A stretch of DNA of 64,000 nucleotides. Source: an uncultured Oscillospiraceae bacterium (GTDB taxonomy: Bacteria > Bacillota > Clostridia > Oscillospirales > Oscillospiraceae). The notes under the pieces were generated by a model, which saw only the letters and a list, made by a program, of their open reading frames with translations, was not told the DNA's origin and ran no database searches. The stretch lies in NCBI GenBank assembly GCA_947626495.1, contig CANQSJ010000001.1, positions 1 to 64,000 on the forward strand, in the 5' to 3' direction. Of this stretch, positions 1 to 64,000 are shown in pieces (position 1 is the stretch's first letter; each line of letters starts with the position of its first letter). The translations under genes and the position numbers were made by a program.

Positions 1-2044
1 TGAAGTAGTAATAGACGCCGTCCAGCTTCACCCAGCCCGTCTTCATGGCCCCGTAGGTGCCGTCGTGCTTCTCGTTGAGATAATAGGTCTTGCCCTCAAC
101 CTGGCGCAGGCCCGCCGCCTGGCGGCCGTCCGCGTCCTGATAATACCAGGTCTTCCCGTCCAGCACCCAGTCCGACGTCACCATGGCGCCGGTGGTCTTG
201 CTGAAGTAGTAGTAGACGCCGTCCAGCTTCACCCAGCCCGTCTTCATGGCTCCGTAGGAGCCGTTATGGGACTCGTTGAAGTAATAGGTCTCGCCGTCCA
301 GCTGCATCCTGCCGGCCGCCATCACGCCGTCGCCGCCGAAATAGAACCGCTCCCGGCCCACGCTCAGCCATCCGGTGACGGGGATGTCGTTTTTGTAGTA
401 ATACCACTGTCCTCTTTCCTTGGCCCAGCCGTCCTTGTGGGGGCCGGTATAGGGCTCGAAGGCGTAACCGTTCTGCCTGGCAAAGGTCTCGGCGGTGGAG
501 CCGGCGTAGCCGCAGATCACCGCGTCATCCGGCAGGGTGATCCTGCCGATGGCGCAGGAGCGGTTCAGGATCATGACGCGCTTCAGCGACGGGCAGTCGT
601 CGAAGGCGCTGTCGCCGATCTCTCCCACGGTCGCCGTCAGCCGGACGGAGGAGAGCACCGGGCAGTACCAGAACGCCTCGTTGCCCACGGTCCCGGCGGA
701 CACGACGGCGGAGGTGAGGTTCAGATTGTTCGCAAAGGCCTGGCTGCCCACCGACGTCACGGTGGCAGGCACGGTGAGTTCGGTGATGCCCGTATTGCCG
801 AAGGCCCACTGGCCGATGGTCTTTACCGAGGCGGGGATGGTGACGGCGGTGACGGCGGTCTCGTCGCAGAAGGCGTATCCCGCCACCTCCGTGACGGAGC
901 CGGGGATGGTGACCTGGCCGCCGTCGCCCTGGTAGTCATAGAGCACACCGTCCCGGATGAAGAAGGCCCCGTCCCGCACGCTCCAGGGCGTGTTGGCAAA
1001 CGCCATCGCGCCGAGGGTGGTGGAGGAGCTCTGGATGGTGACGCTGGCGAGCCGGGCGCAGTCGGCGAAGGCCCAGTCCCCCACGGTCCTCACCGAGGCG
1101 GGGATGGTGACGGAGCGCAGCCCGCAGCCCTGGAAGGCGCTGGGGCCGATGGTCCGCAGCGCGCTGGGCAGATTCACCGTGGCCAGGCTGGAGCAGCCGT
1201 CGAAGGCGCTGTCACAGATCTCCGTGACGGCGGAGGGGACGGTCACCGCCGTGAGGGACGTGCAGCCGGTGAACGAGCGCAGATCCAGCTTGCGCAGTCC
1301 GGAGGAGAGCTTCAGCGTCGTCATGCCCTTGCAGAAGGCGAACGCGTCCACGCCCATGGTCCGCACCGTGTCCGGGATGGTCACGCTCCGCAGCGCCCAG
1401 CAGTCATAAAACGCCCGGTCGCCGATGCTGGTCAGCCCGGTGGGCAGCCCCACGGCGGTCAGGGCATAGCAGCCCTCAAAGGCCTGCGTGCCGATGGAGG
1501 TGACAGAGGACGGGATGCTGATGCTCGTCATGCTGGCACACTCAAGGAAGGCCTCGTTGCCGATGTTCGTCACGCCGTCTTCGATGACGACGGAGGTGAA
1601 GGTCCCGCCGTACCAGGGGGCGTGGCCCCCATTTCTTCCCCTGAAGTTGGTCATGGACCCGGTGCCGCTGATGGTCAGCACGGCGCCCGACAGCGACCAG
1701 TTCACGTTACTCCCGCAGGAGCCGGAGGTGACGCCAGGATCCGGCGTGGTCTCCGGACCGATCTCCGCATCGGCGCCATCCACCGCCGGCGCTGTATCCG
1801 GCGTTTCCTCTTCCGGCCCGGCGGCCTCAGATTCCGCGTTCACGCTCTCCTCCGCCACGGGCGCCGCATCCTCGGTCTCCGCCGGCGCCAGGGGGTCCTC
1901 CTCCGCAGGCGGGACATCCCCCGGCTCCTCCGGCAGGATGGCCTCCGTCTCCGCCGGGACGGTCTCCTCCGCCGCAAAGGCCGGTGCGCCCAGGGTGAAA
2001 ACCGCCAGCACCGCCAGCAGCATACATACGATTCTCTTCGTCAT
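1..2044 (-). CDS. BspA-type leucine-rich-repeat surface protein with cell-wall-binding repeats (3' end outside window)
   Basis: The frame runs open from an ATG at 2044 to the window edge (about 681 codons visible, no stop), so the C-terminus is missing. Residues 1-24 form a signal peptide ending in APAFA. A Glu/Pro/Ala-rich linker follows to about residue 100. Then come many LRR_5-type repeats, recognisable by I-x-x-x-A-F-x-x-C and T-S-V-x-I-P, to about residue 530. From about 535 on there are aromatic Gly-Trp cell-wall/choline-binding-like repeats (GWVKLDGVYYYF occurs twice). A Shine-Dalgarno AAAGGAG sits 5 nt before the ATG. It starts 24 nt after the ispA stop with no terminator between, so read-through from the nusB operon is possible. 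Likely an exported adhesin-like or wall-associated protein; the ligand cannot be told. Confidence 0.85.
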   Translation of the reverse strand, partial: MTKRIVCMLLAVLAVFTLGAPAFAAEETVPAETEAILPEEPGDVPPAEEDPLAPAETEDAAPVAEESVNAESEAAGPEEETPDTAPAVDGADAEIGPETTPDPGVTSGSCGSNVNWSLSGAVLTISGTGSMTNFRGRNGGHAPWYGGTFTSVVIEDGVTNIGNEAFLECASMTSISIPSSVTSIGTQAFEGCYALTAVGLPTGLTSIGDRAFYDCWALRSVTIPDTVRTMGVDAFAFCKGMTTLKLSSGLRKLDLRSFTGCTSLTAVTVPSAVTEICDSAFDGCSSLATVNLPSALRTIGPSAFQGCGLRSVTIPASVRTVGDWAFADCARLASVTIQSSSTTLGAMAFANTPWSVRDGAFFIRDGVLYDYQGDGGQVTIPGSVTEVAGYAFCDETAVTAVTIPASVKTIGQWAFGNTGITELTVPATVTSVGSQAFANNLNLTSAVVSAGTVGNEAFWYCPVLSSVRLTATVGEIGDSAFDDCPSLKRVMILNRSCAIGRITLPDDAVICGYAGSTAETFARQNGYAFEPYTGPHKDGWAKERGQWYYYKNDIPVTGWLSVGRERFYFGGDGVMAAGRMQLDGETYYFNESHNGSYGAMKTGWVKLDGVYYYFSKTTGAMVTSDWVLDGKTWYYQDADGRQAAGLRQVEGKTYYLNEKHDGTYGAMKTGWVKLDGVYYYF

Positions 2045-2068
2045 GGCGACTCCTTTCTCTGTGTCCGC

Positions 2069-2887
2069 TCAGCCATCCCTGCCGCAAAGCCATCCGGTCA
2101 TCGCCCGCAGGAAGGCCGTATCCGTAAAGCCGTCCAGCCGCTCCAGAGCGGAGCGGGTATATTCCTCTGTCATCTGCTGGCACCGCTCCGGTCCCAGCAA
2201 AGCCGCGAAGCCGTCCCCGTCCAGCACATCGTCCCGGCACTGGAAGGCCATGCCCAGCGCGTTGCCAAAATCGTAAGCCCGGCCGACTGCGTCCTGTCCC
2301 GCGCCGGCGGCGGCCGCGCCCATGGCGCAGGCGGCGGCCATGAGGGCGGCGGTCTTGCGCAGATCCGTCTCCATCAGGCCCTCCCGGGAAGCAGGCCCCT
2401 CGCCCAGGTCCATGTACTGGCCCCCGCAGATGCCCCGCACGCCCCCGGCCTGCGCCAGGATGCGGCAGCAGCGGGCCCGCTCCACCTCCCCTATAGGCGC
2501 ATCGCACACCGCGGCGAAGGCCTCCGCCTGCAGGCAGTCCCCCGCCAGCACGGCGGCGGTCTCGCCGAACTGCTTATGGCTGGTGGGCCGGCCCCGGCGC
2601 AGATCGTCGTCGTCCATGCAGGGCAGATCGTCGTGGATCAGGCTGTAGGTGTGGAGCATCTCCAGCGCACAGGCCACCGGCAGCGCCCGCTCCGGCTCCA
2701 GACCGCAGATCCGGGCAAACTCCAGGCACAGCGCGGGCCGCACCCGCTTGCCCCCCGCCAAAAGGCTGTACGCCATGACGGCGCGCAGTCCGTCGGCGCC
2801 GTCCCCCGCGGGGGCGAGCCGATCGGCCAACCAGGCGTCCGTCATGGTCCGGTACTGCGCGTACCGCCGCTCGAATCCTTCGTCCAT
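2069..2887 (-). CDS. ispA: Polyprenyl synthetase (farnesyl/geranyl diphosphate synthase), unusually short
   Basis: Condenses isopentenyl diphosphate with allylic diphosphates to make farnesyl or geranyl diphosphate in the cytosol. The 272-residue product has GGKRVRP, the first Asp-rich motif (HDDLPCMDDDDLRRGRP) and the second one (FQCRDDVLD). The start at 2887 lies 5 nt after the xseB stop, as in the usual xseA-xseB-ispA order. Oddity: right after the second Asp-rich motif the sequence goes to GFAALLGPER. The stretch normally found there in this family, with a GKxxGSD motif and a conserved Lys-Thr-Tyr, is absent (roughly 20 residues), while the frame stays intact. Family assignment is firm; full activity is less certain. 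Confidence 0.88.
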   Translation of the reverse strand: MDEGFERRYAQYRTMTDAWLADRLAPAGDGADGLRAVMAYSLLAGGKRVRPALCLEFARICGLEPERALPVACALEMLHTYSLIHDDLPCMDDDDLRRGRPTSHKQFGETAAVLAGDCLQAEAFAAVCDAPIGEVERARCCRILAQAGGVRGICGGQYMDLGEGPASREGLMETDLRKTAALMAAACAMGAAAAGAGQDAVGRAYDFGNALGMAFQCRDDVLDGDGFAALLGPERCQQMTEEYTRSALERLDGFTDTAFLRAMTGWLCGRDG

Positions 2888-2892
2888 ATCCG

Positions 2893-3117
2893 TCACTGGA
2901 AGGGCAGCTCTTCCGGCGCGCCGTCCGCGCCCTTGCGCAGCTGGACCACCTTCTGCTCCGCCTCGTCCAGCAGCTTCCCGCACACGCGGATCAGCCCCGC
3001 GCCCTCCTCGAACAGGCCCAGGCTCTCCGCCAGAGGGGCGTCGCCCTTCTCCAGCAGCTTCACGATCTCCTCCAGCCGGGCCAGCGAGTCCTCAAAGCTC
3101 ATTTCCTTTTTCGCCAT
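2893..3117 (-). CDS. xseB: Exodeoxyribonuclease VII small subunit
   Basis: Small helical subunit (74 residues) of exonuclease VII, which degrades single-stranded DNA with the XseA large subunit. The sequence begins MAKKEMSFEDSLARLEEIV and continues with LEKGDAPLAESLGLFEEG, the hallmark of this family. The start at 3117 lies inside the 3' end of xseA (26-nt overlap), consistent with translational coupling, and ispA follows 5 nt after its stop. Length and gene order match the family. Confidence 0.95.
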   Translation of the reverse strand: MAKKEMSFEDSLARLEEIVKLLEKGDAPLAESLGLFEEGAGLIRVCGKLLDEAEQKVVQLRKGADGAPEELPFQ

Positions 3118-4312
3118 GATGTATCTCCTCCACCACGCAGTCCAGCCTGCCGCCGGACAGCCGCACGTCGATTCTGTCTCCCCGCGCCGCCTCCGAGACC
3201 GTCCGCAGGGGCGCTCCGTCCTTTTCCGCGATGGCATAGCCCCGCCCCAGCACCTTCAGGGGGCTGAGGGCGTCCAGCTTGGCCGCCAGGGCCACATAGG
3301 CGCGGCGCCGCTGGCCCACCTGCTTCTCCCCCGCCGCCGCCAGGGCCGACCGGGCGTAATCCAGGGCCATCTGCTTGGCCCCCAGATATACCTCCGGGTC
3401 CGTCAGCGCGGGCCGGGACGCCAGCCGCCCCAGCCGCTCGGCCAGGCCGTCCAGCTTCTGGTCCAGGGCCTGGTCCAGCCGCACCCCCGCCTCCTTCACC
3501 CAGGCGGACACCTCCCGGATATCCGGTCCGGCGATCTCCGCGGCGTTGGAGGGCGTGGCCGCCCGGCGGTCCGCCACATAGTCGGAGATGGTCACGTCCG
3601 GCTCGTGACCCACGGCGGATATGACCGGGATCTCGGACGCATAAATGGCCCGGGCCACCCGCTCGTCGTTGAAGGCCCACAGATCCTCCAGCGAGCCGCC
3701 GCCCCGGCCGGTGATGATCAGGTCCGCCACCTGCCAGCGGTTTGCGTAGCGGATGGCCCCCACGATCTCCGGCGGCGCCTCCGCGCCCTGGACCCGCACC
3801 GGCAGCAGCAGGATCTTCGCCAGAGGCCAGCGCTTGCCCAGCACTCGGATGATGTCGTGCACCGCCGCGCCCGCGGAGCTGGTGATCACCGCCACCCGCC
3901 GGGGATAGGCGGGCAGGGGCTTTTTGTGGGAGGCGTCGAAAAGGCCCTCCCCGTCCAGCTTGGCCTTCAGCTGTTCAAAGGCCACCTGCAGGTCGCCGGC
4001 CCCCTCCGGGATCAGCGACGACACGTACAGCTGATAGGCCCCGTCCCGGGGATACACGCTCACCCGGCCCGACGCCGTCACCCCCATGCCGCTCTCCGGC
4101 CGGAACCGGAGTTTCTCGGCGCTGGAGCGGAACATGACGCACCGCAGACTGCTCTGGGCGTCCTTCAGGGTGAAGTAGTGGTGGCCGGAGGGATAGACCT
4201 TGTAGTTGGACAGCTCCCCCCGCACCGTCACCTGGGACAAAAACGGGTCAACGTCAAAAAGGCCCTTCACATACTCGTTCAGGGCCGTGACGGTGAAGAC
4301 CTGCTCATGCAT
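3092..4312 (-). CDS. xseA: Exodeoxyribonuclease VII large subunit
   Basis: Catalytic subunit of exonuclease VII (406 residues), a cytosolic nuclease acting on single-stranded DNA from both ends. The N-terminal OB-fold (VTALNEYVKGLFDVDPFLSQVTVRGELSNYK) is followed by the catalytic core with AVITSSAGAAVHDI, TGRGGGSLEDLWAFND and SAVGHEPDVTISD. The C-terminus has the helical region and the LGRGYAI motif. An ATG at 4312 is chosen because it opens the conserved OB-fold; upstream in-frame sequence belongs to nusB in another frame. It overlaps the nusB stop by 8 nt and xseB by 26 nt, so the three are almost certainly co-transcribed. Confidence 0.96.
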   Translation of the reverse strand: MHEQVFTVTALNEYVKGLFDVDPFLSQVTVRGELSNYKVYPSGHHYFTLKDAQSSLRCVMFRSSAEKLRFRPESGMGVTASGRVSVYPRDGAYQLYVSSLIPEGAGDLQVAFEQLKAKLDGEGLFDASHKKPLPAYPRRVAVITSSAGAAVHDIIRVLGKRWPLAKILLLPVRVQGAEAPPEIVGAIRYANRWQVADLIITGRGGGSLEDLWAFNDERVARAIYASEIPVISAVGHEPDVTISDYVADRRAATPSNAAEIAGPDIREVSAWVKEAGVRLDQALDQKLDGLAERLGRLASRPALTDPEVYLGAKQMALDYARSALAAAGEKQVGQRRRAYVALAAKLDALSPLKVLGRGYAIAEKDGAPLRTVSEAARGDRIDVRLSGGRLDCVVEEIHHGEKGNEL

Positions 4313-4772
4313 CGGGCTCGTCCTCTTTTTTGACCTCGCCCCGGTAAAAACCGCCCAGCACGCCGTTGATGAACGCCACCACGTCCGGATCCTCGTACCC
4401 CTTGGCCAGCTCCACCGCCTCGTCCATGGACGCGGCGTCCGGGACGTCGGGCATATAGAGGATCTCAAACATGGCCTGGCGCAGGATGGCGGCGGCGCTG
4501 CGGCTGATGCGCTCCGGGCGCCAGCCCTTGGCGTACCTGCCGATGAGCCCGTCCAGCTCGCCCTTTTTCTCCGCCACACCCGTCACGCTGCTGAGGATGA
4601 ATTGCATCTCACTGTCCGACGGCGTGTCGGCGTAGATCGCCCCCTCCTCCGCCAGGGAGGCGTAGTGCTCCGGCTCGAAGAAGGCCTCCACCGCCGCCGC
4701 GGGGTCCTGGCCGCTGCCGGCCACGGAGAAGCCCAGCTGGATGGCGATCTCTCTCGCTGCTGTTCTGGTCAT
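4305..4772 (-). CDS. nusB: Transcription antitermination factor NusB
   Basis: RNA-binding antitermination factor that with NusE (S10) binds boxA, mainly on rRNA operons. The 155-residue product begins MTRTAAREIAIQLGF and has the typical C-terminal helices (RISRSAAAILRQAMFEILY, then AVELAKGYEDPDVVAFINGVLGG). A Shine-Dalgarno GGAGGAAAT sits just before the ATG at 4772, which argues against the ATG 30 nt upstream. It is the first gene of the nusB-xseA-xseB-ispA cluster and follows the Asp23 gene after about 70 nt. Confidence 0.94.
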   Translation of the reverse strand: MTRTAAREIAIQLGFSVAGSGQDPAAAVEAFFEPEHYASLAEEGAIYADTPSDSEMQFILSSVTGVAEKKGELDGLIGRYAKGWRPERISRSAAAILRQAMFEILYMPDVPDAASMDEAVELAKGYEDPDVVAFINGVLGGFYRGEVKKEDEPDA

Positions 4773-4841
4773 AATTTCCTCCCGTGCCTGAAAATGCGAC
4801 AAGGAGCCCCGGACGGGGCTCCGATCGGCACGTCTTCTGGT

Positions 4842-5201
4842 TTATTTGTCAAAGGATATGCCCGTCACGTGGACGTTCACCACCGCGTTCATGCCGGTGA
4901 CGGACTCCACCTCGCTGCACACGGCGTCCTGGACCCGGACGGCGGTGTCGGTGATGCTGCCGGGGGCGCGGACATTGATGAGCACGTCGACGGTGATCTT
5001 CTCATCGATGAAGCGGATCTTCAGGCCCTTCACGGGGTTCTTCCGCCCGAAAAGCTCCGCCAGCTCCGGCGTGGTGGGGCTGCCGAGGCCGGCCACGCCC
5101 TCCACCTCGGTGACGGCGGCGGCCACCATCACGGCCACCACGTCCTCGGAGATGTTGACCGTGCCCTTATCCTCTTGCTTGGTGATGTAGTTCTCAGCCA
5201 T
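4842..5201 (-). CDS. Asp23/Gls24 family envelope stress protein
   Basis: Cytosolic 119-residue Asp23/Gls24-like protein of the YqhY type, often encoded next to nusB in Firmicutes and linked to envelope and lipid homeostasis. Visible family features are ISEDVVAVMVAAAVTEVEGVAGLG at the N-terminus and VNVRAPGSITDTAVRVQ-like helices with a final VNVHVTGI strand. The start at 5201 has a GGAGG Shine-Dalgarno. A TATAAT box with an extended TG (5245-5253) lies upstream, so it may head its own transcript with nusB behind it. The exact role is inferred from family context only. Confidence 0.85.
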   Translation of the reverse strand: MAENYITKQEDKGTVNISEDVVAVMVAAAVTEVEGVAGLGSPTTPELAELFGRKNPVKGLKIRFIDEKITVDVLINVRAPGSITDTAVRVQDAVCSEVESVTGMNAVVNVHVTGISFDK

Positions 5202-5244
5202 CGCCGTATCCTCCAAACGATCCCTCGATAGATTCTTTGGAAGT

Positions 5245-5253
5245 ATTATAACA
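5245..5253 (-). promoter_or_regulatory. Extended -10 promoter for the Asp23-nusB cluster
   Basis: On the minus strand the sequence reads TGTTATAAT, a perfect -10 hexamer preceded by the extended TGn element. It lies between the spoIIIAH stop and the Asp23 start, where a vegetative promoter would be needed to separate housekeeping genes from the sporulation operon. No good -35 box is visible. Confidence 0.6.
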
Positions 5254-5281
5254 CAGCGTCCTGAAAAAAGAAAGAGGCAGT

Positions 5282-5842
5282 TTACTCCGTCACTTCTATG
5301 ATATTCAAGGCCTGGGCGGTATAGTCGGTGTTGTCCACCACCGTCTCGGTGATCTGGGCCACCTGGGCATCGGTCAGCCCCTCCACCGGCGCAGGCACCG
5401 CCACGGTGACGCCCTCGTCGCTCACGAACACCACGCAGTCGGTGAAGTTCTTGGCCAGCAGCTGGTTTTCCAGAAGGCTCTCCTGCAGATTCCAGCTGGC
5501 CATGGCGTTGATCTGGCGCATGGACTCGTCGATCACCTCCTGGGAGGTGTCCTCGCCGGCGCATGCCTGCTCCAGCAGCGCCAGGGCCTCGTCCCGGGAG
5601 GTCTGGCGGGTCAGCCGGGCCTCGTCGAAATAGGCCGTCACCGCCACGCTGTCGGCTCCGGTCTCGGCGGACGCCGCCGTATAGACCCCATTGGCGGCCT
5701 CGGCGGCGGCGTCCTCCGCCTCCACCATGGCCGGATCCGCCGCGCCCCAGCGGCTGTTGTATGACCAGTTCAGATACACCGCCGCGCCCACGAACACCAG
5801 TACGGCCGCAATGACGATATTCCGCTTCAGATTCCTCTTCAA
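5282..5842 (-). CDS. spoIIIAH: Stage III sporulation protein AH
   Basis: Mother-cell membrane protein whose extracellular domain pairs with SpoIIQ across the intermembrane space of the forespore (SpoIIIA-SpoIIQ channel). The 186-residue product has one N-terminal membrane segment (IVIAAVLVFVGAAVYLNW) and a YscJ/FliF-like C-terminal domain with the conserved EVIDESMRQI and NFTDCVVFVSDEGVTV stretches. The start codon is TTG at 5842, overlapping the spoIIIAG stop as TTGA, with a GGAGG Shine-Dalgarno 8 nt upstream. It is the last gene of the eight-gene operon. Confidence 0.95.
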   Translation of the reverse strand: MKRNLKRNIVIAAVLVFVGAAVYLNWSYNSRWGAADPAMVEAEDAAAEAANGVYTAASAETGADSVAVTAYFDEARLTRQTSRDEALALLEQACAGEDTSQEVIDESMRQINAMASWNLQESLLENQLLAKNFTDCVVFVSDEGVTVAVPAPVEGLTDAQVAQITETVVDNTDYTAQALNIIEVTE

Positions 5843-6189
5843 GGTTCATCCCTCCAACTTTCATTCATTTTGAAGATCACGATCTTATCCGCGCCCAGCC
5901 CGGTATAGCACCGCACCGCCTCGGTGATGTCCAGCCGGGCCGTCACGCTGTCCGCCCCCTGGCAGACCACGGCGGCGCCTTCTTCTGACAGCAGTACCTC
6001 CGCGCGCCCCACTCCTTCCATGCTGGACAGCAGCGCCTCCAGCCGCGTCTCCTCCGTGGGTTCCTCCTCCGCGCCGACGCCGCTGCCGCCCGACGGCCAC
6101 AGCAGCAGCGCCAGCCCCACGCCGGCCACCAGCAGCACATACTTCGCCCGCCCGGCCCACTCCGGGAGCTTTCCCGCGCCCTCAGCCAT
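5839..6189 (-). CDS. spoIIIAG: Stage III sporulation protein AG
   Basis: Component of the SpoIIIA secretion-like channel; in Bacillus SpoIIIAG forms a large ring in the intermembrane space. This 116-residue version is shorter than the Bacillus protein but keeps an N-terminal membrane span (YVLLVAGVGLALLLWP) and a ring-building-motif-like C-terminal domain (RLEALLSSMEGVGRAEVLLS). The ATG at 6189 overlaps the spoIIIAF stop by 8 nt. Its stop overlaps the TTG start of spoIIIAH as TTGA. Identity rests on operon position plus this domain pattern. Confidence 0.92.
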   Translation of the reverse strand: MAEGAGKLPEWAGRAKYVLLVAGVGLALLLWPSGGSGVGAEEEPTEETRLEALLSSMEGVGRAEVLLSEEGAAVVCQGADSVTARLDITEAVRCYTGLGADKIVIFKMNESWRDEP

Positions 6190-6649
6190 CGCTGCGCCAC
6201 TGCTGGCGGGAGGCCGGGATGCCCAGCTCTCCCTCGATGGCCGCGGACAGCGCCCCGTCATAGGCCGCGTCCACCGTGACGGACCAGGGGACCCAGATCA
6301 GTTCCTCCTCGTCCCATTGGGCCGTCACCTGTACCTGGGGCGGGTCGCCCGCCCATGCCGCTTTGCCAGATATATATGCCTCGCAGCGCTCTTGTATGTA
6401 TGTCCGATCCATGTACTTTGCCTCCTCCTCGGCCTGGGTCACGATCTCATCCGCCTGCCGGCGGTAGGCGGCCATGCCCTCTGCCAGACCGTCCACATCC
6501 AGCTTCGCCACCGGCGACAGGACCGCCAGCGCGCATATCACGCCGCAGGCCAGGCGGGTCACCTGCCGCACCCGGCCCCTGGGGGTCAGCGCCATGGCGA
6601 TGGCCGCCAGCGCCGACGCCGCCGTCACCGCCTCGATCCACTGTCTCAA
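6182..6649 (-). CDS. spoIIIAF: Stage III sporulation protein AF
   Basis: Mother-cell membrane component of the SpoIIIA complex, 155 residues with two N-terminal membrane helices (VTAASALAAIAMAL and LACGVICALAVLSPV) and a soluble C-terminal domain. No ATG fits the conserved N-terminus. A TTG at 6649 (Leu-Arg-Gln-Trp-Ile-Glu) overlaps the spoIIIAE stop as TTGA and gives the expected start, so I choose it. It overlaps spoIIIAG by 8 nt. The Trp-Ile start and position between AE and AG support the call. Confidence 0.9.
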   Translation of the reverse strand: MRQWIEAVTAASALAAIAMALTPRGRVRQVTRLACGVICALAVLSPVAKLDVDGLAEGMAAYRRQADEIVTQAEEEAKYMDRTYIQERCEAYISGKAAWAGDPPQVQVTAQWDEEELIWVPWSVTVDAAYDGALSAAIEGELGIPASRQQWRSDG

Positions 6650-7710
6650 AATCCCAGCACCTCCGCTCCCAGCACCACCGCCACGAACAGCATGGTCCCC
6701 ACGCTGCCCACCAGTCCCAGGGCCATGCCGTAGGCGGTGCCGATATGGCCCATCAGTGCCGCCAGACGGCCCTCCGCGAAGGGCTCGGCCACGCTGGCCG
6801 CGGCCTTGAAAAAGACATAGTGCAGGCCCAGACTCAGCACCGGCCCCACGCATACCGCCAGCACAGCCGCCAGACCGAACAGCCCCACCGCGCTCCGCAG
6901 CAGCGCCGCCCCCGCCACGTAGGTATCCGCCGCGTCCGCCAGGATGGACCCCACCACCGGCAGCGCCGCGGAGAGGGCGCTCTTGGTGAGACTGCCCGCC
7001 ACCCTGTCCGCGCTGCCGGAGATGGCGCCGGTGACGGTCAGGACCAGGGTGAACACGCTGGTCAGCCCCGCCAGCAGTGTCCCGCAGGCCCAGCTCATCA
7101 GCTTCACCGGCCCGCCCAGCGCCCCGTTCGGCAGCGCCGCGTTGGCGGTGGCGGCTGCCACATAAGCGTAGATCATGGGCAGAATGACCACGGTGCCCGT
7201 CCACATCAGCACATCCATGAACAGGGCCGACGCGGCGTACCGGGCCGCCGCCGAGGCGCCGTGGCCCACCGCCGCCGAGGCCGCCGTCACCGTGGGCAGC
7301 AGCGCCCGGGAAAAGTCGCTCAGCTCCAGGAGCGCCTCTCTGGTCTGGGCCAGAAACGAGCGCATCTCCCCCGCGCAGGCGGCCATGATCGCCAGCGCCC
7401 CGCCTAGCAGGATATACCCCGGGGCCTTCCCGTCCTCGGCCAGCGCCGCCGCCAGAGAGCACAAAAGCGTCACCGTCAGCGCCACGGCGGCGCTCCGGGA
7501 CGCCTCCGCCAGCGCCTCCTTCAGCTGCCCCTGCGCCCAGTCCAGGATCCGCTGCCAGATCCCCTCTCCGGACGCCTGCTCCACCGTCAGATCCCCCAGC
7601 ACATCCTGGGCGGACGGGGGCAGAGCGTCCTCCAGTCCCTCCGTGTCCGCCGCCAGCGCCGGCGTCGCCAGCAGCAGGCACGCCAGCAGGAATATCGCCG
7701 CCGTCCTCAT
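6646..7710 (-). CDS. spoIIIAE: Stage III sporulation protein AE
   Basis: Polytopic membrane protein of the SpoIIIA channel (354 residues). It begins with a cleavable-looking signal peptide (AIFLLACLLLATPALA) and then has several hydrophobic segments. Family landmarks include MDVLMWTGTVVILPMIYAYVA, SWACGTLLAGLTSVFTLVLTVTG and the SALPVVGSILADAADTYVAGA-like region. The ATG at 7710 overlaps the spoIIIAD stop as ATGA. It is expressed in the mother cell in known systems and is needed to sustain forespore sigma-G activity. Confidence 0.95.
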   Translation of the reverse strand: MRTAAIFLLACLLLATPALAADTEGLEDALPPSAQDVLGDLTVEQASGEGIWQRILDWAQGQLKEALAEASRSAAVALTVTLLCSLAAALAEDGKAPGYILLGGALAIMAACAGEMRSFLAQTREALLELSDFSRALLPTVTAASAAVGHGASAAARYAASALFMDVLMWTGTVVILPMIYAYVAAATANAALPNGALGGPVKLMSWACGTLLAGLTSVFTLVLTVTGAISGSADRVAGSLTKSALSAALPVVGSILADAADTYVAGAALLRSAVGLFGLAAVLAVCVGPVLSLGLHYVFFKAAASVAEPFAEGRLAALMGHIGTAYGMALGLVGSVGTMLFVAVVLGAEVLGF

Positions 7711-8093
7711 GACAGCTGCCCCGCCAAAAGCAACAGCGAGCGGATCAGCGGCAGCGACGCCGCCAGGGCGCAGGCCGCCCCCGCCAGCTCCACCGCCGAG
7801 GCCGCCGCGCTCTGTCCCGCGTCCCGGCACAGATCCGCCGCCAGGCGGGTCACCACGCCGATGCCCACGCATTTGAGCACCGGGGTGACCACCGCAGGGC
7901 TCAGCCCTGTCTGTTCCCGTGCCAGATCCGTCACCTCCCGCAGCTGGCTGATAAGCTGGGCGGCCAGCCCCGCCGCCGCCAGCGTCACGGCGATGCTCAG
8001 CGCCAGGGCCAGCTCCGGGGCGTTCTTTTTCAGCATCATGGCCATCACCGCCCCCGCTAGGGCCACGGCCGCCGCCTTGATGAGCAGACTCAT
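7707..8093 (-). CDS. spoIIIAD: Stage III sporulation protein AD
   Basis: Small polytopic membrane protein (128 residues) of the SpoIIIA complex, with four hydrophobic stretches. Recognisable segments are the first helix (KAAAVALAGAVMAMML), APELALALSIAV, VLKCVGIGVVTRLAADLCRDAG and a C-terminal helix ending in LLLLAG. It overlaps spoIIIAC (ATGA at 8090-8093) and spoIIIAE (ATGA at 7707-7710), so translation of the three is probably coupled. Length matches the family. Confidence 0.95.
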   Translation of the reverse strand: MSLLIKAAAVALAGAVMAMMLKKNAPELALALSIAVTLAAAGLAAQLISQLREVTDLAREQTGLSPAVVTPVLKCVGIGVVTRLAADLCRDAGQSAAASAVELAGAACALAASLPLIRSLLLLAGQLS

Positions 8094-8287
8094 CCCAGTT
8101 CAAAGAGCCGGCGGATGAGATCGAACAGCTCCGCGATGCGCTGCACCAAAATCACCAGCACCACCACCAGCCCGGCGATGGTGGTCATCAGCGCCTGCTC
8201 CTCCCGTCCGGACCGGCTCAGCAGCAGATTCAGCACCGCCACCAGGATCCCCACCGCCGCTATCTTGAATATCAGATCAACGTCCAT
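8090..8287 (-). CDS. spoIIIAC: Stage III sporulation protein AC
   Basis: Very small membrane protein (65 residues) with two helices. It begins MDVDLIFKIAAVGILVAVLN and ends in the conserved FDLIRRLFELG. It is thought to form the membrane base of the SpoIIIA channel with AD and AE. The start at 8287 lies 16 nt after the spoIIIAB stop, and its stop overlaps the spoIIIAD start. Confidence 0.95.
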   Translation of the reverse strand: MDVDLIFKIAAVGILVAVLNLLLSRSGREEQALMTTIAGLVVVLVILVQRIAELFDLIRRLFELG

Positions 8288-8303
8288 GTCCCCATCCTTC
8301 GTT

Positions 8304-8801
8304 TCACAGCAGCAGCACCGCCAGCGCCGCGGCCCCCGCGGCGGACAGGCCCACCGCCACCCGGCCACGCTCCCGGAGCTCCCGCCGGGCCTGGTCCCGG
8401 ACCCGCTCCATGGCCTGGCCGCAGCCCGCCGCCGCCCGGACCAGCTCCTCCGCCCCATAGCGGCCCAGCACAGGCCCCAGGGGACGCAGCGGGCCGGCCG
8501 CCTCCCGGGGCAGAAGCTCCAGCGCCTCCCGCCACAGTCCGGCCATGTCCCGCTCTCCCGGATGGGCCAGTCCCTCCGCCACCGCGGCGCAAAAGAGGCT
8601 CGTCCGCCCCTCCATCTGCCCGGCCAGCTTCCCGAACAGCTCCGGCAGAGGGGTGCGGAACCGGCCCAGTTCATATTCCACCATGTCCAGCATCCGGACG
8701 AGCTCCGCCAGCAGCTCCGCCCGCTCTCGCATCCGCTGGACCCACAGCAGCCCCGCCAGCGCTCCCGCGGCTGTGACCAGCGCCGCACCCGTCAGGCGCA
8801 T
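8304..8801 (-). CDS. spoIIIAB: Stage III sporulation protein AB
   Basis: Membrane protein of the SpoIIIA complex (165 residues) with a hydrophobic N-terminus, a central helical domain and a C-terminal hydrophobic helix (VAVGLSAAGAAALAVLLL). It is related to GspF-like secretion platform proteins. The motif MVEYELGRFRTPLPELF is typical. The ATG at 8801 (MRLTGAAL) is preferred over one 51 nt upstream, because it places the start 10 nt inside the end of spoIIIAA, as in related operons. Confidence 0.93.
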   Translation of the reverse strand: MRLTGAALVTAAGALAGLLWVQRMRERAELLAELVRMLDMVEYELGRFRTPLPELFGKLAGQMEGRTSLFCAAVAEGLAHPGERDMAGLWREALELLPREAAGPLRPLGPVLGRYGAEELVRAAAGCGQAMERVRDQARRELRERGRVAVGLSAAGAAALAVLLL

Positions 8802-9670
8802 GGTGCCCGCTCCACGCCGTACCGCCGCCGTCCGGCGTCCGCTTCGATCCATGCGACCCGGCGGAAGGCGCCCGTCTCCAGCAGCGCCCGGCAGGCCAGG
8901 GGAAGGCTCTCGCCCCGCCGGCCGTGGACGGTGGCCAGCAGCATTGCGCCGCAGCCCGCCGCGGCGCGCAGCGCCGATGCGTCCTCCTCCCCGCCGATCT
9001 CGTCCATGGCCACCACCTGGGGATTCATGGCCCGCACCAGCATGGACAGGGCCCGGGCCTTGGGCGCGCCGGTGAGCACATCGGCACAGGGACCCAGGTC
9101 AAAGGCGGCCGCGCCGTCCCATGCCCCGGCGATCTCCCCCCGCTCGTCCGCCACCGCCACCCGGGTCCCCTCCGCCGACAGCCGGCGCACGATCTCCCGC
9201 AGCAGCGTGGTCTTTCCCGCCCCCGGCGGGGCGGCGATGAGGCAGGAGCGAAAGCCGCCGGCGGTGAGCGCTGGCCAGATCCCATCGGCGCAGCCCACCG
9301 CCTCTCTGGGCACCCGCAGGGCCATGGAGGAGATATGCCGGAGCCCCTCCATGCCGCCGGGTCCCATGACCGCCGTGCCGCACACTCCCACCCGCACCCC
9401 GCCGGGCGCGGTGAGGTACCCGGCCCGCAGCTGCTCCGTCGCGGCGTGCAGACTGGCGCCGGTGGCCGCCTCCGCCACCGCCCGCAGATCCGTCTCCGTC
9501 ACCGCCGCCGTCGCCAGCGGATACTCCCGGCCGGCCAGCAGCGCCGACAGGGGCCGGCCCAGCCGCAGCCGCAGCTCCTCGCAGACGGCTCTCCCGTCCT
9601 CGCCAAGGCCCTCCGCCCCGGTCCGCAGACCCGCCGGCAGCAGCGCTGCGGCCGCCCCATACCCGTCCAT
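8792..9670 (-). CDS. spoIIIAA: Stage III sporulation protein AA, ATPase
   Basis: Cytosolic AAA-type ATPase (292 residues) that powers the SpoIIIA channel and resembles type II/IV secretion ATPases. The Walker A motif is APPGAGKTTLLRE, followed by a Walker B-like DERGEIAG and MNPQVVAMDEIGGEED. The start at 9670 has a GAGGTGAT Shine-Dalgarno. It is the first gene of the eight-gene operon, and a sigma-E-like promoter lies just upstream. Confidence 0.95.
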   Translation of the reverse strand: MDGYGAAAALLPAGLRTGAEGLGEDGRAVCEELRLRLGRPLSALLAGREYPLATAAVTETDLRAVAEAATGASLHAATEQLRAGYLTAPGGVRVGVCGTAVMGPGGMEGLRHISSMALRVPREAVGCADGIWPALTAGGFRSCLIAAPPGAGKTTLLREIVRRLSAEGTRVAVADERGEIAGAWDGAAAFDLGPCADVLTGAPKARALSMLVRAMNPQVVAMDEIGGEEDASALRAAAGCGAMLLATVHGRRGESLPLACRALLETGAFRRVAWIEADAGRRRYGVERAPCA

Positions 9671-9689
9671 GCCATCACCTCACAGGACA

Positions 9690-9718
9690 AGTCTATTTGT
9701 CCCCGCCGGCCAATATGA
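9690..9718 (-). promoter_or_regulatory. Candidate sigma-E promoter for the spoIIIA operon
   Basis: Minus-strand TCATATT, then 14 nt, then AATAGACT, close to the sigma-E consensus (kmATATT with 14-15 nt to CATACAnT). It sits about 20 nt upstream of the spoIIIAA start, matching the mother-cell control known for this operon in Bacillus. Two positions of the -10 differ from consensus. Confidence 0.55.
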
Positions 9719-9753
9719 CAGACAATGTTTAACACTCTGTTCATAGGAGGCGG

Positions 9754-9782
9754 TTGACTTTGGCCACTGGATTTGGTAACAT
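9754..9782 (+). promoter_or_regulatory. Promoter of the ABC exporter operon
   Basis: TTGACT at 9754-9759, 17-nt spacer, TAACAT at 9777-9782. It lies about 60 nt before the first ABC gene and is divergent from spoIIIA. The -35 is close to consensus and the -10 weaker. Confidence 0.55.
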
Positions 9783-9842
9783 TATTTAGTTATTTTACTA
9801 GATGAAGGAATTGCATCCCGGAAAGGAGCCTGATCCCACCCC

Positions 9843-11588
9843 ATGCGACAGATCCTCACAGGCTATTGGGGAAAGTATAAAAACTCCCTGATCCTGACCC
9901 CCATCTTTGTGCTGCTGGAGACAGTGGTCACCCTGGCCCTTCCCACGCTGATGAGCAACATCGTGGACGTGGGCGTGGCCGGCGGCAACCGGCGCTACAT
10001 CATCATCTGCGGCCTGCTCATGACGGCGCTGGCGCTGATGAGCGCCGTGTCCGGGTTCATCAGCACCTGGAATGCCTCCCGGGCGGCCAACGGCTTCGGC
10101 TCCAACCTGCGCCAGGCCATGTTCCGCCACATCCAGCAGTTCTCCTTTGCGGACATCGACCGGTTCTCCACCGCCAGTCTCATCACCCGCACCACCAGCG
10201 ACGTGCGCCAGCTGCAGATGGCGGTGCAGATGATGCTGCGCACCCTCATCCAGGCACCGTTCCAGCTGCTGGTGGCCATGACCATCGTCATCACCTACTC
10301 CTGGCGTCTGGCGCTCATATTCATGATCTCGGTGCCGCTGCTGTTCGTGGGCACGGTCACGGTGATGACCCTGGTGGATAAGCTGTTCCTGCTGGTGCAG
10401 CAGAAGCTGGACGCCATGAACGCAGACATCCAGGAGAATCTGATCGCCATCCGGGTGGTGAAGGCCTTCGTCCGCCAGCGCTACGAGCGGGAGAAGTTCA
10501 AAAAGGCCAACGACGAGTTGACCCGGGCCAACCTGCGGGCCGTGGGGGTCATGATCGCCATGAGTCCGCTGGCCACCATCGTCCTCAATGCGGTGACGCT
10601 CTGCCTGTACTGGTTCGGCGGCCGGATGGTGGCCAGGGCGGAGCTGGAATCCGGTCAGCTGCTGGCGGTGGTCAGCTATATGAGCCAGATCATGATGAGC
10701 GTGATGATGTTCTCCATGGTACTCATGCAGTACACCCGCGCCCGGGCCTGCGGCAAGCGCATCGCCGAGGTGCTCAACACCGAGCCGGACATCCAGGACA
10801 AGCCGGACGCCCCGGCGCGCACCGTCGCCCCGGACCACGGCTCCGTGGAGTTCCGGGACGTGTCCTTCCGCTACTCCCGCACCGGCAACGGCGAGGACGT
10901 ACTGAAGAACATCTCCTTCTCCGTCCGCCCCGGCCAGACCGTGGCCATCGTGGGCGGCACCGGTTCGGGCAAGTCCAGTCTGGTGAACCTGATCCCCCGG
11001 TTTTACGACGTCTCCGCCGGGGCGGTGCTGGTGGACGGCACCGACGTGCGGGACTACCGCATCCAGGATCTGCGCGACGCCATCGGCATGGTGCTGCAGA
11101 AAAACGTGCTCTTCACCGGCACCATCCGGGAGAACATCGCCTGGGGCAACGAGCACGCCACCGACGAGGAGATCATCGCCGCGCTGAAGAGCGCCCAGGC
11201 CTGGGACTTCGTCTCCCAGATGCCGGAGGGGCTGGACACCATGCTCCTGCAGGGCGGCACCAACGTCTCCGGCGGCCAGAAGCAGAGGCTGTGCATCGCC
11301 CGGGCCATGCTGAAAAAGCCCGCCATCCTCATCCTGGACGACAGCACCAGCGCCGTGGACTCGGACACCGAGAGCCGCATCCGGGAGAGCTTCCGCCGGG
11401 AGCTGGCGGACACCACCGTATTCATCATCGCCCAGCGCATCTCCTCCGTGGTGAGCGCGGACATGATCGTGGTGCTGGACGAGGGCGCCGTGGAGAGCGT
11501 GGGCACCCACGACGAGCTGATGGAGCGCAGCGCCATCTACCGGGACATCTACACATCACAGGTGGAGGAGGCGCTGAGCGATGGCTGA
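9843..11588 (+). CDS. ABC exporter half-transporter, degenerate-site subunit
   Basis: 581-residue type IV ABC exporter with an N-terminal transmembrane domain (about residues 1-320) and a C-terminal ATPase. Walker A is GGTGSGKSS, the signature is NVSGGQKQR, and Walker B is LILDDSTSAVD, where Asp replaces the usual catalytic Glu. Such a change is known from heterodimeric exporters (for example TM287/288, BmrCD) in which one ATP site is inactive. The gene overlaps the next ABC gene by 8 nt, which supplies the complementary site. Substrate unknown; multidrug or lipid export is plausible. The Shine-Dalgarno AAAGGAG lies 14 nt upstream, a long spacing. Confidence 0.93.
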   Translation: MRQILTGYWGKYKNSLILTPIFVLLETVVTLALPTLMSNIVDVGVAGGNRRYIIICGLLMTALALMSAVSGFISTWNASRAANGFGSNLRQAMFRHIQQFSFADIDRFSTASLITRTTSDVRQLQMAVQMMLRTLIQAPFQLLVAMTIVITYSWRLALIFMISVPLLFVGTVTVMTLVDKLFLLVQQKLDAMNADIQENLIAIRVVKAFVRQRYEREKFKKANDELTRANLRAVGVMIAMSPLATIVLNAVTLCLYWFGGRMVARAELESGQLLAVVSYMSQIMMSVMMFSMVLMQYTRARACGKRIAEVLNTEPDIQDKPDAPARTVAPDHGSVEFRDVSFRYSRTGNGEDVLKNISFSVRPGQTVAIVGGTGSGKSSLVNLIPRFYDVSAGAVLVDGTDVRDYRIQDLRDAIGMVLQKNVLFTGTIRENIAWGNEHATDEEIIAALKSAQAWDFVSQMPEGLDTMLLQGGTNVSGGQKQRLCIARAMLKKPAILILDDSTSAVDSDTESRIRESFRRELADTTVFIIAQRISSVVSADMIVVLDEGAVESVGTHDELMERSAIYRDIYTSQVEEALSDG

Positions 11589-13569
11589 CAAGAGCAAGAG
11601 CATCTGGGCCCAGCTGAAGGCCCGCATCGCCGTGGACAGCGTGGACACCGACGATGAGCGCATCTATAAAAACGTCCGCGGCGGCCCCGGCGGCGGCCGG
11701 GACTTCCGCAAGCCCAAGGACGCCAAGGGCACCCTGATCCGGGTGCTGGGCTACGCGGGAAAGAACAAGGGACTGTTCGTGCTGGTGCTGGTGACCATGC
11801 TCATCTCCACCGGATGCTCCCTGGCGGCCAGCTATTACCTCAAGCCGCTGGTGGACGATTACATCGTGCCGCTGATCACCCAGCCCGACAAGGACTTCTC
11901 CGCCCTGGCCCGGCAGCTGATGATCCTGGCGGGCATCTACCTGGCCAGCGCCGTGGCCACCTACCTCACCTCCCGCACCTGCATGACCCTGGCCCAGTGG
12001 GCCACCAACGCCCTGCGGCGGGATCTGTTTTCCGCGCTGCAGGATATGCCCATCACCTACTTCGACCACCACCCCCACGGGGAGCTGATGAGCCGGTTTT
12101 CCAACGACGCGGACAACGTGCAGATGTGCCTGGAGCAGGGCATCGTCCAGTTCCTCAGCGGCATCATCACCTTCGTGGGCACGGTGGCGCTGATGATCAG
12201 CCTCAGCTGGAAGCTGTTCCTCATCACCCTGCTGACCATCGGCCTGTCCTTCCTGCTGGTGAAGGGGATGGGCCGGTACTCCCGCATCCTCTTCAAAAAG
12301 CAGCAGTCCTCCCTGGGCGAGCTCAACGGCTACATCGAGGAGATGCTGGACGGTCTGAAGGTGGTGAAGGCCTTCAACTATGAGGACCGGGCCAAGGCCG
12401 GCTTCGGCGTGCGCAACGACGAATACCGGGAAAACGCCATTTTCGCCAACTTCCTGGGCAACATCATCTTCCCCACCATGAACGCCATCATGAACGTGTG
12501 CTACGCGGTCACCGCCGTGCTGGGCGGGTTCATGACCCTGGCCGGCTCCTTCACCATCGGCTCGCTGGGGGTGTACCTCAACTACATCCGCCAGGTGACC
12601 ATGCCCATCAACATGATGTCCAACCAGGCCATCAACCTGTTCTCCGCCATCGCCGGCGCGGAGCGGATCTTCGCGGTCATCGACCACGAGCCGGAGACGG
12701 ACGACGGCAATGTGGCCCTGGTCACCGTGGACCGGGCCCCGGACGGCACTCTCACCGAGACTGCCAAGGGCGAGCGCACCGGCTTCTGGGCCTGGAAGAT
12801 TCCCCAGCCGGACGGCTCCTTCCAGTTCCGGGAGGTGCTGGGCAACGTCCGTCTGGAGAACGTACACTTCTCTTATGTGCCGGAAAAGCCGGTTCTGAAG
12901 GGCATCACCGTCTGGGCCAAGCCCGGCCAGAAGATCGCCTTCGTGGGCTCCACCGGCGCGGGCAAGACCACCATCACCAACCTCATCAACCGCTTTTATG
13001 AGATCGACAGCGGCCGCATCCTCATCGACGGCATCGACGTCAAGGACATCAAAAAAGCCGGCCTGCGCCGGAGCATGGGCATCGTGCTGCAGGACACGGA
13101 CCTGTTCACCGGCACGGTGATGGACAACATCCGCTACGGCAAGCTGGACGCCACGGACGAGGAGTGCATCGCCGCGGCCAAGTCCGCCAACGCCCACGGC
13201 TTCATCTCCCGGCTGCCGGACGGCTACCAGACCATGATCACCGGCAACGGTCAGAATCTGTCCCAGGGCCAGCGGCAGCTGCTGGCCATCGCCCGCACCG
13301 CCGTGGCCAAGCACCCGGTGATGATCCTGGACGAGGCCACCAGCTCCATCGACACCCGCACCGAAAAGCTCATCGACCGGGGCATGGACGCGCTGATGGA
13401 GGGCCGGACGGTGTTCGTCATCGCCCACCGCCTCTCCACCGTCCGCAACGCCCAGGCCATCGTGGTCATCGAGCACGGCGAGATCGTGGAGCGGGGCAGC
13501 CACGAGGAGCTGCTGGAACAAAAGGGCCGGTATTACATGCTCTATACCGGACAGAGCGAGCTGGACTGA
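11581..13569 (+). CDS. ABC exporter half-transporter, catalytic-site subunit
   Basis: 662-residue partner of the preceding half-transporter. A hydrophilic N-terminal extension of about 60 residues precedes six predicted membrane helices. The ATPase has Walker A GSTGAGKTT, a non-canonical signature NLSQGQRQ and a canonical Walker B MILDEATSSID with the catalytic Glu. An insertion of about 40 residues (VTVDRAPDGTLTETAKGERT region) sits between the membrane and ATPase domains. Complementary motif degeneracy with its partner strongly supports a heterodimer. It is followed after 1 nt by the uracil-DNA glycosylase gene. Confidence 0.93.
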   Translation: MADKSKSIWAQLKARIAVDSVDTDDERIYKNVRGGPGGGRDFRKPKDAKGTLIRVLGYAGKNKGLFVLVLVTMLISTGCSLAASYYLKPLVDDYIVPLITQPDKDFSALARQLMILAGIYLASAVATYLTSRTCMTLAQWATNALRRDLFSALQDMPITYFDHHPHGELMSRFSNDADNVQMCLEQGIVQFLSGIITFVGTVALMISLSWKLFLITLLTIGLSFLLVKGMGRYSRILFKKQQSSLGELNGYIEEMLDGLKVVKAFNYEDRAKAGFGVRNDEYRENAIFANFLGNIIFPTMNAIMNVCYAVTAVLGGFMTLAGSFTIGSLGVYLNYIRQVTMPINMMSNQAINLFSAIAGAERIFAVIDHEPETDDGNVALVTVDRAPDGTLTETAKGERTGFWAWKIPQPDGSFQFREVLGNVRLENVHFSYVPEKPVLKGITVWAKPGQKIAFVGSTGAGKTTITNLINRFYEIDSGRILIDGIDVKDIKKAGLRRSMGIVLQDTDLFTGTVMDNIRYGKLDATDEECIAAAKSANAHGFISRLPDGYQTMITGNGQNLSQGQRQLLAIARTAVAKHPVMILDEATSSIDTRTEKLIDRGMDALMEGRTVFVIAHRLSTVRNAQAIVVIEHGEIVERGSHEELLEQKGRYYMLYTGQSELD

Positions 13570-13570
13570 T

Positions 13571-14152
13571 ATGGACTTTTTCAAAGACACCACAGACGAC
13601 ACCTGGGAGAAGCTCCGGGCCGACTGCCGGCACTGCATGGACTGCGAGCTGGGCAAGACCCGGCACAGCCTGGTGTTCGGCGTGGGCTGCGAGAGCGCGG
13701 ACGTGATGTTCATCGGCGAGGGCCCCGGCGAACAGGAGGACCTCCAGGGCGAGCCCTTCGTGGGCCCGGCGGGAAAGCTTCTGGATACCATGCTGGAGCT
13801 GATCGACCTGGACCGGTCGAAGGTGTACATCGCCAACATCGTCAAGTGCCGCCCGCCCCGGAACCGGGACCCGCTGCCCGACGAGCAGGCCGCCTGCATG
13901 CCCTGGCTCACCCGGCAGATCGACCTGGTGGACCCGAAGATCCTGGTCTTCCTGGGCCGCATCGCCGCCATGGCGTTCATCAAGCCCGATTTCCGCATCA
14001 CACGGGAGCACGGCCAGTGGTTCGACGTGGGCGGCCGCCGGGCCATGGCCATATATCACCCCTCCGCCCTGCTGCGGGACCCCGGCAAGCGGCCGGAGAC
14101 CTTTGTGGACCTGAAAACTTTGCAACGGGAGATCAAAAACCTGTATGATTGA
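13571..14152 (+). CDS. Uracil-DNA glycosylase, family 4-like, iron-sulfur type
   Basis: Removes uracil from DNA in base-excision repair. The 193-residue product has the family motifs GEGPGEQED (active-site loop) and YHPSALLRDP (DNA-binding loop). It also has four cysteines expected to hold a 4Fe-4S cluster: the C-x2-C pair near residue 22, the one in VKCRPP and the one in QAACMPW. The start lies 1 nt after the ABC stop and the end overlaps the DUF2156 gene by 8 nt, so it belongs to the exporter operon. Its presence there has no obvious functional logic. Confidence 0.93.
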   Translation: MDFFKDTTDDTWEKLRADCRHCMDCELGKTRHSLVFGVGCESADVMFIGEGPGEQEDLQGEPFVGPAGKLLDTMLELIDLDRSKVYIANIVKCRPPRNRDPLPDEQAACMPWLTRQIDLVDPKILVFLGRIAAMAFIKPDFRITREHGQWFDVGGRRAMAIYHPSALLRDPGKRPETFVDLKTLQREIKNLYD

Positions 14153-15044
14153 GCTGCATCCGGTCACCCTGGCCGACAAGGCCTGGATCGACCCCATTGT
14201 GCTGGCGGAAAACTCCCCCAGCGCGGACTACAACTTCGGCAACATCTTCCTCTGGGACGAGACATACTGCCAGCAGGTGGGCCGCCTGGGCGGGCGGATG
14301 GTAGTGCTGCTGCGCTATGAGCACCACCCCTTTTTCGCCTGGCCCATCGGCACGGGGGACATCGCTCCCGTGCTGGAGGAGATGGGCGCCTACGCCGCGG
14401 CGGAGGGCTTCCCCTTCGTGCTCCGGGGCGTGACGGCGGACCACCTGCCCATCATCCGCGGCCTCTACGGGGACCGCTGCGCCGTCACCGAGGAGCGGGA
14501 CCTGTGGGATTACCTTTACGCCGCGGAGAAGCTGGACACCCTGGCCGGCAAGCATCTGCACGGCAAGCGCAACCACATCCACCGGTTCGAGGAGGAGAAC
14601 GACTGGCGCTTCGTCCCCCTGACGGAGGAGCTGTTCCCCGCCTGCCGCCAGGTACTGGACCAGTGGCTGGCCTCCAGCGGCGAGAACGATGGAGATGGCG
14701 TCTACGACGAATACAAGGCCATCTGCCGCGCCTTCCAACACTACGGAGCGCTGGGCCTTGATGGCGGCGCGCTGCTCAGTTCCGGGAAGGTGGTGGCCTT
14801 CTCCATGGGCGAGATGGCCAGCGCCGACACCTTCGACGTCCATTTCGAAAAGGCGGACGGCGACATCACCGGCGCGTTCACCATGATCAACCGGGAGATG
14901 GTGCGCCACATCCGCGCCCTGCACCCCCAGGTGCAGTGGATCAACCGGGAGGACGACACCGGCCGGCCCAGTCTGCGCCAGTCCAAGCTCTCCTACCACC
15001 CCGACCGGATGGTGGAAAAATATATGGCGGAGTTGAGAATATGA
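14145..15044 (+). CDS. DUF2156 protein (phosphatidylglycerol lysyltransferase C-terminal-like)
   Basis: 299-residue soluble protein of the DUF2156/LPG synthase C-terminal family, which has a double GNAT-like fold. Typical stretches are NFGNIFLWDE, KLDTLAGKHLHGKRNHI, FSMGEMASADTFDVHFEKA and a final INREDDTGRPSLRQSKLSY. No membrane domain is present, unlike full MprF. Members are assumed to transfer aminoacyl groups, but the substrate for stand-alone forms is not known to me. It overlaps both neighbours (8 nt and 4 nt), so co-translation is likely. Confidence 0.88.
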   Translation: MIELHPVTLADKAWIDPIVLAENSPSADYNFGNIFLWDETYCQQVGRLGGRMVVLLRYEHHPFFAWPIGTGDIAPVLEEMGAYAAAEGFPFVLRGVTADHLPIIRGLYGDRCAVTEERDLWDYLYAAEKLDTLAGKHLHGKRNHIHRFEEENDWRFVPLTEELFPACRQVLDQWLASSGENDGDGVYDEYKAICRAFQHYGALGLDGGALLSSGKVVAFSMGEMASADTFDVHFEKADGDITGAFTMINREMVRHIRALHPQVQWINREDDTGRPSLRQSKLSYHPDRMVEKYMAELRI

Positions 15045-15895
15045 ACCAATGGCAGCTGCGTTTCTGGCGGGAGGGCGATCTGCCCGCGCTGCGCGCCCTT
15101 TGGGCGGACGCCTTCGGGGACGACGAGGCGTATATCCGCGCGTTCCATGAGCTGTTCCTCCGGCCCGGCTCCTGCATCGTGGCCCAGGCGGAGGATCAGG
15201 TGGTTTCGGCCATGTATATCCTGGAGGGTCCGGTGCTGTTTCCCCCTGCCGACACCGCCATGTCCGCCGCCTACACCTACGCGCTGGCCACCGATCCCGC
15301 CTGGCGGGGCCGGGGCATCGGCACGGCGGTATACCGTGCCTGCGTCCGGTCGGCGCTGGAGCGGCAGGACGTGGTCTGCGTGCTGCCCGCGGAGCGGTCT
15401 CTGTATGACTTTTACGCCGGCGCCGCCGGCGCGCGGCCGGTGAGCTATATGCGCGAGGGGACCGTCCAGCCGGAGGCGCTTCGCGGCCTCGCCCGCGGCA
15501 GGGCCTCCTCCGTCAGTCCCGGAGAGTACTTTCTGCGGCGCAAGTCCCTGCTGCGGGGCCTGCCCTACACCGTCCTGTCCGGCAGCTTTCTGACCATGGA
15601 GGCCTACACCATGCGGCGCTATGGCGGCGGGTTCTTCTCCGTGGAGGGCGACATCGCCGCCGTGGAGATGGACGGAGACGTGTGCCGGGTAAAGGAGCTG
15701 CTGGCCCCCGGCGGCGACTGGATGGAGGTGCTGGCCGCCCTGGCGGAGCAGTTCCCCGCCCGGTCCTATCACGTCCGCACGCCGGTCTTTCTGCCCGGTC
15801 CGGACGCGGTTGAGCCCTATATGCTGGGCTCCTTCCCGCCCCATGCGGCGGCCCGTCTGCTCCAGGGACTCTGGTGGGGATTTGCCTTCGACTGA
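15041..15895 (+). CDS. GNAT family N-acetyltransferase
   Basis: 284-residue acetyltransferase. The acetyl-CoA binding region is clear (TYALATDPAWRGRGIGTAVYRAC, with the R/Q-x-x-G-x-G/A pattern) and is followed by a long C-terminal region of about 150 residues resembling sterol-carrier-like or Eis-type second domains. The ATG at 15041 overlaps the previous stop as ATGA. It is the last gene of the five-gene exporter operon. Substrate unknown. Confidence 0.85.
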   Translation: MNQWQLRFWREGDLPALRALWADAFGDDEAYIRAFHELFLRPGSCIVAQAEDQVVSAMYILEGPVLFPPADTAMSAAYTYALATDPAWRGRGIGTAVYRACVRSALERQDVVCVLPAERSLYDFYAGAAGARPVSYMREGTVQPEALRGLARGRASSVSPGEYFLRRKSLLRGLPYTVLSGSFLTMEAYTMRRYGGGFFSVEGDIAAVEMDGDVCRVKELLAPGGDWMEVLAALAEQFPARSYHVRTPVFLPGPDAVEPYMLGSFPPHAAARLLQGLWWGFAFD

Positions 15896-15965
15896 GGCCG
15901 GTCGGCGCCGATTACGGTAAACTTTTTTCGTTTTTCTCAAAACTTCATACTTTCGTAATAACCTT

Positions 15966-15998
15966 TTGCTTTCTTTTGTAACATCCGGCCGGTATACT
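15966..15998 (+). promoter_or_regulatory. Possible promoter upstream of the GTPase-nuclease leader
   Basis: TATACT at 15993-15998 is a good -10 box. The best -35 candidate, TTGCTT at 15966-15971, leaves a 21-nt gap, longer than normal, so the -35 is doubtful. The 285-nt stretch 15896-16180 is AT-rich up to here and holds no gene; beyond it lies the hairpin at 16056-16098. Confidence 0.35.
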
Positions 15999-16055
15999 AA
16001 TAATCGCAAGAGTCAGTTTCATCTTTTTCATTTTGTCCTCATTCCATAGGGGAAT

Positions 16056-16098
16056 CGCCGGAACATGGTCGCAAGGTTCCGGCGGTTTTCCTTTTTTT
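16056..16098 (+). terminator. Terminator-like hairpin in the leader of the GTPase-nuclease gene (possible attenuator)
   Basis: Perfect 9-bp stem CGCCGGAAC / GTTCCGGCG (16056-16064 and 16076-16084), 11-nt loop, followed by a T-rich tail to about 16098. It lies 160 nt after the previous stop and 83 nt before the next start, downstream of the TATACT box, so it may work as an attenuator rather than ending the upstream operon. A small hairpin (ATTCC/GGAAT) precedes it. Confidence 0.7.
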
Positions 16099-16180
16099 GT
16101 GCCATGCCGGGGGCCGTCCGCTCCCGGCCGTCCCGCGCGGGACGGCGCGTATATCATCCGATCCTTTGGGAGCTGCCGCC

Positions 16181-18733
16181 ATGAATCAAAACCTCACCAT
16201 CGGCATCCTGGCCCACGTGGACGCGGGCAAGACCACCCTGTCCGAGGCCATGCTGTATCTGACGGGAAAGATCAAAAAGCTGGGGCGGGTGGACCACCGG
16301 GACACCTTCCTGGACACCCACGATCTGGAGCGGGCCCGGGGCATCACCATCTTCTCCAAGCAGGCCATCCTGCCCCTGGGGGACAGGACCGTGACGCTGC
16401 TGGACACGCCGGGCCACGTGGACTTTTCCCCCGAGGCGGAGCGGGTGCTGCGGGTGCTGGATTACGCCATTCTGGTCATCAGCGGCACGGACGGCGTCCA
16501 GGCCCACACGGAGACCCTCTGGGCGCTCCTGGAGCGGTATCAGGTGCCCACGTTCCTCTTTGTGACGAAAATGGACGTGACCGGCACGGACGCCGCCGTC
16601 CTCATGGCGGACATCCGGACCCGGCTGGGAGAGGGCTGCGTGGACTTTTCCCGCGGCGGCGACGCCCGGGACGAGGCGGTGGCTCTGCTGGACGAGACGG
16701 TGCTGGACCGCTACATGGACGCCGGCTCCCTGGACGATGGCGACGTAATCCGGCTCATCCGGGAGCGGAAGCTGTTTCCCTGCTTTTTCGGCTCGGGGCT
16801 GAAGCTGGACGGCGTGGAGGATTTTCTCGACGGGCTGGCCCGGTATTCCCTCCCCCCTGTCTGCCCCGCCCCCTTCGGCGCCCGGGTCTATAAGATCGGC
16901 CGGGACGGCCAGGGCAACCGCCTGACGTATATGAAGCTCACCGGCGGCAGTCTCTCCGTGCGGGAGCCGGTGCGCTATCTGCCCCTGGGCGGCGCCGCGC
17001 CGGTAGAGGAGAAGATCAGCCAGATCCGCCTGTATTCCGGCGTCCGGTTCGACGCCGTCCCCTCCCTGGAGGCCGGACGGGTCTGCGCCGTGACGGGCCT
17101 CTCCCAGACCTGGCCGGGCCAGGGTCTGGGGACGGAGCCGGACGCCGGCGCCCCCTTCCTCACCCCCGCCATGGGCTACCGGATCGCGCTGCCCAAAGGA
17201 TGCAATCCGCGCGTGATGCTGCCCAAGCTGAAGTCCCTGGAGGAGGAAGAGCCCCAGCTGCACATCCTGTGGCAGGAGCGTCTGGGGGAGATCCAAGTCC
17301 AGCTCATGGGCGCGGTGCAGACCGAGGTGCTCAAGAGCCTCATCAAGGAGCGGTTCGACGTGGACGTGGACATCGCCGACCGGCGGGTGCTGTACCGGGA
17401 GACCATCGCCGACACGGTGGAGGGCGTGGGCCACTTTGAGCCGCTGCGCCACTATGCGGAGGTGCATCTGCTGCTGGAGCCCGGTGCGCCCGGCAGCGGC
17501 ATCGAGCTGGCCACCGCCTGTCCGGAGGACGTGCTGGACCGGAACTGGCAGCGGCTCATCCTCACCCATCTGGAGGAGAAGCAGCATCTGGGCGTGCTCA
17601 CCGGCTCGCCCCTGACGGATGTGAAGATCACCCTCCTCACCGGACGAGCCCATCTGAAGCACACCGAGGGCGGGGACTTCCGCCAGGCCACCTACCGGGC
17701 GGTGCGCCAGGGGCTGATGCAGGCGAAGAGCGTGCTGCTGGAGCCCTGGTACGCCTTCCGGCTGGAGGTGCCCTCGCCGCTGATCGGCCGGGCCATCACC
17801 GACGTCCGGGCCATGGGCGGCGTCCACGACAGCCCCGTCCCCCTGGGGGACCGGACAGTCCTCACCGGCGCGGCGCCGGTGGCCGCCATGGCCGACTACG
17901 CCGCGGATCTGGCGGCCTATACCGGCGGCCGGGGGCGCTTTTCCTGCCACGTGGAGGGCTGCCGGCCCTGCCGCGACGCCGATGCGGTCATCGCCGCCAT
18001 CGGCTACGACCCGGAGGCGGATCTGGAGAACACCCCGGACAGCGTCTTCTGCGCCCACGGCGGCGGCTTCACGGTCAAATGGAACAAGGTGCCGGAGTAT
18101 ATGCACCTGGACAGCGCCCTTCGCTCCCCCGCGGAGCCGGAGCGGCCCGAGAGCCCGGTGCGGGAGCGGAACCTGGACATTGACGAAAAGGAATTGGAGG
18201 CCATCATGACCCGGGAGTTCGGCCCCATCCGCCGGCGGCAGTACTCCGCGCCCCAGGTGAACAGCGCCATCGGCATCGAGCTGGCCGCGAAAAAGCACCC
18301 GGAGCACATCATCGTGGACGGGTACAACGTGATCTTCGCCTGGGAGGAGCTGAAGGCCCTGGCCGCCCAGAGCCTGGATCTGGCCCGGAATCGGCTGCTG
18401 GACAAGCTGGCCAACTACCAGGGCTACACCAAGTGCGACCTGGTGGTGGTCTTCGACGCCTACAAGGTCCCCGGCGGCGCCGGCAGCCGGGAGACCCAGG
18501 GGAAGCTGCACGTGGCCTATACCAAAGAGGGCGAGACCGCCGACATGTACATCGAGCGGCTGGTGGGCGAGATCGGCAAAAACGAGACCGTCCGGGTGGT
18601 CACCTCCGACCGGCTGGTCCAGCTGGGGGCCTTCCGCTCCGGGGTGCTGCGCACCTCCTCGGGGGAGTTTCGCTCCGAGGTGGACTGGGTGCTGGAGCAG
18701 ATCGCCCAGGCGGTGAAACGGACGCAATACTGA
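16181..18733 (+). CDS. TetM-like translational GTPase fused to a YacP/Rae1-type NYN nuclease domain
   Basis: 850 residues. The first 625 or so form a ribosomal-protection/EF-G-like GTPase: G1 AHVDAGKTT, switch region ERARGITIF, G3 DTPGHVDF, G4 TKMD, and EF-G-like later domains ending in YAFRLEVPSPLIGRAI. After a Cys-containing stretch and linker, residues about 705-850 match the YacP NYN/PIN-like nuclease. Acidic residues are visible in IIVDGYNVIFAW (Asp about 713), VVVFDAYKV, ETADMYIE and VVTSDR. In Bacillus, YacP (Rae1) is a stand-alone nuclease that cleaves mRNA in the ribosomal A site; TetM-type GTPases also enter the A-site region. I infer a ribosome-rescue or drug-response role; tetracycline resistance is not shown. 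The start has GGGAG upstream. Confidence 0.9.
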   Translation: MNQNLTIGILAHVDAGKTTLSEAMLYLTGKIKKLGRVDHRDTFLDTHDLERARGITIFSKQAILPLGDRTVTLLDTPGHVDFSPEAERVLRVLDYAILVISGTDGVQAHTETLWALLERYQVPTFLFVTKMDVTGTDAAVLMADIRTRLGEGCVDFSRGGDARDEAVALLDETVLDRYMDAGSLDDGDVIRLIRERKLFPCFFGSGLKLDGVEDFLDGLARYSLPPVCPAPFGARVYKIGRDGQGNRLTYMKLTGGSLSVREPVRYLPLGGAAPVEEKISQIRLYSGVRFDAVPSLEAGRVCAVTGLSQTWPGQGLGTEPDAGAPFLTPAMGYRIALPKGCNPRVMLPKLKSLEEEEPQLHILWQERLGEIQVQLMGAVQTEVLKSLIKERFDVDVDIADRRVLYRETIADTVEGVGHFEPLRHYAEVHLLLEPGAPGSGIELATACPEDVLDRNWQRLILTHLEEKQHLGVLTGSPLTDVKITLLTGRAHLKHTEGGDFRQATYRAVRQGLMQAKSVLLEPWYAFRLEVPSPLIGRAITDVRAMGGVHDSPVPLGDRTVLTGAAPVAAMADYAADLAAYTGGRGRFSCHVEGCRPCRDADAVIAAIGYDPEADLENTPDSVFCAHGGGFTVKWNKVPEYMHLDSALRSPAEPERPESPVRERNLDIDEKELEAIMTREFGPIRRRQYSAPQVNSAIGIELAAKKHPEHIIVDGYNVIFAWEELKALAAQSLDLARNRLLDKLANYQGYTKCDLVVVFDAYKVPGGAGSRETQGKLHVAYTKEGETADMYIERLVGEIGKNETVRVVTSDRLVQLGAFRSGVLRTSSGEFRSEVDWVLEQIAQAVKRTQY

Positions 18734-18799
18734 GCCATCGGCAACGGGCCCGCACGCCGCTGTCCGGCGCGGGCGAGGCGACATTGGGAGGTAAGGATC

Positions 18800-19033
18800 A
18801 TGCTGAAAAAACTGAACCGGCTTCTGAATACAATCACGGGCGCATTCGTCGGTGTTTTCATCGGGCATGGGCTCTACGTGTTTTGGGATTTCAAGGCGCA
18901 CCCCGATCTGTACGCCATGCAATCCGCCCCGTGGTACACGAGCATTTTGCTTTACGGCGCCATGACGGCCGCCATTCTACTCGCGGCTCTCGTCATTAAG
19001 CTGATTATCCGCCAGAAAGCAAAGCGATCCTAA
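18800..19033 (+). CDS. Small two-helix membrane protein, unknown function
   Basis: 77 residues with two predicted membrane helices (TGAFVGVFIGHGLYVFWDF and SILLYGAMTAAILLAALVIKLII) and a basic C-terminal tail. A strong Shine-Dalgarno GGGAGGTAAGG precedes the ATG. It follows the GTPase-nuclease gene after 66 nt with no terminator, so it may be co-transcribed. I do not recognise a family. Confidence 0.75.
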   Translation: MLKKLNRLLNTITGAFVGVFIGHGLYVFWDFKAHPDLYAMQSAPWYTSILLYGAMTAAILLAALVIKLIIRQKAKRS

Positions 19034-19177
19034 CTCCGTTTACAGCGGGCCATGATGGAAGAGGGGCTGGCCTCCCGATGCGGGAAGCTGCGCCCGTCGC
19101 CGCCGGCTTTCTCGCCCCATCCATTGTCGTCGGTATCGGCGGCGAGCTTTCATAAGAGGATTTGTGGGGGTATTTCG

Positions 19178-19807
19178 ATGTTCGATTTTAAAAAAGAGTA
19201 CAAAGAGTTTTATATGCCCAAGAACAAGCCGGAGATCGTGAACGTTCCCAAGGCAAACTATATCGCGGTCCGGGGCGAGGGCGACCCCAACGATCCCGGC
19301 GGCGCGTATCAGCGGGCGATCGGCATTTTGTACGCGGTGGCGTATACCCTGAAGATGAGCTACAAGACGGATCACAAGATCGAGGGCTTTTATGAGTATG
19401 TGGTGCCGCCCCTGGAGGGCTTCTGGCGGCAGGAAGGCATCGAGGGCGTGGACTATTCCAACAAGGCCGCGTTTCATTGGATCTCCGTCATCCGGCTGCC
19501 GGAGTTCGTCACGAGAGAGGACTTCGACTGGGCCGTGGACACGGCCAGCAGGAAAAAGAAGATGGACTGCTCGTCCACGGAATTTTTGACCGTGGAGGAG
19601 GGCCTGTGCGTGCAGATCATGCACCTGGGCGCCTTTGACGACGAGCCCGCAACGGTGGCCGTCATGGACGCGTATCTTGCGCAAAACGGGTACGCGAATG
19701 ATTTTTCCGGGGACAGGCTCCACCATGAGATCTACATGTCCGACGCCCGCAAGGTCCCTCCGGAGAAGTGGAAAACGGTCATCCGCCACCCGATCAAAAA
19801 GGCGTGA
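19178..19807 (+). CDS. GyrI-like small-molecule-binding domain protein
   Basis: 209 residues resembling the GyrI-like family (SOUL/GyrI fold). Landmarks are the start MFDFKKEYKEFYMPKNKPEIV, the motif YIAVRGEGDPNDPGGAYQ, and IMHLGAFDDEPATVAVMDAY near the middle of the second repeat. Such stand-alone proteins bind or hydrolyse small cytotoxic compounds in some studied cases; the substrate here is unknown. The ATG at 19178 begins the conserved region; in-frame sequence upstream is not conserved-looking. The 144 nt before it hold no other recognisable feature. Confidence 0.82.
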   Translation: MFDFKKEYKEFYMPKNKPEIVNVPKANYIAVRGEGDPNDPGGAYQRAIGILYAVAYTLKMSYKTDHKIEGFYEYVVPPLEGFWRQEGIEGVDYSNKAAFHWISVIRLPEFVTREDFDWAVDTASRKKKMDCSSTEFLTVEEGLCVQIMHLGAFDDEPATVAVMDAYLAQNGYANDFSGDRLHHEIYMSDARKVPPEKWKTVIRHPIKKA

Positions 19808-19896
19808 CAGCTTCCCCTTCGCCGGGTAGAAACCGCGCCATTTATGGCTCCCTCACGCTAAGGGAGGCCCTCGGTCAGCAGGAGGAAAGCCAGCCT

Positions 19897-20754
19897 ATGC
19901 GCATCATCGACACATACCCGGACATCCCCGCCGCCTTTGAAAACGGCGCGTTCTCCCCTGCCCGCTGGCGGGACTATATTGACAGGACCCTTCCCGGCGT
20001 GCGGCCGCTACTGGAAGCGGACGCGAAGCAGACCCTGGCCGAGGGGCCGTTCACCTGGGAAAAGGACTATCTTCCCGTCCTGAACGCCGTCATCCGGGAC
20101 GGCCCCCTCCGGGAGCGGGCCCACCGCGCCTTCCGGCTGGTCACAGAAGGGCTTGAGCAATCCATTCCGGCCAAATTCGGAAAGACATTGGATGTGGACC
20201 TCATCTTCTATCTGGGCCTGTGCAGCGGCGCCGGCTGGGTCACCGCCGTCGGCGGCCGACGGACGGTCCTGCTGGGGCTGGAGAAGATCATGGAGCTGAA
20301 CTGGTGCTCCCAGGACGACATGCGCGGTCTCGTCTGGCATGAGCTGGGTCATGTGTATCAGGACCAGTACGGCGTGCTGGAGCGGCACTTTGACCGCGCC
20401 GCCGACCAGTTCCTCTGGCAGCTGTTCACCGAGGGCGTGGCCATGGTCTTTGAGCAGACCCTGGCGGACGACGCCGGATACTATCACCAGGACAGGGACG
20501 GCTGGAAGGCCTGGTGCGACGAGCATTTCGAGGATATAAAAGCGGACTTCCACCGCGACCTGGACTCGATAACGTCCGCCGATCAGCGCTGGTTCGGCGA
20601 CTGGGTCCGCTACCGGGGCCATGGCGACGTGGGCTATTACCTGGGCTGCCGGTTTGTGCGGTACATCCTCACCATGGTCCCCTTCGACGACATCCTCCGC
20701 TTCGATATCCCGGACGTGTCCCGGCTGTTCGAACAGTTTATGGAGCAGGCATGA
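19897..20754 (+). CDS. Predicted zinc-dependent protease-like protein (HExxH, DUF2268-like)
   Basis: 285 residues with an HExxH zinc motif in LVWHELGHVYQDQ (around residue 147) and a conserved downstream acidic motif (FTEGVAMVFEQ). This pattern is like DUF2268 predicted proteases. No signal peptide or membrane helix is seen, so it is probably cytosolic. The ATG at 19897 has a strong AGGAGGAAAG Shine-Dalgarno; it opens 89 nt after the GyrI-like stop. The next gene begins 1 nt after its stop. Substrate unknown. Confidence 0.78.
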   Translation: MRIIDTYPDIPAAFENGAFSPARWRDYIDRTLPGVRPLLEADAKQTLAEGPFTWEKDYLPVLNAVIRDGPLRERAHRAFRLVTEGLEQSIPAKFGKTLDVDLIFYLGLCSGAGWVTAVGGRRTVLLGLEKIMELNWCSQDDMRGLVWHELGHVYQDQYGVLERHFDRAADQFLWQLFTEGVAMVFEQTLADDAGYYHQDRDGWKAWCDEHFEDIKADFHRDLDSITSADQRWFGDWVRYRGHGDVGYYLGCRFVRYILTMVPFDDILRFDIPDVSRLFEQFMEQA

Positions 20755-20755
20755 G

Positions 20756-21502
20756 ATGGAAAAAGACCTGGAAAAGCGCATAGAGGAGCTGGCGGAGCGG
20801 TGCGAGCGCCAGAGCGCCGTCATATCCACCGGCTTTCTCACCATGGCCGAGCAGGCGGAGATCTCCGCCTGGGCCAGGCGCCGGGCGGACGTACGGCTGC
20901 ACCTGGACGGGGGCAACCCCGCCTGCGAGCGCAAGTGCGCCTTCTTCCTCCCCTTTTACCTGGAGGAGGCGGACTTCGACCCCGCCGAGTACATCCGCGC
21001 GGTGAAGGTCACCGCCTATTTCGGCGAGCCGGGTCACCGGGACTATATGGGCGCGGCCCTGGGTCTGGGGGTGCGCCGGGAGTGGATCGGCGATTTCTGG
21101 GTCCAGGGGGACGCGGCCACCGTCTTCTGTCTGCCCACGGTGGAGAAGCTGCTGCTGGACGAACTGACCCAGGTAGGGCGCGTCTCGGTGAAGACCGCCT
21201 CCATCCCCCTGGCCGACGTGGCCGCGCCGGAGCGGAAGGTGAAGAAGATGACCTTCACCGTGAAGAGCCTGCGGCTGGACGCGGTGGCGGGCAACCTTTT
21301 CGGCATCTCCCGCACCGCGGCGGCGGAGCTGATCCGCGCCGGGGCTGTTACCCTCAATTACGCCCAGTGCCTGCATGTGGACGCGCCCATATCGGAGGGG
21401 GACGTGATCTCCGTCCGGGGAAAGGGCAAGGGCGCGGTGACCGCTGTGGGCGGCCAGTCCCGCAAGGACAGGACGTTTTTGGAGGCTGAGCTATATCTTT
21501 GA
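20756..21502 (+). CDS. YlmH-like S4-domain RNA-binding protein
   Basis: 248 residues. The N-terminal two thirds match the YlmH family (FLTMAEQAEISAWARRRADV, then YFGEPGHRDYMGAALGLGVRREWIGDFWV), and a C-terminal S4 domain follows (LRLDAVAGNLFGISRTAAAELIRAGAVTLN). YlmH in Bacillus binds stalled or split 50S ribosomal subunits and helps ribosome-associated quality control. The start is the ATG at 20756, one base after the previous stop. It ends at a strong terminator. Together with the GTPase-nuclease at 16181, two ribosome-directed proteins flank this gene set. Confidence 0.9.
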   Translation: MEKDLEKRIEELAERCERQSAVISTGFLTMAEQAEISAWARRRADVRLHLDGGNPACERKCAFFLPFYLEEADFDPAEYIRAVKVTAYFGEPGHRDYMGAALGLGVRREWIGDFWVQGDAATVFCLPTVEKLLLDELTQVGRVSVKTASIPLADVAAPERKVKKMTFTVKSLRLDAVAGNLFGISRTAAAELIRAGAVTLNYAQCLHVDAPISEGDVISVRGKGKGAVTAVGGQSRKDRTFLEAELYL

Positions 21503-21524
21503 ATCAAGCCCGGACAGCATAAAA

Positions 21525-21563
21525 AGGCCTGCCGCAGGATCAAACCTGCAGCAGGCCTCTTTG
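21525..21563 (+). terminator. Rho-independent terminator after the YlmH-like gene
   Basis: AGGCCTGC / GCAGGCCT outer stem (21525-21532 and 21551-21558) with a further inner GCAGG/CCTGC pairing, followed by CTTTG. It lies 22 nt past the stop and closes the 18.8-21.5 kb gene run. Confidence 0.75.
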
Positions 21564-21605
21564 TCGATGCGGCGCATGCACTTCCGCCATAGTGCACAGA
21601 TGGTT

Positions 21606-21776
21606 TTACTTATCCTCTGAGCCGAACGAGCCCTCTCGTTCCGTTTTCTCCCGTTCTCCTCCCAATAGCCAGGAACCGTGTCTCATCGCATCGATGTGGT
21701 CCTTGAACATCTGGACCCCCTGCGACGGTGTATGTATCCGGTCCCCCTCCTGATGCGCGTCATGCTGCTTGTTCAT
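21606..21776 (-). CDS. Possible small protein of 56 residues
   Basis: A complete 57-codon frame runs from an ATG at 21776 to TAA at 21606. The product begins MNKQHDAHQEGDRIHTP and ends REGSFGSEDK; it is hydrophilic with several His, Glu and Lys, and has no membrane helix. A GAGGGAAGG stretch lies upstream, though about 10 nt away from the start. It sits in an otherwise gene-free gap of over 500 nt between the YlmH-like gene and spoVAD, read opposite to both. I do not recognise a family. Coding status is uncertain. Confidence 0.4.
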   Translation of the reverse strand: MNKQHDAHQEGDRIHTPSQGVQMFKDHIDAMRHGSWLLGGEREKTEREGSFGSEDK

Positions 21777-21961
21777 ACGATCATGCCTTCCCTCACAATG
21801 TCAAACACAGCACAAAGCGGACAGATTTGCGTCAGCGCCTATCGCACTTTTACTATATACCCAATGAAAGTAAAACGTACGTAGTATCACGGATTATTTT
21901 GTAAACTTTCTGTAAACAAGCCCCCATGGCAAGGCGTTATATGTCTGTATAGGCCCGGAGC
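21777..21961. other. Gene-free AT-rich stretch upstream of spoVAD
   Basis: About 185 nt of lower GC than its surroundings, with no frame of note, no clear sigma-A or sigma-G promoter that I can defend, and no riboswitch signature. It must contain the upstream control of spoVAD, and of the 56-residue frame if that is real. Confidence 0.5.
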
Positions 21962-21994
21962 CGCCGGAAAGCGCCGCTTCCGGCGTATTTTTTC
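21962..21994 (+). terminator. Terminator-like hairpin immediately before spoVAD
   Basis: CGCCGGAA / TTCCGGCG stem (21962-21969 and 21978-21985), 8-nt loop, then TATTTTTT. It ends only 25 nt before the spoVAD start, so a transcript from further upstream would have to pass it. No plus-strand gene lies in the preceding 450 nt. Confidence 0.65.
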
Positions 21995-22018
21995 CGCCAT
22001 CCCGCGCAAACTAGCGGC

Positions 22019-23038
22019 ATGGAAACGAAACGAATGGGAAAACAGACCGTCCGCCTCACCCTGCAGCCCGGCGTGGCCGCGGCGGCGTGCGTGGGCGGCA
22101 AAAAAGAGAGCGAGGGCCCGCTGCGCCGGTATTTCGACTATCTGAGCGAGGACTCCCGCTTCGGCGCCAAGAGCTGGGAGAAGGCGGAGAGCGCCATGCT
22201 GAAGATGTGCTGGTCCATCGCCTGCGACAAGGCCAAGGTTACCAGCGGCGACGTGGAGTACGTCTTTTCCGGCGACCTTCTCAATCAGTGCGCCGGCTCG
22301 GCCTACGCCATGCGGGCGTGCGGCGTGCCCTACTTCGGGCTGTACGGCGCCTGCTCCACCATGGCGGAGGGGCTGTCCCTCGCCGCCATGATGATCGACG
22401 GCGGCTTCTGCAACGTGGCCGCGGCGGCCACCAGCTCCCACTTCTGCTCGGCGGAGCGGCAGTACCGCTTCCCCCTGCAGTACGGCAACCAGCGGCCGCC
22501 CACCAGCCAGTGGACCGTCACCGGCGCGGGGGCCCTCATTCTCAAGGCCGACGGCCCCGCCCCTTACGTGACCCACATCACCACCGGCGTCATCACCGAC
22601 GCGGGGGTGACGGACATGAACAACATGGGCGCGGCTATGGCCCCGGCGGCTTATGAGACCCTGAAGACCCACTTTGAGGACACGGGCCGGGGCCCGGATT
22701 ACTACGACGCCATTGTCACCGGCGATCTGGGCATCGTGGGCTCCCACATCCTGGCGGATCTCTTCCTGCGGGACGGGGTGGATCTGGGGGTGCGGTATAT
22801 GGACTGCGGCCGGCTCATCTACGCCTCCAACGGCCAGGACGCCCACTCCGGCGGCTCCGGCTGCGGCTGCTCGGCGTCGGTGCTGTGCGGCCATCTGCTC
22901 CACGGCATGCTGGAGGGCAACTGGAACCGGCTGCTGTTCGCCGCCACCGGGGCCATGATGAGCCCCACCACCAACCAGCAGGGGGAGAGCATCCCCGCCA
23001 TCTGCCACGCGGTGGCGCTGGAAAACACGAGGGCATGA
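22019..23038 (+). CDS. spoVAD: Stage V sporulation protein AD
   Basis: 339-residue soluble protein with a thiolase-like fold that binds dipicolinic acid and is needed for its uptake into the forespore. Family landmarks: FDYLSEDSRFGAKSWEKAES, FSGDLLNQCAGSAYAMR, YGACSTMAEGLSLA, QYRFPLQYGNQRPPTSQWTVTGAGA and YYDAIVTGDLGIVGS. The ATG at 22019 has no visible Shine-Dalgarno, which is unusual here. spoVAE follows after 1 nt. No spoVAC precedes it, unlike the usual spoVAC-AD-AE order. Confidence 0.95.
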   Translation: METKRMGKQTVRLTLQPGVAAAACVGGKKESEGPLRRYFDYLSEDSRFGAKSWEKAESAMLKMCWSIACDKAKVTSGDVEYVFSGDLLNQCAGSAYAMRACGVPYFGLYGACSTMAEGLSLAAMMIDGGFCNVAAAATSSHFCSAERQYRFPLQYGNQRPPTSQWTVTGAGALILKADGPAPYVTHITTGVITDAGVTDMNNMGAAMAPAAYETLKTHFEDTGRGPDYYDAIVTGDLGIVGSHILADLFLRDGVDLGVRYMDCGRLIYASNGQDAHSGGSGCGCSASVLCGHLLHGMLEGNWNRLLFAATGAMMSPTTNQQGESIPAICHAVALENTRA

Positions 23039-23039
23039 T

Positions 23040-23411
23040 ATGAACGAGACTGTAATGGCATTTCTGAAAGCATTTCTGGTGGGCGGGGCGCTGTGCCTCA
23101 TCGGGCAGCTGCTCATTGATCTGACGAAGCTCACCCCCGCCCGGATCCTCACCGGTTACGTGGTGGCGGGGGTGATCCTGGGGGCGCTTGGCCTTTACCA
23201 GCCCCTGGCGGACTGGGCCGGGGCCGGGGCCACGGTGCCCCTGACCGGGTTTGGGAATCTGCTGGCCAAGGGTGTGAAGGAGGCGGTGGCCCAGCGGGGC
23301 GTCATCGGCGCCTTCACCGGGGGCTTCACCGCCGCCGCCGGCGGGATATGCGCCGCCATCTTCTTCGGCATTTTGGTGGCCTCCCTGTTCAAGAGCAAGG
23401 AGAAATACTAA
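23040..23411 (+). CDS. spoVAE: Stage V sporulation protein AE (AEb-type)
   Basis: 123-residue integral membrane protein with several hydrophobic helices (FLKAFLVGGALCLIGQLLID, ILTGYVVAGVILGALGLY, GGICAAIFFGILVASLF). It forms part of the SpoVA dipicolinic-acid channel in the forespore membrane. The start lies 1 nt after the spoVAD stop, and a strong terminator begins at its own stop codon. Confidence 0.93.
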   Translation: MNETVMAFLKAFLVGGALCLIGQLLIDLTKLTPARILTGYVVAGVILGALGLYQPLADWAGAGATVPLTGFGNLLAKGVKEAVAQRGVIGAFTGGFTAAAGGICAAIFFGILVASLFKSKEKY

Positions 23412-23446
23412 AGCAAAAGCACCCCCGGCGGGTGCTTTTGCTTTCC
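23411..23446 (+). terminator. Terminator after spoVAE
   Basis: Fourteen-bp perfect stem (23411-23424 with 23431-23444, flanked by further pairing) around a short CCGGC-type loop, with the T-rich 3' arm serving as tail. It overlaps the spoVAE stop codon by one base. Confidence 0.8.
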
Positions 23447-23534
23447 TTATTCCTCCGCCGGGGGCGGGAGCTCCAGACTCCAGTCCATCTCCGGTCCGGA
23501 CGCATATTAGACAATCCGGCGGAAAAAACGTTAC

Positions 23535-23570
23535 AAAAAATCCGCGCCGTCCTTCCTGGACAGCGCGGAT
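23535..23570 (-). terminator. Terminator of the pyrimidine salvage/ECF gene group
   Basis: Minus-strand stem ATCCGCGC / GCGCGGAT with extra inner pairing, then TTTTTTG. It lies 16 nt past the stop of the ECF S component. Confidence 0.8.
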
Positions 23571-23585
23571 GCGTATCGGGTCCTC

Positions 23586-24152
23586 TCAGGCCCCGGCCTT
23601 CTGTGCCTCCTCCCGGTGGAAGCGGACCACCCCCGCCTTGTCCAGCGCCACCATGACGGCGGGGATGAGGACAAGCTGGAGGATAATGCCCGGGATGGCG
23701 GTGGTGATCGCCCCGGACAGGAACATCTCCCAGGTGAACGCCGCGCCGGAGGCGCCGCTCATGATGGCCCGGGCCGCGGCCCACACCAGCCGGCCCGCCA
23801 CCATGGCGGCCACCAGCGCCTTATACAGCGCCAGCACGCACTGCCAGCGGGAGCGGCCGTAGAGCCACCCGGCCACCGCGCCGTAGGTGGCCAGCTCGAA
23901 GGCCATGGCGATGGCGGTGGGATACATGGGCGGCATGCCGAACACCAGCGACCGGGTCAGCGGCAGGATGAAGCCCACCGCCAGGCCGTACTGCCAGCCG
24001 CATATCAGCCCGCACAAAAACACCGGCAGGTGCATGGGCAGCAGCATATTGCCGATCTGGGGGATCTGCCCCGTCAAAAACGGCAGTACAAAGCCAATGG
24101 CCATGAACATCGCCGCCAGGACGAGGTTTTTCAGGGATTTGGATTCTCTCAT
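23586..24152 (-). CDS. ECF transporter S component, substrate not identified
   Basis: 188-residue membrane protein with about six hydrophobic helices. Phrases such as FVLPFLTGQIPQIGNMLLPMHLPVFLCGLICG and YGLAVGFILPLTRSLVFGMPPMYPTAIAMAFELATYG are typical of energy-coupling-factor substrate-binding subunits, which share a common ATPase module encoded elsewhere. The ATG at 24152 has an AGGAGGT Shine-Dalgarno. It lies 196 nt downstream of a uridine-kinase-like gene, so a pyrimidine-related substrate is a possible inference only. The 5' leader carries a strong hairpin. Confidence 0.85.
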   Translation of the reverse strand: MRESKSLKNLVLAAMFMAIGFVLPFLTGQIPQIGNMLLPMHLPVFLCGLICGWQYGLAVGFILPLTRSLVFGMPPMYPTAIAMAFELATYGAVAGWLYGRSRWQCVLALYKALVAAMVAGRLVWAAARAIMSGASGAAFTWEMFLSGAITTAIPGIILQLVLIPAVMVALDKAGVVRFHREEAQKAGA

Positions 24153-24230
24153 GCTTGGGGACCTCCTCAAAAGTCTTTGGTCGCCCTCCTTCTGGACGGG
24201 CATCGCCTTCCTGGCTTTTTTGGAGTGCTG

Positions 24231-24262
24231 GGTATAAGTAGCGCCGTCGGCGCTGTTATACC
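24231..24262 (-). promoter_or_regulatory. Strong hairpin in the leader of the ECF S component gene
   Basis: Arms GGTATAA/TTATACC and AGCGCC/GGCGCT with a GAC-type loop form a 13-bp stem broken by a small bulge. It lies about 80 nt before the start codon, with no T-tract on the minus strand, so it is not a plain terminator. I could not match the flanking sequence to a known riboswitch class. Confidence 0.45.
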
Positions 24263-24348
24263 AAAAGATACCGGTCGCGCTCCCGGCCTGCGCCGGAGAT
24301 GCGCGACATGGTACAATTGGTCACGGCCTTCCTGGCCGGTGATCGCGG

Positions 24349-24933
24349 TCAAAACCACGCGGTGGTGTCCATGAGCAGACCGCCCCGGCCGATGTCGTAC
24401 CGGCCGATGTAGGCCTCCTCCAGGGGGATCCAGGTCTGCTCAAAGGCCTGGAACCGGTCGCCCTCCCGCTCCCGGAGCCGCCTCGTCTGGGCCTCCAGGG
24501 AGCAGGTGAGGAATATCTTCAGATCATAGAGCCCCGCCAGCTCCTTGTGGTGGCTGTAGCTGCCCTCCACCAGCAGCACGGCGCCCGCCGGCACGGTCCG
24601 CTCCGGTCCGTACGTCCCGTCGGCGCAGCGATAGGGGCGGTAAAGCGCGTCCTGTCCCGCCCGGAAGGGCTCCAGCACCTCCCGCCGCAGACGCATCAGA
24701 TCCATATTGGCGCAGGGGATCTTCTCCCAGTCCGGCACACGCCGCTCCGGCGGCAGATAAAAGTCGTCGGTGTGCACCACCGGGCACGACAGATTCTCCG
24801 CCAGCCGCTGAGCCAGCACCGTCTTTCCGCTGCCGCAGCGGCCGTCGATGGCCGCCACAAAGGGCTTTCCCGCCGGCGCGCCCAGGATCAGCTCCGTCAC
24901 CAGACGCAGCGTTCCCTCATAGACCGGGCTCAT
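24349..24933 (-). CDS. Uridine kinase-like P-loop kinase
   Basis: 194-residue phosphotransferase of the uridine kinase/phosphoribulokinase-like group. Walker A is IDGRCGSGKTVLAQ, and the substrate region has HTDDFYLPPERR. LLVEGSYSHHKEL and a typical C-terminal lid region with RRLREREGDR follow. The ATG at 24933 overlaps the DUF3842 stop as ATGA. Next to a pyrimidine nucleoside phosphorylase it fits nucleoside salvage, though substrate preference cannot be read from sequence. Confidence 0.85.
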   Translation of the reverse strand: MSPVYEGTLRLVTELILGAPAGKPFVAAIDGRCGSGKTVLAQRLAENLSCPVVHTDDFYLPPERRVPDWEKIPCANMDLMRLRREVLEPFRAGQDALYRPYRCADGTYGPERTVPAGAVLLVEGSYSHHKELAGLYDLKIFLTCSLEAQTRRLREREGDRFQAFEQTWIPLEEAYIGRYDIGRGGLLMDTTAWF

Positions 24934-25361
24934 TGTCGCATCAGGGCCAGCGCCCTCTCCGCCGCCAGACGCAGATAGTCCTCCAGGCGCAGCTCCTCCG
25001 TCCCCGCCACATACACCCCGCAGGTGGACGTGGGGATGAGGATCTTCGCCGCCGCCGCGCCGGACACCGCCGCCGCCATGGCCGGGGAGACCTCCCCCAG
25101 GATGCCGTTGGCCAGGATCACGCCCACCGGACCCAGGATGAGATCCGCCCGGGCGGCGTTATAGAGGACCGCGTTCTCCCCCGTGGCGCCCTGGGACGCC
25201 CCTGCCTTCAGCATGGCGGCCGTGGCGGACACATTGGTCCCCACCGCCAGCAGCTCCCAGTCCTCCGGCATATCCCTGGCCAGCAGCCGGGCAAGCTGCG
25301 CGCCCATGCCGCCGCCCTGGGCGTCCAGGAGCAGACAGCATTTTTTCTCTCTCCGTGTCAA
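24930..25361 (-). CDS. DUF3842 family protein
   Basis: About 143 residues. The N-terminus carries a nucleotide-binding-like LLLDAQGGGMGAQLARLL, followed by LLAVGTNVSATAAMLKAGA and a Cys-containing C-terminal part (PTSTCGVYVAGTEEL). No ATG is in frame near the conserved start. A TTG at 25361, 8 nt after GGAG, is the best choice; another TTG at 25367 is possible. Function is unknown. It lies 22 nt after the phosphorylase and overlaps the kinase gene. Confidence 0.85.
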   Translation of the reverse strand: MTRREKKCCLLLDAQGGGMGAQLARLLARDMPEDWELLAVGTNVSATAAMLKAGASQGATGENAVLYNAARADLILGPVGVILANGILGEVSPAMAAAVSGAAAAKILIPTSTCGVYVAGTEELRLEDYLRLAAERALALMRQ

Positions 25362-25383
25362 TGCCAACGCTCCCTTCCCGCGC

Positions 25384-26688
25384 TCACCGGACCACGCCCT
25401 TGATGAAGGGCGGGCGCGTCACGGCGTCGGGGACGATCTCAAAGCAGGCCCGGAGCATGTCCGCAGCCTCCGCTGCCGCCGCCTCCGTGCGGGCGTGGAT
25501 GGTGCCCAGGCTCTCCCCCGCCGCCACCGGATCGCCCACTTTTTTGTGCAGCACCACGCCCACGGCCAGGTCGATCTCGTCATCCTTGGCCGCCCGGCCG
25601 CCGCCCAGGCGCATGCTCACCAGGCCCACGTCCTCGGCGTGGATGCGGCCCACCGTGCCGGCCGCCGCCGCGGGCACCTCCATCTGCACCGGCGCCTGGG
25701 GCAGCAGCGCAGGGTCGTATACCGCCGCGGCGTCGCCGCCCTGGGCCCGGACGAATTCGGCAAATTTTTCCAGCGCAGCGCCGCTTTCAACGGCCTTTTC
25801 CAGCATGGCCCGGGCCTCGCCGTCGTCGGCGGCCGCGCCGCCCTCCCGGAGGATCTGGGTCCCCAGGGTCAGGCACAGCTCCATCAGGTCGCCCGTATAC
25901 TCGCCCCGCAGGGCGGCCAGGGCCTCCTTCACCTCCAGGGCGTTGCCCACGGCGTTGCCCAGAGGCTCATCCATATCCGTCACCACGGCCACCACCCGCC
26001 GTCCGGCACGGCGGCCCACCTCGGTCAGGGCCTTTGCCAGACCGAAGGCGTCCTCCTCCGTCTGCATGAACGCGCCGGAGCCGCACTTCACGTCCAGCAC
26101 GATCACGTCCGCCCCGGCGGCCAGCTTTTTGCACAGGATGCTGCTGACGATCAGGGGCATGGAGGCCACCGTGGCCGTCACGTCCCGCAGGGCGTAGAGT
26201 TTTTTGTCCGCGGGGCACAGCTGGGCCGTCTGGCCGGCGATGGCAAAGCCCACCCGATCCACCTGCCGGAGAAACGCGTCCCCGGCAATGGCGGTGGAGA
26301 AGCCGGGGAAACTCTCCAGCTTGTCGATGGTGCCGCCGGTGTGACCCAGGCCCCGGCCGGACAGCTTCGCCATCTTCACCCCGCAGGCGGCCACCATGGG
26401 GCACAGCACCAGACTGGTCTTGTCCCCCACGCCGCCGGTGGAGTGCTTATCGGCCTTGATGCCGCTGACGGCGCTCAGGTCGATCCGGTCCCCGGAGTCC
26501 AGCATCGCCATGGTCAGCTCGTACGTCTCGTCCATGTCCATCCCCCGGAAGTAGATGGCCATGGCCATAGCGCTCATCTGGTAGTCGGGGACGGTCCCCT
26601 TCGTATAGCCCTCGATCATCCAGCGGATCTCCTCCCGGGAGAGGGCGCCGCCGTCCCGTTTTTTCTCGATCAGGTCTGTCATGCGCAT
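25384..26688 (-). CDS. pdp: Pyrimidine-nucleoside phosphorylase
   Basis: Splits uridine, thymidine or deoxyuridine with phosphate to base and (deoxy)ribose-1-phosphate in the cytosol. The 434 residues match the normal family length. Signature stretches: MRMTDLIEKKRDGGALSREEI, KADKHSTGGVGDKTSL (phosphate site), LSGRGLGHTGGTIDKLES and KCGSGAFMQT. The ATG at 26688 has GAGGTGA 6 nt upstream and gives the usual N-terminus. It heads a minus-strand set with DUF3842 and a uridine-kinase-like gene. Confidence 0.95.
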   Translation of the reverse strand: MRMTDLIEKKRDGGALSREEIRWMIEGYTKGTVPDYQMSAMAMAIYFRGMDMDETYELTMAMLDSGDRIDLSAVSGIKADKHSTGGVGDKTSLVLCPMVAACGVKMAKLSGRGLGHTGGTIDKLESFPGFSTAIAGDAFLRQVDRVGFAIAGQTAQLCPADKKLYALRDVTATVASMPLIVSSILCKKLAAGADVIVLDVKCGSGAFMQTEEDAFGLAKALTEVGRRAGRRVVAVVTDMDEPLGNAVGNALEVKEALAALRGEYTGDLMELCLTLGTQILREGGAAADDGEARAMLEKAVESGAALEKFAEFVRAQGGDAAAVYDPALLPQAPVQMEVPAAAAGTVGRIHAEDVGLVSMRLGGGRAAKDDEIDLAVGVVLHKKVGDPVAAGESLGTIHARTEAAAAEAADMLRACFEIVPDAVTRPPFIKGVVR

Positions 26689-26778
26689 ATCGGTCACCTC
26701 AGAGCCGCGGCAAAATGTCATCCTGGGGTCCGCGCAGCCTTTCCGTGCCAATTGTACCATACTTTTACCGATTGTGCA

Positions 26779-27135
26779 TCAAAAAAAATACGGCTTTCCC
26801 CCCATCCAGAGCACATGGCGCTTTGCTGTGTCCGGTTTCGGCGCTTCGGCGGGCTGCGCCGCCGGCGTCTGCCGGTCCATGGGCCGGTCGGCGGCGTACT
26901 CCATCCGCTGGGGAAACTGAAGCATCTCCATGGGCGTGAACCGCTTTTCCAGGCGCAGCGTCCCCCCGCCCGCCGGCTCCGGTATGCCCAGGTACCCGGC
27001 CTTCTCCCCGTATACGCTCAGCCGTACCACCCGGCCCACATCCCGCACCTGGACGGTCATGGCCGTCATGGTCCCCTGGCGCTCCACCGTGAGGGCGCCC
27101 TCCCGCTTTCCGTCTATGTACACCGGCAATTCCAT
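26779..27135 (-). CDS. Hypothetical protein, 118 residues
   Basis: A beta-rich N-terminal half (LPVYIDGKREGALTVERQG, then VRLSVYGEKAGYLGIPEP) is followed by a Pro/Ala-rich linker and a short C-terminal HVLWMGGKPYFF. No signal peptide, membrane helix or cysteine motif is seen. It lies 50 nt after mazF on the same strand. Its GGGGG Shine-Dalgarno is locked in the 3' arm of a perfect hairpin. I do not recognise the family. Confidence 0.75.
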   Translation of the reverse strand: MELPVYIDGKREGALTVERQGTMTAMTVQVRDVGRVVRLSVYGEKAGYLGIPEPAGGGTLRLEKRFTPMEMLQFPQRMEYAADRPMDRQTPAAQPAEAPKPDTAKRHVLWMGGKPYFF

Positions 27136-27144
27136 ATAACAAGA

Positions 27145-27178
27145 CCCCCATTCTTATACCGGAGTATATGAATGGGGG
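27145..27178 (-). promoter_or_regulatory. Perfect hairpin covering the ribosome-binding site of the 118-residue gene
   Basis: Outer arms CCCCCATTC / GAATGGGGG and inner arms TATAC / GTATA are separated by a single symmetric mismatch and closed by a TCCG-type loop. The GGGGG of the 3' arm is the only Shine-Dalgarno-like sequence before the ATG at 27135. There is no T-tract after it. Confidence 0.6.
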
Positions 27179-27185
27179 CCGTGAT

Positions 27186-27548
27186 TTACGACAGAGATTG
27201 ATTCAGGCCGAAGCTGACGGCGATGGCGTCGTCCACCCGGGTCATGGCGTCGCCGGAGAGCTTCCCCATCCGCTCCCGCAGACGGGATTTGTCCAGCGTG
27301 CGGATCTGCTCCAGCAGAATCACGCTGTCCCGGGTCAGGCCGCTGTCCGGCGCATGGATCTCGATGTGGGTGGGCAGACGCGCCTTCCCCACCTGGGACG
27401 TGATGGCCGCCGCGATCACCGTGGGACTGTGGCGGTTGCCGGTGTCGTTCTGGATGATGAGCACCGGCCGCAGCCCTCCCTGCTCCGAACCCACCACCGG
27501 GCTCAGATCGGCGTAATAGATATCTCCGCGTCGAACCGGATTCGTCAT
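27186..27548 (-). CDS. mazF: Type II toxin-like endoribonuclease MazF/EndoA
   Basis: 120-residue PemK/MazF-family RNase. It begins [21 protein letters not shown] and has [19 protein letters not shown], then [17 protein letters not shown], matching Bacillus EndoA closely. It lies just downstream of alr, as in Bacillus, but no antitoxin gene (ndoAI-like ribbon-helix-helix) lies between. The ATG at 27548 starts the conserved region and has a GGAAGG Shine-Dalgarno. The Bacillus enzyme cuts at UACAU. Confidence 0.93.
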
Positions 27549-27577
27549 GTGAGCACCTTCCGTGAAAGAGTCGCCCG

Positions 27578-27592
27578 GTACATTGTATGTAC
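27578..27592. promoter_or_regulatory. Inverted repeat upstream of mazF containing a UACAU motif
   Basis: GTACAT-TGT-ATGTAC, a perfect 6+6 palindrome, 30 nt before the mazF start. On the mazF strand the arm at 27587-27591 reads TACAT, the known target of Bacillus MazF. It could be an operator, or a self-cleavage site in the mRNA. Confidence 0.5.
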
Positions 27593-27651
27593 GGACATAC
27601 TCTGATTGTCCCACGGAAGGGGGGATTTTATACCTGCCGGCGCAAAAGCGC

Positions 27652-28773
27652 TCAGTCCACGTAGACCCTGGGTACCCGGGGGCTGACGGCGCACAGCAGC
27701 TCATAGTGGATGGTCCCGGCCAGCTCCGCCACCTCGCCCGCGTTGACGGTGAGACCGAAGATCTCAGCCACGTCCCCGGGCTTCACGTCCAGACCCGTCA
27801 CGTCCGCCATGCACATGTCCATGCAGATGCGGCCCACCTGGCGGACCCGCCGGCCGTGGAGGACCGGGGTCAGCTTGTTGGAGAGCACCCGGTGCAGACC
27901 GTCGGCGTAGCCGATGGGCAGCACGGCGATCTCGCTGGGCGCCTCCACGGTGAAGGTGCGGCCGTAGCTGACGGTATCGCCGGGCTCATGGTGCTCCACC
28001 GCGGCCACCCGGGTCTTCAGCCGCATGGCCGGCACCAGCGCCAGGCCGCCCTCCTCCGGGCCGGGATACATGCCGTACAGGGCCACGCCGGGGCGGACCA
28101 TGTCCATGTAGGTCTGGGGGAAGGCGATCATGGCCCCGGAGTTGGTGCAGTGGTGGATCTCCAGCTTTCGGCCAAGCTGGGACTCGACGGCCTCAAAGCC
28201 GTTTTTGAACCGCTCCAGCTGGGTCCAGGTGAAATCCCGGACGCCCTCGCCGCCGTCGGAGACGCAGAAGTGGGTGAACACCCCCTCCGCTTCCAGGCCG
28301 GGCAGATCCGCGGCCTGGGCGGGCGCGGCGAGGTCGCCGTCCCCATAGACCCGAAAGCCCGTCCGGCCCATGCCGGTCTCCAGCTTCAGATGCACCTTCA
28401 GCGTGAGGCCCGTGCCGGCCAGAGCCGCGCTCAGCGCCCGGGCCATCTCCAGGCTCCCCACCGCCTGGGTGATGCGGTTTTCCGCCAGCACCGCGGCATA
28501 CGCCGGCGGGGTGTAGCCCAGGATCAGGATGGGCAGCCCGATCCCCGCCTCCCGGAGCTGGAGCGCCTCGTCCAGACAGGCCACCGCCAGATAATCGCAG
28601 CCCAGCTCCTCCAGCAGCCGGGACACCCGCACCGCCCCATGGCCGTAGGCATCGGCCTTCACCACGCCCAAAAACCGGCATCCCGGGGCCAGCCTCGCCC
28701 GCATGGCCCGGTAGTTGTGCTCGATGGCGCCCAGACTGATCTCCGCCCAGGTTCTCTTCATCCGATCGTCCAT
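27652..28773 (-). CDS. alr: Alanine racemase
   Basis: PLP enzyme that makes D-alanine for peptidoglycan. The 373 residues contain the PLP lysine in [15 protein letters not shown], an [12 protein letters not shown] stretch, and the C-terminal catalytic Tyr region ([12 protein letters not shown], then [26 protein letters not shown]). RIGRICMDM-like sequence appears as [14 protein letters not shown]. The ATG at 28773 has AGGAG 8 nt upstream. It is flanked by a lipoprotein gene upstream and mazF downstream. Confidence 0.96.
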
Positions 28774-28809
28774 GATTCTCTCTCCTTTTTTTCTCCTTTG
28801 TATCCGCTC

Positions 28810-29370
28810 TCAGCTTATCTCCCAGCCGGTGATCCGGCAGGTGATCACGGTCTCGCCGTCCCGGGCGATCTCCGCCGCCTGGGGCGTCATGGTCTCGCCG
28901 TCCATCCACAGGGTCAGCACGGACTGCTCCCCTACGAACAGCCGGGCCACCACGGCGTCATCCTCCCACCACAGCAGCTCCACATAGGCGCTGGCCATGG
29001 CGTCCAGCATCACGGGCATAGCGCTCATGGGGGTGATCCCCTCCGCGTCCAGCGGCCCCACTCCCAGCAGGACCCCCTCATAAGCCAGCTCCGTCTGCCC
29101 CCGCAGCGCGCTGGCGCGCACCCCGGCGAGGATCTCCGGGGAGAGGATCTCCACCTCCGTCCGCTGGCCGTCGTAGTCCACGGCCAGGGTGTACGTCTCC
29201 ACCGTTTGATCCCGGTCCACGGACAGCTCCGCCTGGAATTGGATGCTCTCCGCCCGGGTGACGGCGCCGCGCAGCTCGTCGAATCCCTCCTGCAGTCTCT
29301 CCTCCCGCTCCCCGCACCCCGGCAGAAGCAGGAGGGCTATCATCAGTGCGGAAACAAGACCTTTCCGCAT
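28810..29370 (-). CDS. Predicted lipoprotein upstream of alr
   Basis: 186 residues starting with a lipoprotein signal (MRKGLVSALMIALLLLPGC, lipobox LLPGC). The mature part resembles small LolA/LppX-like outer-sheet proteins in secondary structure (AESIQFQAELSVDRDQTVETYTLAVDYDGQ), but I cannot assign a family. It ends 36 nt before alr on the same strand, so the two are probably co-transcribed, suggesting an envelope role. Confidence 0.8.
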   Translation of the reverse strand: MRKGLVSALMIALLLLPGCGEREERLQEGFDELRGAVTRAESIQFQAELSVDRDQTVETYTLAVDYDGQRTEVEILSPEILAGVRASALRGQTELAYEGVLLGVGPLDAEGITPMSAMPVMLDAMASAYVELLWWEDDAVVARLFVGEQSVLTLWMDGETMTPQAAEIARDGETVITCRITGWEIS

Positions 29371-29407
29371 GCTTTGGCTCCTCGCTCGTCCGCTGGCCCA
29401 TTGGGCA

Positions 29408-29435
29408 TTGACAAAAAACGCGAACGGATTATACT
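29408..29435 (+). promoter_or_regulatory. Promoter of the zinc-motif lipoprotein gene
   Basis: TTGACA at 29408-29413, 16-nt spacer, TATACT at 29430-29435, 40 nt before the start codon and divergent from the alr operon. Confidence 0.75.
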
Positions 29436-29475
29436 AAATTACAGATGATCCTATCTCTCAAAAAAGGAGACCGCC

Positions 29476-30300
29476 ATGAAAAAGCTCATGATACCGGTAC
29501 TCGCTGTGTGTCTGCTGTGCATCGCCGCCTGCGGCGAGAAGGACGACGTCCGGCAGCCGGAGACCGCTTATGAAAATATGCAGACAGGCGCCGACGAGGA
29601 CGCCGCGTCCGCCCTTGTGGACGCCCTGCGAAACGGCGACGGCGACACTGCCGAGGGCGCTCTGCCCGATCCGGGCGGCCTGTTGGACACGTCCGCCGTA
29701 CAGCTGGCCGACCAGACCGTCAACGGCACCGTCTTTCACGTCTACGAATACACCTTCAACATCCAAAACGGCATCAGCTCCATCCAGCGGTCCTTCTATG
29801 AGTCCCTGCTGGAGCAGAGCGGCTTCACCATGGAGGAGCTGGAGCCGGACGACGAGCTCAACTACTATCTCATCTACGGCGAGGACGGCACCGCCACCCT
29901 CACCACGACCCGGGCCACCGCTGCCGGCAAGGCCACCTGGACGCTTTATGTCCCGGATGGCATGCCCTTCGGTCCCAGTTCATCCTCCGGCAGCTTCCAA
30001 AATGACAGCTATGTCCCCGGCGGCGTCACCGGCGGCAGCTTCCAGAACGACAGCTATGTCCCCGGCGGCATCACCGGCGGCAGCTTCCAGAACGGCAGCT
30101 ACATGGCCGGCGCGGAGGACCCGGTGGTGGTGGATGGAATGATCATCTGCACCGAGTGCGGCGGCGACGGCATCTGCCCCTACTGCCATGGGACCGGCCA
30201 GATAAAATATGACCTGAAAAACTATGAGACATGTGTCGTCTGCGACGGCAAGGGCATCTGCACCGTGTGCGACGGCACCGGCAACTGGGGTCCCGCCTGA
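29476..30300 (+). CDS. Lipoprotein with tandem repeats and a DnaJ-type zinc-binding C-terminus
   Basis: 274 residues with a lipoprotein signal peptide (lipobox IAAC, then GEKDD). An N-terminal domain to about residue 170 is followed by three copies of a 15-residue Gly/Ser/Asn repeat (GSFQNDSYVPGGVTG type). The C-terminal 50 residues hold four zinc-knuckle motifs: CTECGGDG, CPYCHGTG, CVVCDGKG and CTVCDGTG. These are the CxxCxGxG pattern of DnaJ. Here they sit on an exported, lipid-anchored protein, not a cytosolic chaperone. The gene has its own promoter and a terminator, so it is monocistronic. Function unknown. Confidence 0.85.
   Translation: MKKLMIPVLAVCLLCIAACGEKDDVRQPETAYENMQTGADEDAASALVDALRNGDGDTAEGALPDPGGLLDTSAVQLADQTVNGTVFHVYEYTFNIQNGISSIQRSFYESLLEQSGFTMEELEPDDELNYYLIYGEDGTATLTTTRATAAGKATWTLYVPDGMPFGPSSSSGSFQNDSYVPGGVTGGSFQNDSYVPGGITGGSFQNGSYMAGAEDPVVVDGMIICTECGGDGICPYCHGTGQIKYDLKNYETCVVCDGKGICTVCDGTGNWGPA
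29989..30123 (+). repeat. Three tandem 45-nt repeats inside the lipoprotein gene
   Basis: Units at 29989-30033, 30034-30078 and 30079-30123 begin GGCAGCTTCCA and keep the reading frame. They encode the Gly/Ser/Asn linker; the third unit is the most diverged. Confidence 0.9.
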
Positions 30301-30321
30301 GTCGCAGGACCGCTCCCCATC

Positions 30322-30348
30322 GGGCCGCCTCCGGGCGGTCCTTTTTTT
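30322..30348 (+). terminator. Terminator after the zinc-motif lipoprotein gene
   Basis: GGGCCGCC / GGCGGTCC stem with a TCCG loop (30322-30341), then seven T. It ends at the stop of the convergent nnr gene. Confidence 0.85.
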
Positions 30349-31870
30349 ATCTCTCCCGGGTGATCTCCCTCTCCGCCTGGGGCAGCAGTTCGATGATATC
30401 CCCGGCCCGCAGGGCGTATTCGCCGTATCTCTCCGCCGCCAGATCCCCGGCCCGGGCGTGGAGCCAGCAGGCCGTCACCACCGACCGCCGGGGCTTCATC
30501 TGGCCCAGGAGGGCGCCGATCATACCCGCCAGCACGTCTCCCGTGCCGCCGGAGGCCATGCCCGGGTTGCCGGCGTCCACTATGTACGCCTTGCCGTCGG
30601 GGAAGGCGCAGATCGTCCGGTGGCCCTTGAGCACCACAGCGCAGTCGTAGGCCTTGGCAAAGCTGAGGCTGTCCAGCAGCCGGTCCTCCACCGGCCGGCC
30701 CAGCAGCCGGGCGAATTCCCCCTCGTGAGGGGTGAGCACCACCGGCCCGGCGCACCGGTCCAGCAGCGCCAGATCCCTTCCCACGGCCCACAGGGCGTCC
30801 GCGTCCAGCACCACCGGGCCCGTGGCCCGGCGCAGCACCTCCGCCGTCACCGCCGCCGTGTCCCGGTCCCGGCCCATGCCCGAGCCCAGCACCGTGACGC
30901 CGCAGGCCTCCATCCGCTCCCGGATCACCGGCAGGGCGCCCTTCGCCATCCGGCCCCGGTCGTTGCACCGCAGCGGGAAGGCCATGGCCTCCGCCGTCTT
31001 TACCGCCTCTATCTCATATATATCCGCCGGCACGCCCAGATAGACCAGGCCCGCGCCGGTGCGGACGGCCGCGGCCGCGCTGAGGGCCGCCGCCCCCGTA
31101 TATCCCACGCTGCCCGCCAGGATGAGGAGTTTTCCGTAGTCGCCCTTGTGGGTCAACTGCCGCCGCCGGGGCAGGGCCAGGTCCTCCCCGTGGATGGCAT
31201 AGATGCCGCAGCCCGCGCCCGACACCAGGTCCGCCGGGATGCCGATGTCCGCCACCCGGAGCCGGCCCGTCATCACGCAGCCGGGCTCGACGAAGTGGCC
31301 GGGCTTGGCCATGGAGAAGGTGACGGTCACGTCCGCCCGGACCGCGCCGCCCAGGATCGCGCCGGTATCGGCCCGGACGCCGCTGGGGACATCTGCCGCC
31401 GCCACCGGCCGTCTCGCGCCGTTGATGAGCTCCACCGCCGCCAGGGCGTCCCCCGCCAGAGGCCGGGACAGGCCCACGCCGAACAGCGCGTCCACCACCA
31501 CGCCGGCCCGCTCCGTCCAGGCGCGGACGGAATCGTCCTCCGGGCGAAAGTCCTCCAGCGCGCCGCCGGCGGCTGTCAGCTTCTCCTCCATGGCCCGCTC
31601 GTCGGCGGACATCCTCTCCCGGCTGCCCACCAGAAAGGCACGCACGGAAAAGCCCCGCTCCAGCAGGATGCGGGCCGCTGCCACGCCGTCGCCGCCGTTG
31701 TTGCCGGGGCCGCAGAACACCGCCGCGCTCCGCTCCCGGACCGCTAGGGACTCCGCCGCATCGGCCAGCGCCGCGGCCGCCCTCTCCATCAGCTCCAGGG
31801 ACCCGATCCCCCGCTCGTCGATGGCGGTCCGGTCCGCCCGGGCCATGTTCACACTGTTGGAAAGTTCCAT
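30347..31870 (-). CDS. nnr: Bifunctional NAD(P)H-hydrate epimerase / ADP-dependent dehydratase
   Basis: Repairs damaged NADHX and NADPHX. The 507 residues comprise an N-terminal YjeF epimerase domain (GPGNNGGDGVAAARIL; RPVAAADVPSGVRAD) and a C-terminal ribokinase-like dehydratase (GKLLILAGSVGYTGAAAL; TPHEGEFARLLGR; GNPGMASGGTGDVLAGMIG). The ATG at 31870 has AGGAGG 6 nt upstream; a second ATG 6 nt further upstream is too close to that site. It is divergent from pheS and convergent with the lipoprotein gene. Confidence 0.94.
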   Translation of the reverse strand: MELSNSVNMARADRTAIDERGIGSLELMERAAAALADAAESLAVRERSAAVFCGPGNNGGDGVAAARILLERGFSVRAFLVGSRERMSADERAMEEKLTAAGGALEDFRPEDDSVRAWTERAGVVVDALFGVGLSRPLAGDALAAVELINGARRPVAAADVPSGVRADTGAILGGAVRADVTVTFSMAKPGHFVEPGCVMTGRLRVADIGIPADLVSGAGCGIYAIHGEDLALPRRRQLTHKGDYGKLLILAGSVGYTGAAALSAAAAVRTGAGLVYLGVPADIYEIEAVKTAEAMAFPLRCNDRGRMAKGALPVIRERMEACGVTVLGSGMGRDRDTAAVTAEVLRRATGPVVLDADALWAVGRDLALLDRCAGPVVLTPHEGEFARLLGRPVEDRLLDSLSFAKAYDCAVVLKGHRTICAFPDGKAYIVDAGNPGMASGGTGDVLAGMIGALLGQMKPRRSVVTACWLHARAGDLAAERYGEYALRAGDIIELLPQAEREITRER

Positions 31871-31927
31871 GGCCATCCTCCTCCTTATATCCATTATACG
31901 GGAAAAATCCTTCGATTTCAATTATAG

Positions 31928-31956
31928 TTGCTAAATATGGAATATTGTGTTATAAA
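31928..31956 (+). promoter_or_regulatory. Promoter of pheST
   Basis: TTGCTA at 31928-31933, 17-nt spacer, TATAAA at 31951-31956. The leader to pheS is about 50 nt and shows no T-box sequence, so pheST seems not to be under tRNA-dependent attenuation here. Confidence 0.6.
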
Positions 31957-32014
31957 ATAAGTTTAGCGTTGATTTTTCTTTCGTATCATCACATATACAA
32001 GGAGCGGGACATCT

Positions 32015-33040
32015 ATGGAACAAAAACTGCGGCAGCTGCGGGAGCAGTCCCTGCAGGCCATCCGCGACGCCGGCATTCTGGACGAGCTGGAGGCCGTGCG
32101 GGTAAAGTATCTGGGAAAGAAGGGCGAATTGACCGCCGTTCTCAAGCAGATGGGCGGGCTCTCCGCCGAGGAGCGCCCCCGGATGGGCCAGCTGGCCAAT
32201 TCCATCCGGGAGGAGCTGACCGAGGCGCTGGACAGCGCGAAAAAGTCCCTTGCGGACAAGGCCCTGCAGGCCCGTCTGGCCGCCGAGCGGGAGGACGTGA
32301 CCATCCCCGGCGCCCCCGTGGCGCTGGGCCGGCCTCACCCCCTGAACCGGGTCATCGACGAGTTTTCCGAGATCGCCATCGGCATGGGCTTTACCATCGC
32401 CGAGGGGCCGGAGGTGGAGCTTTCCAGCTACAACTTCGACAAGCTGAACACCGCCGAGGGCCACCCGGCCCGGGACCGGCAGGACACCTTCTACTTTGAC
32501 GACGACGACCAGGTGCTGCTGCGCACCCAGACCAGCCCCGTGCAGATCCACGTGATGGAGAATTACCCCCTCCCCATCCGCATCATCGCCCCCGGCCGGG
32601 TGTACCGCAAGGACGAGGTGGACGCCACCCACAGCCCCATGTTCCACCAGATCGAGGGTCTGGTGGTGGACGAGGGCATCACCTTCGGCGACCTGAAGGG
32701 CACCCTCAACGAGCTGGTGCACCGGCTGTACGGAAACGACCTGAAGACCCGGTTCCGGCCCCACCACTTCCCCTTCACCGAGCCCAGCTGCGAGATGGAC
32801 GTGGAGTGCTTCAAGTGCCACGGCGCCGGCTGCCCCGTCTGCAAGGGCGAGGGCTGGGTGGAGCTTCTCGGCGGCGGCATGGTCCACCCCAAGGTGCTGG
32901 CCGGCTGCGGCATCGACACCGACAAATATTCCGGCTTCGCCTTCGGCTTCGGCTCCGACCGGCTGGCCATGTTCCGCTTCAACATCAGCGACCTGCGTCT
33001 GCTCTTCGAGAACGACGTCCGGTTCCTGGAGCAGTTCTGA
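32015..33040 (+). CDS. pheS: Phenylalanyl-tRNA synthetase alpha subunit
   Basis: Catalytic alpha subunit (341 residues) of the heterotetrameric synthetase that charges tRNA-Phe. An N-terminal coiled-coil tRNA-binding arm is followed by class II motifs: HPLNRVIDEF, motif 2 RIIAPGRVYRKDEVDATHSPMF and motif 3 GFAFGFGSDRLAMFRF. A CxxC-containing insert (ECFKCHGAGCPVCKGEGWVE) is typical of this subunit in clostridia. pheT starts 15 nt downstream. Confidence 0.97.
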   Translation: MEQKLRQLREQSLQAIRDAGILDELEAVRVKYLGKKGELTAVLKQMGGLSAEERPRMGQLANSIREELTEALDSAKKSLADKALQARLAAEREDVTIPGAPVALGRPHPLNRVIDEFSEIAIGMGFTIAEGPEVELSSYNFDKLNTAEGHPARDRQDTFYFDDDDQVLLRTQTSPVQIHVMENYPLPIRIIAPGRVYRKDEVDATHSPMFHQIEGLVVDEGITFGDLKGTLNELVHRLYGNDLKTRFRPHHFPFTEPSCEMDVECFKCHGAGCPVCKGEGWVELLGGGMVHPKVLAGCGIDTDKYSGFAFGFGSDRLAMFRFNISDLRLLFENDVRFLEQF

Positions 33041-33055
33041 TAGGAGGGCAGGAAA

Positions 33056-35434
33056 ATGGATCTTTCCAGAGAATGGCTGAACGATTATACCAAGATCACC
33101 GTCTCCGATAAGGAATTCTGCGACGGCATGACCATGTCCGGCTCCAAGGTGGAGGGCCTCTCCGTCACCGGCGCGGGCATCGAAAACGTGGTGGCCGGGC
33201 GTGTCACCGCCATGGAGCGGCACCCCAACTCCGACCACATGTTCATCTGCCAGGTGGACGCGGGCCAGGACCACATCCTCACCATCGTCACCGGCGCCCA
33301 GAACGTGTCCGTGGGCGACATGGTGCCCGTGGCGCTGGACGGGGCCAAGCTGCCCGGGGGCGTGGAGATCCGCACCAGCAAGCTCCGGGGCGTGGAGAGC
33401 GAGGGCATGCTCTGCTCCCTGGCGGAGCTGGGGCTGGACACCCACGACTATCCCTACGCCATTGAAAACGGCATCTTCATCATGGGCGAGCCCTGCGCGC
33501 CCGGGGACGACATCATAAAGGTCCTGGGCCTGGGCGACAGCGTGGTGGAGTTCGAGATCACCAACAACCGGCCCGACTGCCTGAGCGTGATCGGTCTGGC
33601 CCGGGAGGCCGCCGCCACCTTCGGCGCCCCCCTCACCATCCCCCAGCCCCAGGTGAAGGGCTCCGGCGACGACATCGCCCGGTATCTGACCATCCGCATC
33701 GACGAGCCGGAGCTGTGCCCCCGCTACACCGCCCGGATGGTGAAGAACGTCCGGATCGAGCCCTCCCCCGCCTGGCTGCGCCGCCGTCTGCGGGCCAGCG
33801 GCATCCGGCCCATCAACAACATCGTGGACATCACCAACTATGTGATGCAGGAATACGGCCAGCCCATGCACGCCTTCGACTACAGCTGCGTGGGCGGCAA
33901 CGAGATCATCGTCCGCCGGGCGGCCCCCGGGGAGACCCTCACCACTCTGGACGGCAACGACCGCCGTCTCACGCCCAACATGCTGGTCATCGCCGACGAG
34001 ACCAAGCCCATCGCCGTGGCCGGCGTCATGGGCGGCGGCAACTCCGAGATCGTGGACGGCACCCGCACCATCGTGTTCGAGTCCGCCAACTTCAACGGCA
34101 CCTCCGTGCGCAAGACCGCCATCGCCCTGGGCATGCGCACCGACGCCTCCGGCAAGTTTGAAAAGGGCCTGGACCCGGAGGGGACCATCCCCGCCGTGCA
34201 GCGGGCCTGCGAGCTGGTGGAGCTGCTGGGCGCCGGCGAGGTGATCGACGGCATGATCGACGTGGTGGCCAAGCCCTACGTGGAGAAGACCGTGAAGCTG
34301 GAGCCGGCCAAGGTCAACGCCCTGCTGGGCACGGACATCGACCGGGATTTCATGGTGAAGGTGCTGGAGAAGCTGGACTTCACCGTCACCGGCGACGTGA
34401 TCCACGTCCCCTCCTGGCGCAGCGACATCGAGCACTACTCCGACATCGCCGAGGAGGTGGCCCGCTTCTACGGCTATGACACCGTGGAATCCACCATGAT
34501 GCGGGGCAAGACCGCCCAAGGCGGCTGGAGCGAAAAGCAGCGCCTCACCAGCCGGCTGAACGCCCTGTGCCAGGCCATGGGCTTCAACGAGATCCTCACC
34601 TATTCCTTCGGCAGCAAGTCCGCCTGGGACAAGATCCGCCTGCCGGCGGACTCCCCTCTGCGCCAGGCCCTCATCATCCAGAACCCCCTGGGCGAGGACC
34701 GGAGCGTCATGCGCACCACGGCCATGCCCTCCATGCTGGACGTGATGGCCACCAACGCCGCCCGGCGCAACCCGTCGGTCCGGCTGTATGAGCGGGCCAA
34801 GGTGTTCCATCCCCTGCCCGACAGCCCCCTGGCCGACGAGCGGATGTGGCTGGTGCTGGGCGAGTACGGCGGCAACGCCGGCTTCTTCCAGCTCAAGGGC
34901 TGCGTGGAGGCCATTTTGAAGGACATGCGGGTGCAGGACGTCTCCTTCGCCGCCGAGACGGCGGACCCCTCCTTCCACCCCGGCCGCTGCGCCCGGATCA
35001 CCGCCGGCGGCGCGGCCATCGGCGTTATCGGCCAGGTCCACCCCTCCGTGTGCGACAGCTACGGTCTGGACCACGGCAGCTTCTATGCCCAGCTGAGCAT
35101 GGAGGCCATCGCCGCCCATCAGGGCCCGGAGCGGACCTTCACCGCCCTGCCCCGGTTCCCCGCCGTCAACCGCGACATCGCCCTGGTCTGCCGGGAGGAC
35201 ATCCCCGTGGCCGCCCTGGTGGCCACCATCCAGTCCGCGGGCAAGCCCTATCTGGAAAAGGCGGAGCTGTTCGACGTGTACACCGGCGCCTCCATCCCCG
35301 CCGGATGCAAGAGCGTGGCCTTCTCCCTGACCCTGCGGGCCGCGGACCAGACCCTCACCGAGGAGCACACCGCCGAGACCATGAACGCCATCCTGGCGGC
35401 GCTGGCCGCGGAGCACGGCGCCTCCATCCGCTGA
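33056..35434 (+). CDS. pheT: Phenylalanyl-tRNA synthetase beta subunit
   Basis: 792 residues in the usual order: N-terminal tRNA-binding (EMAP-like) domain with HPNSDHMFICQVDAG, B3/B4 editing domain (RPINNIVDITNYVMQEYGQPMHAFD), B5 domain, the class II-like core (NEILTYSFGSKSAWD) and a C-terminal FDX-ACB anticodon-binding domain (LPRFPAVNRDIALVCREDI). A strong Shine-Dalgarno AGGAGGG precedes the ATG. Length and composition are normal. Confidence 0.97.
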   Translation: MDLSREWLNDYTKITVSDKEFCDGMTMSGSKVEGLSVTGAGIENVVAGRVTAMERHPNSDHMFICQVDAGQDHILTIVTGAQNVSVGDMVPVALDGAKLPGGVEIRTSKLRGVESEGMLCSLAELGLDTHDYPYAIENGIFIMGEPCAPGDDIIKVLGLGDSVVEFEITNNRPDCLSVIGLAREAAATFGAPLTIPQPQVKGSGDDIARYLTIRIDEPELCPRYTARMVKNVRIEPSPAWLRRRLRASGIRPINNIVDITNYVMQEYGQPMHAFDYSCVGGNEIIVRRAAPGETLTTLDGNDRRLTPNMLVIADETKPIAVAGVMGGGNSEIVDGTRTIVFESANFNGTSVRKTAIALGMRTDASGKFEKGLDPEGTIPAVQRACELVELLGAGEVIDGMIDVVAKPYVEKTVKLEPAKVNALLGTDIDRDFMVKVLEKLDFTVTGDVIHVPSWRSDIEHYSDIAEEVARFYGYDTVESTMMRGKTAQGGWSEKQRLTSRLNALCQAMGFNEILTYSFGSKSAWDKIRLPADSPLRQALIIQNPLGEDRSVMRTTAMPSMLDVMATNAARRNPSVRLYERAKVFHPLPDSPLADERMWLVLGEYGGNAGFFQLKGCVEAILKDMRVQDVSFAAETADPSFHPGRCARITAGGAAIGVIGQVHPSVCDSYGLDHGSFYAQLSMEAIAAHQGPERTFTALPRFPAVNRDIALVCREDIPVAALVATIQSAGKPYLEKAELFDVYTGASIPAGCKSVAFSLTLRAADQTLTEEHTAETMNAILAALAAEHGASIR

Positions 35435-35482
35435 CCCGTAAACATTCTTAATACTTTTGTAATATCTTCCAGCGCATAAGTG

Positions 35483-35491
35483 TGTTATACT
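35483..35491 (+). promoter_or_regulatory. Extended -10 promoter for ireB
   Basis: TGTTATACT, an extended -10 element, 46 nt before the ireB start. A good -35 box is lacking, as often when TGn is present. Confidence 0.6.
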
Positions 35492-35536
35492 AAGGGTGTA
35501 AGAACTCTTTATACCTGATACAAAGGAGGGGACAAC

Positions 35537-35779
35537 ATGGAGGAATCCACCCGCAAGTTCAAGGTCCTTGACCACAGCGCCGAGATCCGGGAGATCATGT
35601 CCAGCGTGTACAGTTCTCTTCTGGTGAAGGGTTACAACCCCATCAACCAGATCGTGGGCTATATTCTCTCCGAAGACCCCACCTACATCACGAACTATAA
35701 CAACGCCCGCGCTCTGATCACCCGCCTGGACCGGGACGACCTGCTCCAGGAGCTGGTGTCCTACTACCTGCAAAAGTAA
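35537..35779 (+). CDS. ireB: IreB family regulatory phosphoprotein
   Basis: 80-residue UPF0297/IreB protein; in Enterococcus it is phosphorylated by the PASTA kinase IreK and modulates cephalosporin tolerance. Conserved stretches: STRKFKVLDHSAEIREIMSSVY, KGYNPINQIVGYILSEDPTYIT and NARALITRLDRDDLL. Shine-Dalgarno AAAGGAGG is present. It is followed by a strong terminator, so it stands alone here instead of in the common ireB-ruvX cluster. Confidence 0.96.
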   Translation: MEESTRKFKVLDHSAEIREIMSSVYSSLLVKGYNPINQIVGYILSEDPTYITNYNNARALITRLDRDDLLQELVSYYLQK

Positions 35780-35797
35780 GCGGGAACGCAAAAGAAA

Positions 35798-35831
35798 AGA
35801 TCCGCACCCACGCCGGGTGCGGATCTTTTTT
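35798..35831 (+). terminator. Terminator after ireB, probably bidirectional
   Basis: Perfect 12-bp stem AGATCCGCACCC / GGGTGCGGATCT, 5-nt loop, then TTTTT. On the minus strand the stem is followed by TTTCTTTT, so it can also end the convergent amidohydrolase transcript. Confidence 0.88.
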
Positions 35832-35887
35832 CTGTTATCGGCTTCCGGCGGCCGCGGCCCTTCCGCGGTCGGCGGCGGATCGCTCCG

Positions 35888-37033
35888 TCACACCACCTGG
35901 TTGCCGTCGATGAACACGGCCTTCACGGTGTGGAACACCTCAAAAGGGCACCCGTCGGTGACCACCACGTCGGCGTCCTTTCCCACCTCCAGCGAGCCGA
36001 CCCGGTCGGCCACGCCCGCGTGTTTGGCGGCGTTGATGGTGATGGCCTTGAGCGCGTCGAAGGGGTCCATGCCGGCCTTGACGGCCATGCCGGCGCACAG
36101 GGGCAGGTACTGCTGGGGGATGACGGAGTTGTCCGTGATGATGGACACGGCGCATCCGGCCTTCGCCAGGATGCCCGGCGTCTCCCAGGTCTTATTCTGC
36201 AGCTCGAACTTGGTGGCATGGGTGAGAGAGGGGCCGACGGCCATGGGGACGTGCTCGTTGGCCAGCTTATCCACAATGAGATGGCCCTCGGTGACGTGCT
36301 CCAGGGTGATGTCCACATCGAACTCGTGGGCGATGCGGAGGGCCGTGAAGATGTCGTTGGCCTGGTGGGCATGGGCCTTCAGGGGGATCTTCTTCTCCAG
36401 GACGGGGATCATGGCCTCCATCTTCATGTCGAACTTCGGCATCTTCGTGACGTCGCCGCCGGCGGCGTCCTTGCGGCTCTTGTAGTCCCGGGCCTCAAAG
36501 AGGGCGCGGCGCAGGATGGCGGCGGTGGACATACGGGTGGAGTCGCACTTGTCCCGGTAGCAGCGCTTGGGATTCTCGCCGAAGGCGCACTTCATGGCTA
36601 CCTCCGCCTTTATGGTCATGTCGTCCACGCAGCGGCCCACGGTCTTGATCGCGGTAAAGGTGCCGCCCAGGACGTTGGCGCTCCCCGGTCCGGTGCAGAC
36701 CGTGGTGACGCCGGCCTCGCTGGCCGTCTTCAGACTGGGGTCCATGGGATTGATGCCGTCGATGGCCCGCAGCTGAGGGCAGCAGATGTCGTTCATCTCG
36801 TTGTAGTCGTGGCCCTCGTAGCCGATGCCGTAGCCGTCCAGGCCAATGTGGCTGTGGGCGTCCACGAAGCCGGGCCATACGTCCAGCCCCGCGGCATCCA
36901 GCACATCGCACTGCGCCGGTACGGGGAGGTTCTCCCCGATGGCGGCGATCTTCCCGTTCTCCAGAAGGATATCCGCCTTGTAGGCCTCCGGGCGGACGGC
37001 GTCATGGACATTGCCGTTTTGAATAATAAGCAT
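35888..37033 (-). CDS. Amidohydrolase (imidazolonepropionase-like)
   Basis: 381 residues of the metal-dependent amidohydrolase superfamily. Visible metal-ligand motifs are VDAHSHIGLDG, KAHAHQANDI, HVTEGH and a late Asp in IITDNSVIPQ. The N-terminal beta-sandwich (MLIIQNGNVHD, ILLENGKIAAIG) and C-terminal VGSLEVGKDADVVVTDG are typical. The ATG at 37033 has GAGGG 8 nt upstream. It follows the aminotransferase after 68 nt. The real substrate cannot be told from sequence. Confidence 0.88.
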   Translation of the reverse strand: MLIIQNGNVHDAVRPEAYKADILLENGKIAAIGENLPVPAQCDVLDAAGLDVWPGFVDAHSHIGLDGYGIGYEGHDYNEMNDICCPQLRAIDGINPMDPSLKTASEAGVTTVCTGPGSANVLGGTFTAIKTVGRCVDDMTIKAEVAMKCAFGENPKRCYRDKCDSTRMSTAAILRRALFEARDYKSRKDAAGGDVTKMPKFDMKMEAMIPVLEKKIPLKAHAHQANDIFTALRIAHEFDVDITLEHVTEGHLIVDKLANEHVPMAVGPSLTHATKFELQNKTWETPGILAKAGCAVSIITDNSVIPQQYLPLCAGMAVKAGMDPFDALKAITINAAKHAGVADRVGSLEVGKDADVVVTDGCPFEVFHTVKAVFIDGNQVV

Positions 37034-37101
37034 TCTGTATTCCCTCTCTTTCATGCGGCGGCCGGTCCCGGCAGCCGCGGATTTCACAGGTTTTCCCTGG
37101 A

Positions 37102-38238
37102 TTACAGGCCGGCGAAAAAGCGCTCCATCCTGTCCAGGCCCTCCTTCAGTTCCCCGTCGGAGTAGCAGTAGCTCATACGCACATAGCCCTCCGTGCCGAA
37201 GTACACCCCGGGGATCAGGCCCACGCCCGCCTCCGCCAGCAGCTTCTTGCAGAAGCTCTTGCAGTCCATGCCGAACTGGCCGACGGGGATGAACATATAG
37301 AAGGCGCCCTCCGGCTCCTGGACGGGCAGTCCCATGGCGGTGAGCCGGCCGTACACGTAGTCCCGCCGGCGCTTGAACAGCGCCCGCACGTCGGATACGT
37401 CCGTATCCAGCGCCTTGACGCAGGCCGGCTGCAGGAAGCTGGGCGCGCTGGTGACGCAGTACTGGTGGAACACCTGCAGCCGCTCCCGCAGCGGCGCGTC
37501 CGCCAGCAGATATCCCAGCCGCCAGCCGGTCATGGCGTAGGGCTTGGAAAAGCTCTGCACCACAATGATCCGGTCCCGCATGTCCTGGTAATCGGCAAAA
37601 GCGTGGTATTCCCCGGAGTACACCAGCTCCCGGTAGACGTCGTCGCAGATGACGAAAACGGGCTTGTCCCGGAGCAGGTCGTGGACCGCGTCCAGAGTCT
37701 GCTTGGTATAGATGCACCCGGTGGGGTTGTTGGGGCTGGTGAGGATGATGGCCTTTGTCCGGCTGTTCACAGCCGCGGCCAGCTCCGCCGGATCGATCTG
37801 GAAGCGGTGGCTCTCCGTGGGCAGCTTCACCGGCACGCCCCGGTTCAGCCGCACCAGGGACTCATACAGTCCGAAGGCCGGCGTGGGGATGATCACCTCG
37901 TCCCCCGGGTTCAGCACCGTGGCCAGCGACACAAACAGCGCCTCCGTCGCCCCGTCGGTGAGCAGGATCTCGTCGGGGGAATAGCAGAGGCCGTGGGCCC
38001 GCTTCTCGTACTCGGAGATGGCTTGGAGCGTATAGGGATAGCCGTTGCCGGGAGGATAGTGGGTGTCGTTGGCGTCCAGGGCGTCCTTCACCGCCTGCTT
38101 GATGTGCTCCGGGGTGTTCAGATCCGGCTCGCCCAGGGTAAATCCGATGGCGCCGGGGGTGGCCCGCACCAGATAGGTAAACTCCCGGATGCCGGAAAGC
38201 TGCTCCGCCTGCGCGGCGCTGTTGATGGTCAGTTCCAT
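37102..38238 (-). CDS. Class I/II PLP-dependent aminotransferase
   Basis: 378-residue fold-type I aminotransferase. Features: FTLGEPDLNTPEHI, TDGATEALFVSLATVLNPGDEVI, SPNNPTGCIYT, the aldimine Lys in VVQSFSKPYAMTGWRLGY, and a final YVRMSYCYS with the carboxylate-binding Arg. Closest by motif to aspartate/aromatic aminotransferases of the PatA type. It is 13 nt downstream of the solute-binding lipoprotein gene and 68 nt upstream of the amidohydrolase, suggesting amino-acid or peptide catabolism. Confidence 0.92.
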   Translation of the reverse strand: MELTINSAAQAEQLSGIREFTYLVRATPGAIGFTLGEPDLNTPEHIKQAVKDALDANDTHYPPGNGYPYTLQAISEYEKRAHGLCYSPDEILLTDGATEALFVSLATVLNPGDEVIIPTPAFGLYESLVRLNRGVPVKLPTESHRFQIDPAELAAAVNSRTKAIILTSPNNPTGCIYTKQTLDAVHDLLRDKPVFVICDDVYRELVYSGEYHAFADYQDMRDRIIVVQSFSKPYAMTGWRLGYLLADAPLRERLQVFHQYCVTSAPSFLQPACVKALDTDVSDVRALFKRRRDYVYGRLTAMGLPVQEPEGAFYMFIPVGQFGMDCKSFCKKLLAEAGVGLIPGVYFGTEGYVRMSYCYSDGELKEGLDRMERFFAGL

Positions 38239-38251
38239 GGCTGCTCTCCTT

Positions 38252-39874
38252 TTATGATTCTTCCGCCTGTACCGGCTCGATGGTCATGTAGAGCTGGGCG
38301 CTGCCGGTGCCGAACAGACCGCCTGTGGCGGCCAGCACGTCCTCGTAGCCCGTCCACAGATCCGTCCGGATGGCCTGGATGTCGCTGTTGTAGCCCAGTA
38401 TCACATAGACGCAGTCGTCGTAGATCAGCTGCTGCAGCTGGCCGGCCAGGGCGTTGATCTGGTCCCTGTCGTCGGTCTGGCAGAGCTGCTGGTACGTCTG
38501 GGTATAGCTCTCGCTCTCCCAGCCGGTGAGGCTCTTGCTCCCCGGGCAGAACCGCATGGCGCTGGTGACGGCATTGGCGCTGCCCCGCCAGCTGAGCATG
38601 CACATATCCCAGTCGTCCTTCGGCCCGCATACGGCGGCGACGCTGCCCTCCGTGGACTGCCAGGACACCTGCACGCCCACGGCCTGCAGATCCTCGACGA
38701 GCACGCTGGCCGCCGTGGAGGACCAGTCGTCCTGGGCGCTGGTGTACAGCCGCAGCACCAGATCCTCCCGGTTGCCGATGAATTCCATCATCCCGTCGGC
38801 GTCCACATCGGAGTACCCCAGGGAGCCCAGAGTCGCCGTGGCGGCGCTGGGGTTATAGTCCCGGGGATTGGCTATCTGATGAAAATACGCCGCGCCGGGG
38901 CTGGCCCACACGGTGCCGGGCCGGCTGGACTCGCCGGAGGACATGCTCAGCATCCTGGACCGGTCGGTGCAGTATTCCACCAGCTGGCGGGCGGACGCCT
39001 CCTGGAAGAACGCGTCCCGTGTGTTGAACGCCAGCGCCCACACCTGGCTCCCCGGCAGATAGGCCTGGACCAGCTCCACGCCGGGCACGCCCTCCAGGGT
39101 GGTGAGCTGCACGTCGGTCATGCCGATGGCCGCGTCCGCCTCCCCGGTGGCGATGGCCCGCGCCGCACCTGCCTCCGTGTTGTAATAGGTGAAACGGACC
39201 TGGCCGATCTTGGGGCTGCCGCCGAAATAGTCCTCCCGGGCCTGGAAGGTCCATGCCTCCTCCTGGGGTCCGCTGGGCTCCTGGCTCAGCACGAACGGTC
39301 CGGAGCCGATCATCTCGGCGTTGTCAAAGACGCCCAGATCCCCCTCATACTCCGACCACTTGCTCCGGGGCAGGATGGGTACGCTGCAGTAGAGCATATC
39401 CCCCTTCATCCGGGAGGTGGTGATCACCACGGTATAATCATCCGGACAGGTGATGCCGGTGATGCCCTCCAGGCAGTCCCCGTAGAGCGCGGAGGAGCCC
39501 ATATTCTCATAGCTGAAGCGCACGTCCTTCGAGGTGAGCGGCGTGCCGTCGGAGAAGGTCACCCCCTGGCGCAGACGGATGGTCCAGGTCAGCTGGTCGC
39601 TGGAGAGGCTCCAGTCCTCCGCCAGGCACCCGGTGGGCGTTCCGCTGGGATCGATCCGCCACAGGGGATCGTAGGCCAGCAGGAAAAACTCCTCCGCCGT
39701 CTGGTCGGAGGCGGTGATGGGGTTGAGGCTTTCCGGCACCTCCGTCATGGCCACCCGAAAAGAGGCGCCTGTATTCAGCCGCGCCGATTCCGCTTCATCC
39801 CCGCCGCAGCCCGTCAGCAGCAGCATGACCGCGCACAGCAGCGCAGGCAGCGCCCGCCGCGCCGCCGAGACCAT
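38252..39874 (-). CDS. Peptide/nickel-type ABC solute-binding lipoprotein (SBP family 5)
   Basis: 540 residues with a lipoprotein signal (LLCAVMLLLTGCGGDE). The mature part has SBP_bac_5 landmarks: ESLNPITASDQTAEEFFLLAYDPL, LAEDWSLSSDQLTWTIRLRQGVTFSDGTPLTSKDVRFSY, and AFNTRDAFFQEASARQLVEY. It binds oligopeptides or similar ligands outside the cell. No permease or ATPase genes lie nearby, so it would rely on components encoded elsewhere. The ATG at 39874 places the lipobox correctly; its Shine-Dalgarno is weak. Confidence 0.9.
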   Translation of the reverse strand: MVSAARRALPALLCAVMLLLTGCGGDEAESARLNTGASFRVAMTEVPESLNPITASDQTAEEFFLLAYDPLWRIDPSGTPTGCLAEDWSLSSDQLTWTIRLRQGVTFSDGTPLTSKDVRFSYENMGSSALYGDCLEGITGITCPDDYTVVITTSRMKGDMLYCSVPILPRSKWSEYEGDLGVFDNAEMIGSGPFVLSQEPSGPQEEAWTFQAREDYFGGSPKIGQVRFTYYNTEAGAARAIATGEADAAIGMTDVQLTTLEGVPGVELVQAYLPGSQVWALAFNTRDAFFQEASARQLVEYCTDRSRMLSMSSGESSRPGTVWASPGAAYFHQIANPRDYNPSAATATLGSLGYSDVDADGMMEFIGNREDLVLRLYTSAQDDWSSTAASVLVEDLQAVGVQVSWQSTEGSVAAVCGPKDDWDMCMLSWRGSANAVTSAMRFCPGSKSLTGWESESYTQTYQQLCQTDDRDQINALAGQLQQLIYDDCVYVILGYNSDIQAIRTDLWTGYEDVLAATGGLFGTGSAQLYMTIEPVQAEES

Positions 39875-39919
39875 TGCCCGTCCGCTCAAATGTCTCCGCT
39901 CTCCTTCCGATAAGTCCCG

Positions 39920-39947
39920 CAAAGGGGCCGTGGTTGCCCACGGCCCC
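39920..39947 (-). terminator. Hairpin terminator after the surface protein gene (weak tail)
   Basis: GGGGCCGTGG / CCACGGCCCC 10-bp stem with a GCAA-type loop, followed on the minus strand by TTTGC. The tail is short, so termination may be partial before the solute-binding gene. Confidence 0.55.
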
Positions 39948-39970
39948 GGTACCAATGTGTCGATCTGGGA

Positions 39971-41920
39971 TCAGTTGTTCTTCTTCTTTTGTACCACCAC
40001 GATGGCGACGGCCACCGCGGCCACCACGCACACCACCAGGATGATCACATACATGCTGATGGGGGTGTTATCGCCCGTGGCGGGCGCGCCGTTGGGATTG
40101 TGGGTGGGCGCGGGGGTCGCCGTGGGAGCCGGTGTGGCGGTGGGCGCCGCGGTTGCCGTGGGCTCCGTGGTGGGCAAAGTACCCTCCACCGTCACGCTGA
40201 ACACCACCGGATCGCCGGAGGTGAAGCTGGCCCGGAAGGCATAGCCGCCGTTCTGCCACATCTGCCAGCGGCTGCCGCCGTTGATCATAGCGGGCAGAAG
40301 GATCAGCTTGTTGCCGTCGAGCCGATAGTCCTTGTCCAGGGTGACCTCCACCCAGTTGGGCTCGCCGGTGTCCGCGTTCTTGCCGTTGCGCATCTCCAGC
40401 TTGTTGGGGGTGCGGTCCTCAAAATCAATGGTCAGCTCTCCCGCCCGGTCCCACTTCTCCGTGAAGGCGGACTCGTTGGGGTCCACAGCGGTGGGCTCCA
40501 CGGTGATGGCCACGGCCGCGTCCTTATAGCTGGAGCCGTCGGCGTCGTCCTGGAAGGAGAAGACCATGGTGTAATCGGCGGGCGCCAGGCTGTCCAGATA
40601 GTCCTTGCCGATCACGGCGGTCTTGCCGTCGTCGATGGTGAAATAGCTCTCCCCGGCGGTGAGGGCGACGCTGCCGGCCTGGTCGCTGACCAGGGAGACG
40701 GTGTCGATCTTGGCCTCGGTGAAGGACACCATCAGGGTGTCGTTGCTGCCGATCTGCCAGACGTCGATGGTCTCGCCCTCCACGAAGCCCGGGTCCTTGT
40801 CGGTCTCGGGCGCCTGCTCGACGGCCTTGTCCTTGTACTGGGCCACGGCCGTCACGTCGGCCGTCACGGTATAGGCGCTCTGGGCGTCATACAGCTGCTC
40901 GCCGATGAGCCAGCCGGAGAACTCCTTGCCCTCGGGGGCCTCAAAGGCGAAGTCGCTGAGAGCGATCTCGTTCTCTTCGGCCTTGACGGTCACCTCTGTC
41001 TTCTCCCCCTTGCCCTCGCCGGGCTCATAGGTGACGGTATAGGTGACGACCTCGGGCTCCTCGGTGGTATCCGGCTCCTCGCTGGGCTCGGAATCCTCGG
41101 TGGGGTCAGAGATCTGGGGGCCCACGCCGGGTTCGTCGACCTGAGGCTCATCCTCGACGCCGGGCTGCATCTGGGGGCCCACGCCGGGGTCGGAAACGCC
41201 GGGCTGCTGGGGGCCCACGCCGGGGTCGGACACCTTCAGCTCGGACAGAGGCATGGTGACCATGGTCAGCTGATCGGACGCGCCGCACTCCACAAGGGCA
41301 ACGGTGGCGCCGCTCTCGCCGTCCTTCAGATCCACCACGGCCAGCTCCTCGTTCAGCTCCTCATCCTCCGCCGCGTTCACGGTGAGGAACATCTTCACGC
41401 CGGCGTCGGAAACGGCCTTGGCCGCCTCGGGAGCGCCCACGGCCACCACGGGGCCGTCGCTCTCCCCGGCCAGGGCGCGGATGGTCTCCGCGTCGGTGCT
41501 GCCGTCCACGCCGATCAGGGTCAGCGTCTGCTTTTCACCGTTGGAAAGGGTGGCGCTGAGCGTCGTGCTCTCGCCCGCATACAGGACCGTATAGCTGGGC
41601 TCCGCGGCCTCCTCGGCGGTGTCGGTCATGGCCATGGTCTGGGCCGTGTCGACCGACTCGGGCTCGGCGCCCATAAAGACCACATCGTAACCGGCATGGC
41701 CCGTCTCGGACTCGCCGCCGGTCACGTCGACGATATACAGGTTCTCGCGCCCGCCCTTCAGCAGGCCGATATACTCCTCCTCCAGCCCGTCGCCGCTGAC
41801 CGCCAGAACGGAAAGGCTGTCCTCCGTCTGCTCCTCGGCAGCGCTGGCCGACAGGCCAAGGCTGGCGAACATGCACAGCAGGATGCCGATCACCACCAGC
41901 GTAATCCATGCTTTTCTCAT
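39971..41920 (-). CDS. Cell-surface protein with Pro/Gly repeats, InlB-type repeat and APATGD sorting-like C-terminus
   Basis: 649 residues with a signal peptide (LVVIGILLCMFASLGLSASAA). The N-terminal region to about 230 has no clear family. Then comes a repeat of the type DPGVGPQ, present four times, an acidic Glu/Pro/Thr linker, an InlB B-repeat-like module (YTVTYEPGEGKGEKTEV, then FSGWLIGEQ) and two more beta domains. The C-terminus is Thr/Pro-rich, then APATGD, a hydrophobic helix and QKKKNN, i.e. an LPxTG-like wall anchor with Ala-Pro for Leu-Pro. The ATG has GGAGGT 9 nt upstream. No sortase gene is in this window. Confidence 0.85.
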   Translation of the reverse strand: MRKAWITLVVIGILLCMFASLGLSASAAEEQTEDSLSVLAVSGDGLEEEYIGLLKGGRENLYIVDVTGGESETGHAGYDVVFMGAEPESVDTAQTMAMTDTAEEAAEPSYTVLYAGESTTLSATLSNGEKQTLTLIGVDGSTDAETIRALAGESDGPVVAVGAPEAAKAVSDAGVKMFLTVNAAEDEELNEELAVVDLKDGESGATVALVECGASDQLTMVTMPLSELKVSDPGVGPQQPGVSDPGVGPQMQPGVEDEPQVDEPGVGPQISDPTEDSEPSEEPDTTEEPEVVTYTVTYEPGEGKGEKTEVTVKAEENEIALSDFAFEAPEGKEFSGWLIGEQLYDAQSAYTVTADVTAVAQYKDKAVEQAPETDKDPGFVEGETIDVWQIGSNDTLMVSFTEAKIDTVSLVSDQAGSVALTAGESYFTIDDGKTAVIGKDYLDSLAPADYTMVFSFQDDADGSSYKDAAVAITVEPTAVDPNESAFTEKWDRAGELTIDFEDRTPNKLEMRNGKNADTGEPNWVEVTLDKDYRLDGNKLILLPAMINGGSRWQMWQNGGYAFRASFTSGDPVVFSVTVEGTLPTTEPTATAAPTATPAPTATPAPTHNPNGAPATGDNTPISMYVIILVVCVVAAVAVAIVVVQKKKNN

Positions 41921-41997
41921 ACAACCGTACCTCCAGATCAAGAGTCGTTCGTAATCTTTTTGTTAATAATTGTTATTTCCGATCCGATACGGTTACA

Positions 41998-42026
41998 ATT
42001 TTATCATCATTCTCTGCGATTGTCAA
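41998..42026 (-). promoter_or_regulatory. Promoter of the surface protein gene
   Basis: Minus-strand TTGACA, 17-nt spacer, TAAAAT, about 80 nt before the start codon. The leader after it is AT-rich, unlike the surroundings. Confidence 0.75.
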
Positions 42027-42054
42027 CGAGTTGTTGCGGAATATTTTCCTATTT

Positions 42055-43482
42055 TTAACCTTCCTCCCTGCAATTGCCCGCCGATACCGGCTTTTCTGCG
42101 CCGGACAGGGTGTTGACCCAGTAGCGCTTGTGCAGGAAGATGGCGCCGATGACGCACTTGATGGCCACGGTGCCGGAGCTGACGGCATACACCGCCGTGA
42201 TGCCCTGGCCCGTCCGATGGGCCAGCAGCCATGCCACGGGGATGTTCACCGCCCAGGTGAAGCAGCTGTCGTACAAAAACGTGACCACGGTCTTGCCGCC
42301 GGAGCGCATGGTGAAGTAGCTGCCGTGGCAGAAGCCGTCCAGGGGCAGCATCAACGCCATGATCAGGATCAGATCCGCCGCCACGGCCCGCACCTGGTCG
42401 GTGGTGTTGTAAAACCGGGGAAACACCCCCGAGACCGCGGCCATGGCCGTGCCGATGACCACCGAGATGCTCACGCACAGGAATATCAGCTTCCTGTCCG
42501 TGTCGATGGCCCGCTCCGTCTGGCCCGCCCCCAGCTCCTGGCCCACGATGATGCCGATGGTGTTGCCCACGCTGAAGGCAATGGCGGTGCACAGGTCGAA
42601 GAACACGTTGGCGATATTGAGGGCCGCCATGACGGCGATGCCTCTCGTGGAGTAGATCTGGGTCAGCACCGCCGTGCCCACGCACCAGAATATCTCGTTG
42701 GCCATCAGGGGCATACTGCGCAGGAACATCTCCCGCAGCAGCCTCCGGGGCATGGGGAAGCCCTCCATCACCCGCCGGGTGAACAGCACCTCGTCCTTGT
42801 TCCGGTGGCTCCAGATCACACAGATGCTCAGCTCCACGAATCGGGCGATCACAGTGGCCAGGGCCGCGCCCCGCACCCCCATGGCCGGCGCGCCCAGGTG
42901 GCCGAAGATCAGCACCCAGTTCAGCACCAGATTCGTCCCCACCGCCGACCAGGACGCCACCATGGGCACGGTGGCATGGCCCTCCTCCCGGAGCGTAGAG
43001 GCGTACACCATGGACACCGCGTAGGGCAGCAGCCCCCACAGCATGATCCGCAGGTATCCCATGGCGTAGCCCTCCACCAGGGCGCTCTCCTCCGGGGTGC
43101 CGGTGATGTACAGGCCGATGACCTGCCGGCCCCATAGACCGATGAACCCCATGGCCAGCAGACACATCAGCAGGCAGGTAGCCATCTTATAGCGATAGGC
43201 CGCCTTGAAGCTCCGCTCGTCCCTCGCCCCCCAGAACTGGGCGCAGAAGATCCCCGGCCCGGAGACCGTGCCGAAGACCACCAGGTTGAAGATGAAAAAC
43301 AGCTGCCCCACCACGGCCACGCCGCTCATGGAGGCGGTGCCGGTCTGGCCCACCATCATGTTGTCCAGCAGGTTGACGAAGTTGGTCACCACGTTCTGGA
43401 GCATGATGGGCAGCGCCACCGACAGCGCCCGCCGGTAAAACGCCCTGTCGCCTATGAACTTGTGAATGCCCGTCGCGTTCAT
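42055..43482 (-). CDS. MATE family multidrug/cation exporter
   Basis: 475 residues with twelve predicted membrane helices. Typical MATE stretches: RRALSVALPIMLQNVVTNFVNLLDNMMVG, the internal repeat MPLMANEIFWCVGTAVLTQIYS, and ANVFFDLCTAIAFSVGNTIGIIVGQELGAG. It exports organic cations or drugs using a sodium or proton gradient. The ATG at 43482 is the first in the conserved region. It has a near-perfect promoter, suggesting steady expression. Confidence 0.93.
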   Translation of the reverse strand: MNATGIHKFIGDRAFYRRALSVALPIMLQNVVTNFVNLLDNMMVGQTGTASMSGVAVVGQLFFIFNLVVFGTVSGPGIFCAQFWGARDERSFKAAYRYKMATCLLMCLLAMGFIGLWGRQVIGLYITGTPEESALVEGYAMGYLRIMLWGLLPYAVSMVYASTLREEGHATVPMVASWSAVGTNLVLNWVLIFGHLGAPAMGVRGAALATVIARFVELSICVIWSHRNKDEVLFTRRVMEGFPMPRRLLREMFLRSMPLMANEIFWCVGTAVLTQIYSTRGIAVMAALNIANVFFDLCTAIAFSVGNTIGIIVGQELGAGQTERAIDTDRKLIFLCVSISVVIGTAMAAVSGVFPRFYNTTDQVRAVAADLILIMALMLPLDGFCHGSYFTMRSGGKTVVTFLYDSCFTWAVNIPVAWLLAHRTGQGITAVYAVSSGTVAIKCVIGAIFLHKRYWVNTLSGAEKPVSAGNCREEG

Positions 43483-43513
43483 CCTTCTCCGCCTTTCACA
43501 AGCGCTGGCAGTC

Positions 43514-43542
43514 ATTATACCCAAAGGGCGGACCGTTGTCAA
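43514..43542 (-). promoter_or_regulatory. Consensus promoter of the MATE gene
   Basis: Minus-strand TTGACA, 17-nt spacer, TATAAT: a full consensus sigma-A promoter 31 nt before the MATE start. Confidence 0.85.
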
Positions 43543-43586
43543 TTTGTTGGAAAAAGCCGGTTTCTGTTTCAATTCCCCAAAGGCTG

Positions 43587-43595
43587 TGGTATACT
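43587..43595 (+). promoter_or_regulatory. Extended -10 promoter of the secreted M3 peptidase gene
   Basis: TGGTATACT (TGn plus a near-consensus -10), 56 nt before the start codon, divergent from the MATE promoter. Confidence 0.6.
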
Positions 43596-43651
43596 ATATA
43601 ACACTTCCTAACACTTCCGCGAAGTCCCGGACAGGAAAGAGAGGTAATCCC

Positions 43652-45394
43652 ATGCGCAATATCCTATCCCTGATCTTGGCTGTCATCATGGCCCTTTCCG
43701 CCGGCACCGCCGGCGTCTCCGACATCGCCCCAGTCAGCGAAACCGCCTCTCTGGCCGGCGTCAACTGGTCGGATCTGGAATATGAGCACATCGATCCGGC
43801 GGCGTTTTACGAGCAGGTGGACCGGCTCAACACCCTGGCGGAGGAGGACGACGCCGACGCTGTTTTGACGCTGTTCGACGACCTTTACGCCCAGGTGATG
43901 CGCATGAGCACCATGGACAGCATATCCTACATCAAGTACTCCGCCGCCGTGACGGACGAGTACTGGACGCAGGAGAATCTCTACAACGACGAGATGCTCA
44001 CCGAGGCGGCGGACGCTTTCTGCCAGGCGGCCTACGGCGTGCTCCAGGGTCCCTGCGCCGACGCGCTCGCGGAGCATGTGGGCGCTGACGCGGCGGAATA
44101 CTACGCCGAATATGAGCCCCTCACCGACCGGGAGAGCGAGCTGCTGGTCCAGGAGAGCGATCTGGTGGACCAGTACTTCGAGGCCATGGCCGCCGAGGAC
44201 GAGGTGGAGTATGAATACGACGGCCGCACCTGGACCTTCGAGATGATCAACGGCTCCGCCGGCGACGCCCTTTCCGCCGTCGACTTCGAGGGCTATAGGG
44301 AGGTCTATTTCGGCCTGCAGAAGGCTCTGAACGACCAGGTGGGCCCCATTTTCACCCAGCTGGTGGCCATCCGGGACGAGATCGCCGACATCCGGAACTA
44401 TGACAGCTATGCCGACCTCGCCTATGAACAGGATTTCGGCCGGGACTATACCTGCGAGGAGGCCCAGGTCTTCTGCGACGCGGTGAAGGAGGTCGCCCCC
44501 TACTATTACGCCTTCCTCTATTACAGCGACCTGTGGTACGACCGCGACGTCATCGAGCCCGTGATGGACGCGGAGGAGCTGCTGGACACCTTCGGCCGGT
44601 TCGCCGCCCAGCTGGACGAGATAACCGTGGAGCCGCTGGAATACATGATCGACCACGGGATGTACGACATCGCTGCCGGCGACGACCGGATGGTGGGCGC
44701 CTATACCATGAACATCTCCGAGCTGGGCAGCCCGTTCCTGTTTATGGGGCTGGACGGCACCTACTACGACATGAGCTCTCTGAGCCACGAGTTCGGCCAT
44801 TTCATCAACGGCTACTACAGCCCCTCCCCCGATCCGATGACCGCCTCCAGCAACTACGATCTGAGCGAGATCCACTCCACCGGTCTGGAGACTCTGTTCA
44901 CCGCCTATTATGACCAGATCTACACCGAGGGCGCCGACATCGCCAAATTCTGCGTTCTGGGCGAGATGGTGGAGTCGGTGATCGACGGCTGCATCCATGA
45001 CGAGTTCCAGCGGCGCATCTATGACCAGCCGGATATGACCCTGGACGAGATCAACCGGCTGTACGCCTCCATCTGCGTCGAGTACGGCCAGTACGAGCTG
45101 ACGGAAGAGGACTACACCTGGATGTACATCAACCACGACTTCGAGAGGCCGATGTATTACATCAGCTATGCCGCCGCCGCCATGGCCACCATCCAGATCT
45201 GGAACATTGCCCAGGAGGACTTCCAGGCCGGCGTGGACACCTGGAAGGCCATTCTGGAGGCCGGCTCCTACGAGGACGGCTACATGACCGTGCTGCCCGC
45301 CTGCGGACTGCGGCTGTTCACCGAGGAAGGCGCCGTGGAGGAGGTGCTGGAGCCGCTGATGGACGAGATGCTCCGGCTGGATGCCGCCAGCTGA
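43652..45394 (+). CDS. Secreted M3 family oligoendopeptidase-like metallopeptidase
   Basis: 580 residues. The N-terminal segment (MRNILSLILAVIMALSAGTAG) is a signal peptide with no lipobox Cys, so the enzyme is probably exported; typical PepF oligopeptidases are cytosolic. The zinc motif is SLSHEFGHFINGYY (HExxH with Phe), followed by the third ligand Glu in SEIHSTGLETLF and the M3 substrate region FERPMYYISYAAAAMA. The ATG at 43652 has GAGAGGTAAT upstream. It is divergent from the MATE gene. Confidence 0.9.
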   Translation: MRNILSLILAVIMALSAGTAGVSDIAPVSETASLAGVNWSDLEYEHIDPAAFYEQVDRLNTLAEEDDADAVLTLFDDLYAQVMRMSTMDSISYIKYSAAVTDEYWTQENLYNDEMLTEAADAFCQAAYGVLQGPCADALAEHVGADAAEYYAEYEPLTDRESELLVQESDLVDQYFEAMAAEDEVEYEYDGRTWTFEMINGSAGDALSAVDFEGYREVYFGLQKALNDQVGPIFTQLVAIRDEIADIRNYDSYADLAYEQDFGRDYTCEEAQVFCDAVKEVAPYYYAFLYYSDLWYDRDVIEPVMDAEELLDTFGRFAAQLDEITVEPLEYMIDHGMYDIAAGDDRMVGAYTMNISELGSPFLFMGLDGTYYDMSSLSHEFGHFINGYYSPSPDPMTASSNYDLSEIHSTGLETLFTAYYDQIYTEGADIAKFCVLGEMVESVIDGCIHDEFQRRIYDQPDMTLDEINRLYASICVEYGQYELTEEDYTWMYINHDFERPMYYISYAAAAMATIQIWNIAQEDFQAGVDTWKAILEAGSYEDGYMTVLPACGLRLFTEEGAVEEVLEPLMDEMLRLDAAS

Positions 45395-45415
45395 GCAAAG
45401 CTCTTATCTGTGCAG

Positions 45416-45447
45416 CGAAAGGGGACCCGCGAGCGGGTCCCCTTTCG
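45416..45447 (+). terminator. Hairpin between convergent peptidase and pgsA genes
   Basis: Perfect 14-bp stem CGAAAGGGGACCCG / CGGGTCCCCTTTCG with a 4-nt loop. Tails are short on both strands, but its place between two convergent stops fits a bidirectional terminator. Confidence 0.7.
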
Positions 45448-45468
45448 TCGTGCAAAACGGATCGTATG

Positions 45469-46011
45469 TCAGTCGGCGTCCTTTAAGACATCGGCATTTT
45501 GGATCAGGTATATGGCCCCGGAGATCACCGTCAGCAGCGCGCACACCCACATCAGGGCGTTGGCCAGGCCCTCCAGGAAGCCGGCGTCCAGCGCCCGCAG
45601 GACCAGGATCGCCACCAGGGACAGGTCCTGCACCAGGGTCTTCAGCTTGCCCCAGATGTTGGCGGCCACCACCCTGCCCTGCTCGGCGGCGGACAGGCGG
45701 ATCCCGCTGACGAGAAACTCCCGGAACAGGATGATCACCACCGCCACGGTGGGGATCAGCCGCTCGGGGATCAGCACGATCATCACCGAGTAGTTGAGGA
45801 TCTTGTCCGCCAGGGGGTCCATGAACTTGCCGAAGTTGGTCACCAGGTTCCGGCTGCGGGCGATGCGGCCGTCGGCCATATCTGTCAGGGACGCGGCGAT
45901 GAACAGCAGCGCCGCCAGCCAGGCCCACAGGGCCCCGTCCAGCAGCAAAAACACCACCATCAGCGCCGTCATCACGATCCGGGCAATGGTCAGCTTATTG
46001 GGCAAATTCAT
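45469..46011 (-). CDS. pgsA: CDP-diacylglycerol-glycerol-3-phosphate 3-phosphatidyltransferase
   Basis: Makes phosphatidylglycerol phosphate, the first step to phosphatidylglycerol and cardiolipin. 180 residues with about four to five membrane helices and the CDP-alcohol phosphotransferase motif in DMADGRIARSRN followed by GKFMDPLADK. It starts MNLPNKLTIARIV, typical of PgsA. The ATG at 46011 has a GGGGGAG site. It is a single gene facing the peptidase and divergent from gluQ. Confidence 0.95.
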   Translation of the reverse strand: MNLPNKLTIARIVMTALMVVFLLLDGALWAWLAALLFIAASLTDMADGRIARSRNLVTNFGKFMDPLADKILNYSVMIVLIPERLIPTVAVVIILFREFLVSGIRLSAAEQGRVVAANIWGKLKTLVQDLSLVAILVLRALDAGFLEGLANALMWVCALLTVISGAIYLIQNADVLKDAD

Positions 46012-46093
46012 ATCCGCGCTCCCCCTTGCAGTTTCTGGGCATATTGTAGTAAAACCGGGCCCCGCTGTCAAGAGGCAAGCGGCCCGGTCCGTC

Positions 46094-46121
46094 TTTACAA
46101 ACGGCGGTTTTCCGCTATAAT
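46094..46121 (+). promoter_or_regulatory. Promoter placed directly in front of the gluQ start codon
   Basis: TTTACA at 46094-46099, 16-nt spacer, TATAAT at 46116-46121. The ATG at 46128 is 7 nt downstream of the -10 box, where transcription should begin. Confidence 0.75.
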
Positions 46122-46127
46122 GGAGCT

Positions 46128-47072
46128 ATGGAAACGACGATCAAAGGGCGCTTCGCCCCCAGCCCCTCCGGGTATATGCACCTGGGCAACCTGCTGGCCA
46201 TGCTTCTGGCATGGCTGGACTGCCGCGCCCTGGGCGGGCGGATGGTCTTCCGGATGGAGGACCTGGACCCGGTCCGTACGAAGGAGGAATACGCCCGGGC
46301 TCTGGCCGCCGATCTTGCGTGGCTGGGCCTGGACTGGGACGAGGGCTATCCGGACCCCGCCTACCGGCAGGCAAACCGCACGGCCCTCTATGAGGACGCC
46401 TTTCACACTCTGGAGGGGATGGGGCTGGTATATCCCTGCTGGTGCAGCCGCGCCCAGCGGCTGGCGGCCGCCTCCGCGCCCCACCCCGGCGAGGCCGTCC
46501 ACGATCCGGGCTGCCGGTGCGCCCACCTCACCGCCGCCCAGCGGGCCGAGCGGATGGCCTCCGGCCGTCCCCCCGCCTGGAAGGTGCGGGTGCCGGACGA
46601 GACCGTCACGGTGGCGGACGGCCACTACGGCCCTTATGCCCAGAACCTGGCCCGGGAGGGCGGCGACTTCATCATCCGCCGGGCGGACGGGGTATACGCC
46701 TACCAGCTGGCGGTGAGCGTGGACGATATGCGCATGGGCGTGACCCGGGTGGTCCGGGGCCGTGACCTGCTCTCCTCTGCGCCACGGCAGGCCTGGCTCA
46801 TCCGCACTCTGGGGGGTGTGCCCCCCACCTACTGCCACCTGCCCCTGCTCACCGGCATGGAGGGCAAGCTCTCCAAGCGGCTGGGCAGTCTCAGCACCCA
46901 GCTACTCCGGCTGGATACCACCGCCGAGGCGCTGACCGGGAAGCTGGCCTGGCTGGTGGGCCTCCTCCCCGCCCCGGAGCCCATCGCAGCCCAGGAGCTG
47001 GTGGAGCTCTTCTCCTGGGACAAGGTCCCCCGGGAGGACATCCCCGTAAACGAGGCGGCCGCCGGTCTCTGA
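46128..47072 (+). CDS. gluQ: Glutamyl-Q tRNA(Asp) synthetase
   Basis: 314-residue GluRS paralogue lacking the anticodon-binding domain; it attaches glutamate to queuosine-34 of tRNA-Asp. Motifs: GRFAPSPSGYMHLGN (HIGH-like), RMEDLDPVRTK, a zinc site with CWCSRAQ and DPGCRCAHL, and GMEGKLSKRLGS (KMSKS-like). The ATG at 46128 is supported by the immediate start of the conserved core. The promoter lies so close that the mRNA may have almost no leader. Confidence 0.95.
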   Translation: METTIKGRFAPSPSGYMHLGNLLAMLLAWLDCRALGGRMVFRMEDLDPVRTKEEYARALAADLAWLGLDWDEGYPDPAYRQANRTALYEDAFHTLEGMGLVYPCWCSRAQRLAAASAPHPGEAVHDPGCRCAHLTAAQRAERMASGRPPAWKVRVPDETVTVADGHYGPYAQNLAREGGDFIIRRADGVYAYQLAVSVDDMRMGVTRVVRGRDLLSSAPRQAWLIRTLGGVPPTYCHLPLLTGMEGKLSKRLGSLSTQLLRLDTTAEALTGKLAWLVGLLPAPEPIAAQELVELFSWDKVPREDIPVNEAAAGL

Positions 47073-47130
47073 GCCGGCGGTCGCTCCTTATTAAAAATGT
47101 TCCCGGGTTATGGAAAAATCCCCCTGGGTG

Positions 47131-47139
47131 TGCTACAAT
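47131..47139 (+). promoter_or_regulatory. Extended -10 promoter of galactokinase
   Basis: TGCTACAAT, 100 nt before the preferred start codon. The leader between is GC-rich, with no riboswitch pattern that I recognise. Confidence 0.5.
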
Positions 47140-47238
47140 GGTGCACACGGGAGCATGTCTCCCGGAGGATCCCTGACGGGCGGGAGGGCCGGCGGCCTTT
47201 CCATCCGGGCAGATCCCAGCAGAAAAGGAGTGGTCGAT

Positions 47239-48516
47239 ATGGTGCAGACTCTTTCCCGGCGGCTGGCGTCGGGAGCATTGGACGACGGGCTTACCCGTCT
47301 GTACGGTCCGGCGCGGCTGGAGGCGGCACGGGCCCGGTACGAACACGTGCTGGAGGGCTTTGAACGCACCTTCGCAAGCGCGGCCGACGCCTTCTTCACC
47401 GCCCCCGGGCGCACGGAGCTGGGCGGCAATCACACCGACCATCAGCACGGCCGGGTCCTGGCCGCCGCGGTGGATCTGGACATCCTGGCCGCCGTGCGCC
47501 GGACCGACAGCGGCGTGCTGCGGGTCCAGTCGGAGGGCTATCCCGCCGTGACGGTGGATCTGGCGGACCTGGCCGTCCGGGAGGAAGAGCGCAACACCAC
47601 CGCCGCCCTGATCCGGGGCGTGGCCGCCCGGTTCCAGGCTCTGGGCTGCCGGTTCGACGGGGCGGGCTTTGACGCGTACGTGGTGTCCGACGTGCCCGGC
47701 GGCAGCGGGCTCAGCTCCTCCGCCGCCTTCGAGGTGCTCATGGGCAACATCGTGAACGACCTGTTTTACGGCGGGCAGTGCTCCCCTGTCCAGCTGGCCC
47801 AGATCGGCCAGTGGGCGGAGAACGAGTATTTCGGCAAGCCCTGCGGGCTTATGGACCAGACCGCCAGCGCCGTGGGCGGCGTGGTGGCCATTGACTTTCT
47901 GGACCCGGCCCATCCGGTGGTGGACGCCATCGAGCTGGACCTGGAGAAGACGGGCTATGCCCTGTGCATTCTGAACTCCGGCGCGGGCCACGGGGATCTG
48001 ACGGCGGAGTACGCCGCCATCACCGACGAGCTGCGCACGGTCAGCGGCTATTTCGGCAAAAAAGTGCTCCGGGAGGTGGTCCCGGCGGAATTCACCCCCG
48101 CCATCCCGGCGCTGCGGGCCCTGGCCGGGGACCGGGCGGTGCTGCGGTCCATGCACTACTTCGACGAGAACGACCGGGCGGGCGCCCAGGCGGACGCCCT
48201 GCGGGCCGGGGATTTTGAGACCTTCCTGGGCCTGGTGGCCGCCTCCGGCCTCTCCTCGGCCATGTATCTGCAAAATGTGGTGCCTACGGGCCAGACCGCG
48301 GACCAGGCGCTGATGCTCACCATCGCCCTGGCGCGGCACATTCTGAACGGCCGGGGCGCGGTCCGCGTCCACGGCGGCGGCTTCGGCGGCACGGCCCAGG
48401 CCTTCGTCCCCCGGGATATGCTGGCAGACTTCCGGGCCGGCGTGGAGGCGGTGCTGGGCGCCGGCGCCTGCCACGTGGTCTCCGTCCGCCCCGTGGGCGG
48501 CGCCAAGCTGGCCTGA
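47239..48516 (+). CDS. galK: Galactokinase (GHMP kinase family)
   Basis: Phosphorylates galactose to galactose-1-phosphate (Leloir pathway). The 425 residues have the galactokinase signature APGRTELGGNHTDHQHGRVLA, the GHMP ATP motif VPGGSGLSSSAAFE and the C-terminal VHGGGFGGTAQAFV. The signature Glu-Leu-Gly-Gly-Asn-His differs slightly from the usual Asn-Leu-Ile-Gly-Glu-His, as seen in the longer clostridial subtype. The ATG at 47239 follows AAAAGGAG; an in-frame ATG at 47155 lacks support. No other gal genes are in the window. Confidence 0.9.
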   Translation: MVQTLSRRLASGALDDGLTRLYGPARLEAARARYEHVLEGFERTFASAADAFFTAPGRTELGGNHTDHQHGRVLAAAVDLDILAAVRRTDSGVLRVQSEGYPAVTVDLADLAVREEERNTTAALIRGVAARFQALGCRFDGAGFDAYVVSDVPGGSGLSSSAAFEVLMGNIVNDLFYGGQCSPVQLAQIGQWAENEYFGKPCGLMDQTASAVGGVVAIDFLDPAHPVVDAIELDLEKTGYALCILNSGAGHGDLTAEYAAITDELRTVSGYFGKKVLREVVPAEFTPAIPALRALAGDRAVLRSMHYFDENDRAGAQADALRAGDFETFLGLVAASGLSSAMYLQNVVPTGQTADQALMLTIALARHILNGRGAVRVHGGGFGGTAQAFVPRDMLADFRAGVEAVLGAGACHVVSVRPVGGAKLA

Positions 48517-48535
48517 CCGACTCTTTCCAGAAAAA

Positions 48536-48572
48536 AAGCGTTCCGGGATCTCTCCCGGAACGCTTCTGTTTT
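48536..48572 (+). terminator. Bidirectional terminator between galactokinase and metQ
   Basis: Perfect 13-bp stem AAGCGTTCCGGGA / TCCCGGAACGCTT with a TCTC loop. Plus-strand tail CTGTTTT; minus-strand tail CTTTTTTTC. It serves both convergent genes. Confidence 0.88.
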
Positions 48573-48582
48573 ATGGGGATTC

Positions 48583-49401
48583 TCAGAAGACGGCGACCGT
48601 GCCGCCACCGTAGGTGTTGTTGATGTAGTCCCGCACGGCGTCGGACTGCAGGGCCGCCAGCAGAGCCTGGATGGCCTCGTTGTTCTCGTTGCCCTCCTTG
48701 ACGGCCAGGATGTTGGCGTAGGTCTGGGCAGCCTCGCCGGAGGCATCCTCCACGGCCAGGGCGTCATCGGCGGCGTTCAGACCGCCCTGCAGGGCGTAGT
48801 TGCCGTTGATGACCGCCAGGTCCACGTCGGGCAGCACGTTGGTCAGCTGGGCAGCCTCCATCTCCTGGATGTCCAGGTTCTTGGGATTGTCCACGATGTC
48901 GTGCTTGGTGGCGTTGGAGGAGGCGTCGATGCCGTCGGCCAGGGTGATCAGGCCCTCCTGCTGGAGCAGCAGCAGCGCGCGGGTCTCGTTGGAGCCGTCG
49001 TTGGGCACGGCGACGGTGGCGCCGTCAGGCAGCTCTTCCAGAGAGGCGGTCTTGCCCGGATAGATGCCGAAGGGCTCATAGTGGATAGCGCCCACGCTGA
49101 CGATGTGAGTGCCGTACTCCTCGTTGAAGGCGTTCAGATAGGGCGTGTGCTGGAAGTAGTTGGCGTCGATGTCGCCGCTCTCCACGGCCTCGTTGGGCTG
49201 CACATAGTCGGTGTACTCCACGATCTCCAGGGTGATGCCCTGCTCGGCCAGGACGTCCTTCACCTGGGCCAGGATCTCCGCGTGGGGCGTGGGGGAAGCG
49301 CCCACCTTGATGGTGACGGCTTCCTTCTTGGAGCCGCCGCAGCCGGCCAGGACGCTCAGGCAAAGGGCCAGAGCCAGAACGATTGCAAGTGTCTTTTTCA
49401 T
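48583..49401 (-). CDS. metQ: Methionine ABC transporter substrate-binding lipoprotein
   Basis: 272-residue NlpA/MetQ lipoprotein (lipobox LAGC, then GGSKK). Landmarks: VGASPTPHAEILAQVKDVLAEQGI, NYFQHTPYLNAFNEEYGTHIVSVGAIHYEPFGIYPGK and ADDALAVEDASG. It delivers D/L-methionine to MetNI. It is the last gene of the metN-metI-metQ operon under a methionine T-box, 49 nt after metI, with an AAAGGAG Shine-Dalgarno. Confidence 0.96.
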   Translation of the reverse strand: MKKTLAIVLALALCLSVLAGCGGSKKEAVTIKVGASPTPHAEILAQVKDVLAEQGITLEIVEYTDYVQPNEAVESGDIDANYFQHTPYLNAFNEEYGTHIVSVGAIHYEPFGIYPGKTASLEELPDGATVAVPNDGSNETRALLLLQQEGLITLADGIDASSNATKHDIVDNPKNLDIQEMEAAQLTNVLPDVDLAVINGNYALQGGLNAADDALAVEDASGEAAQTYANILAVKEGNENNEAIQALLAALQSDAVRDYINNTYGGGTVAVF

Positions 49402-49450
49402 TTCAGTTTCTCCTTTTGAAAGATGATTTGACAGGGTCAGCGTTTTAGAT

Positions 49451-50140
49451 TCACCGGATGCGTTTGTCGCTCCGTTTGGTGATGAGATTGCCGGTGCTCT
49501 GGAAGATCTGCACCAGGATGATCAGCAGGATGACCATCACATACATGACGAGATACTTTTTGCGGTAATAGCCGTAGTTGATGGCGATGGCGCCGAGGCC
49601 GCCGCCGCCCAGCACGCCCGCCATGGCGCCGTAGCCGAAGATGGTGATGAGGGCCACGGTCACATTGGAGATGAGGGCGGGCTTTGCCTCCGGGATCAGC
49701 ACCTTGCAGATGATCTGCATAGGACTGGCGCCCATAGCCTGGGCCGCCTCAATCACCCCCTGATCCACTTCCCGGATGGATGTCTCCACCAGCCGGGCCA
49801 CGAAGGGAAACGCCGCGATGGTCAGCGGCACGATGATGGCTCTGGTGCCCACGGACGTGCCCACGATCACCCGGGACAGGGGCAGCACCATCACCAGCAG
49901 AATGAGAAACGGCACGCTCCGCAGCAGGTTAATGACCGCGTTCAGCGCCTGCATCAGCGCCCTGGGCAGCGGGCGGATGCCCCGTTCCTCCCCGGTCACC
50001 AGCAGCACCCCCAGGGGGATGCCGATGACGAAGGCCAGCAGCGTGGGCAGGAAGGTCATCAGCAGCGTCTCGCCCACAGCCTGGAGCAGATCCTCCCGGA
50101 TGATGCTCGTCAGCAGCTGCACATTTTCTTCACTGAACAA
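49451..50140 (-). CDS. metI: Methionine ABC transporter permease
   Basis: 229-residue permease with five to six membrane helices. The EAA loop is VIEAAQAMGASPMQIICKVLIPEA, and FGYGAMAGVLGGGGLG is typical of MetI. The start codon is TTG at 50140: it overlaps the metN stop by 11 nt and has AGGAGG 9 nt upstream. No better ATG exists before the first helix. Confidence 0.96.
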   Translation of the reverse strand: MFSEENVQLLTSIIREDLLQAVGETLLMTFLPTLLAFVIGIPLGVLLVTGEERGIRPLPRALMQALNAVINLLRSVPFLILLVMVLPLSRVIVGTSVGTRAIIVPLTIAAFPFVARLVETSIREVDQGVIEAAQAMGASPMQIICKVLIPEAKPALISNVTVALITIFGYGAMAGVLGGGGLGAIAINYGYYRKKYLVMYVMVILLIILVQIFQSTGNLITKRSDKRIR

Positions 50141-51158
50141 GGTCCGTCACCTCCTCCGCCGTCACGCCGGGAATGTCCCGCAGATATATGAGCGCCCGGG
50201 CCGCCTCCGTCTCGTCCTGGGGCAGTCCCAGCACCATGGTGCCGAAGGACTTGTCTCCGATGGTGCGGGTGTCGGCGCTGATGATGTTCAAAAGGATGCC
50301 CTGCTCTCTCGCCAGGGTGGAGATGATGGGCTCGCCGGAGGCCGCGCCGTTGAAGGCCAGGCGCACCAGCCGGTTTTCCGGCAGCACGTGGATCTTCTCT
50401 CCGCCGGGCATCACCAGCCGGCGGCCCGCCTCCGTGCGGGGATTGGAGAAGATGTCGGACACGGCCCCCTGCTCCTGGATGACGCCGTTGTCCAGAATCG
50501 CCACCCGGTCGCAGATCTGCTCCACCACCCGCATCTCGTGGGTGATGACCACCACCGTCACGCCCAGTTCCCGGTTGATCTTCTTCAGCAGCTCCAGGAT
50601 GGACAGGGTCGTGGTGGGGTCCAGGGCGCTGGTGGCCTCGTCGCACAGCAGCACCTGGGGCTGGGGATACTCCGCCAGGGCCCGGGCGATGGCGATGCGC
50701 TGCTTCTGGCCGCCGCTGAGCTGCACCGGATAGGCATCCGCCTTGTCGGGCAGGCCCACCATCTCCAGAAGCTCCCTGGCCCGCTTTTCCCGCCAGCCCT
50801 TCTCGCCCGCCAGGCCGCTCAGCTCCAGAGGAAAGCAGATGTTGTCCAGCGCCGTGCGCTGCATGAGAAGGTTGAAGCCCTGGAAGATCATGCTCATGCT
50901 GCGGCGGGCTTTTCTCAGATCCTTTTCCTTCAGCGCCGTCAGCTCCTGGCCGGCGAAGGTCACCTTGCCGGAGGTGGGCCTTTCCAGCAGGTTCATGCAC
51001 CGCACCAGGGTGCTCTTGCCCGCGCCGGACAGACCGATGATGCCGAAGATCTCACCCTTCTCGATCTCCAGGTTGATATCCTGCAGCGCCTCTACCTTCC
51101 CCTCGCCGGCGCCGAAGGTCTTGTTGAGATGCTCGATTTTGATGATCGTCTCGCCCAT
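50130..51158 (-). CDS. metN: Methionine ABC transporter ATP-binding protein
   Basis: 342 residues: an N-terminal ATPase (Walker A GLSGAGKSTLVR, signature LSGGQKQR, Walker B LLCDEATSALD) and a C-terminal NIL domain (about residues 265-342), which in MetN binds methionine and causes transinhibition. It is the first gene of metNIQ, 14 nt past the T-box terminator stem region, with GAGAGGAC before the ATG. Confidence 0.97.
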   Translation of the reverse strand: MGETIIKIEHLNKTFGAGEGKVEALQDINLEIEKGEIFGIIGLSGAGKSTLVRCMNLLERPTSGKVTFAGQELTALKEKDLRKARRSMSMIFQGFNLLMQRTALDNICFPLELSGLAGEKGWREKRARELLEMVGLPDKADAYPVQLSGGQKQRIAIARALAEYPQPQVLLCDEATSALDPTTTLSILELLKKINRELGVTVVVITHEMRVVEQICDRVAILDNGVIQEQGAVSDIFSNPRTEAGRRLVMPGGEKIHVLPENRLVRLAFNGAASGEPIISTLAREQGILLNIISADTRTIGDKSFGTMVLGLPQDETEAARALIYLRDIPGVTAEEVTDLVQ

Positions 51159-51171
51159 TGTGTCCTCTCTT

Positions 51172-51467
51172 CAACAAAAATGCCGTCCCTGATATACATC
51201 AAGGACGACATACAACTACGCCGTGGTACCACCTTGCTTCACACACGCCTCGCGGCGCATGCCTTTGAGGGTTCCATCAAACCCCTGCGCTGTCACGGGC
51301 GCCCCCGTCGCGGACTACCTATCGCCCGCGCGGCTCCAAGACCATGTTCGGCGGGCTCTCTGCGCCCCTTTCCAGCTGCCGGGGCTCTCTGGCGGCATAA
51401 CCTTCCCGCTTACTCTTCTTTTCATTGCCTTTGCGTGGTATTCGATTGTTCCCCTCCATCGGAGGTT
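51172..51467 (-). promoter_or_regulatory. T-box riboswitch upstream of metNIQ (predicted methionine specifier)
   Basis: On the minus strand: stem I begins in GAAAAGAAGAGTAAGCGGG; the 3' side of the specifier loop reads GAACATGGTC, giving ATG at 51345-51343. The T-box core AAGGTGGTACCACG is at about 51222-51236. The terminator stem CGTCCTTGAT / ATCAGGGACG (51184-51207) is followed by TTTTTG. Uncharged tRNA-Met should favour antitermination and raise metNIQ transcription. Confidence 0.93.
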
Positions 51468-51473
51468 GTGGAT

Positions 51474-51502
51474 ATTATATTCTCCCACGCCGCCGATGTC
51501 AA
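51474..51502 (-). promoter_or_regulatory. Consensus promoter of the metNIQ T-box transcript
   Basis: Minus-strand TTGACA, 17-nt spacer, TATAAT: full consensus. Transcription should start near 51467. Confidence 0.9.
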
Positions 51503-51570
51503 CGGACAGAAAAGTCAATTTTTACGCCCATTTTTCCCCTTGTTTTGTGAAAACAGGAAAAATCCAGCCC

Positions 51571-51602
51571 AAAAACGCCGCCCCCGGGATTTCCGGGGGC
51601 GG
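51571..51602 (-). terminator. Terminator of agcS
   Basis: CCGCCCCCGG / CCGGGGGCGG 10-bp stem, then CGTTTTTG on the minus strand, 27 nt past the agcS stop and upstream of the metNIQ promoter. Confidence 0.85.
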
Positions 51603-51628
51603 TGGATCTCTTGTTTTCAGGGGGGGAT

Positions 51629-53023
51629 TTATTTGATCTTTTTCTTGTCGGAGAAGTAATCCTTGCTCATCTTGGCAATCACGCCGGACATCAGCAGCAA
51701 GGCCACCAGGTTGGGGATGGCCATGGCGCCGTTCAGGGTGTCGGAGATGTCCCACATCAGCTTGCCGGAGCCGGTGGCACCCACGACGCAGACCAAGCAG
51801 AAGATGATCTTGTAGCCCCAGGACACATACTTGTTGTTGTGGGTCAGATAGCCCCAGCAGCGGTCGCCGTAGTAGCTCCAGCTGATGCAGGTGGACAGGG
51901 CGAAGAAGATCAGGCTGACCTGGATGATCAGGCCGCCCAGAGTGCCGGGCAGGATAGAGTTGAAGGCCGCCACGGCCGCCGCGCCCTTGGAGGCGTAAGT
52001 CTCCAGCGCCGCCTCGCCCAGCTCGAAGCCGGACAGCACCAGGGTCAGGCAGGTGATGGTGCAGATGATGATGGTATCCACGAACACCTCGAACACGCCC
52101 CAGATGGCCTGCTCGCAGGGCTCCTCGGTGGAGGAGGCGGCGTGGGCGATGGGGGCGGAGCCGAGGCCGGCCTCGTTGGAGAACACGCCGCGGGCGACGC
52201 CCTGGCGCATGGCCACCATGATGGCGTAGCCGAACACGCCGCCGCCCACTGCCTTGAAGCTGAAAGCGCTCTTGAAGATGGTGGCGAAGGCCGCGGGAAC
52301 CTGGGGCAGCCGCATGAGGATGACCACGATGCCCGCCAGGATGTAGAAGATGGACATGAAGGGCACCAGGTAAGAGGTGACGGTGCCAATGCGCTTGACG
52401 CCGCCCAGGATGACGACGGCCACCACGATGGCCAGCACGATGCCCGTGATCAGGGGCTTGACGCCGAACAGGCCGGTCATGGCGCCGGCGATCTCGCTGG
52501 ACTGGGCGATGTTGCCGATGCCGAAGGAGGCCAGGCCGCCCAGGATGGCGAAGATCACGGCCAGCCACTTCCAGTTCTTGCCCAGGCCGTTGCGGATGTA
52601 GTACATGGGACCGCCGGAGTAAGCGCCATTCTCGTCCTTTTCACGGTACTTCATGGCCAGGGCGATCTCGCTGTACTTGGTGCACATGCCGAAAAATGCG
52701 GAGACCCACATCCAGAAGGCCGCGCCCGGGCCGCCTACGAACACGGCGCCGGTGACGCCGGCGATGTTGCCGGTGCCCACGGTGCCCGCCAGGGCGGTGG
52801 TCATGGCCTGGAAGGGGGTCAGGTTATTGCTGTCTTTCTTTTTGTCCGTCTTCTTGAAGACGGAGCCGATCGTGTTCTTCATAATGTAGCCGAACCAGCG
52901 CACCTGGACCCACCCCGTGCGGAAGGTCAGGTAAATGCCGGTGCCCACCAGCAGGATCAGCATGATGGGGCCCCATACGAAGCCGTTGATCGCATTGTTG
53001 ACTTTTTCGATCATTTCTACCAT
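51629..53023 (-). CDS. agcS: Alanine/glycine:cation symporter (AgcS family)
   Basis: 464-residue sodium-coupled amino-acid symporter with about ten membrane helices. Family motifs: FVWGPIMLILLVGTGIYLTFRTGWVQVR, LAGTVGTGNIAGVTGAVFVGGPGAAFWMW, GGPMYYIRNGLGKNW and FSNEAGLGSAPIAHAA. The upstream glycine riboswitch points to glycine as substrate or signal. It is transcribed alone, ending at the terminator at 51571-51602. Confidence 0.95.
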   Translation of the reverse strand: MVEMIEKVNNAINGFVWGPIMLILLVGTGIYLTFRTGWVQVRWFGYIMKNTIGSVFKKTDKKKDSNNLTPFQAMTTALAGTVGTGNIAGVTGAVFVGGPGAAFWMWVSAFFGMCTKYSEIALAMKYREKDENGAYSGGPMYYIRNGLGKNWKWLAVIFAILGGLASFGIGNIAQSSEIAGAMTGLFGVKPLITGIVLAIVVAVVILGGVKRIGTVTSYLVPFMSIFYILAGIVVILMRLPQVPAAFATIFKSAFSFKAVGGGVFGYAIMVAMRQGVARGVFSNEAGLGSAPIAHAASSTEEPCEQAIWGVFEVFVDTIIICTITCLTLVLSGFELGEAALETYASKGAAAVAAFNSILPGTLGGLIIQVSLIFFALSTCISWSYYGDRCWGYLTHNNKYVSWGYKIIFCLVCVVGATGSGKLMWDISDTLNGAMAIPNLVALLLMSGVIAKMSKDYFSDKKKIK

Positions 53024-53088
53024 ATTCGTCTCTCCTCTAAAAATCGTCGTGTGGTGTGGTCGCCTGTTGCGGCACGACCCGGAACAAG

Positions 53089-53118
53089 AAAAAGAGCTTA
53101 CCCGAAAGGGGTACGCTC
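53089..53118 (-). terminator. Expression-platform terminator of the glycine riboswitch
   Basis: GAGC...TACCC / GGGTA...GCTC stem with one mismatch, followed by TTTTTC on the minus strand. It lies between the aptamer and agcS, and should form when glycine is low or high depending on switch polarity; the sequence alone does not settle this. Confidence 0.75.
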
Positions 53119-53156
53119 AAACATCAAACAGTCCGCCCGCTGGACGACGGGCTTAT

Positions 53157-53244
53157 TCTGTCCTTTTGCCTGAGAGATTGAGCGTATCGCTGCCTTGCCC
53201 CTTCGGCCCCCGCCCCGCAGGCGGGCTTCTCCAGAATCCCATCC
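53157..53244 (-). promoter_or_regulatory. Glycine riboswitch aptamer
   Basis: The minus strand has the family's conserved blocks in order: GGGATTCTGGAGAAGC, then GGGGCCGAAGGGGCAAGG and CTCAATCTCTCAGGCAAAAGGACAG. Only one complete aptamer is visible; the upstream 70 nt may form a helper stem. It lies about 140 nt before agcS. Confidence 0.93.
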
Positions 53245-53324
53245 ACCGGCGGTTCCGTTGGTTCTGCCGGTTTCTTCTGGCCATATAAAGTTTGTTCCCA
53301 GTCTGTGCCTTGCCTTATATGTCT

Positions 53325-53353
53325 AATATATACTATGTGTCTCCGATTTGCAA
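53325..53353 (-). promoter_or_regulatory. Promoter of the glycine riboswitch-agcS transcript
   Basis: Minus-strand TTGCAA, 17-nt spacer, TATATT, about 80 nt upstream of the aptamer. Confidence 0.65.
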
Positions 53354-53407
53354 GCATTAGTTTTTGTAAAAACGTCACAGTTTCATAGGAATTTTTTATA
53401 TATTTTG

Positions 53408-54469
53408 TCAGCCGTTTCTGGTAAGTTCTTCCATGCGGCGGCGCTGGTCCGTCTCTCCCATGCGCAGCGCCATGTCCGCGCAGCTTGCCGCCCAGTCCCT
53501 CCTGCCCTGCCGGGCGCAGGCCTCCGCCAGCAGCGTCCAGGGCCTGGCGCCCCAGCAGTCCGGCTCGGCGGCGTAGGTCATGTCCTGCTCCCGGATGTCC
53601 AGCGCCCGGCGGCAGTACCGCTCGCACGCCGGCCACCGGCCCTGCCCCGCCATGAGCTGGGCCAGCTCCACCAGCGGCTCCCGCTGCTCCGGCGCCTCGA
53701 AGGCCGCCCGCAGCAGCCACAGCTCCGCCTCCTCCCACCGGCCCAGCCGCTCCAGGCACCGGGCGATGTACAGCATGGACGCGGCCCGCTCCGGCCGCCA
53801 CACCGCCCCGGGGAGGGACAGATGGGCCTTAAAGGTGCCGACGGCCTCCTCCCACCGGCCCCGGAACATATACTCCCGGCCCAGATAGTGCCGGTCCCTG
53901 GCGTCCTCCGGGGATTCATCCACCGCCAGCTGCAGCAGCCGCAGATAATCCCCCCGGCTCTTGGCTGGGTCCGGATGGTGCTCCAGCCGCATCCCCGGCA
54001 CGGCGCAGTATACCTTCGGCACGGCGTATTCCAGCACCTCATGCACCGGGTGGGCCCAGCGGCACACGCCGGGCTTGTGGACCTTCTCGTACCAGAACTT
54101 CACCCCGTCGGACCCGTCGGCGTTGAAGGACCACACGTACTCGTACCGGGCGGTGGTGCACCCCGGCCGCCAGGCCGCCTCCAGCGCGGCCCGCCATCCG
54201 GGGCAGAACACCTCGTCCAGGTCGGTGCATACCAGGACGTCGCCGTCGGCCGGGACCAGCTCCAGCGACCGGTTCCGGGCCGCGTCGAACCGCCAGGGCT
54301 CCACCCGCTCCGTGACCACATGGGCGCCCAGATCCCGCAGTGCCGCCGCGGTGCCGTCGCCGCTTCCCGTGTCCAGAACATAAACCCCGTCCGCCTCGGA
54401 CATGGACCCCATCCACCGGGCGGCGAAGGCCTCCTCGTCTCTCGCGATGGCATAGACGTATATCCGCAT
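53408..54469 (-). CDS. Glycosyltransferase family 2 with C-terminal TPR-like helices
   Basis: 353 residues. The N-terminal GT-A domain starts MRIYVYAIARDEEAFAARWM and has VLDTGSGDGTAAAL, ARNRSLELVPADGDVLVCTDLDEVF with the metal-binding Asp-x-Asp, and HPVHEVLEY. The C-terminal 170 residues are tetratricopeptide-like repeats (YLGREYMFRGRWEEAVGTFKAHL; MLYIARCLERLGRWEEAELWLLRAA). The ATG at 54469 has GGGGGT 8 nt upstream; an in-frame ATG 24 nt earlier lacks one. Donor and acceptor unknown. No glycan cluster surrounds it. Confidence 0.88.
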   Translation of the reverse strand: MRIYVYAIARDEEAFAARWMGSMSEADGVYVLDTGSGDGTAAALRDLGAHVVTERVEPWRFDAARNRSLELVPADGDVLVCTDLDEVFCPGWRAALEAAWRPGCTTARYEYVWSFNADGSDGVKFWYEKVHKPGVCRWAHPVHEVLEYAVPKVYCAVPGMRLEHHPDPAKSRGDYLRLLQLAVDESPEDARDRHYLGREYMFRGRWEEAVGTFKAHLSLPGAVWRPERAASMLYIARCLERLGRWEEAELWLLRAAFEAPEQREPLVELAQLMAGQGRWPACERYCRRALDIREQDMTYAAEPDCWGARPWTLLAEACARQGRRDWAASCADMALRMGETDQRRRMEELTRNG

Positions 54470-54553
54470 AAAAAACACCCCCTGCCCGGCCATTGTATGC
54501 CGGAACAGAGGGGGGTGTGAATCATAACTTCGGGGAAGAGGTGACGCCGCGGG

Positions 54554-56470
54554 CTATGCGAGCTTTGCCGCTTGCGGCGAAGAGAGCCCTTGCCTGCGTG
54601 CGTCGACGTCGTATTGGAGCATATAGAGCTTGTAGTACCGGCCGTGCTGGTGGAGAAGCTGCTGGTGGGTGCCCTGCTCCAGGATCTGGCCGTGGGAGAG
54701 CAGGATGATGTTGTCCGCGTGCTGGATGGTGCTCAGCCGGTGGGCCACGATGAGCATGGTGCCGATGTTTTTCATCTTCTCCAGGGAGTCCTGGATGAGG
54801 ATCTCGGTCTCCGTGTCGATGTTGGCGGTGGCCTCGTCCAGGATCATCACCTCCGGCCGGTGGATGATGGTCCGGGCGAAGGAGAGCAGCTGCCGCTGGC
54901 CGGCGGAGAAGTTGTTGCCCCGCTCCCGGACCACCTCGTCCAGACCGTCGTCCAGCTTGTTGATGAAGTGGTCGGCGTTGACATAGCGGCAGGCCTGCCA
55001 GATCTCGTCGTCGGTGAACCGCTCCTCCCGCAGCACAATGTTGGAGCGGATGGTGCCGGAGAACAGGAACACGTCCTGGAGCATCTGGCCGAAGTGCCTG
55101 CGCAGGGAGGCGATCTTGATGTGCTTGATGTCGATGCCGTCGATGAGGATCTGGCCCTTCTGGATGTCGTAGTTGCGGCAGATCAGGCTGAGGATGGTGC
55201 TCTTGCCCGAGCCGGTGGAACCCACCAGGGCCACGGTCTGCTTGGGCGCCACGTGGAAGGAGACGCCCTTGAGCACCCACTCGCCGGGATTGTAGGCGAA
55301 CCACACGTCCCGGAATTCGATCTCCCCCTCGATGTGGTCCAGCTCGATGGCGTCCGGCTCGTCCACCAGCTCCGGCTGCATGTCGAACACGGCGAAGATC
55401 TTCTCCGCCGAGGCGAAAGCGGACTGGAGCATGTTGAACTGCTCGGCCAGCATCTGGATGGGGTCGAAAAACCGGGAGATATAGAGATAAAACGTCACGA
55501 TGGTGCCGCTGGTGATGGTCTGGCCCAGGAAGGACCGGTCCTCGATGACCCCCCGGCTTCCCAGATAGAACAGGCACATCACCGAGGAGATGTACAGCAT
55601 ATACACCATGGGCCGGAAGATGCCGAACACGTACATCTGCTGCTGGCGGGCCTTCTTCAGCCGGGTGCTCTTTTCCAGAAACTCGTTCATCTTGGCCTGC
55701 TCCCGGTTGAACACCTGGGTGATCTTCACGCCGGACAGGTTCTCGGACAGATAGGTGTTGATGTCCGTGGTGCAGTCCTTCACCCGGCGGAAGGCCCGGC
55801 GGGTCAGCTTGCGGAAGATGTAGGTGAACAGCACCAAAAAGGGCATGAAGCACAGCACCATCAGCGTCAGCGCATAGTTGAGCAGCAGCATGGCCCCCAG
55901 CACGCCCACCAGCATGAAGATGTTCTTGATCATGTTCACCAGGATGTTGGTGAACATCATGGAGATGGCGTTGGTGTCGTTGGTCTCACGGGTCACCAGC
56001 TTGCCCACGGGGATGTTGTTCAGCTGCTCGTGAGAGAGGCTCTCGATGTGGGTGAACAGGTCCTGGCGCAGGCTGGAGAGAATCTTCTGGCCGGTCTTCT
56101 GCAGGATGATGGACTGCAGATAGGTGCACACCATAGACACGATCAGCATCCCGGCGTACAGCCCCACCATGGTATACAGGCGTCTGAGCTCAAAGTCCGC
56201 CTTGATCAGCTCCTCGATCTGGCCGGTGAGCAGCGGAGACAGCAGGCTGTAGGCGATGGACAGGATCATGATGAAGAACACCAGCAGGAAGCTCTTCCAA
56301 TAGGGGGTGGCATACTTGGCCAGCCGGCGCAGAATCTCCCCGTCCTTCATGTGCCGGTCGGCGCTGAAGGGGTCCTTCAGGCGCTTGACATAGCTCCACA
56401 GCACTACAAACAGGATCGCGAACACGCCGATGATGGCGCCCACGATCAAAAGAGGCAGGTATTCACGCAT
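54554..56470 (-). CDS. ABC exporter half-transporter, catalytic-site subunit (second pair)
   Basis: 638 residues. A membrane anchor at the N-terminus (LLIVGAIIGVFAILFVVLW) precedes a six-helix transmembrane domain and an ATPase with Walker A GSTGSGKSTI, an altered signature NFSAGQRQ and a canonical Walker B MILDEATANID. The start at 56470 overlaps the previous ABC gene by 8 nt. As in the pair at 9843-13569, the intact catalytic Glu is on this subunit and the canonical signature on the partner. Substrate unknown. Confidence 0.92.
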   Translation of the reverse strand: MREYLPLLIVGAIIGVFAILFVVLWSYVKRLKDPFSADRHMKDGEILRRLAKYATPYWKSFLLVFFIMILSIAYSLLSPLLTGQIEELIKADFELRRLYTMVGLYAGMLIVSMVCTYLQSIILQKTGQKILSSLRQDLFTHIESLSHEQLNNIPVGKLVTRETNDTNAISMMFTNILVNMIKNIFMLVGVLGAMLLLNYALTLMVLCFMPFLVLFTYIFRKLTRRAFRRVKDCTTDINTYLSENLSGVKITQVFNREQAKMNEFLEKSTRLKKARQQQMYVFGIFRPMVYMLYISSVMCLFYLGSRGVIEDRSFLGQTITSGTIVTFYLYISRFFDPIQMLAEQFNMLQSAFASAEKIFAVFDMQPELVDEPDAIELDHIEGEIEFRDVWFAYNPGEWVLKGVSFHVAPKQTVALVGSTGSGKSTILSLICRNYDIQKGQILIDGIDIKHIKIASLRRHFGQMLQDVFLFSGTIRSNIVLREERFTDDEIWQACRYVNADHFINKLDDGLDEVVRERGNNFSAGQRQLLSFARTIIHRPEVMILDEATANIDTETEILIQDSLEKMKNIGTMLIVAHRLSTIQHADNIILLSHGQILEQGTHQQLLHQHGRYYKLYMLQYDVDARRQGLSSPQAAKLA

Positions 56471-58244
56471 GCAGACCGCCTCCTTCCTCCTCCAGCTTCT
56501 GCAGCTCCACCATATTCCGATAGGCCGGGCAGGTCTCCAGCAGATGCTGGTGGCTGCCCACGGCGGACAGACACCCGTCCTCCAGATAGATGATCTTGTC
56601 CATCCGCTCAATGGTGGACACCCGGTGGGCGATCAGGATGGTGGTGCGCCCGGCGCGGGTCCTCTCCAGGTTGTCCAGGATCGTCCGCTCCGTGTCCGTA
56701 TCCACGGCGGAGACGGAGTCGTCCAGGATCAGGATGGGCGCGTCCTTCATCAGCGCCCGGGCGATGGAGATGCGCTGCTTCTGGCCGCCGGACACCGTCA
56801 CGCCCCGCTCGCCCAGCACCGTCTCGTAGCCGGCGCCGAAGCCCTGGATGTCCTCGTCCACATCCGAGAGCACCCCCGCCTGGCGTACCAGGGCCATGTC
56901 CGGATCATCCACCGCGAAGCCGATGTTGCGGGCAATGGTATCGGAGAACAGGAAGTTGTCCTGGGGCACGTAAGCGATGGCCTCCCGCACGTCGTGGATG
57001 GATACGGTGTTGACGTCGTGCCCGTCCACAAAGACCGTGCCGTCCGGCACGTTGTAGGTGCGCAGCAGCAGATCCACCAGCGTGGTCTTGCCCGCGCCGG
57101 TCTTCCCCACCAGGCCCACGCTCTCGCCGGCCTCGATGGTCACCGACACGTCGGAAAGGGCGTCATACTCCCCGCCGGGATAGCGGAAGGTCAGATCCTT
57201 GAATTCGATCTTCCCCTTCACGTCCGCCAGATGCCCCACGCCGGGCCGGTCGGCCACGTCCTGCTTGGCGTCCAGCAGCTCCGAGATGCGGTGGAGGGAC
57301 GCGGCGCCCCGGCTGGTCATGTCGATCAGCTGGGACACGGCCATGATGGGCCAGACGGTGGAGTTGAAGTAGCCGATGAACTCCATCAGCTGTCCGGCGT
57401 TGAAGGTGCCATGCCAGACCAGATACCCGCCGTAGCCCAGGATGATGCAGATGACGCTCTCCACGAACAGGGTCACCAGGATATTCAGCAGCACCGAGGC
57501 CCGGGTGAAGTCCACGTTGGCCTTCTCGTTGAACTTATTGAGTTTCTGGAAGGCCAACAGCTCCTTGGCCTCCTTCACGAAGGCCTTGATCACCGCGATG
57601 CCGGAAAAGCTCTCCTGGGAGAAGTCGGACAAATCGGAGAACGCCTGCTGGCGGATGTCCCACTTTTTCATCATGTACCGGCCGATCACGGCGCTGGAGG
57701 CCAGCAGCAGCGCCATGGGGATCATGGCAAGCGTGGTCATCAGCCGGTCCATCTGCCACATACGCCAGATGGCCATGCCCCCCAGGGCCAGGGCGTCGAA
57801 GGTCATGAGCAGGCCGGAGCCGTAGCAGTCCTGCACCGTGTCCAGGTCGTTGGTGAACAGGCTCATCAGGTTGCCCACCTTGTTCACCTGATAAAACTGG
57901 CGGCTCAGATCCTTGGCGTGGTCAAACATCTCGTCCCGCAGGTGGGCCTCCACCTTGATGGCCGCGCCGAAAAAGCAGATACGCCACAAAAACCGACCCA
58001 GCACGATGAGCAGGATGATGCCCACCATGGGCATGCAGATCCGGTCCAGCAGAAAGTCCAGGTCAAAAACGATCATCTGCCCGTCCACCAGGACCTGGCC
58101 GTCGTTGACGCCGTTGATGACCATCTGATACAGGTTGGGGATCAGCAGCTGCAGATAGTCCACCGCAAGCAGCGCCAGCAGGCCCAGCAGCAGCCGGCCC
58201 GCATATTTTATGTAGTATCGGTTGATGTACCTGCCCAGGATCAT
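56463..58244 (-). CDS. ABC exporter half-transporter, degenerate-site subunit (second pair)
   Basis: 593 residues, six predicted membrane helices then an ATPase with Walker A GKTGAGKTT, signature TVSGGQKQR and Walker B LILDDSVSAVD, where Asp replaces the catalytic Glu. It should form a heterodimer with the overlapping downstream gene. An inverted repeat brackets its promoter, but no regulator gene is adjacent. Confidence 0.92.
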   Translation of the reverse strand: MILGRYINRYYIKYAGRLLLGLLALLAVDYLQLLIPNLYQMVINGVNDGQVLVDGQMIVFDLDFLLDRICMPMVGIILLIVLGRFLWRICFFGAAIKVEAHLRDEMFDHAKDLSRQFYQVNKVGNLMSLFTNDLDTVQDCYGSGLLMTFDALALGGMAIWRMWQMDRLMTTLAMIPMALLLASSAVIGRYMMKKWDIRQQAFSDLSDFSQESFSGIAVIKAFVKEAKELLAFQKLNKFNEKANVDFTRASVLLNILVTLFVESVICIILGYGGYLVWHGTFNAGQLMEFIGYFNSTVWPIMAVSQLIDMTSRGAASLHRISELLDAKQDVADRPGVGHLADVKGKIEFKDLTFRYPGGEYDALSDVSVTIEAGESVGLVGKTGAGKTTLVDLLLRTYNVPDGTVFVDGHDVNTVSIHDVREAIAYVPQDNFLFSDTIARNIGFAVDDPDMALVRQAGVLSDVDEDIQGFGAGYETVLGERGVTVSGGQKQRISIARALMKDAPILILDDSVSAVDTDTERTILDNLERTRAGRTTILIAHRVSTIERMDKIIYLEDGCLSAVGSHQHLLETCPAYRNMVELQKLEEEGGGLHA

Positions 58245-58264
58245 GGATCTTCGCTCCTATGCCA

Positions 58265-58302
58265 GTGGATATTCACACAATCGCGCATTATAGCATATCC
58301 AC
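58265..58302. promoter_or_regulatory. Inverted repeat bracketing the -10 box of the second ABC exporter
   Basis: Perfect arms GTGGATAT (58265-58272) and ATATCCAC (58295-58302) are 22 nt apart, with the TATAAT box between them. It could be a split operator, or a hairpin near the mRNA start. Confidence 0.5.
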
Positions 58303-58315
58303 CGGGGAAAAACAA
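58287..58315 (-). promoter_or_regulatory. Promoter of the second ABC exporter
   Basis: Minus-strand TTGTTT, 17-nt spacer, TATAAT. The -35 lies within the T-rich tail of the degV terminator. Confidence 0.65.
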
Positions 58316-58339
58316 GAGGGGCGCCGCTGTCGGCGCCCC
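58306..58339 (-). terminator. Terminator of degV
   Basis: Perfect stem GGGGCGCCG / CGGCGCCCC with a 4-nt loop, then TCTTGTTTTT on the minus strand, 15 nt past the degV stop. Confidence 0.85.
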
Positions 58340-58353
58340 AAAAAATATTTGAC

Positions 58354-59220
58354 TCAATATTCTATCACCTTACAGCAGGCGATGGCCATGGCCCCCTTGC
58401 CGATGTGGCAGCTCACGCTCAGGGACAGCGGGTCCATCATCTCCAGCGGGTGGTCCGGGAACCGCTCCTCGATCTGGGCCCGCCAGTCCGCCGCCTCCTC
58501 CTCCGTGCAGGTGTAGGCCGCCATCAGACGGACCTGTTTGCCGGCGAAGCGCTCGTTGATGTCCTTTTCCATGGCGTCCAGCATCTTCAGCCGCGCCGCC
58601 TTCATCCCCCGGACCTTGGCGAAGGCGTCCAGCTTCTCCCCCTGGATCTGCAGCACGGGCTTGATGTTCAGCACCGAGCCCAGCGCCGCCCCCGCCGGGG
58701 TCACCCGGCCGCCCTTTTTCAGATACTTCAGGGTGTCCACGGTGATGTAGATGCTGGCCTGCAGCTTTTCCCGCATCAGCACCTCCACGATCTCGGCGGC
58801 GCTCATGCCCTTCGCCGCCATCTCCAGCGCGTCCAGCACCGACTGACGCTGGGTGATGGAGATGCGCTGGTTGTCCACCACGAACACCCGCCCGGCATAA
58901 GGCTCATCCTCCGCCAGGGCCTCCGCCGTCTCGCAGGAGGCGGACAGGCCGCTGGACATGGGTATGTAGATCACCTGGTCGTATTCCCGCAGCAGGTCGT
59001 CCCACAGCTCCATCACATCCCCCGGCGCAGGCTGGGAGGTGGAGATATCCGCGTCCTCCGCCAGGCGCCTGTAAAACTCCTCCTGCGTGAGGGTGATGTC
59101 CTCGAAATACAGCTCCTCGTTGATGAAAAAAGGCATGGGCAGCACCCGGATGCCCATCTGTTTGGCCTGGGCCTGGGTAATGCCGCTGTTGCTGTCGGTG
59201 GCGACGGCGATCTTGCTCAT
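58354..59220 (-). CDS. DegV family fatty-acid-binding protein
   Basis: 288 residues. DegV/FakB-type proteins hold a fatty acid for the FakA kinase, which activates exogenous fatty acids for phospholipid synthesis. Landmarks: KIAVATDSNSGITQAQAKQMGI, DISTSQPAPGDVMELWDDLL, YIPMSSGLSASCETAEALA and YLKKGGRVTPAGAALGSVLNIKPVLQ. The ATG at 59220 has GGGAGGAT upstream and its own promoter. No fakA gene is in the window. Confidence 0.93.
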   Translation of the reverse strand: MSKIAVATDSNSGITQAQAKQMGIRVLPMPFFINEELYFEDITLTQEEFYRRLAEDADISTSQPAPGDVMELWDDLLREYDQVIYIPMSSGLSASCETAEALAEDEPYAGRVFVVDNQRISITQRQSVLDALEMAAKGMSAAEIVEVLMREKLQASIYITVDTLKYLKKGGRVTPAGAALGSVLNIKPVLQIQGEKLDAFAKVRGMKAARLKMLDAMEKDINERFAGKQVRLMAAYTCTEEEAADWRAQIEERFPDHPLEMMDPLSLSVSCHIGKGAMAIACCKVIEY

Positions 59221-59252
59221 GGAACGATCCTCCCGGTGAAAATTTCCGGGTG

Positions 59253-59281
59253 ATTATATCAGATAATAAAAGCAAGCGCAA
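59253..59281 (-). promoter_or_regulatory. Promoter of degV
   Basis: Minus-strand TTGCGC, 17-nt spacer, TATAAT, about 30 nt before the start. Upstream of it is the palindrome TCTCCGAATCGGAGA (59308-59322), a possible regulator site. Confidence 0.65.
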
Positions 59282-59333
59282 GACCCCCCGGGCTCCCGGA
59301 CGGATATTCTCCGAATCGGAGAGACCACAACAT

Positions 59334-59365
59334 GGAAAAAAAGCGGGCCGTGCGCCCGCTTTTTC
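59334..59365 (-). terminator. Terminator of the SPFH-RHH operon
   Basis: AGCGGGC / GCCCGCT stem, then seven T on the minus strand, directly after the stop of the ribbon-helix-helix gene. It also has T residues on the plus side. Confidence 0.8.
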
Positions 59366-59366
59366 C

Positions 59367-59549
59367 TTATTCTTCCTGCTTCGGCGTATACCGGCCGGAC
59401 CGCTTCCGCTCCCGGACGCACTGGGTCAGCAGGTACTCGATCTGCCCGTTGACGGAGCGAAAGTCGTCCTCCGCCCAGGCGGCCAGCTCGTTATAAAGCC
59501 CGCCGGATATGCGCAGCAGAAGCTGTTTTTTCTCGTTGGGGGACGCCAT
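59367..59549 (-). CDS. Ribbon-helix-helix (Arc-like) DNA-binding protein
   Basis: 60 residues. A short beta strand ([23 protein letters not shown]) leads into two helices ([20 protein letters not shown]), the Arc/CopG fold pattern that binds palindromic operators as dimers. It starts 4 nt after the SPFH gene and ends at a terminator, so the two form an operon. A 19-bp palindrome overlaps the promoter of that operon and is a natural candidate site for autoregulation. Confidence 0.85.
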
Positions 59550-59553
59550 GTTA

Positions 59554-60591
59554 TCAGTACAGGCTCCCGGAGTTGACGATGGGCTGGGCGTCCTTGTTAC
59601 CGCAAAGGACCACCAGCAGGTTGGACACCATGGCCGCCTTGCGCTCCTCGTCCAGGTCCACCATACCGCCCTTATTGAGCCGGTCCAGGGCCATCTCCAC
59701 CATGCCCACGGCCCCGTCCACGATCATCTTCCTGGCGTCGATGATGGCGCTGGCCTGCTGCCGCTGGAGCATCACCGCGGCGATCTCCGGCGCGTAGGCG
59801 AGATAGGTGATCCGGGCCTCCAGGATCTCCAGCCCGGCCATGTCCACCTTACCCTGGATCTCCTTGCGGATGCGCTCAGCTACCACCTCGCTGGAGCCCC
59901 GCAGACTGCCCTCGTCCGCCACGCCGTCGCCGGTGGTGTCCACGTTGGGGGACACGTCGTAGGGGTAAAGCCGCACCACGTTGCGCAGGGCACTGTCCGT
60001 CTGGATGGACAGAAACTCCACGTAGTTGTCCACGTTGAACACGGCCTTGGCGGTATTCACGATCTGCCAGATGACCACGATGCCGATCTCCACGGGGTTT
60101 CCAAGGCAGTCGTTGATCTTCTGCTTGTTGTTGTCCAGGGTCATCACCTTCAGGCTCAGCTTCTTGCTGGGCATGGCCAGGCTCTCGTCGTTCAGGTTGA
60201 TGCTCACGCCGCCCTCGCCCTTGCGCCGGCCGGTGGTGTTGGTACTGCCGGTGCTGGGCTTGGTTCCCGCGGCGGGGTTCACAGCGGAGCAGAAGGGATT
60301 GACCCAGTAAAAGCCCTCGCCCTTGAGGGTGCCGATGTACTTGCCGAACAGGGTCAGCACCAGCGCCTCCTGGGGCTTGAGGACTTTTAAGCCGCACAGC
60401 AGTATCCACCCAAAGGCGCACCACGCGACGCACACGACGATCAGCAGGACGCTGAGCCAGTCCACGCCGCAGAAAGCGGCGGCGATGAAACCGCCCACCG
60501 CCGCCACATACAGCGCCAGTACCAGCAGCAGCATGGCCATGCCGTTTTTCCGCTTGCCCAGAACGATCTCCTCGGTATATTTCTTTTCCAT
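59554..60591 (-). CDS. SPFH/Band 7 domain membrane protein
   Basis: 345 residues. Two N-terminal membrane helices ([21 protein letters not shown] and [21 protein letters not shown]) are followed by an SPFH domain: [31 protein letters not shown], then [40 protein letters not shown] and a coiled-coil with [15 protein letters not shown]. Such proteins scaffold membrane microdomains. A linker rich in Gly/Thr/Ser is inserted in the early SPFH domain. SD AAGGAGG precedes the ATG. Confidence 0.92.
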
Positions 60592-60611
60592 GGAAAGCCT
60601 CCTTGATCTGT

Positions 60612-60630
60612 TGATATCATAATGATATCA
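60612..60630. promoter_or_regulatory. 19-bp palindromic operator of the SPFH-RHH operon
   Basis: TGATATCAT-T-ATGATATCA, perfect 9+9 symmetry with a central base. It overlaps the -10 box of the operon promoter and lies 20 nt before the SPFH start, so bound protein would block transcription. Confidence 0.75.
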
Positions 60631-60650
60631 CTATGCTACTCCCCTGTCAA
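60622..60650 (-). promoter_or_regulatory. Promoter of the SPFH-RHH operon
   Basis: Minus-strand TTGACA, 17-nt spacer, TATCAT. The -10 falls inside the palindrome at 60612-60630. Confidence 0.8.
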
Positions 60651-60668
60651 GCTTTTCCTCCCGGCCAA

Positions 60669-60699
60669 CAAAAAAAGCCGCTGCAAAAGCAGCGGCTTT
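60669..60699 (-). terminator. Terminator of the zinc-ribbon membrane protein gene
   Basis: Perfect stem AAAGCCGCTGC / GCAGCGGCTTT with a TTTT loop, followed by TTTT on the minus strand, 15 nt after the stop. Confidence 0.88.
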
Positions 60700-60713
60700 G
60701 GAGAGAATCCGGC

Positions 60714-61400
60714 TTATTCCACGTTGGGCTTGATGCCCGCGGCCTTCAGCTGGGCCTGCAGGTCCCCGATCTGGGTCCGCTGGACCACATAGCGGTTGCG
60801 GATGGTCAGCTCCCCGGCCACGAACAGCACGATCAGCAGCCCGAGGCAGATGGTGGTGAAGGGATTGCTGTGGTCCACCTTGCCCCCGTCCAGCATCGCC
60901 TGGATGCTGTAGGCCATGCGGGCCACGAAATAGGGCACCGCGTAGCACACCGCGCACACCACGGCCATCAGCTTGGGAACGAAGAACCGGCGCCGGGCGG
61001 CGGGCTTGCGGAACATCGGGAAGATCAGCGCGATGATGGACACCGCGCAGGCGCACACCACGATGTAGGTCATATAGGGCGCGGGCTTCCGGCAGATCTC
61101 ATACAGGGAGTAGAACGTGACGGACGCGGCGGAGTTTTCCGCGACGCCGCCGGTCACCCGGATGGACTCCAGGAACCAGAACGCGATCAGCGCCCCGTTC
61201 ATGGCGATGGCAATGACGCACAGGATCACCGTGAACACCCGCCAGGCGTTCACATAGCTCTTCCGGGGGGCGGGCATAGGCCCGGCCGGTACGGTCTGCC
61301 CGCCGGGCACGGCGGGCTGGGATCCGGGCACGGGCGTGCCGCAGGTGGGACATACCCGGGCCAGAGGATTGAGCTCATGCTTACAGTTGGGACATACCAT
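60714..61400 (-). CDS. Zinc-ribbon membrane protein, unknown function
   Basis: 228 residues. An N-terminal zinc ribbon (CPNCKHELNPLARVCPTCGTPV) and Pro/Gly-rich linker precede four hydrophobic helices (FTVILCVIAIAMNGALIAFW; YIVVCACAVSIIALIFPMF; LMAVVCAVCYAVPYFVARMAY; TTICLGLLIVLFVAGELTI) and a C-terminal short coiled coil. It stands between ybaB and the SPFH operon, where recR often follows ybaB. SD AAGGAGGTCC is present. Exact family not recognised. Confidence 0.82.
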   Translation of the reverse strand: MVCPNCKHELNPLARVCPTCGTPVPGSQPAVPGGQTVPAGPMPAPRKSYVNAWRVFTVILCVIAIAMNGALIAFWFLESIRVTGGVAENSAASVTFYSLYEICRKPAPYMTYIVVCACAVSIIALIFPMFRKPAARRRFFVPKLMAVVCAVCYAVPYFVARMAYSIQAMLDGGKVDHSNPFTTICLGLLIVLFVAGELTIRNRYVVQRTQIGDLQAQLKAAGIKPNVE

Positions 61401-61418
61401 GGTTCGGACCTCCTTAAT

Positions 61419-61434
61419 AATATGTATACGTATT
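61419..61434. promoter_or_regulatory. Near-perfect palindrome before the zinc-ribbon gene
   Basis: AATATGTATACGTATT, 16 bp with one mismatched pair, just upstream of the ribosome-binding site and downstream of the ybaB stop. It could be an operator or chance. Confidence 0.35.
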
Positions 61435-61450
61435 CAGGCTGTCTCCGCTC

Positions 61451-61801
61451 TCACAGAAGACCGCCCAGGCCGCCCAGACCGCCGGTCAGCCGGCTCATGG
61501 ACTGGGCGGACGCCTCGTCCGCCTTGCGCAGCGCCTCGTTCACCGCGGCCATCACCATATCCTGGAGCATCTCCACGTCGTCGGGGTCCACGGCGGACTG
61601 GTCGATCGCCAGCTCCGTCAGTTCGTGTTTGCCGTTGACGGTGGCGGTCACCGCCCCGCCGCCGGCGCTGGCGGTATAGGTCTGCTGCTGCAGGTCCTCC
61701 TGCATCTGCATCAGGTCCCGCTGCATCTTCTGGGCCTGCTTCATCATGGCGGCCTGGTTCATGCCGCCGAAGCCGCCGCCGCGGTAAGTGTTTCTGCCCA
61801 T
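61451..61801 (-). CDS. ybaB: YbaB/EbfC family nucleoid-associated protein
   Basis: 116 residues. The helical N-terminus (AAMMKQAQKMQRDLMQMQEDLQ) and the motif ASAGGGAVTATVNGKHELTELAID are typical. These dimers bind DNA and lie downstream of dnaX in many bacteria. The ATG at 61801 is preferred to a TTG 6 nt earlier because AGGAG is 10 nt away. A Gly/Leu-rich tail (GGLGGLGGLL) is at the C-terminus. It lies 33 nt after dnaX. Confidence 0.95.
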   Translation of the reverse strand: MGRNTYRGGGFGGMNQAAMMKQAQKMQRDLMQMQEDLQQQTYTASAGGGAVTATVNGKHELTELAIDQSAVDPDDVEMLQDMVMAAVNEALRKADEASAQSMSRLTGGLGGLGGLL

Positions 61802-61834
61802 AGTCAATGATCTCCTGTAAAAGTATTAAAGTCT

Positions 61835-63532
61835 TTACTCGAATTTGATGTTGCCGAACCGGCTCAGGGCGTCCAGCTTCGCCATGTCGGGCTTGGCCTG
61901 CTGGCCGCCGGCGGCCCCCTCGGTGAAGGCCACCCGGACCGCCCGGCCGGTGATGGCGGAGAGCTGCTCCTGCATCAGGGCCATGACCGCCGGGGTACCC
62001 AGCATCATCTTGGCGATCGGGGTGGCGAAGCGCACCGTGAACGTGTCCCCTTCCAGCGCTCCCGACGCCTGGGTCGGGGAGCGGAGCATGGCGTAATCGC
62101 CCATCTCCATCTTCCCCCGCAGCGCGCCGATCAGCGCCTCCCAGATCCCGTCGTCCGCCGCCGGGGCGCTCGCCGGGCGGGCACCGCCCGCCTGGGGCGC
62201 GGGCGTGCTTTCCGCCGCCGGGGCCGCCTCCTCCGCCGGGGCCGGGGGCGCGTCGTCGTCCGTATACCAGGGCGGCGCTTCCTCCTCCGGTTCGGGCGCC
62301 GGCATGGGCGCCGGCATGGGCTCTGCCGCTGCCTCCGGTTTATGCTCCGGCTCCGATCTCTCCGCCGGAGCCGGGGGCGCGGCGGCCGGAATGCCGTTTT
62401 TCAGCGCCGCCTCCAGCCGGGCCACACGGTTTTTCAGGCCCTGCAGACTGTCGCCGGTCTCCGGCACGCACAGCTCCACCAGACACATCTCCGCCGCCCT
62501 TCTGGGGTCGGATCCGCCGGTATCCGCGGCCCGGATGGCGCGCATGCCGTCCATAAGCCGGGCGCCGGGGATGCGGTCGGCAAAGCGCCGCAGGGTCTTC
62601 GTGTCGTATATCCCGCTGAGCAGGGCCTCGCCCCCCTGGGGGGCCACCTGCAGCAGCAGCACGTCCCGCATCAGCCCCGCCAGCTCGTCCAATATGCCCG
62701 CGGGCTCCTTTCCGTCCTGCCACAGCCCGGTAAAGCCGGCCAGCGCCTTCTCCGTATCTCCGGCGGCGACGGCCTCCAAGAGCTCCGCCGTCCGGCGGCT
62801 GCCGGCCAGACCCATGGCGGAGAGCACCGCCTGCGCGTCGATGTGCTCCGCGGCGGCGCACTGGTCCAGCAGGCTCAGCGCGTCCCGCATCCCCCCGTCG
62901 GCCATCTGCGCCAGAAGCTCCGCGGCCTCCGCCGTCAGATCCATGCCCTCCCGGGCCGCCACATAAGACAGCCTCGCCGCGATGGCCGGCCGCTCGATCC
63001 GGGTGAAGCTGTGGCGCTGGCACCGGGACACGATGGTGGGCAGGATCTTCTGGGGCGCCGTGGTGCACAGGATGAACATCACGTGCTCCGGGGGTTCTTC
63101 CAATATTTTCAAAAGGGCGTTGAACGCCATGGAAGACGAGGCCAGCGAGTGGGCCTCGTCGATGATGTATACCCGTTTTTTCACGCTGGCGGGAGAGAAC
63201 ACCGCCTCGTCCCGCAGGGCCCGCACGTCGTCCACGCCGTTGTGGGAGGCGGCGTCCAGCTCCACCACGTCCAGGATGCTCTCGTCCAGGATGCCGCGGC
63301 AGGCGGCGCACCGGTTGCAGGGGTTGCCGTCCACCGGATGCTCGCAGTTCACCGCCCGGGCCAGGATACGGGCGCAGGTGGTCTTTCCGGTGCCCCGGGT
63401 GCCGCTGAAAAGATAGGCATGGGAAAGCCGCCCGGTCTGGACCTGGCGCTTCAGCGTGGAGGTGATGTGCTCCTGGCCGACCACGTCGTCAAAGGTCTGC
63501 GGCCGGTATTTCCGATAAAGGGCCTGATACAT
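61835..63532 (-). CDS. dnaX: DNA polymerase III subunit gamma/tau
   Basis: 565-residue clamp-loader ATPase. Walker A GTRGTGKTTCARI, a zinc module (CEHPVDGNPCNRCAAC), VYIIDEAHSLASSS (Walker B) and the sensor motif APQKILPTIVSRCQRHSF are all present, followed by domain III and a Pro/Ala/Glu-rich linker to a C-terminal tau-like region. The true start MYQALYRKYRPQTF is the ATG at 63532; upstream in-frame sequence is the SRP RNA. Order SRP RNA-dnaX-ybaB matches Bacillus, though recR is missing behind it. Confidence 0.96.
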   Translation of the reverse strand: MYQALYRKYRPQTFDDVVGQEHITSTLKRQVQTGRLSHAYLFSGTRGTGKTTCARILARAVNCEHPVDGNPCNRCAACRGILDESILDVVELDAASHNGVDDVRALRDEAVFSPASVKKRVYIIDEAHSLASSSMAFNALLKILEEPPEHVMFILCTTAPQKILPTIVSRCQRHSFTRIERPAIAARLSYVAAREGMDLTAEAAELLAQMADGGMRDALSLLDQCAAAEHIDAQAVLSAMGLAGSRRTAELLEAVAAGDTEKALAGFTGLWQDGKEPAGILDELAGLMRDVLLLQVAPQGGEALLSGIYDTKTLRRFADRIPGARLMDGMRAIRAADTGGSDPRRAAEMCLVELCVPETGDSLQGLKNRVARLEAALKNGIPAAAPPAPAERSEPEHKPEAAAEPMPAPMPAPEPEEEAPPWYTDDDAPPAPAEEAAPAAESTPAPQAGGARPASAPAADDGIWEALIGALRGKMEMGDYAMLRSPTQASGALEGDTFTVRFATPIAKMMLGTPAVMALMQEQLSAITGRAVRVAFTEGAAGGQQAKPDMAKLDALSRFGNIKFE

Positions 63533-63562
63533 GGATGATCTCTTCCCTCCGGGAATATAAAA

Positions 63563-63835
63563 AAGAACTGTACACCCGCCTTTGTATACCCGATCCATCC
63601 GTTACCGCGGCAGTTGGCTCAGACCCAGCGACCTCACGGCACACGCCGGTATCCGCTTAATGCTGCTCGGTTCCCCGCCTGACATGGTTCACAGGCCGGC
63701 GTTGCGCGAGACCAGGCCCTCAACGCCACTTACCGCGGTCAGACAACACATCGAATATCCGGGGGCGGGATTTCATCCCCGCTGTAGCGGATTGCGGGTG
63801 CAGGGCACCGCTGGCTCCCCGACTAGTACAGTTCC
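63563..63835 (-). ncRNA. ffs: Signal recognition particle RNA, long Firmicutes type (scRNA)
   Basis: The minus strand carries the helix 8 core GTCAGGCGGGGAACCGAGCAGC with a GGAA tetraloop, preceded by GTGAACCAT and followed by the ATTAAG stretch. The Alu-domain start is GGGGAGCCAGCGGTGCCC. The 5' end GGAACTGTAC pairs with the 3' end GTACAGTTC (63565-63573), which leads into TTTTTT. The length is about 273 nt, matching the Bacillus RNA. The gene ends 30 nt before dnaX. Confidence 0.96.
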
Positions 63836-63841
63836 TGTGCT

Positions 63842-63870
63842 ATTATACGCCATAGCAGGTTTTTTCGCAA
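63842..63870 (-). promoter_or_regulatory. Promoter of the SRP RNA gene
   Basis: Minus-strand TTGCGA, 17-nt spacer, TATAAT. The predicted start, 7 nt after the -10, coincides with the first base of the pairing 5' end (63835). Confidence 0.85.
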
Positions 63871-63877
63871 GGGGGAC

Positions 63878-63905
63878 TTTACAAATCCAGGATTTGTGTT
63901 ATAAT
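63878..63905 (+). promoter_or_regulatory. Promoter of the tRNA-Ala gene
   Basis: TTTACA, 16-nt spacer, TATAAT, divergent from the SRP RNA promoter with 7 nt between the two -35 boxes. Nothing else is seen in the short gap. Confidence 0.8.
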
Positions 63906-63920
63906 GCTTTAGCACCGCGT

Positions 63921-63996
63921 GGGGGCGTAGCTCAGCTGGGAGAGCGTTCGGTTCGCATCCGAGAGGTCGAGGGTTCGAATCCCTTCGTCTCCACCA
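63921..63996 (+). tRNA. tRNA-Ala (CGC anticodon)
   Basis: 76 nt with all four arms and an encoded 3' CCA. Acceptor stem GGGGGCG pairs with CGTCTCC, including the G3-U70 pair that identifies tRNA-Ala. The anticodon loop is TTCGCAT, giving anticodon CGC (decoding GCG). The T-arm has GTTCGAAT. Confidence 0.95.
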
Positions 63997-64000
63997 TCCA

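Follow-up and report, generated by a model that had tools for sequence, protein, structure and literature searches.

The gene described here lies in a stretch of 64,000 nucleotides from an uncultured Oscillospiraceae bacterium (the window) and occupies positions 16181..18733 of the + strand, where a single open reading frame runs from an ATG at 16181 to a stop at 18733 and encodes 850 amino acids with no internal stop. The reading frame and profile searches identify it as a fusion of an EF-G/Tet-like GTPase, a tether and a Rae1-type NYN nuclease, confirming the intact frame of 850 residues reported in a preliminary description of the sequence. The Pfam matches follow the order GTP_EFTU (3.3e-46), EFG_IV, EFG_C and NYN_YacP (2.6e-44), all above their gathering cut-offs, the last scoring 151.6 bits against a cut-off of 24.6. 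The G domain (residues 4–222, 16190..16846; assigned from Pfam GTP_EFTU and motif counts) carries G1 AHVDAGKTT, G2 RGITI, G3 DTPGH and G4 TKMD. Domain IV (residues 402–516, 17384..17728; Pfam EFG_IV) contains two loops placed by alignment: loop I, GVGHFEPLRHYAEV (residues 415–428, 17423..17464), and loop III, GRAHLKHTEGGDFR (residues 488–501, 17642..17683), the TetM/TetO counterpart of which is YYSPVSTPADFR. Domain V (residues 518–599, 17732..17977; Pfam EFG_C) is followed by a C-terminal extension of the GTPase (residues 601–642, 17981..18106) of the form ..NTPDSVFCAHGGG..VKW..YMH, which is common to an unfused sister family. Next comes the tether (residues 643–708, 18107..18304), in which low-confidence stretches at 652–667 and 686–704 flank a conserved helix at about residues 669–680, and then the NYN/YacP nuclease domain (residues 710–848, 18308..18724) with acidic residues D713, D759, D788, E792 and D810. 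All of these features are on the + strand. The presence of domains IV and V and of the EF-G fold places the protein in the EF-G-type translational GTPase superfamily, and each of the motifs quoted earlier for the two halves (AHVDAGKTT, DTPGH, TKMD, VDGYNV, FDAYK, TADMYIE and TSDR) was found.

A chimeric assembly or a chance frame might mimic such a fusion, and the genome from which the window comes is fragmented and 89.8% complete. However, the same frame is present in dozens of independent genomes, named strains among them, and this recurrence rules out misassembly or chance, leaving an artefact a negligible prospect. A full-length match to the fusion was found in 24/24 same-genus genomes, and the named strains that encode it include Intestinimonas butyriciproducens An565, Anaerovorax odorimutans DSM 5092, Ruminococcus flavefaciens FD-1 and Fusibacter sp. 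3D3. A scan of named genomes yielded at least 589 stretches coding for a relative of the query, some of which are not fused; the 80 best were retained, and every one is a full-length fusion with a frame of 829–1004 aa, one (L245) being cut short by the end of its contig. These 80 contigs, along with the 24 same-genus genomes, speak against the assembly error that had been named earlier as grounds for refuting the idea. Loop I conservation among the named genomes is biased, because GH[FY]EPLRH from this loop was one of the two seeds of the scan. Two interrupted copies were also noted: a fused copy with an in-frame TAG (G014, locus L017) and one split across two frames (G103:C2), through either decay or assembly error.

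Across an alignment of 81 fused proteins the catalytic positions of the GTPase are almost fully retained (K17 in 80/81, with one gap, D75 in 81/81, H79 in 80/81 and both K130 and D132 in 81/81). The best-scoring NCBIfam profile for the window's protein is tet_protect, with 374 bits over residues 6–592 against a cut-off of 775, which is not reached. TetM is reported to displace tetracycline by means of Pro509, a residue of domain IV loop III (PMC7456112). In the fused family loop III reads GRAHxKHTEGGDFR, with H494, T495, G497, G498, D499, F500 and R501 present in 81/81 proteins, H491 in 79/81 and K493 in 80/81. The tip loop of TetM/TetO (YYSPVS, with Pro509) was found at the tip of domain IV in 0/81 fused proteins, and the sole SPVS/YYSP text match among them (in L207) lies near residue 221 and not at the tip. 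Within the fused family, domain IV shows the strongest conservation of any region, with a mean pairwise identity of 0.735 compared with 0.575 for the G domain over the 81 proteins, although this is not special in itself since the RPP set shows the same pattern (0.671 compared with 0.583). Between families, for chosen rows (10 fused, 7 of 8 unfused and 7 of 10 RPP), the fused domain IV is 0.594 identical to that of the unfused sisters, 0.262 to that of the RPPs and 0.234 to that of EF-G from the window's own genome. That EF-G is separately encoded (L128), its domain IV identity being about 23% as the mean over ten fused rows. The fusion thus differs from TetM/TetO in loops I and III of domain IV, and adds to that architecture the C-terminal extension, the tether and the nuclease.

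The unfused sister GTPases (L159–L166) are 647–655 aa long and occur in 7/137 genomes of a sample of the class, with two copies in G163; 3/7 of these genomes also have a stand-alone YacP. Their loops are closely similar to those of the fusion, and they share its C-terminal extension, terminating where the tether of the fusion starts. The domain IV tip therefore probably predates the fusion, as judged from these sequences. In the GTPase tree the fused and unfused sister proteins fall outside the RPP clade (SH-aLRT 99, stem 1.49; a quick tree that gave long-branch warnings). The preliminary description had called this half a full TetM/EF-G-like GTPase; the missing tip loop, the tet_protect score and the grouping with an unfused family distinct from both EF-G and TetM all speak against a full TetM. 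We conclude from the sequence comparisons that the GTPase is an EF-G-like subfamily of its own, neither TetM nor EF-G. Separate TetM/TetO-type genes are carried in addition by at least 4/51 fused genomes (G100, G088, G192 and G082), and the YYSPVS tip was verified in five of these separate genes. The NCBI 'translation factor GTPase family protein' entries (for example WP_320690501 from Monoglobus, a full-length relative that is 51% identical) annotate this family publicly, under a name that states no function. Two further kinds of relative were encountered. A third Tet-like family of Clostridia (L046, L167 and L168) differs at the tip, which in L046, for instance, reads HHTIHTHPLDF, and stands apart from the RPP and fused groups, and a plasmid record of Limosilactobacillus fermentum DR9 (L127, 4001–5867) contains an unannotated relative of the GTPase half, 47.6% identical and in two pieces.

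The nuclease half aligns with YacP of Bacillus subtilis (PDB 5mq8/5mq9) with an E value of 4e-25 and keeps the acidic positions, in line with the kinship to the A-site nuclease Rae1 that had been suggested. This match rests on sequence, as whole-model PDB comparisons were filled by the EF-G half; a model of the NYN domain alone, built from one sequence, had a mean pLDDT of 52 and was set aside. D713, D759, D788, E792 and D810 are each retained in 81/81 fused proteins, so that the acidic residues are in place as first described, and the loss from most homologues that had been named as grounds for abandoning the idea is not seen. Membership of the NYN family and the acidic residues are common to the fusion and B. 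subtilis Rae1; the latter differs in that it stands alone, is about 170 residues long, has a basic C-terminal motif that the fusion lacks, and carries no GTPase. A basic motif of the LEKxR kind is present at the C-terminus of 18/20 distinct stand-alone Rae1 relatives (27/29 rows before nine doubled rows were discounted) compared with 2/81 fused proteins. Of the fused proteins 33/81 are too short to reach it, and the NYN domain of the window stops before the motif position. In B. subtilis Rae1 the motif aligns as FEKLRR, of which Arg166 is the final residue. R166P is one of the rae1 alleles that a suppressor screen of cells without EF-P treated as loss-of-function (PMC6613710). We infer that this tail assists the stand-alone form of Rae1 on the ribosome and that it was no longer needed after the GTPase had taken over docking. 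Loss of the motif is no bar to membership of the Rae1/YacP family, since it is a feature found here and not part of a published definition.

The relationship between the two forms of the nuclease was followed in the class sample of 137 genomes, all at least 90% complete except the window's own at 89.8%. An NYN_YacP domain is present in 92/137 genomes, and sorting by open frame gave 51 fused and 41 stand-alone. The stand-alone frames are 168–213 aa and those of 50 fused genomes 734–937 aa; in the 51st (G103) the frame spans 351 aa and the greater part of the GTPase lies in a neighbouring frame. All 51 fused genomes have a GTPase-half match on the same contig, and the fusion accounts for more than half (51/92) of the sampled Clostridia genomes with an NYN nuclease. 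Above the family cut-off there is one NYN copy per genome, and fused and stand-alone forms occur together in 0/137 genomes; a further NYN hit, below the threshold, was seen in a fused genome (G177). About 15 genomes (51 x 41 / 137) would be expected to have both if the two were independent, a figure that relatedness makes only a guide. As the two forms are never found together, the fusion replaces stand-alone Rae1 in this sample. The 45/137 genomes with no YacP domain indicate that the nuclease function is dispensable in many. By record titles, the best 80 named-genome fusions come mostly from Oscillospiraceae, Lachnospiraceae and other Clostridia, and just 2/72,556 plasmid records matched over at least 80% of the query.

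The GTPase tree was built from 62/79 rows, with 17 same-genus rows omitted. In this quick tree, which gave long-branch warnings, the fused proteins form one clade of 40 rows and 39 distinct genes (L104 and L178 are one fused gene twice; L177 is truncated) with an SH-aLRT of 94, just under the value that the program stars, and the unfused family of eight is its sister (SH-aLRT 97). A single branch (97/92) likewise divides fused from stand-alone domains in the NYN tree of 58 rows, which omits nine doubled stand-alone loci, L178 and L177. The trees of the two halves are thus compatible, within the sample, with one fusion event after which the halves stayed together. The distance from H642 of the GTPase to D713 of the nuclease is at least 67 residues in every row, with a median of 83 and a maximum of 151. 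In the structural model the tether consists of low-confidence stretches around one conserved helix, in which E671 is kept in 76/81 and I675 in 78/81 proteins.

A gene for YlmH, an S4-domain ribosome quality-control factor, lies 2.0 kb downstream of the fusion (20756..21502, +; YlmH_RBD 4.7e-10, with the start codon chosen from the open reading frame), as had been noted before, and is the only PF17774 match found in the window's genome, which also encodes SmpB and an NFACT/RqcH-type protein. YlmH is reported to bind complexes of the 50S subunit with peptidyl-tRNA and to be able to take part in quality control that depends on RqcH (PMC11317155). It is downstream on the same strand in 20/24 same-genus loci, within 190 nt in 15; the sequence that could be inspected downstream of the other four amounts to 1.5 kb in three cases and 136 nt in one. 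Among the named loci it is downstream in 7/76 (four of the 80 failed the match filter), with overlaps of 14–25 nt in five when the start codon is taken to be the first possible one. Adjacency was seen in 0/34 loci from elsewhere in the class (two of them one gene, and 33 offering 1 kb or more to inspect), so this is a local arrangement. Class-wide no conserved neighbourhood was found, the commonest neighbour cluster, an ABC transporter, being present in 11/81 loci. Directly upstream of the fusion are genes of the LPG-synthase-C type and for a GNAT acetyltransferase (14145–15895), and in some same-genus loci (L008 and L009) the apparent GNAT stop overlaps the fusion start.

An element at positions 15976–16096, 5' of the fusion, combines a promoter-like site with an invariant stretch of about 30 nt that is rich in pyrimidines and with a hairpin resembling a terminator. 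The hairpin was read by eye, as its loop is longer than the terminator scan allows and that scan reported none in the 5' region of the fusion. No Rfam match was obtained for the element. In a search of 60 relatives it occurs once per genome in 21/35 same-genus genomes, its own included, and in 0/25 others. The idea that it is a drug-inducible leader or attenuator of the fusion was rejected, because 8/21 loci have no fusion in the 400 nt that follow the element. For the same reason we treat it as a separate candidate small RNA that provides no evidence on regulation of the fusion; on its sequence it may pair with mRNAs, as the complement of the pyrimidine-rich stretch resembles a ribosome-binding site and start codon.

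We propose that the fusion is a self-targeting Rae1, whose EF-G-like part conveys the nuclease to ribosomes that have stalled, a reading to which we give an even chance. The GTPase would bind the factor site of stalled ribosomes with an empty A site, and its specialised domain IV tip would probe the decoding centre. Once GTP is hydrolysed, domain IV would depart and the NYN nuclease, tethered by at least 67 residues, would swing into the vacated A site and cut the mRNA, and the truncated complex would pass to tmRNA/SmpB or RqcH/YlmH. A review counts Rae1 among the nucleases that attack A-site mRNA and free the site for tmRNA-SmpB (PMC12320835). The A-site role of Rae1 rests on work in B. subtilis. 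For the fusion itself we infer ribosome binding, the A-site mRNA substrate, a sequential hand-off and the stalled state as trigger. The hand-off must be assumed because domain IV and the nuclease cannot both occupy one A site, and the main weakness of the mechanism is that a single A site requires either timing or a second ribosome, as in a collision. Further points that weigh against the proposal are the local nature of the YlmH adjacency, the 45/137 genomes with no YacP domain and the SH-aLRT of 94 for the fused GTPase clade. The suggestion that a nuclease is delivered to stalled or drug-bound ribosomes can accordingly be divided. Its link to ribosome rescue is supported by YlmH, which is adjacent in close relatives and overlapping in some; its drug-bound part loses ground with the absence of the TetM tip from 81/81 fused proteins.

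A potential alternative is that the protein confers resistance to tetracycline or another ribosome-directed drug, the GTPase chasing the drug or finding drug-stalled ribosomes and the RNase assisting. The EF-G/Tet-like architecture, tet_protect as best NCBIfam profile (374 bits) and the placing of such proteins in Tet by Atkinson (2015; PMC4342817) would all fit. However, 374 bits is well short of 775, the Pro509 loop is absent from all 81 tips, and in the chosen rows domain IV is about as distant from RPPs (0.26) as from EF-G (0.23), compared with 0.59 for the unfused sisters. The separate TetM/TetO-type genes in at least 4/51 fused genomes, the single NYN copy per genome above the cut-off and the 2/72,556 plasmid matches also count against resistance, which we regard as very unlikely. 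The protein probably functions as an integral device that clears stuck ribosomes, not as a tetracycline-resistance determinant.

The chain might instead combine two jobs, an alternative EF-G-family factor (acting, for example, in back-up translocation, ribosome splitting or stall release) with a Rae1 that is simply carried along and cuts in the manner of the stand-alone form. An unfused sister with the same tip in 7/137 genomes, 3/7 of which have a stand-alone YacP, indicates that each half can exist alone. Against this, the fused NYN has lost a motif that stand-alone Rae1 retained, the family keeps a long tether that contains a conserved helix, and fusion and stand-alone forms are never together above the cut-off; we consider simple carriage unlikely. 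It is quite unlikely, too, that the NYN half cuts rRNA or tRNA on the ribosome, in maturation or to inactivate faulty ribosomes, and not mRNA. In favour of such cleavage, EF-G-like modules dock close to the decoding centre and the sarcin-ricin loop. The YacP-like NYN domain has also been proposed to act in rRNA/tRNA maturation (PMC4342817); yet B. subtilis YacP/Rae1, the closest relative of solved structure (E 4e-25), attacks A-site mRNA according to the review (PMC12320835).

The architecture is not new. Atkinson (2015) already describes it in ten species of Clostridiales, with RNase activity proposed and resistance as a possible mechanism (PMC4342817); the window's fusion has the same domain order and the same kind of host as these Tet-NYN fusions and belongs with them. 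Added here are the replacement of Rae1, the unfused sister, the non-TetM tip, the loss of the Rae1 C-terminal motif, the YlmH adjacency in close relatives and the wide distribution. We found no functional study of the fusion in the literature searched, which comprised partial match lists and few subscription journals.

Eukaryotic no-go decay divides the task, with the Hbs1/Pelota GTPase pair on one side and an endonuclease on the other, whereas a self-targeting Rae1 would unite the two in one polypeptide. It is conceivable, at somewhat less than an even chance, that the protein is a translational GTPase with its own A-site endonuclease, having replaced Rae1, and that its tip is a new reader of the stalled decoding centre that neither translocates nor displaces drugs. 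How endonucleases are targeted to stalled ribosomes in bacteria is poorly known, and we know of no recruiting factor for Rae1; a widespread natural fusion of a GTPase to Rae1 is a candidate for such a recruiting mechanism that can be tested in one protein. The fusion protein is made by many gut Clostridia, and our analysis suggests that proteins of this kind in these organisms, published as Tet, belong to the housekeeping factors of translation and not to the resistance genes.
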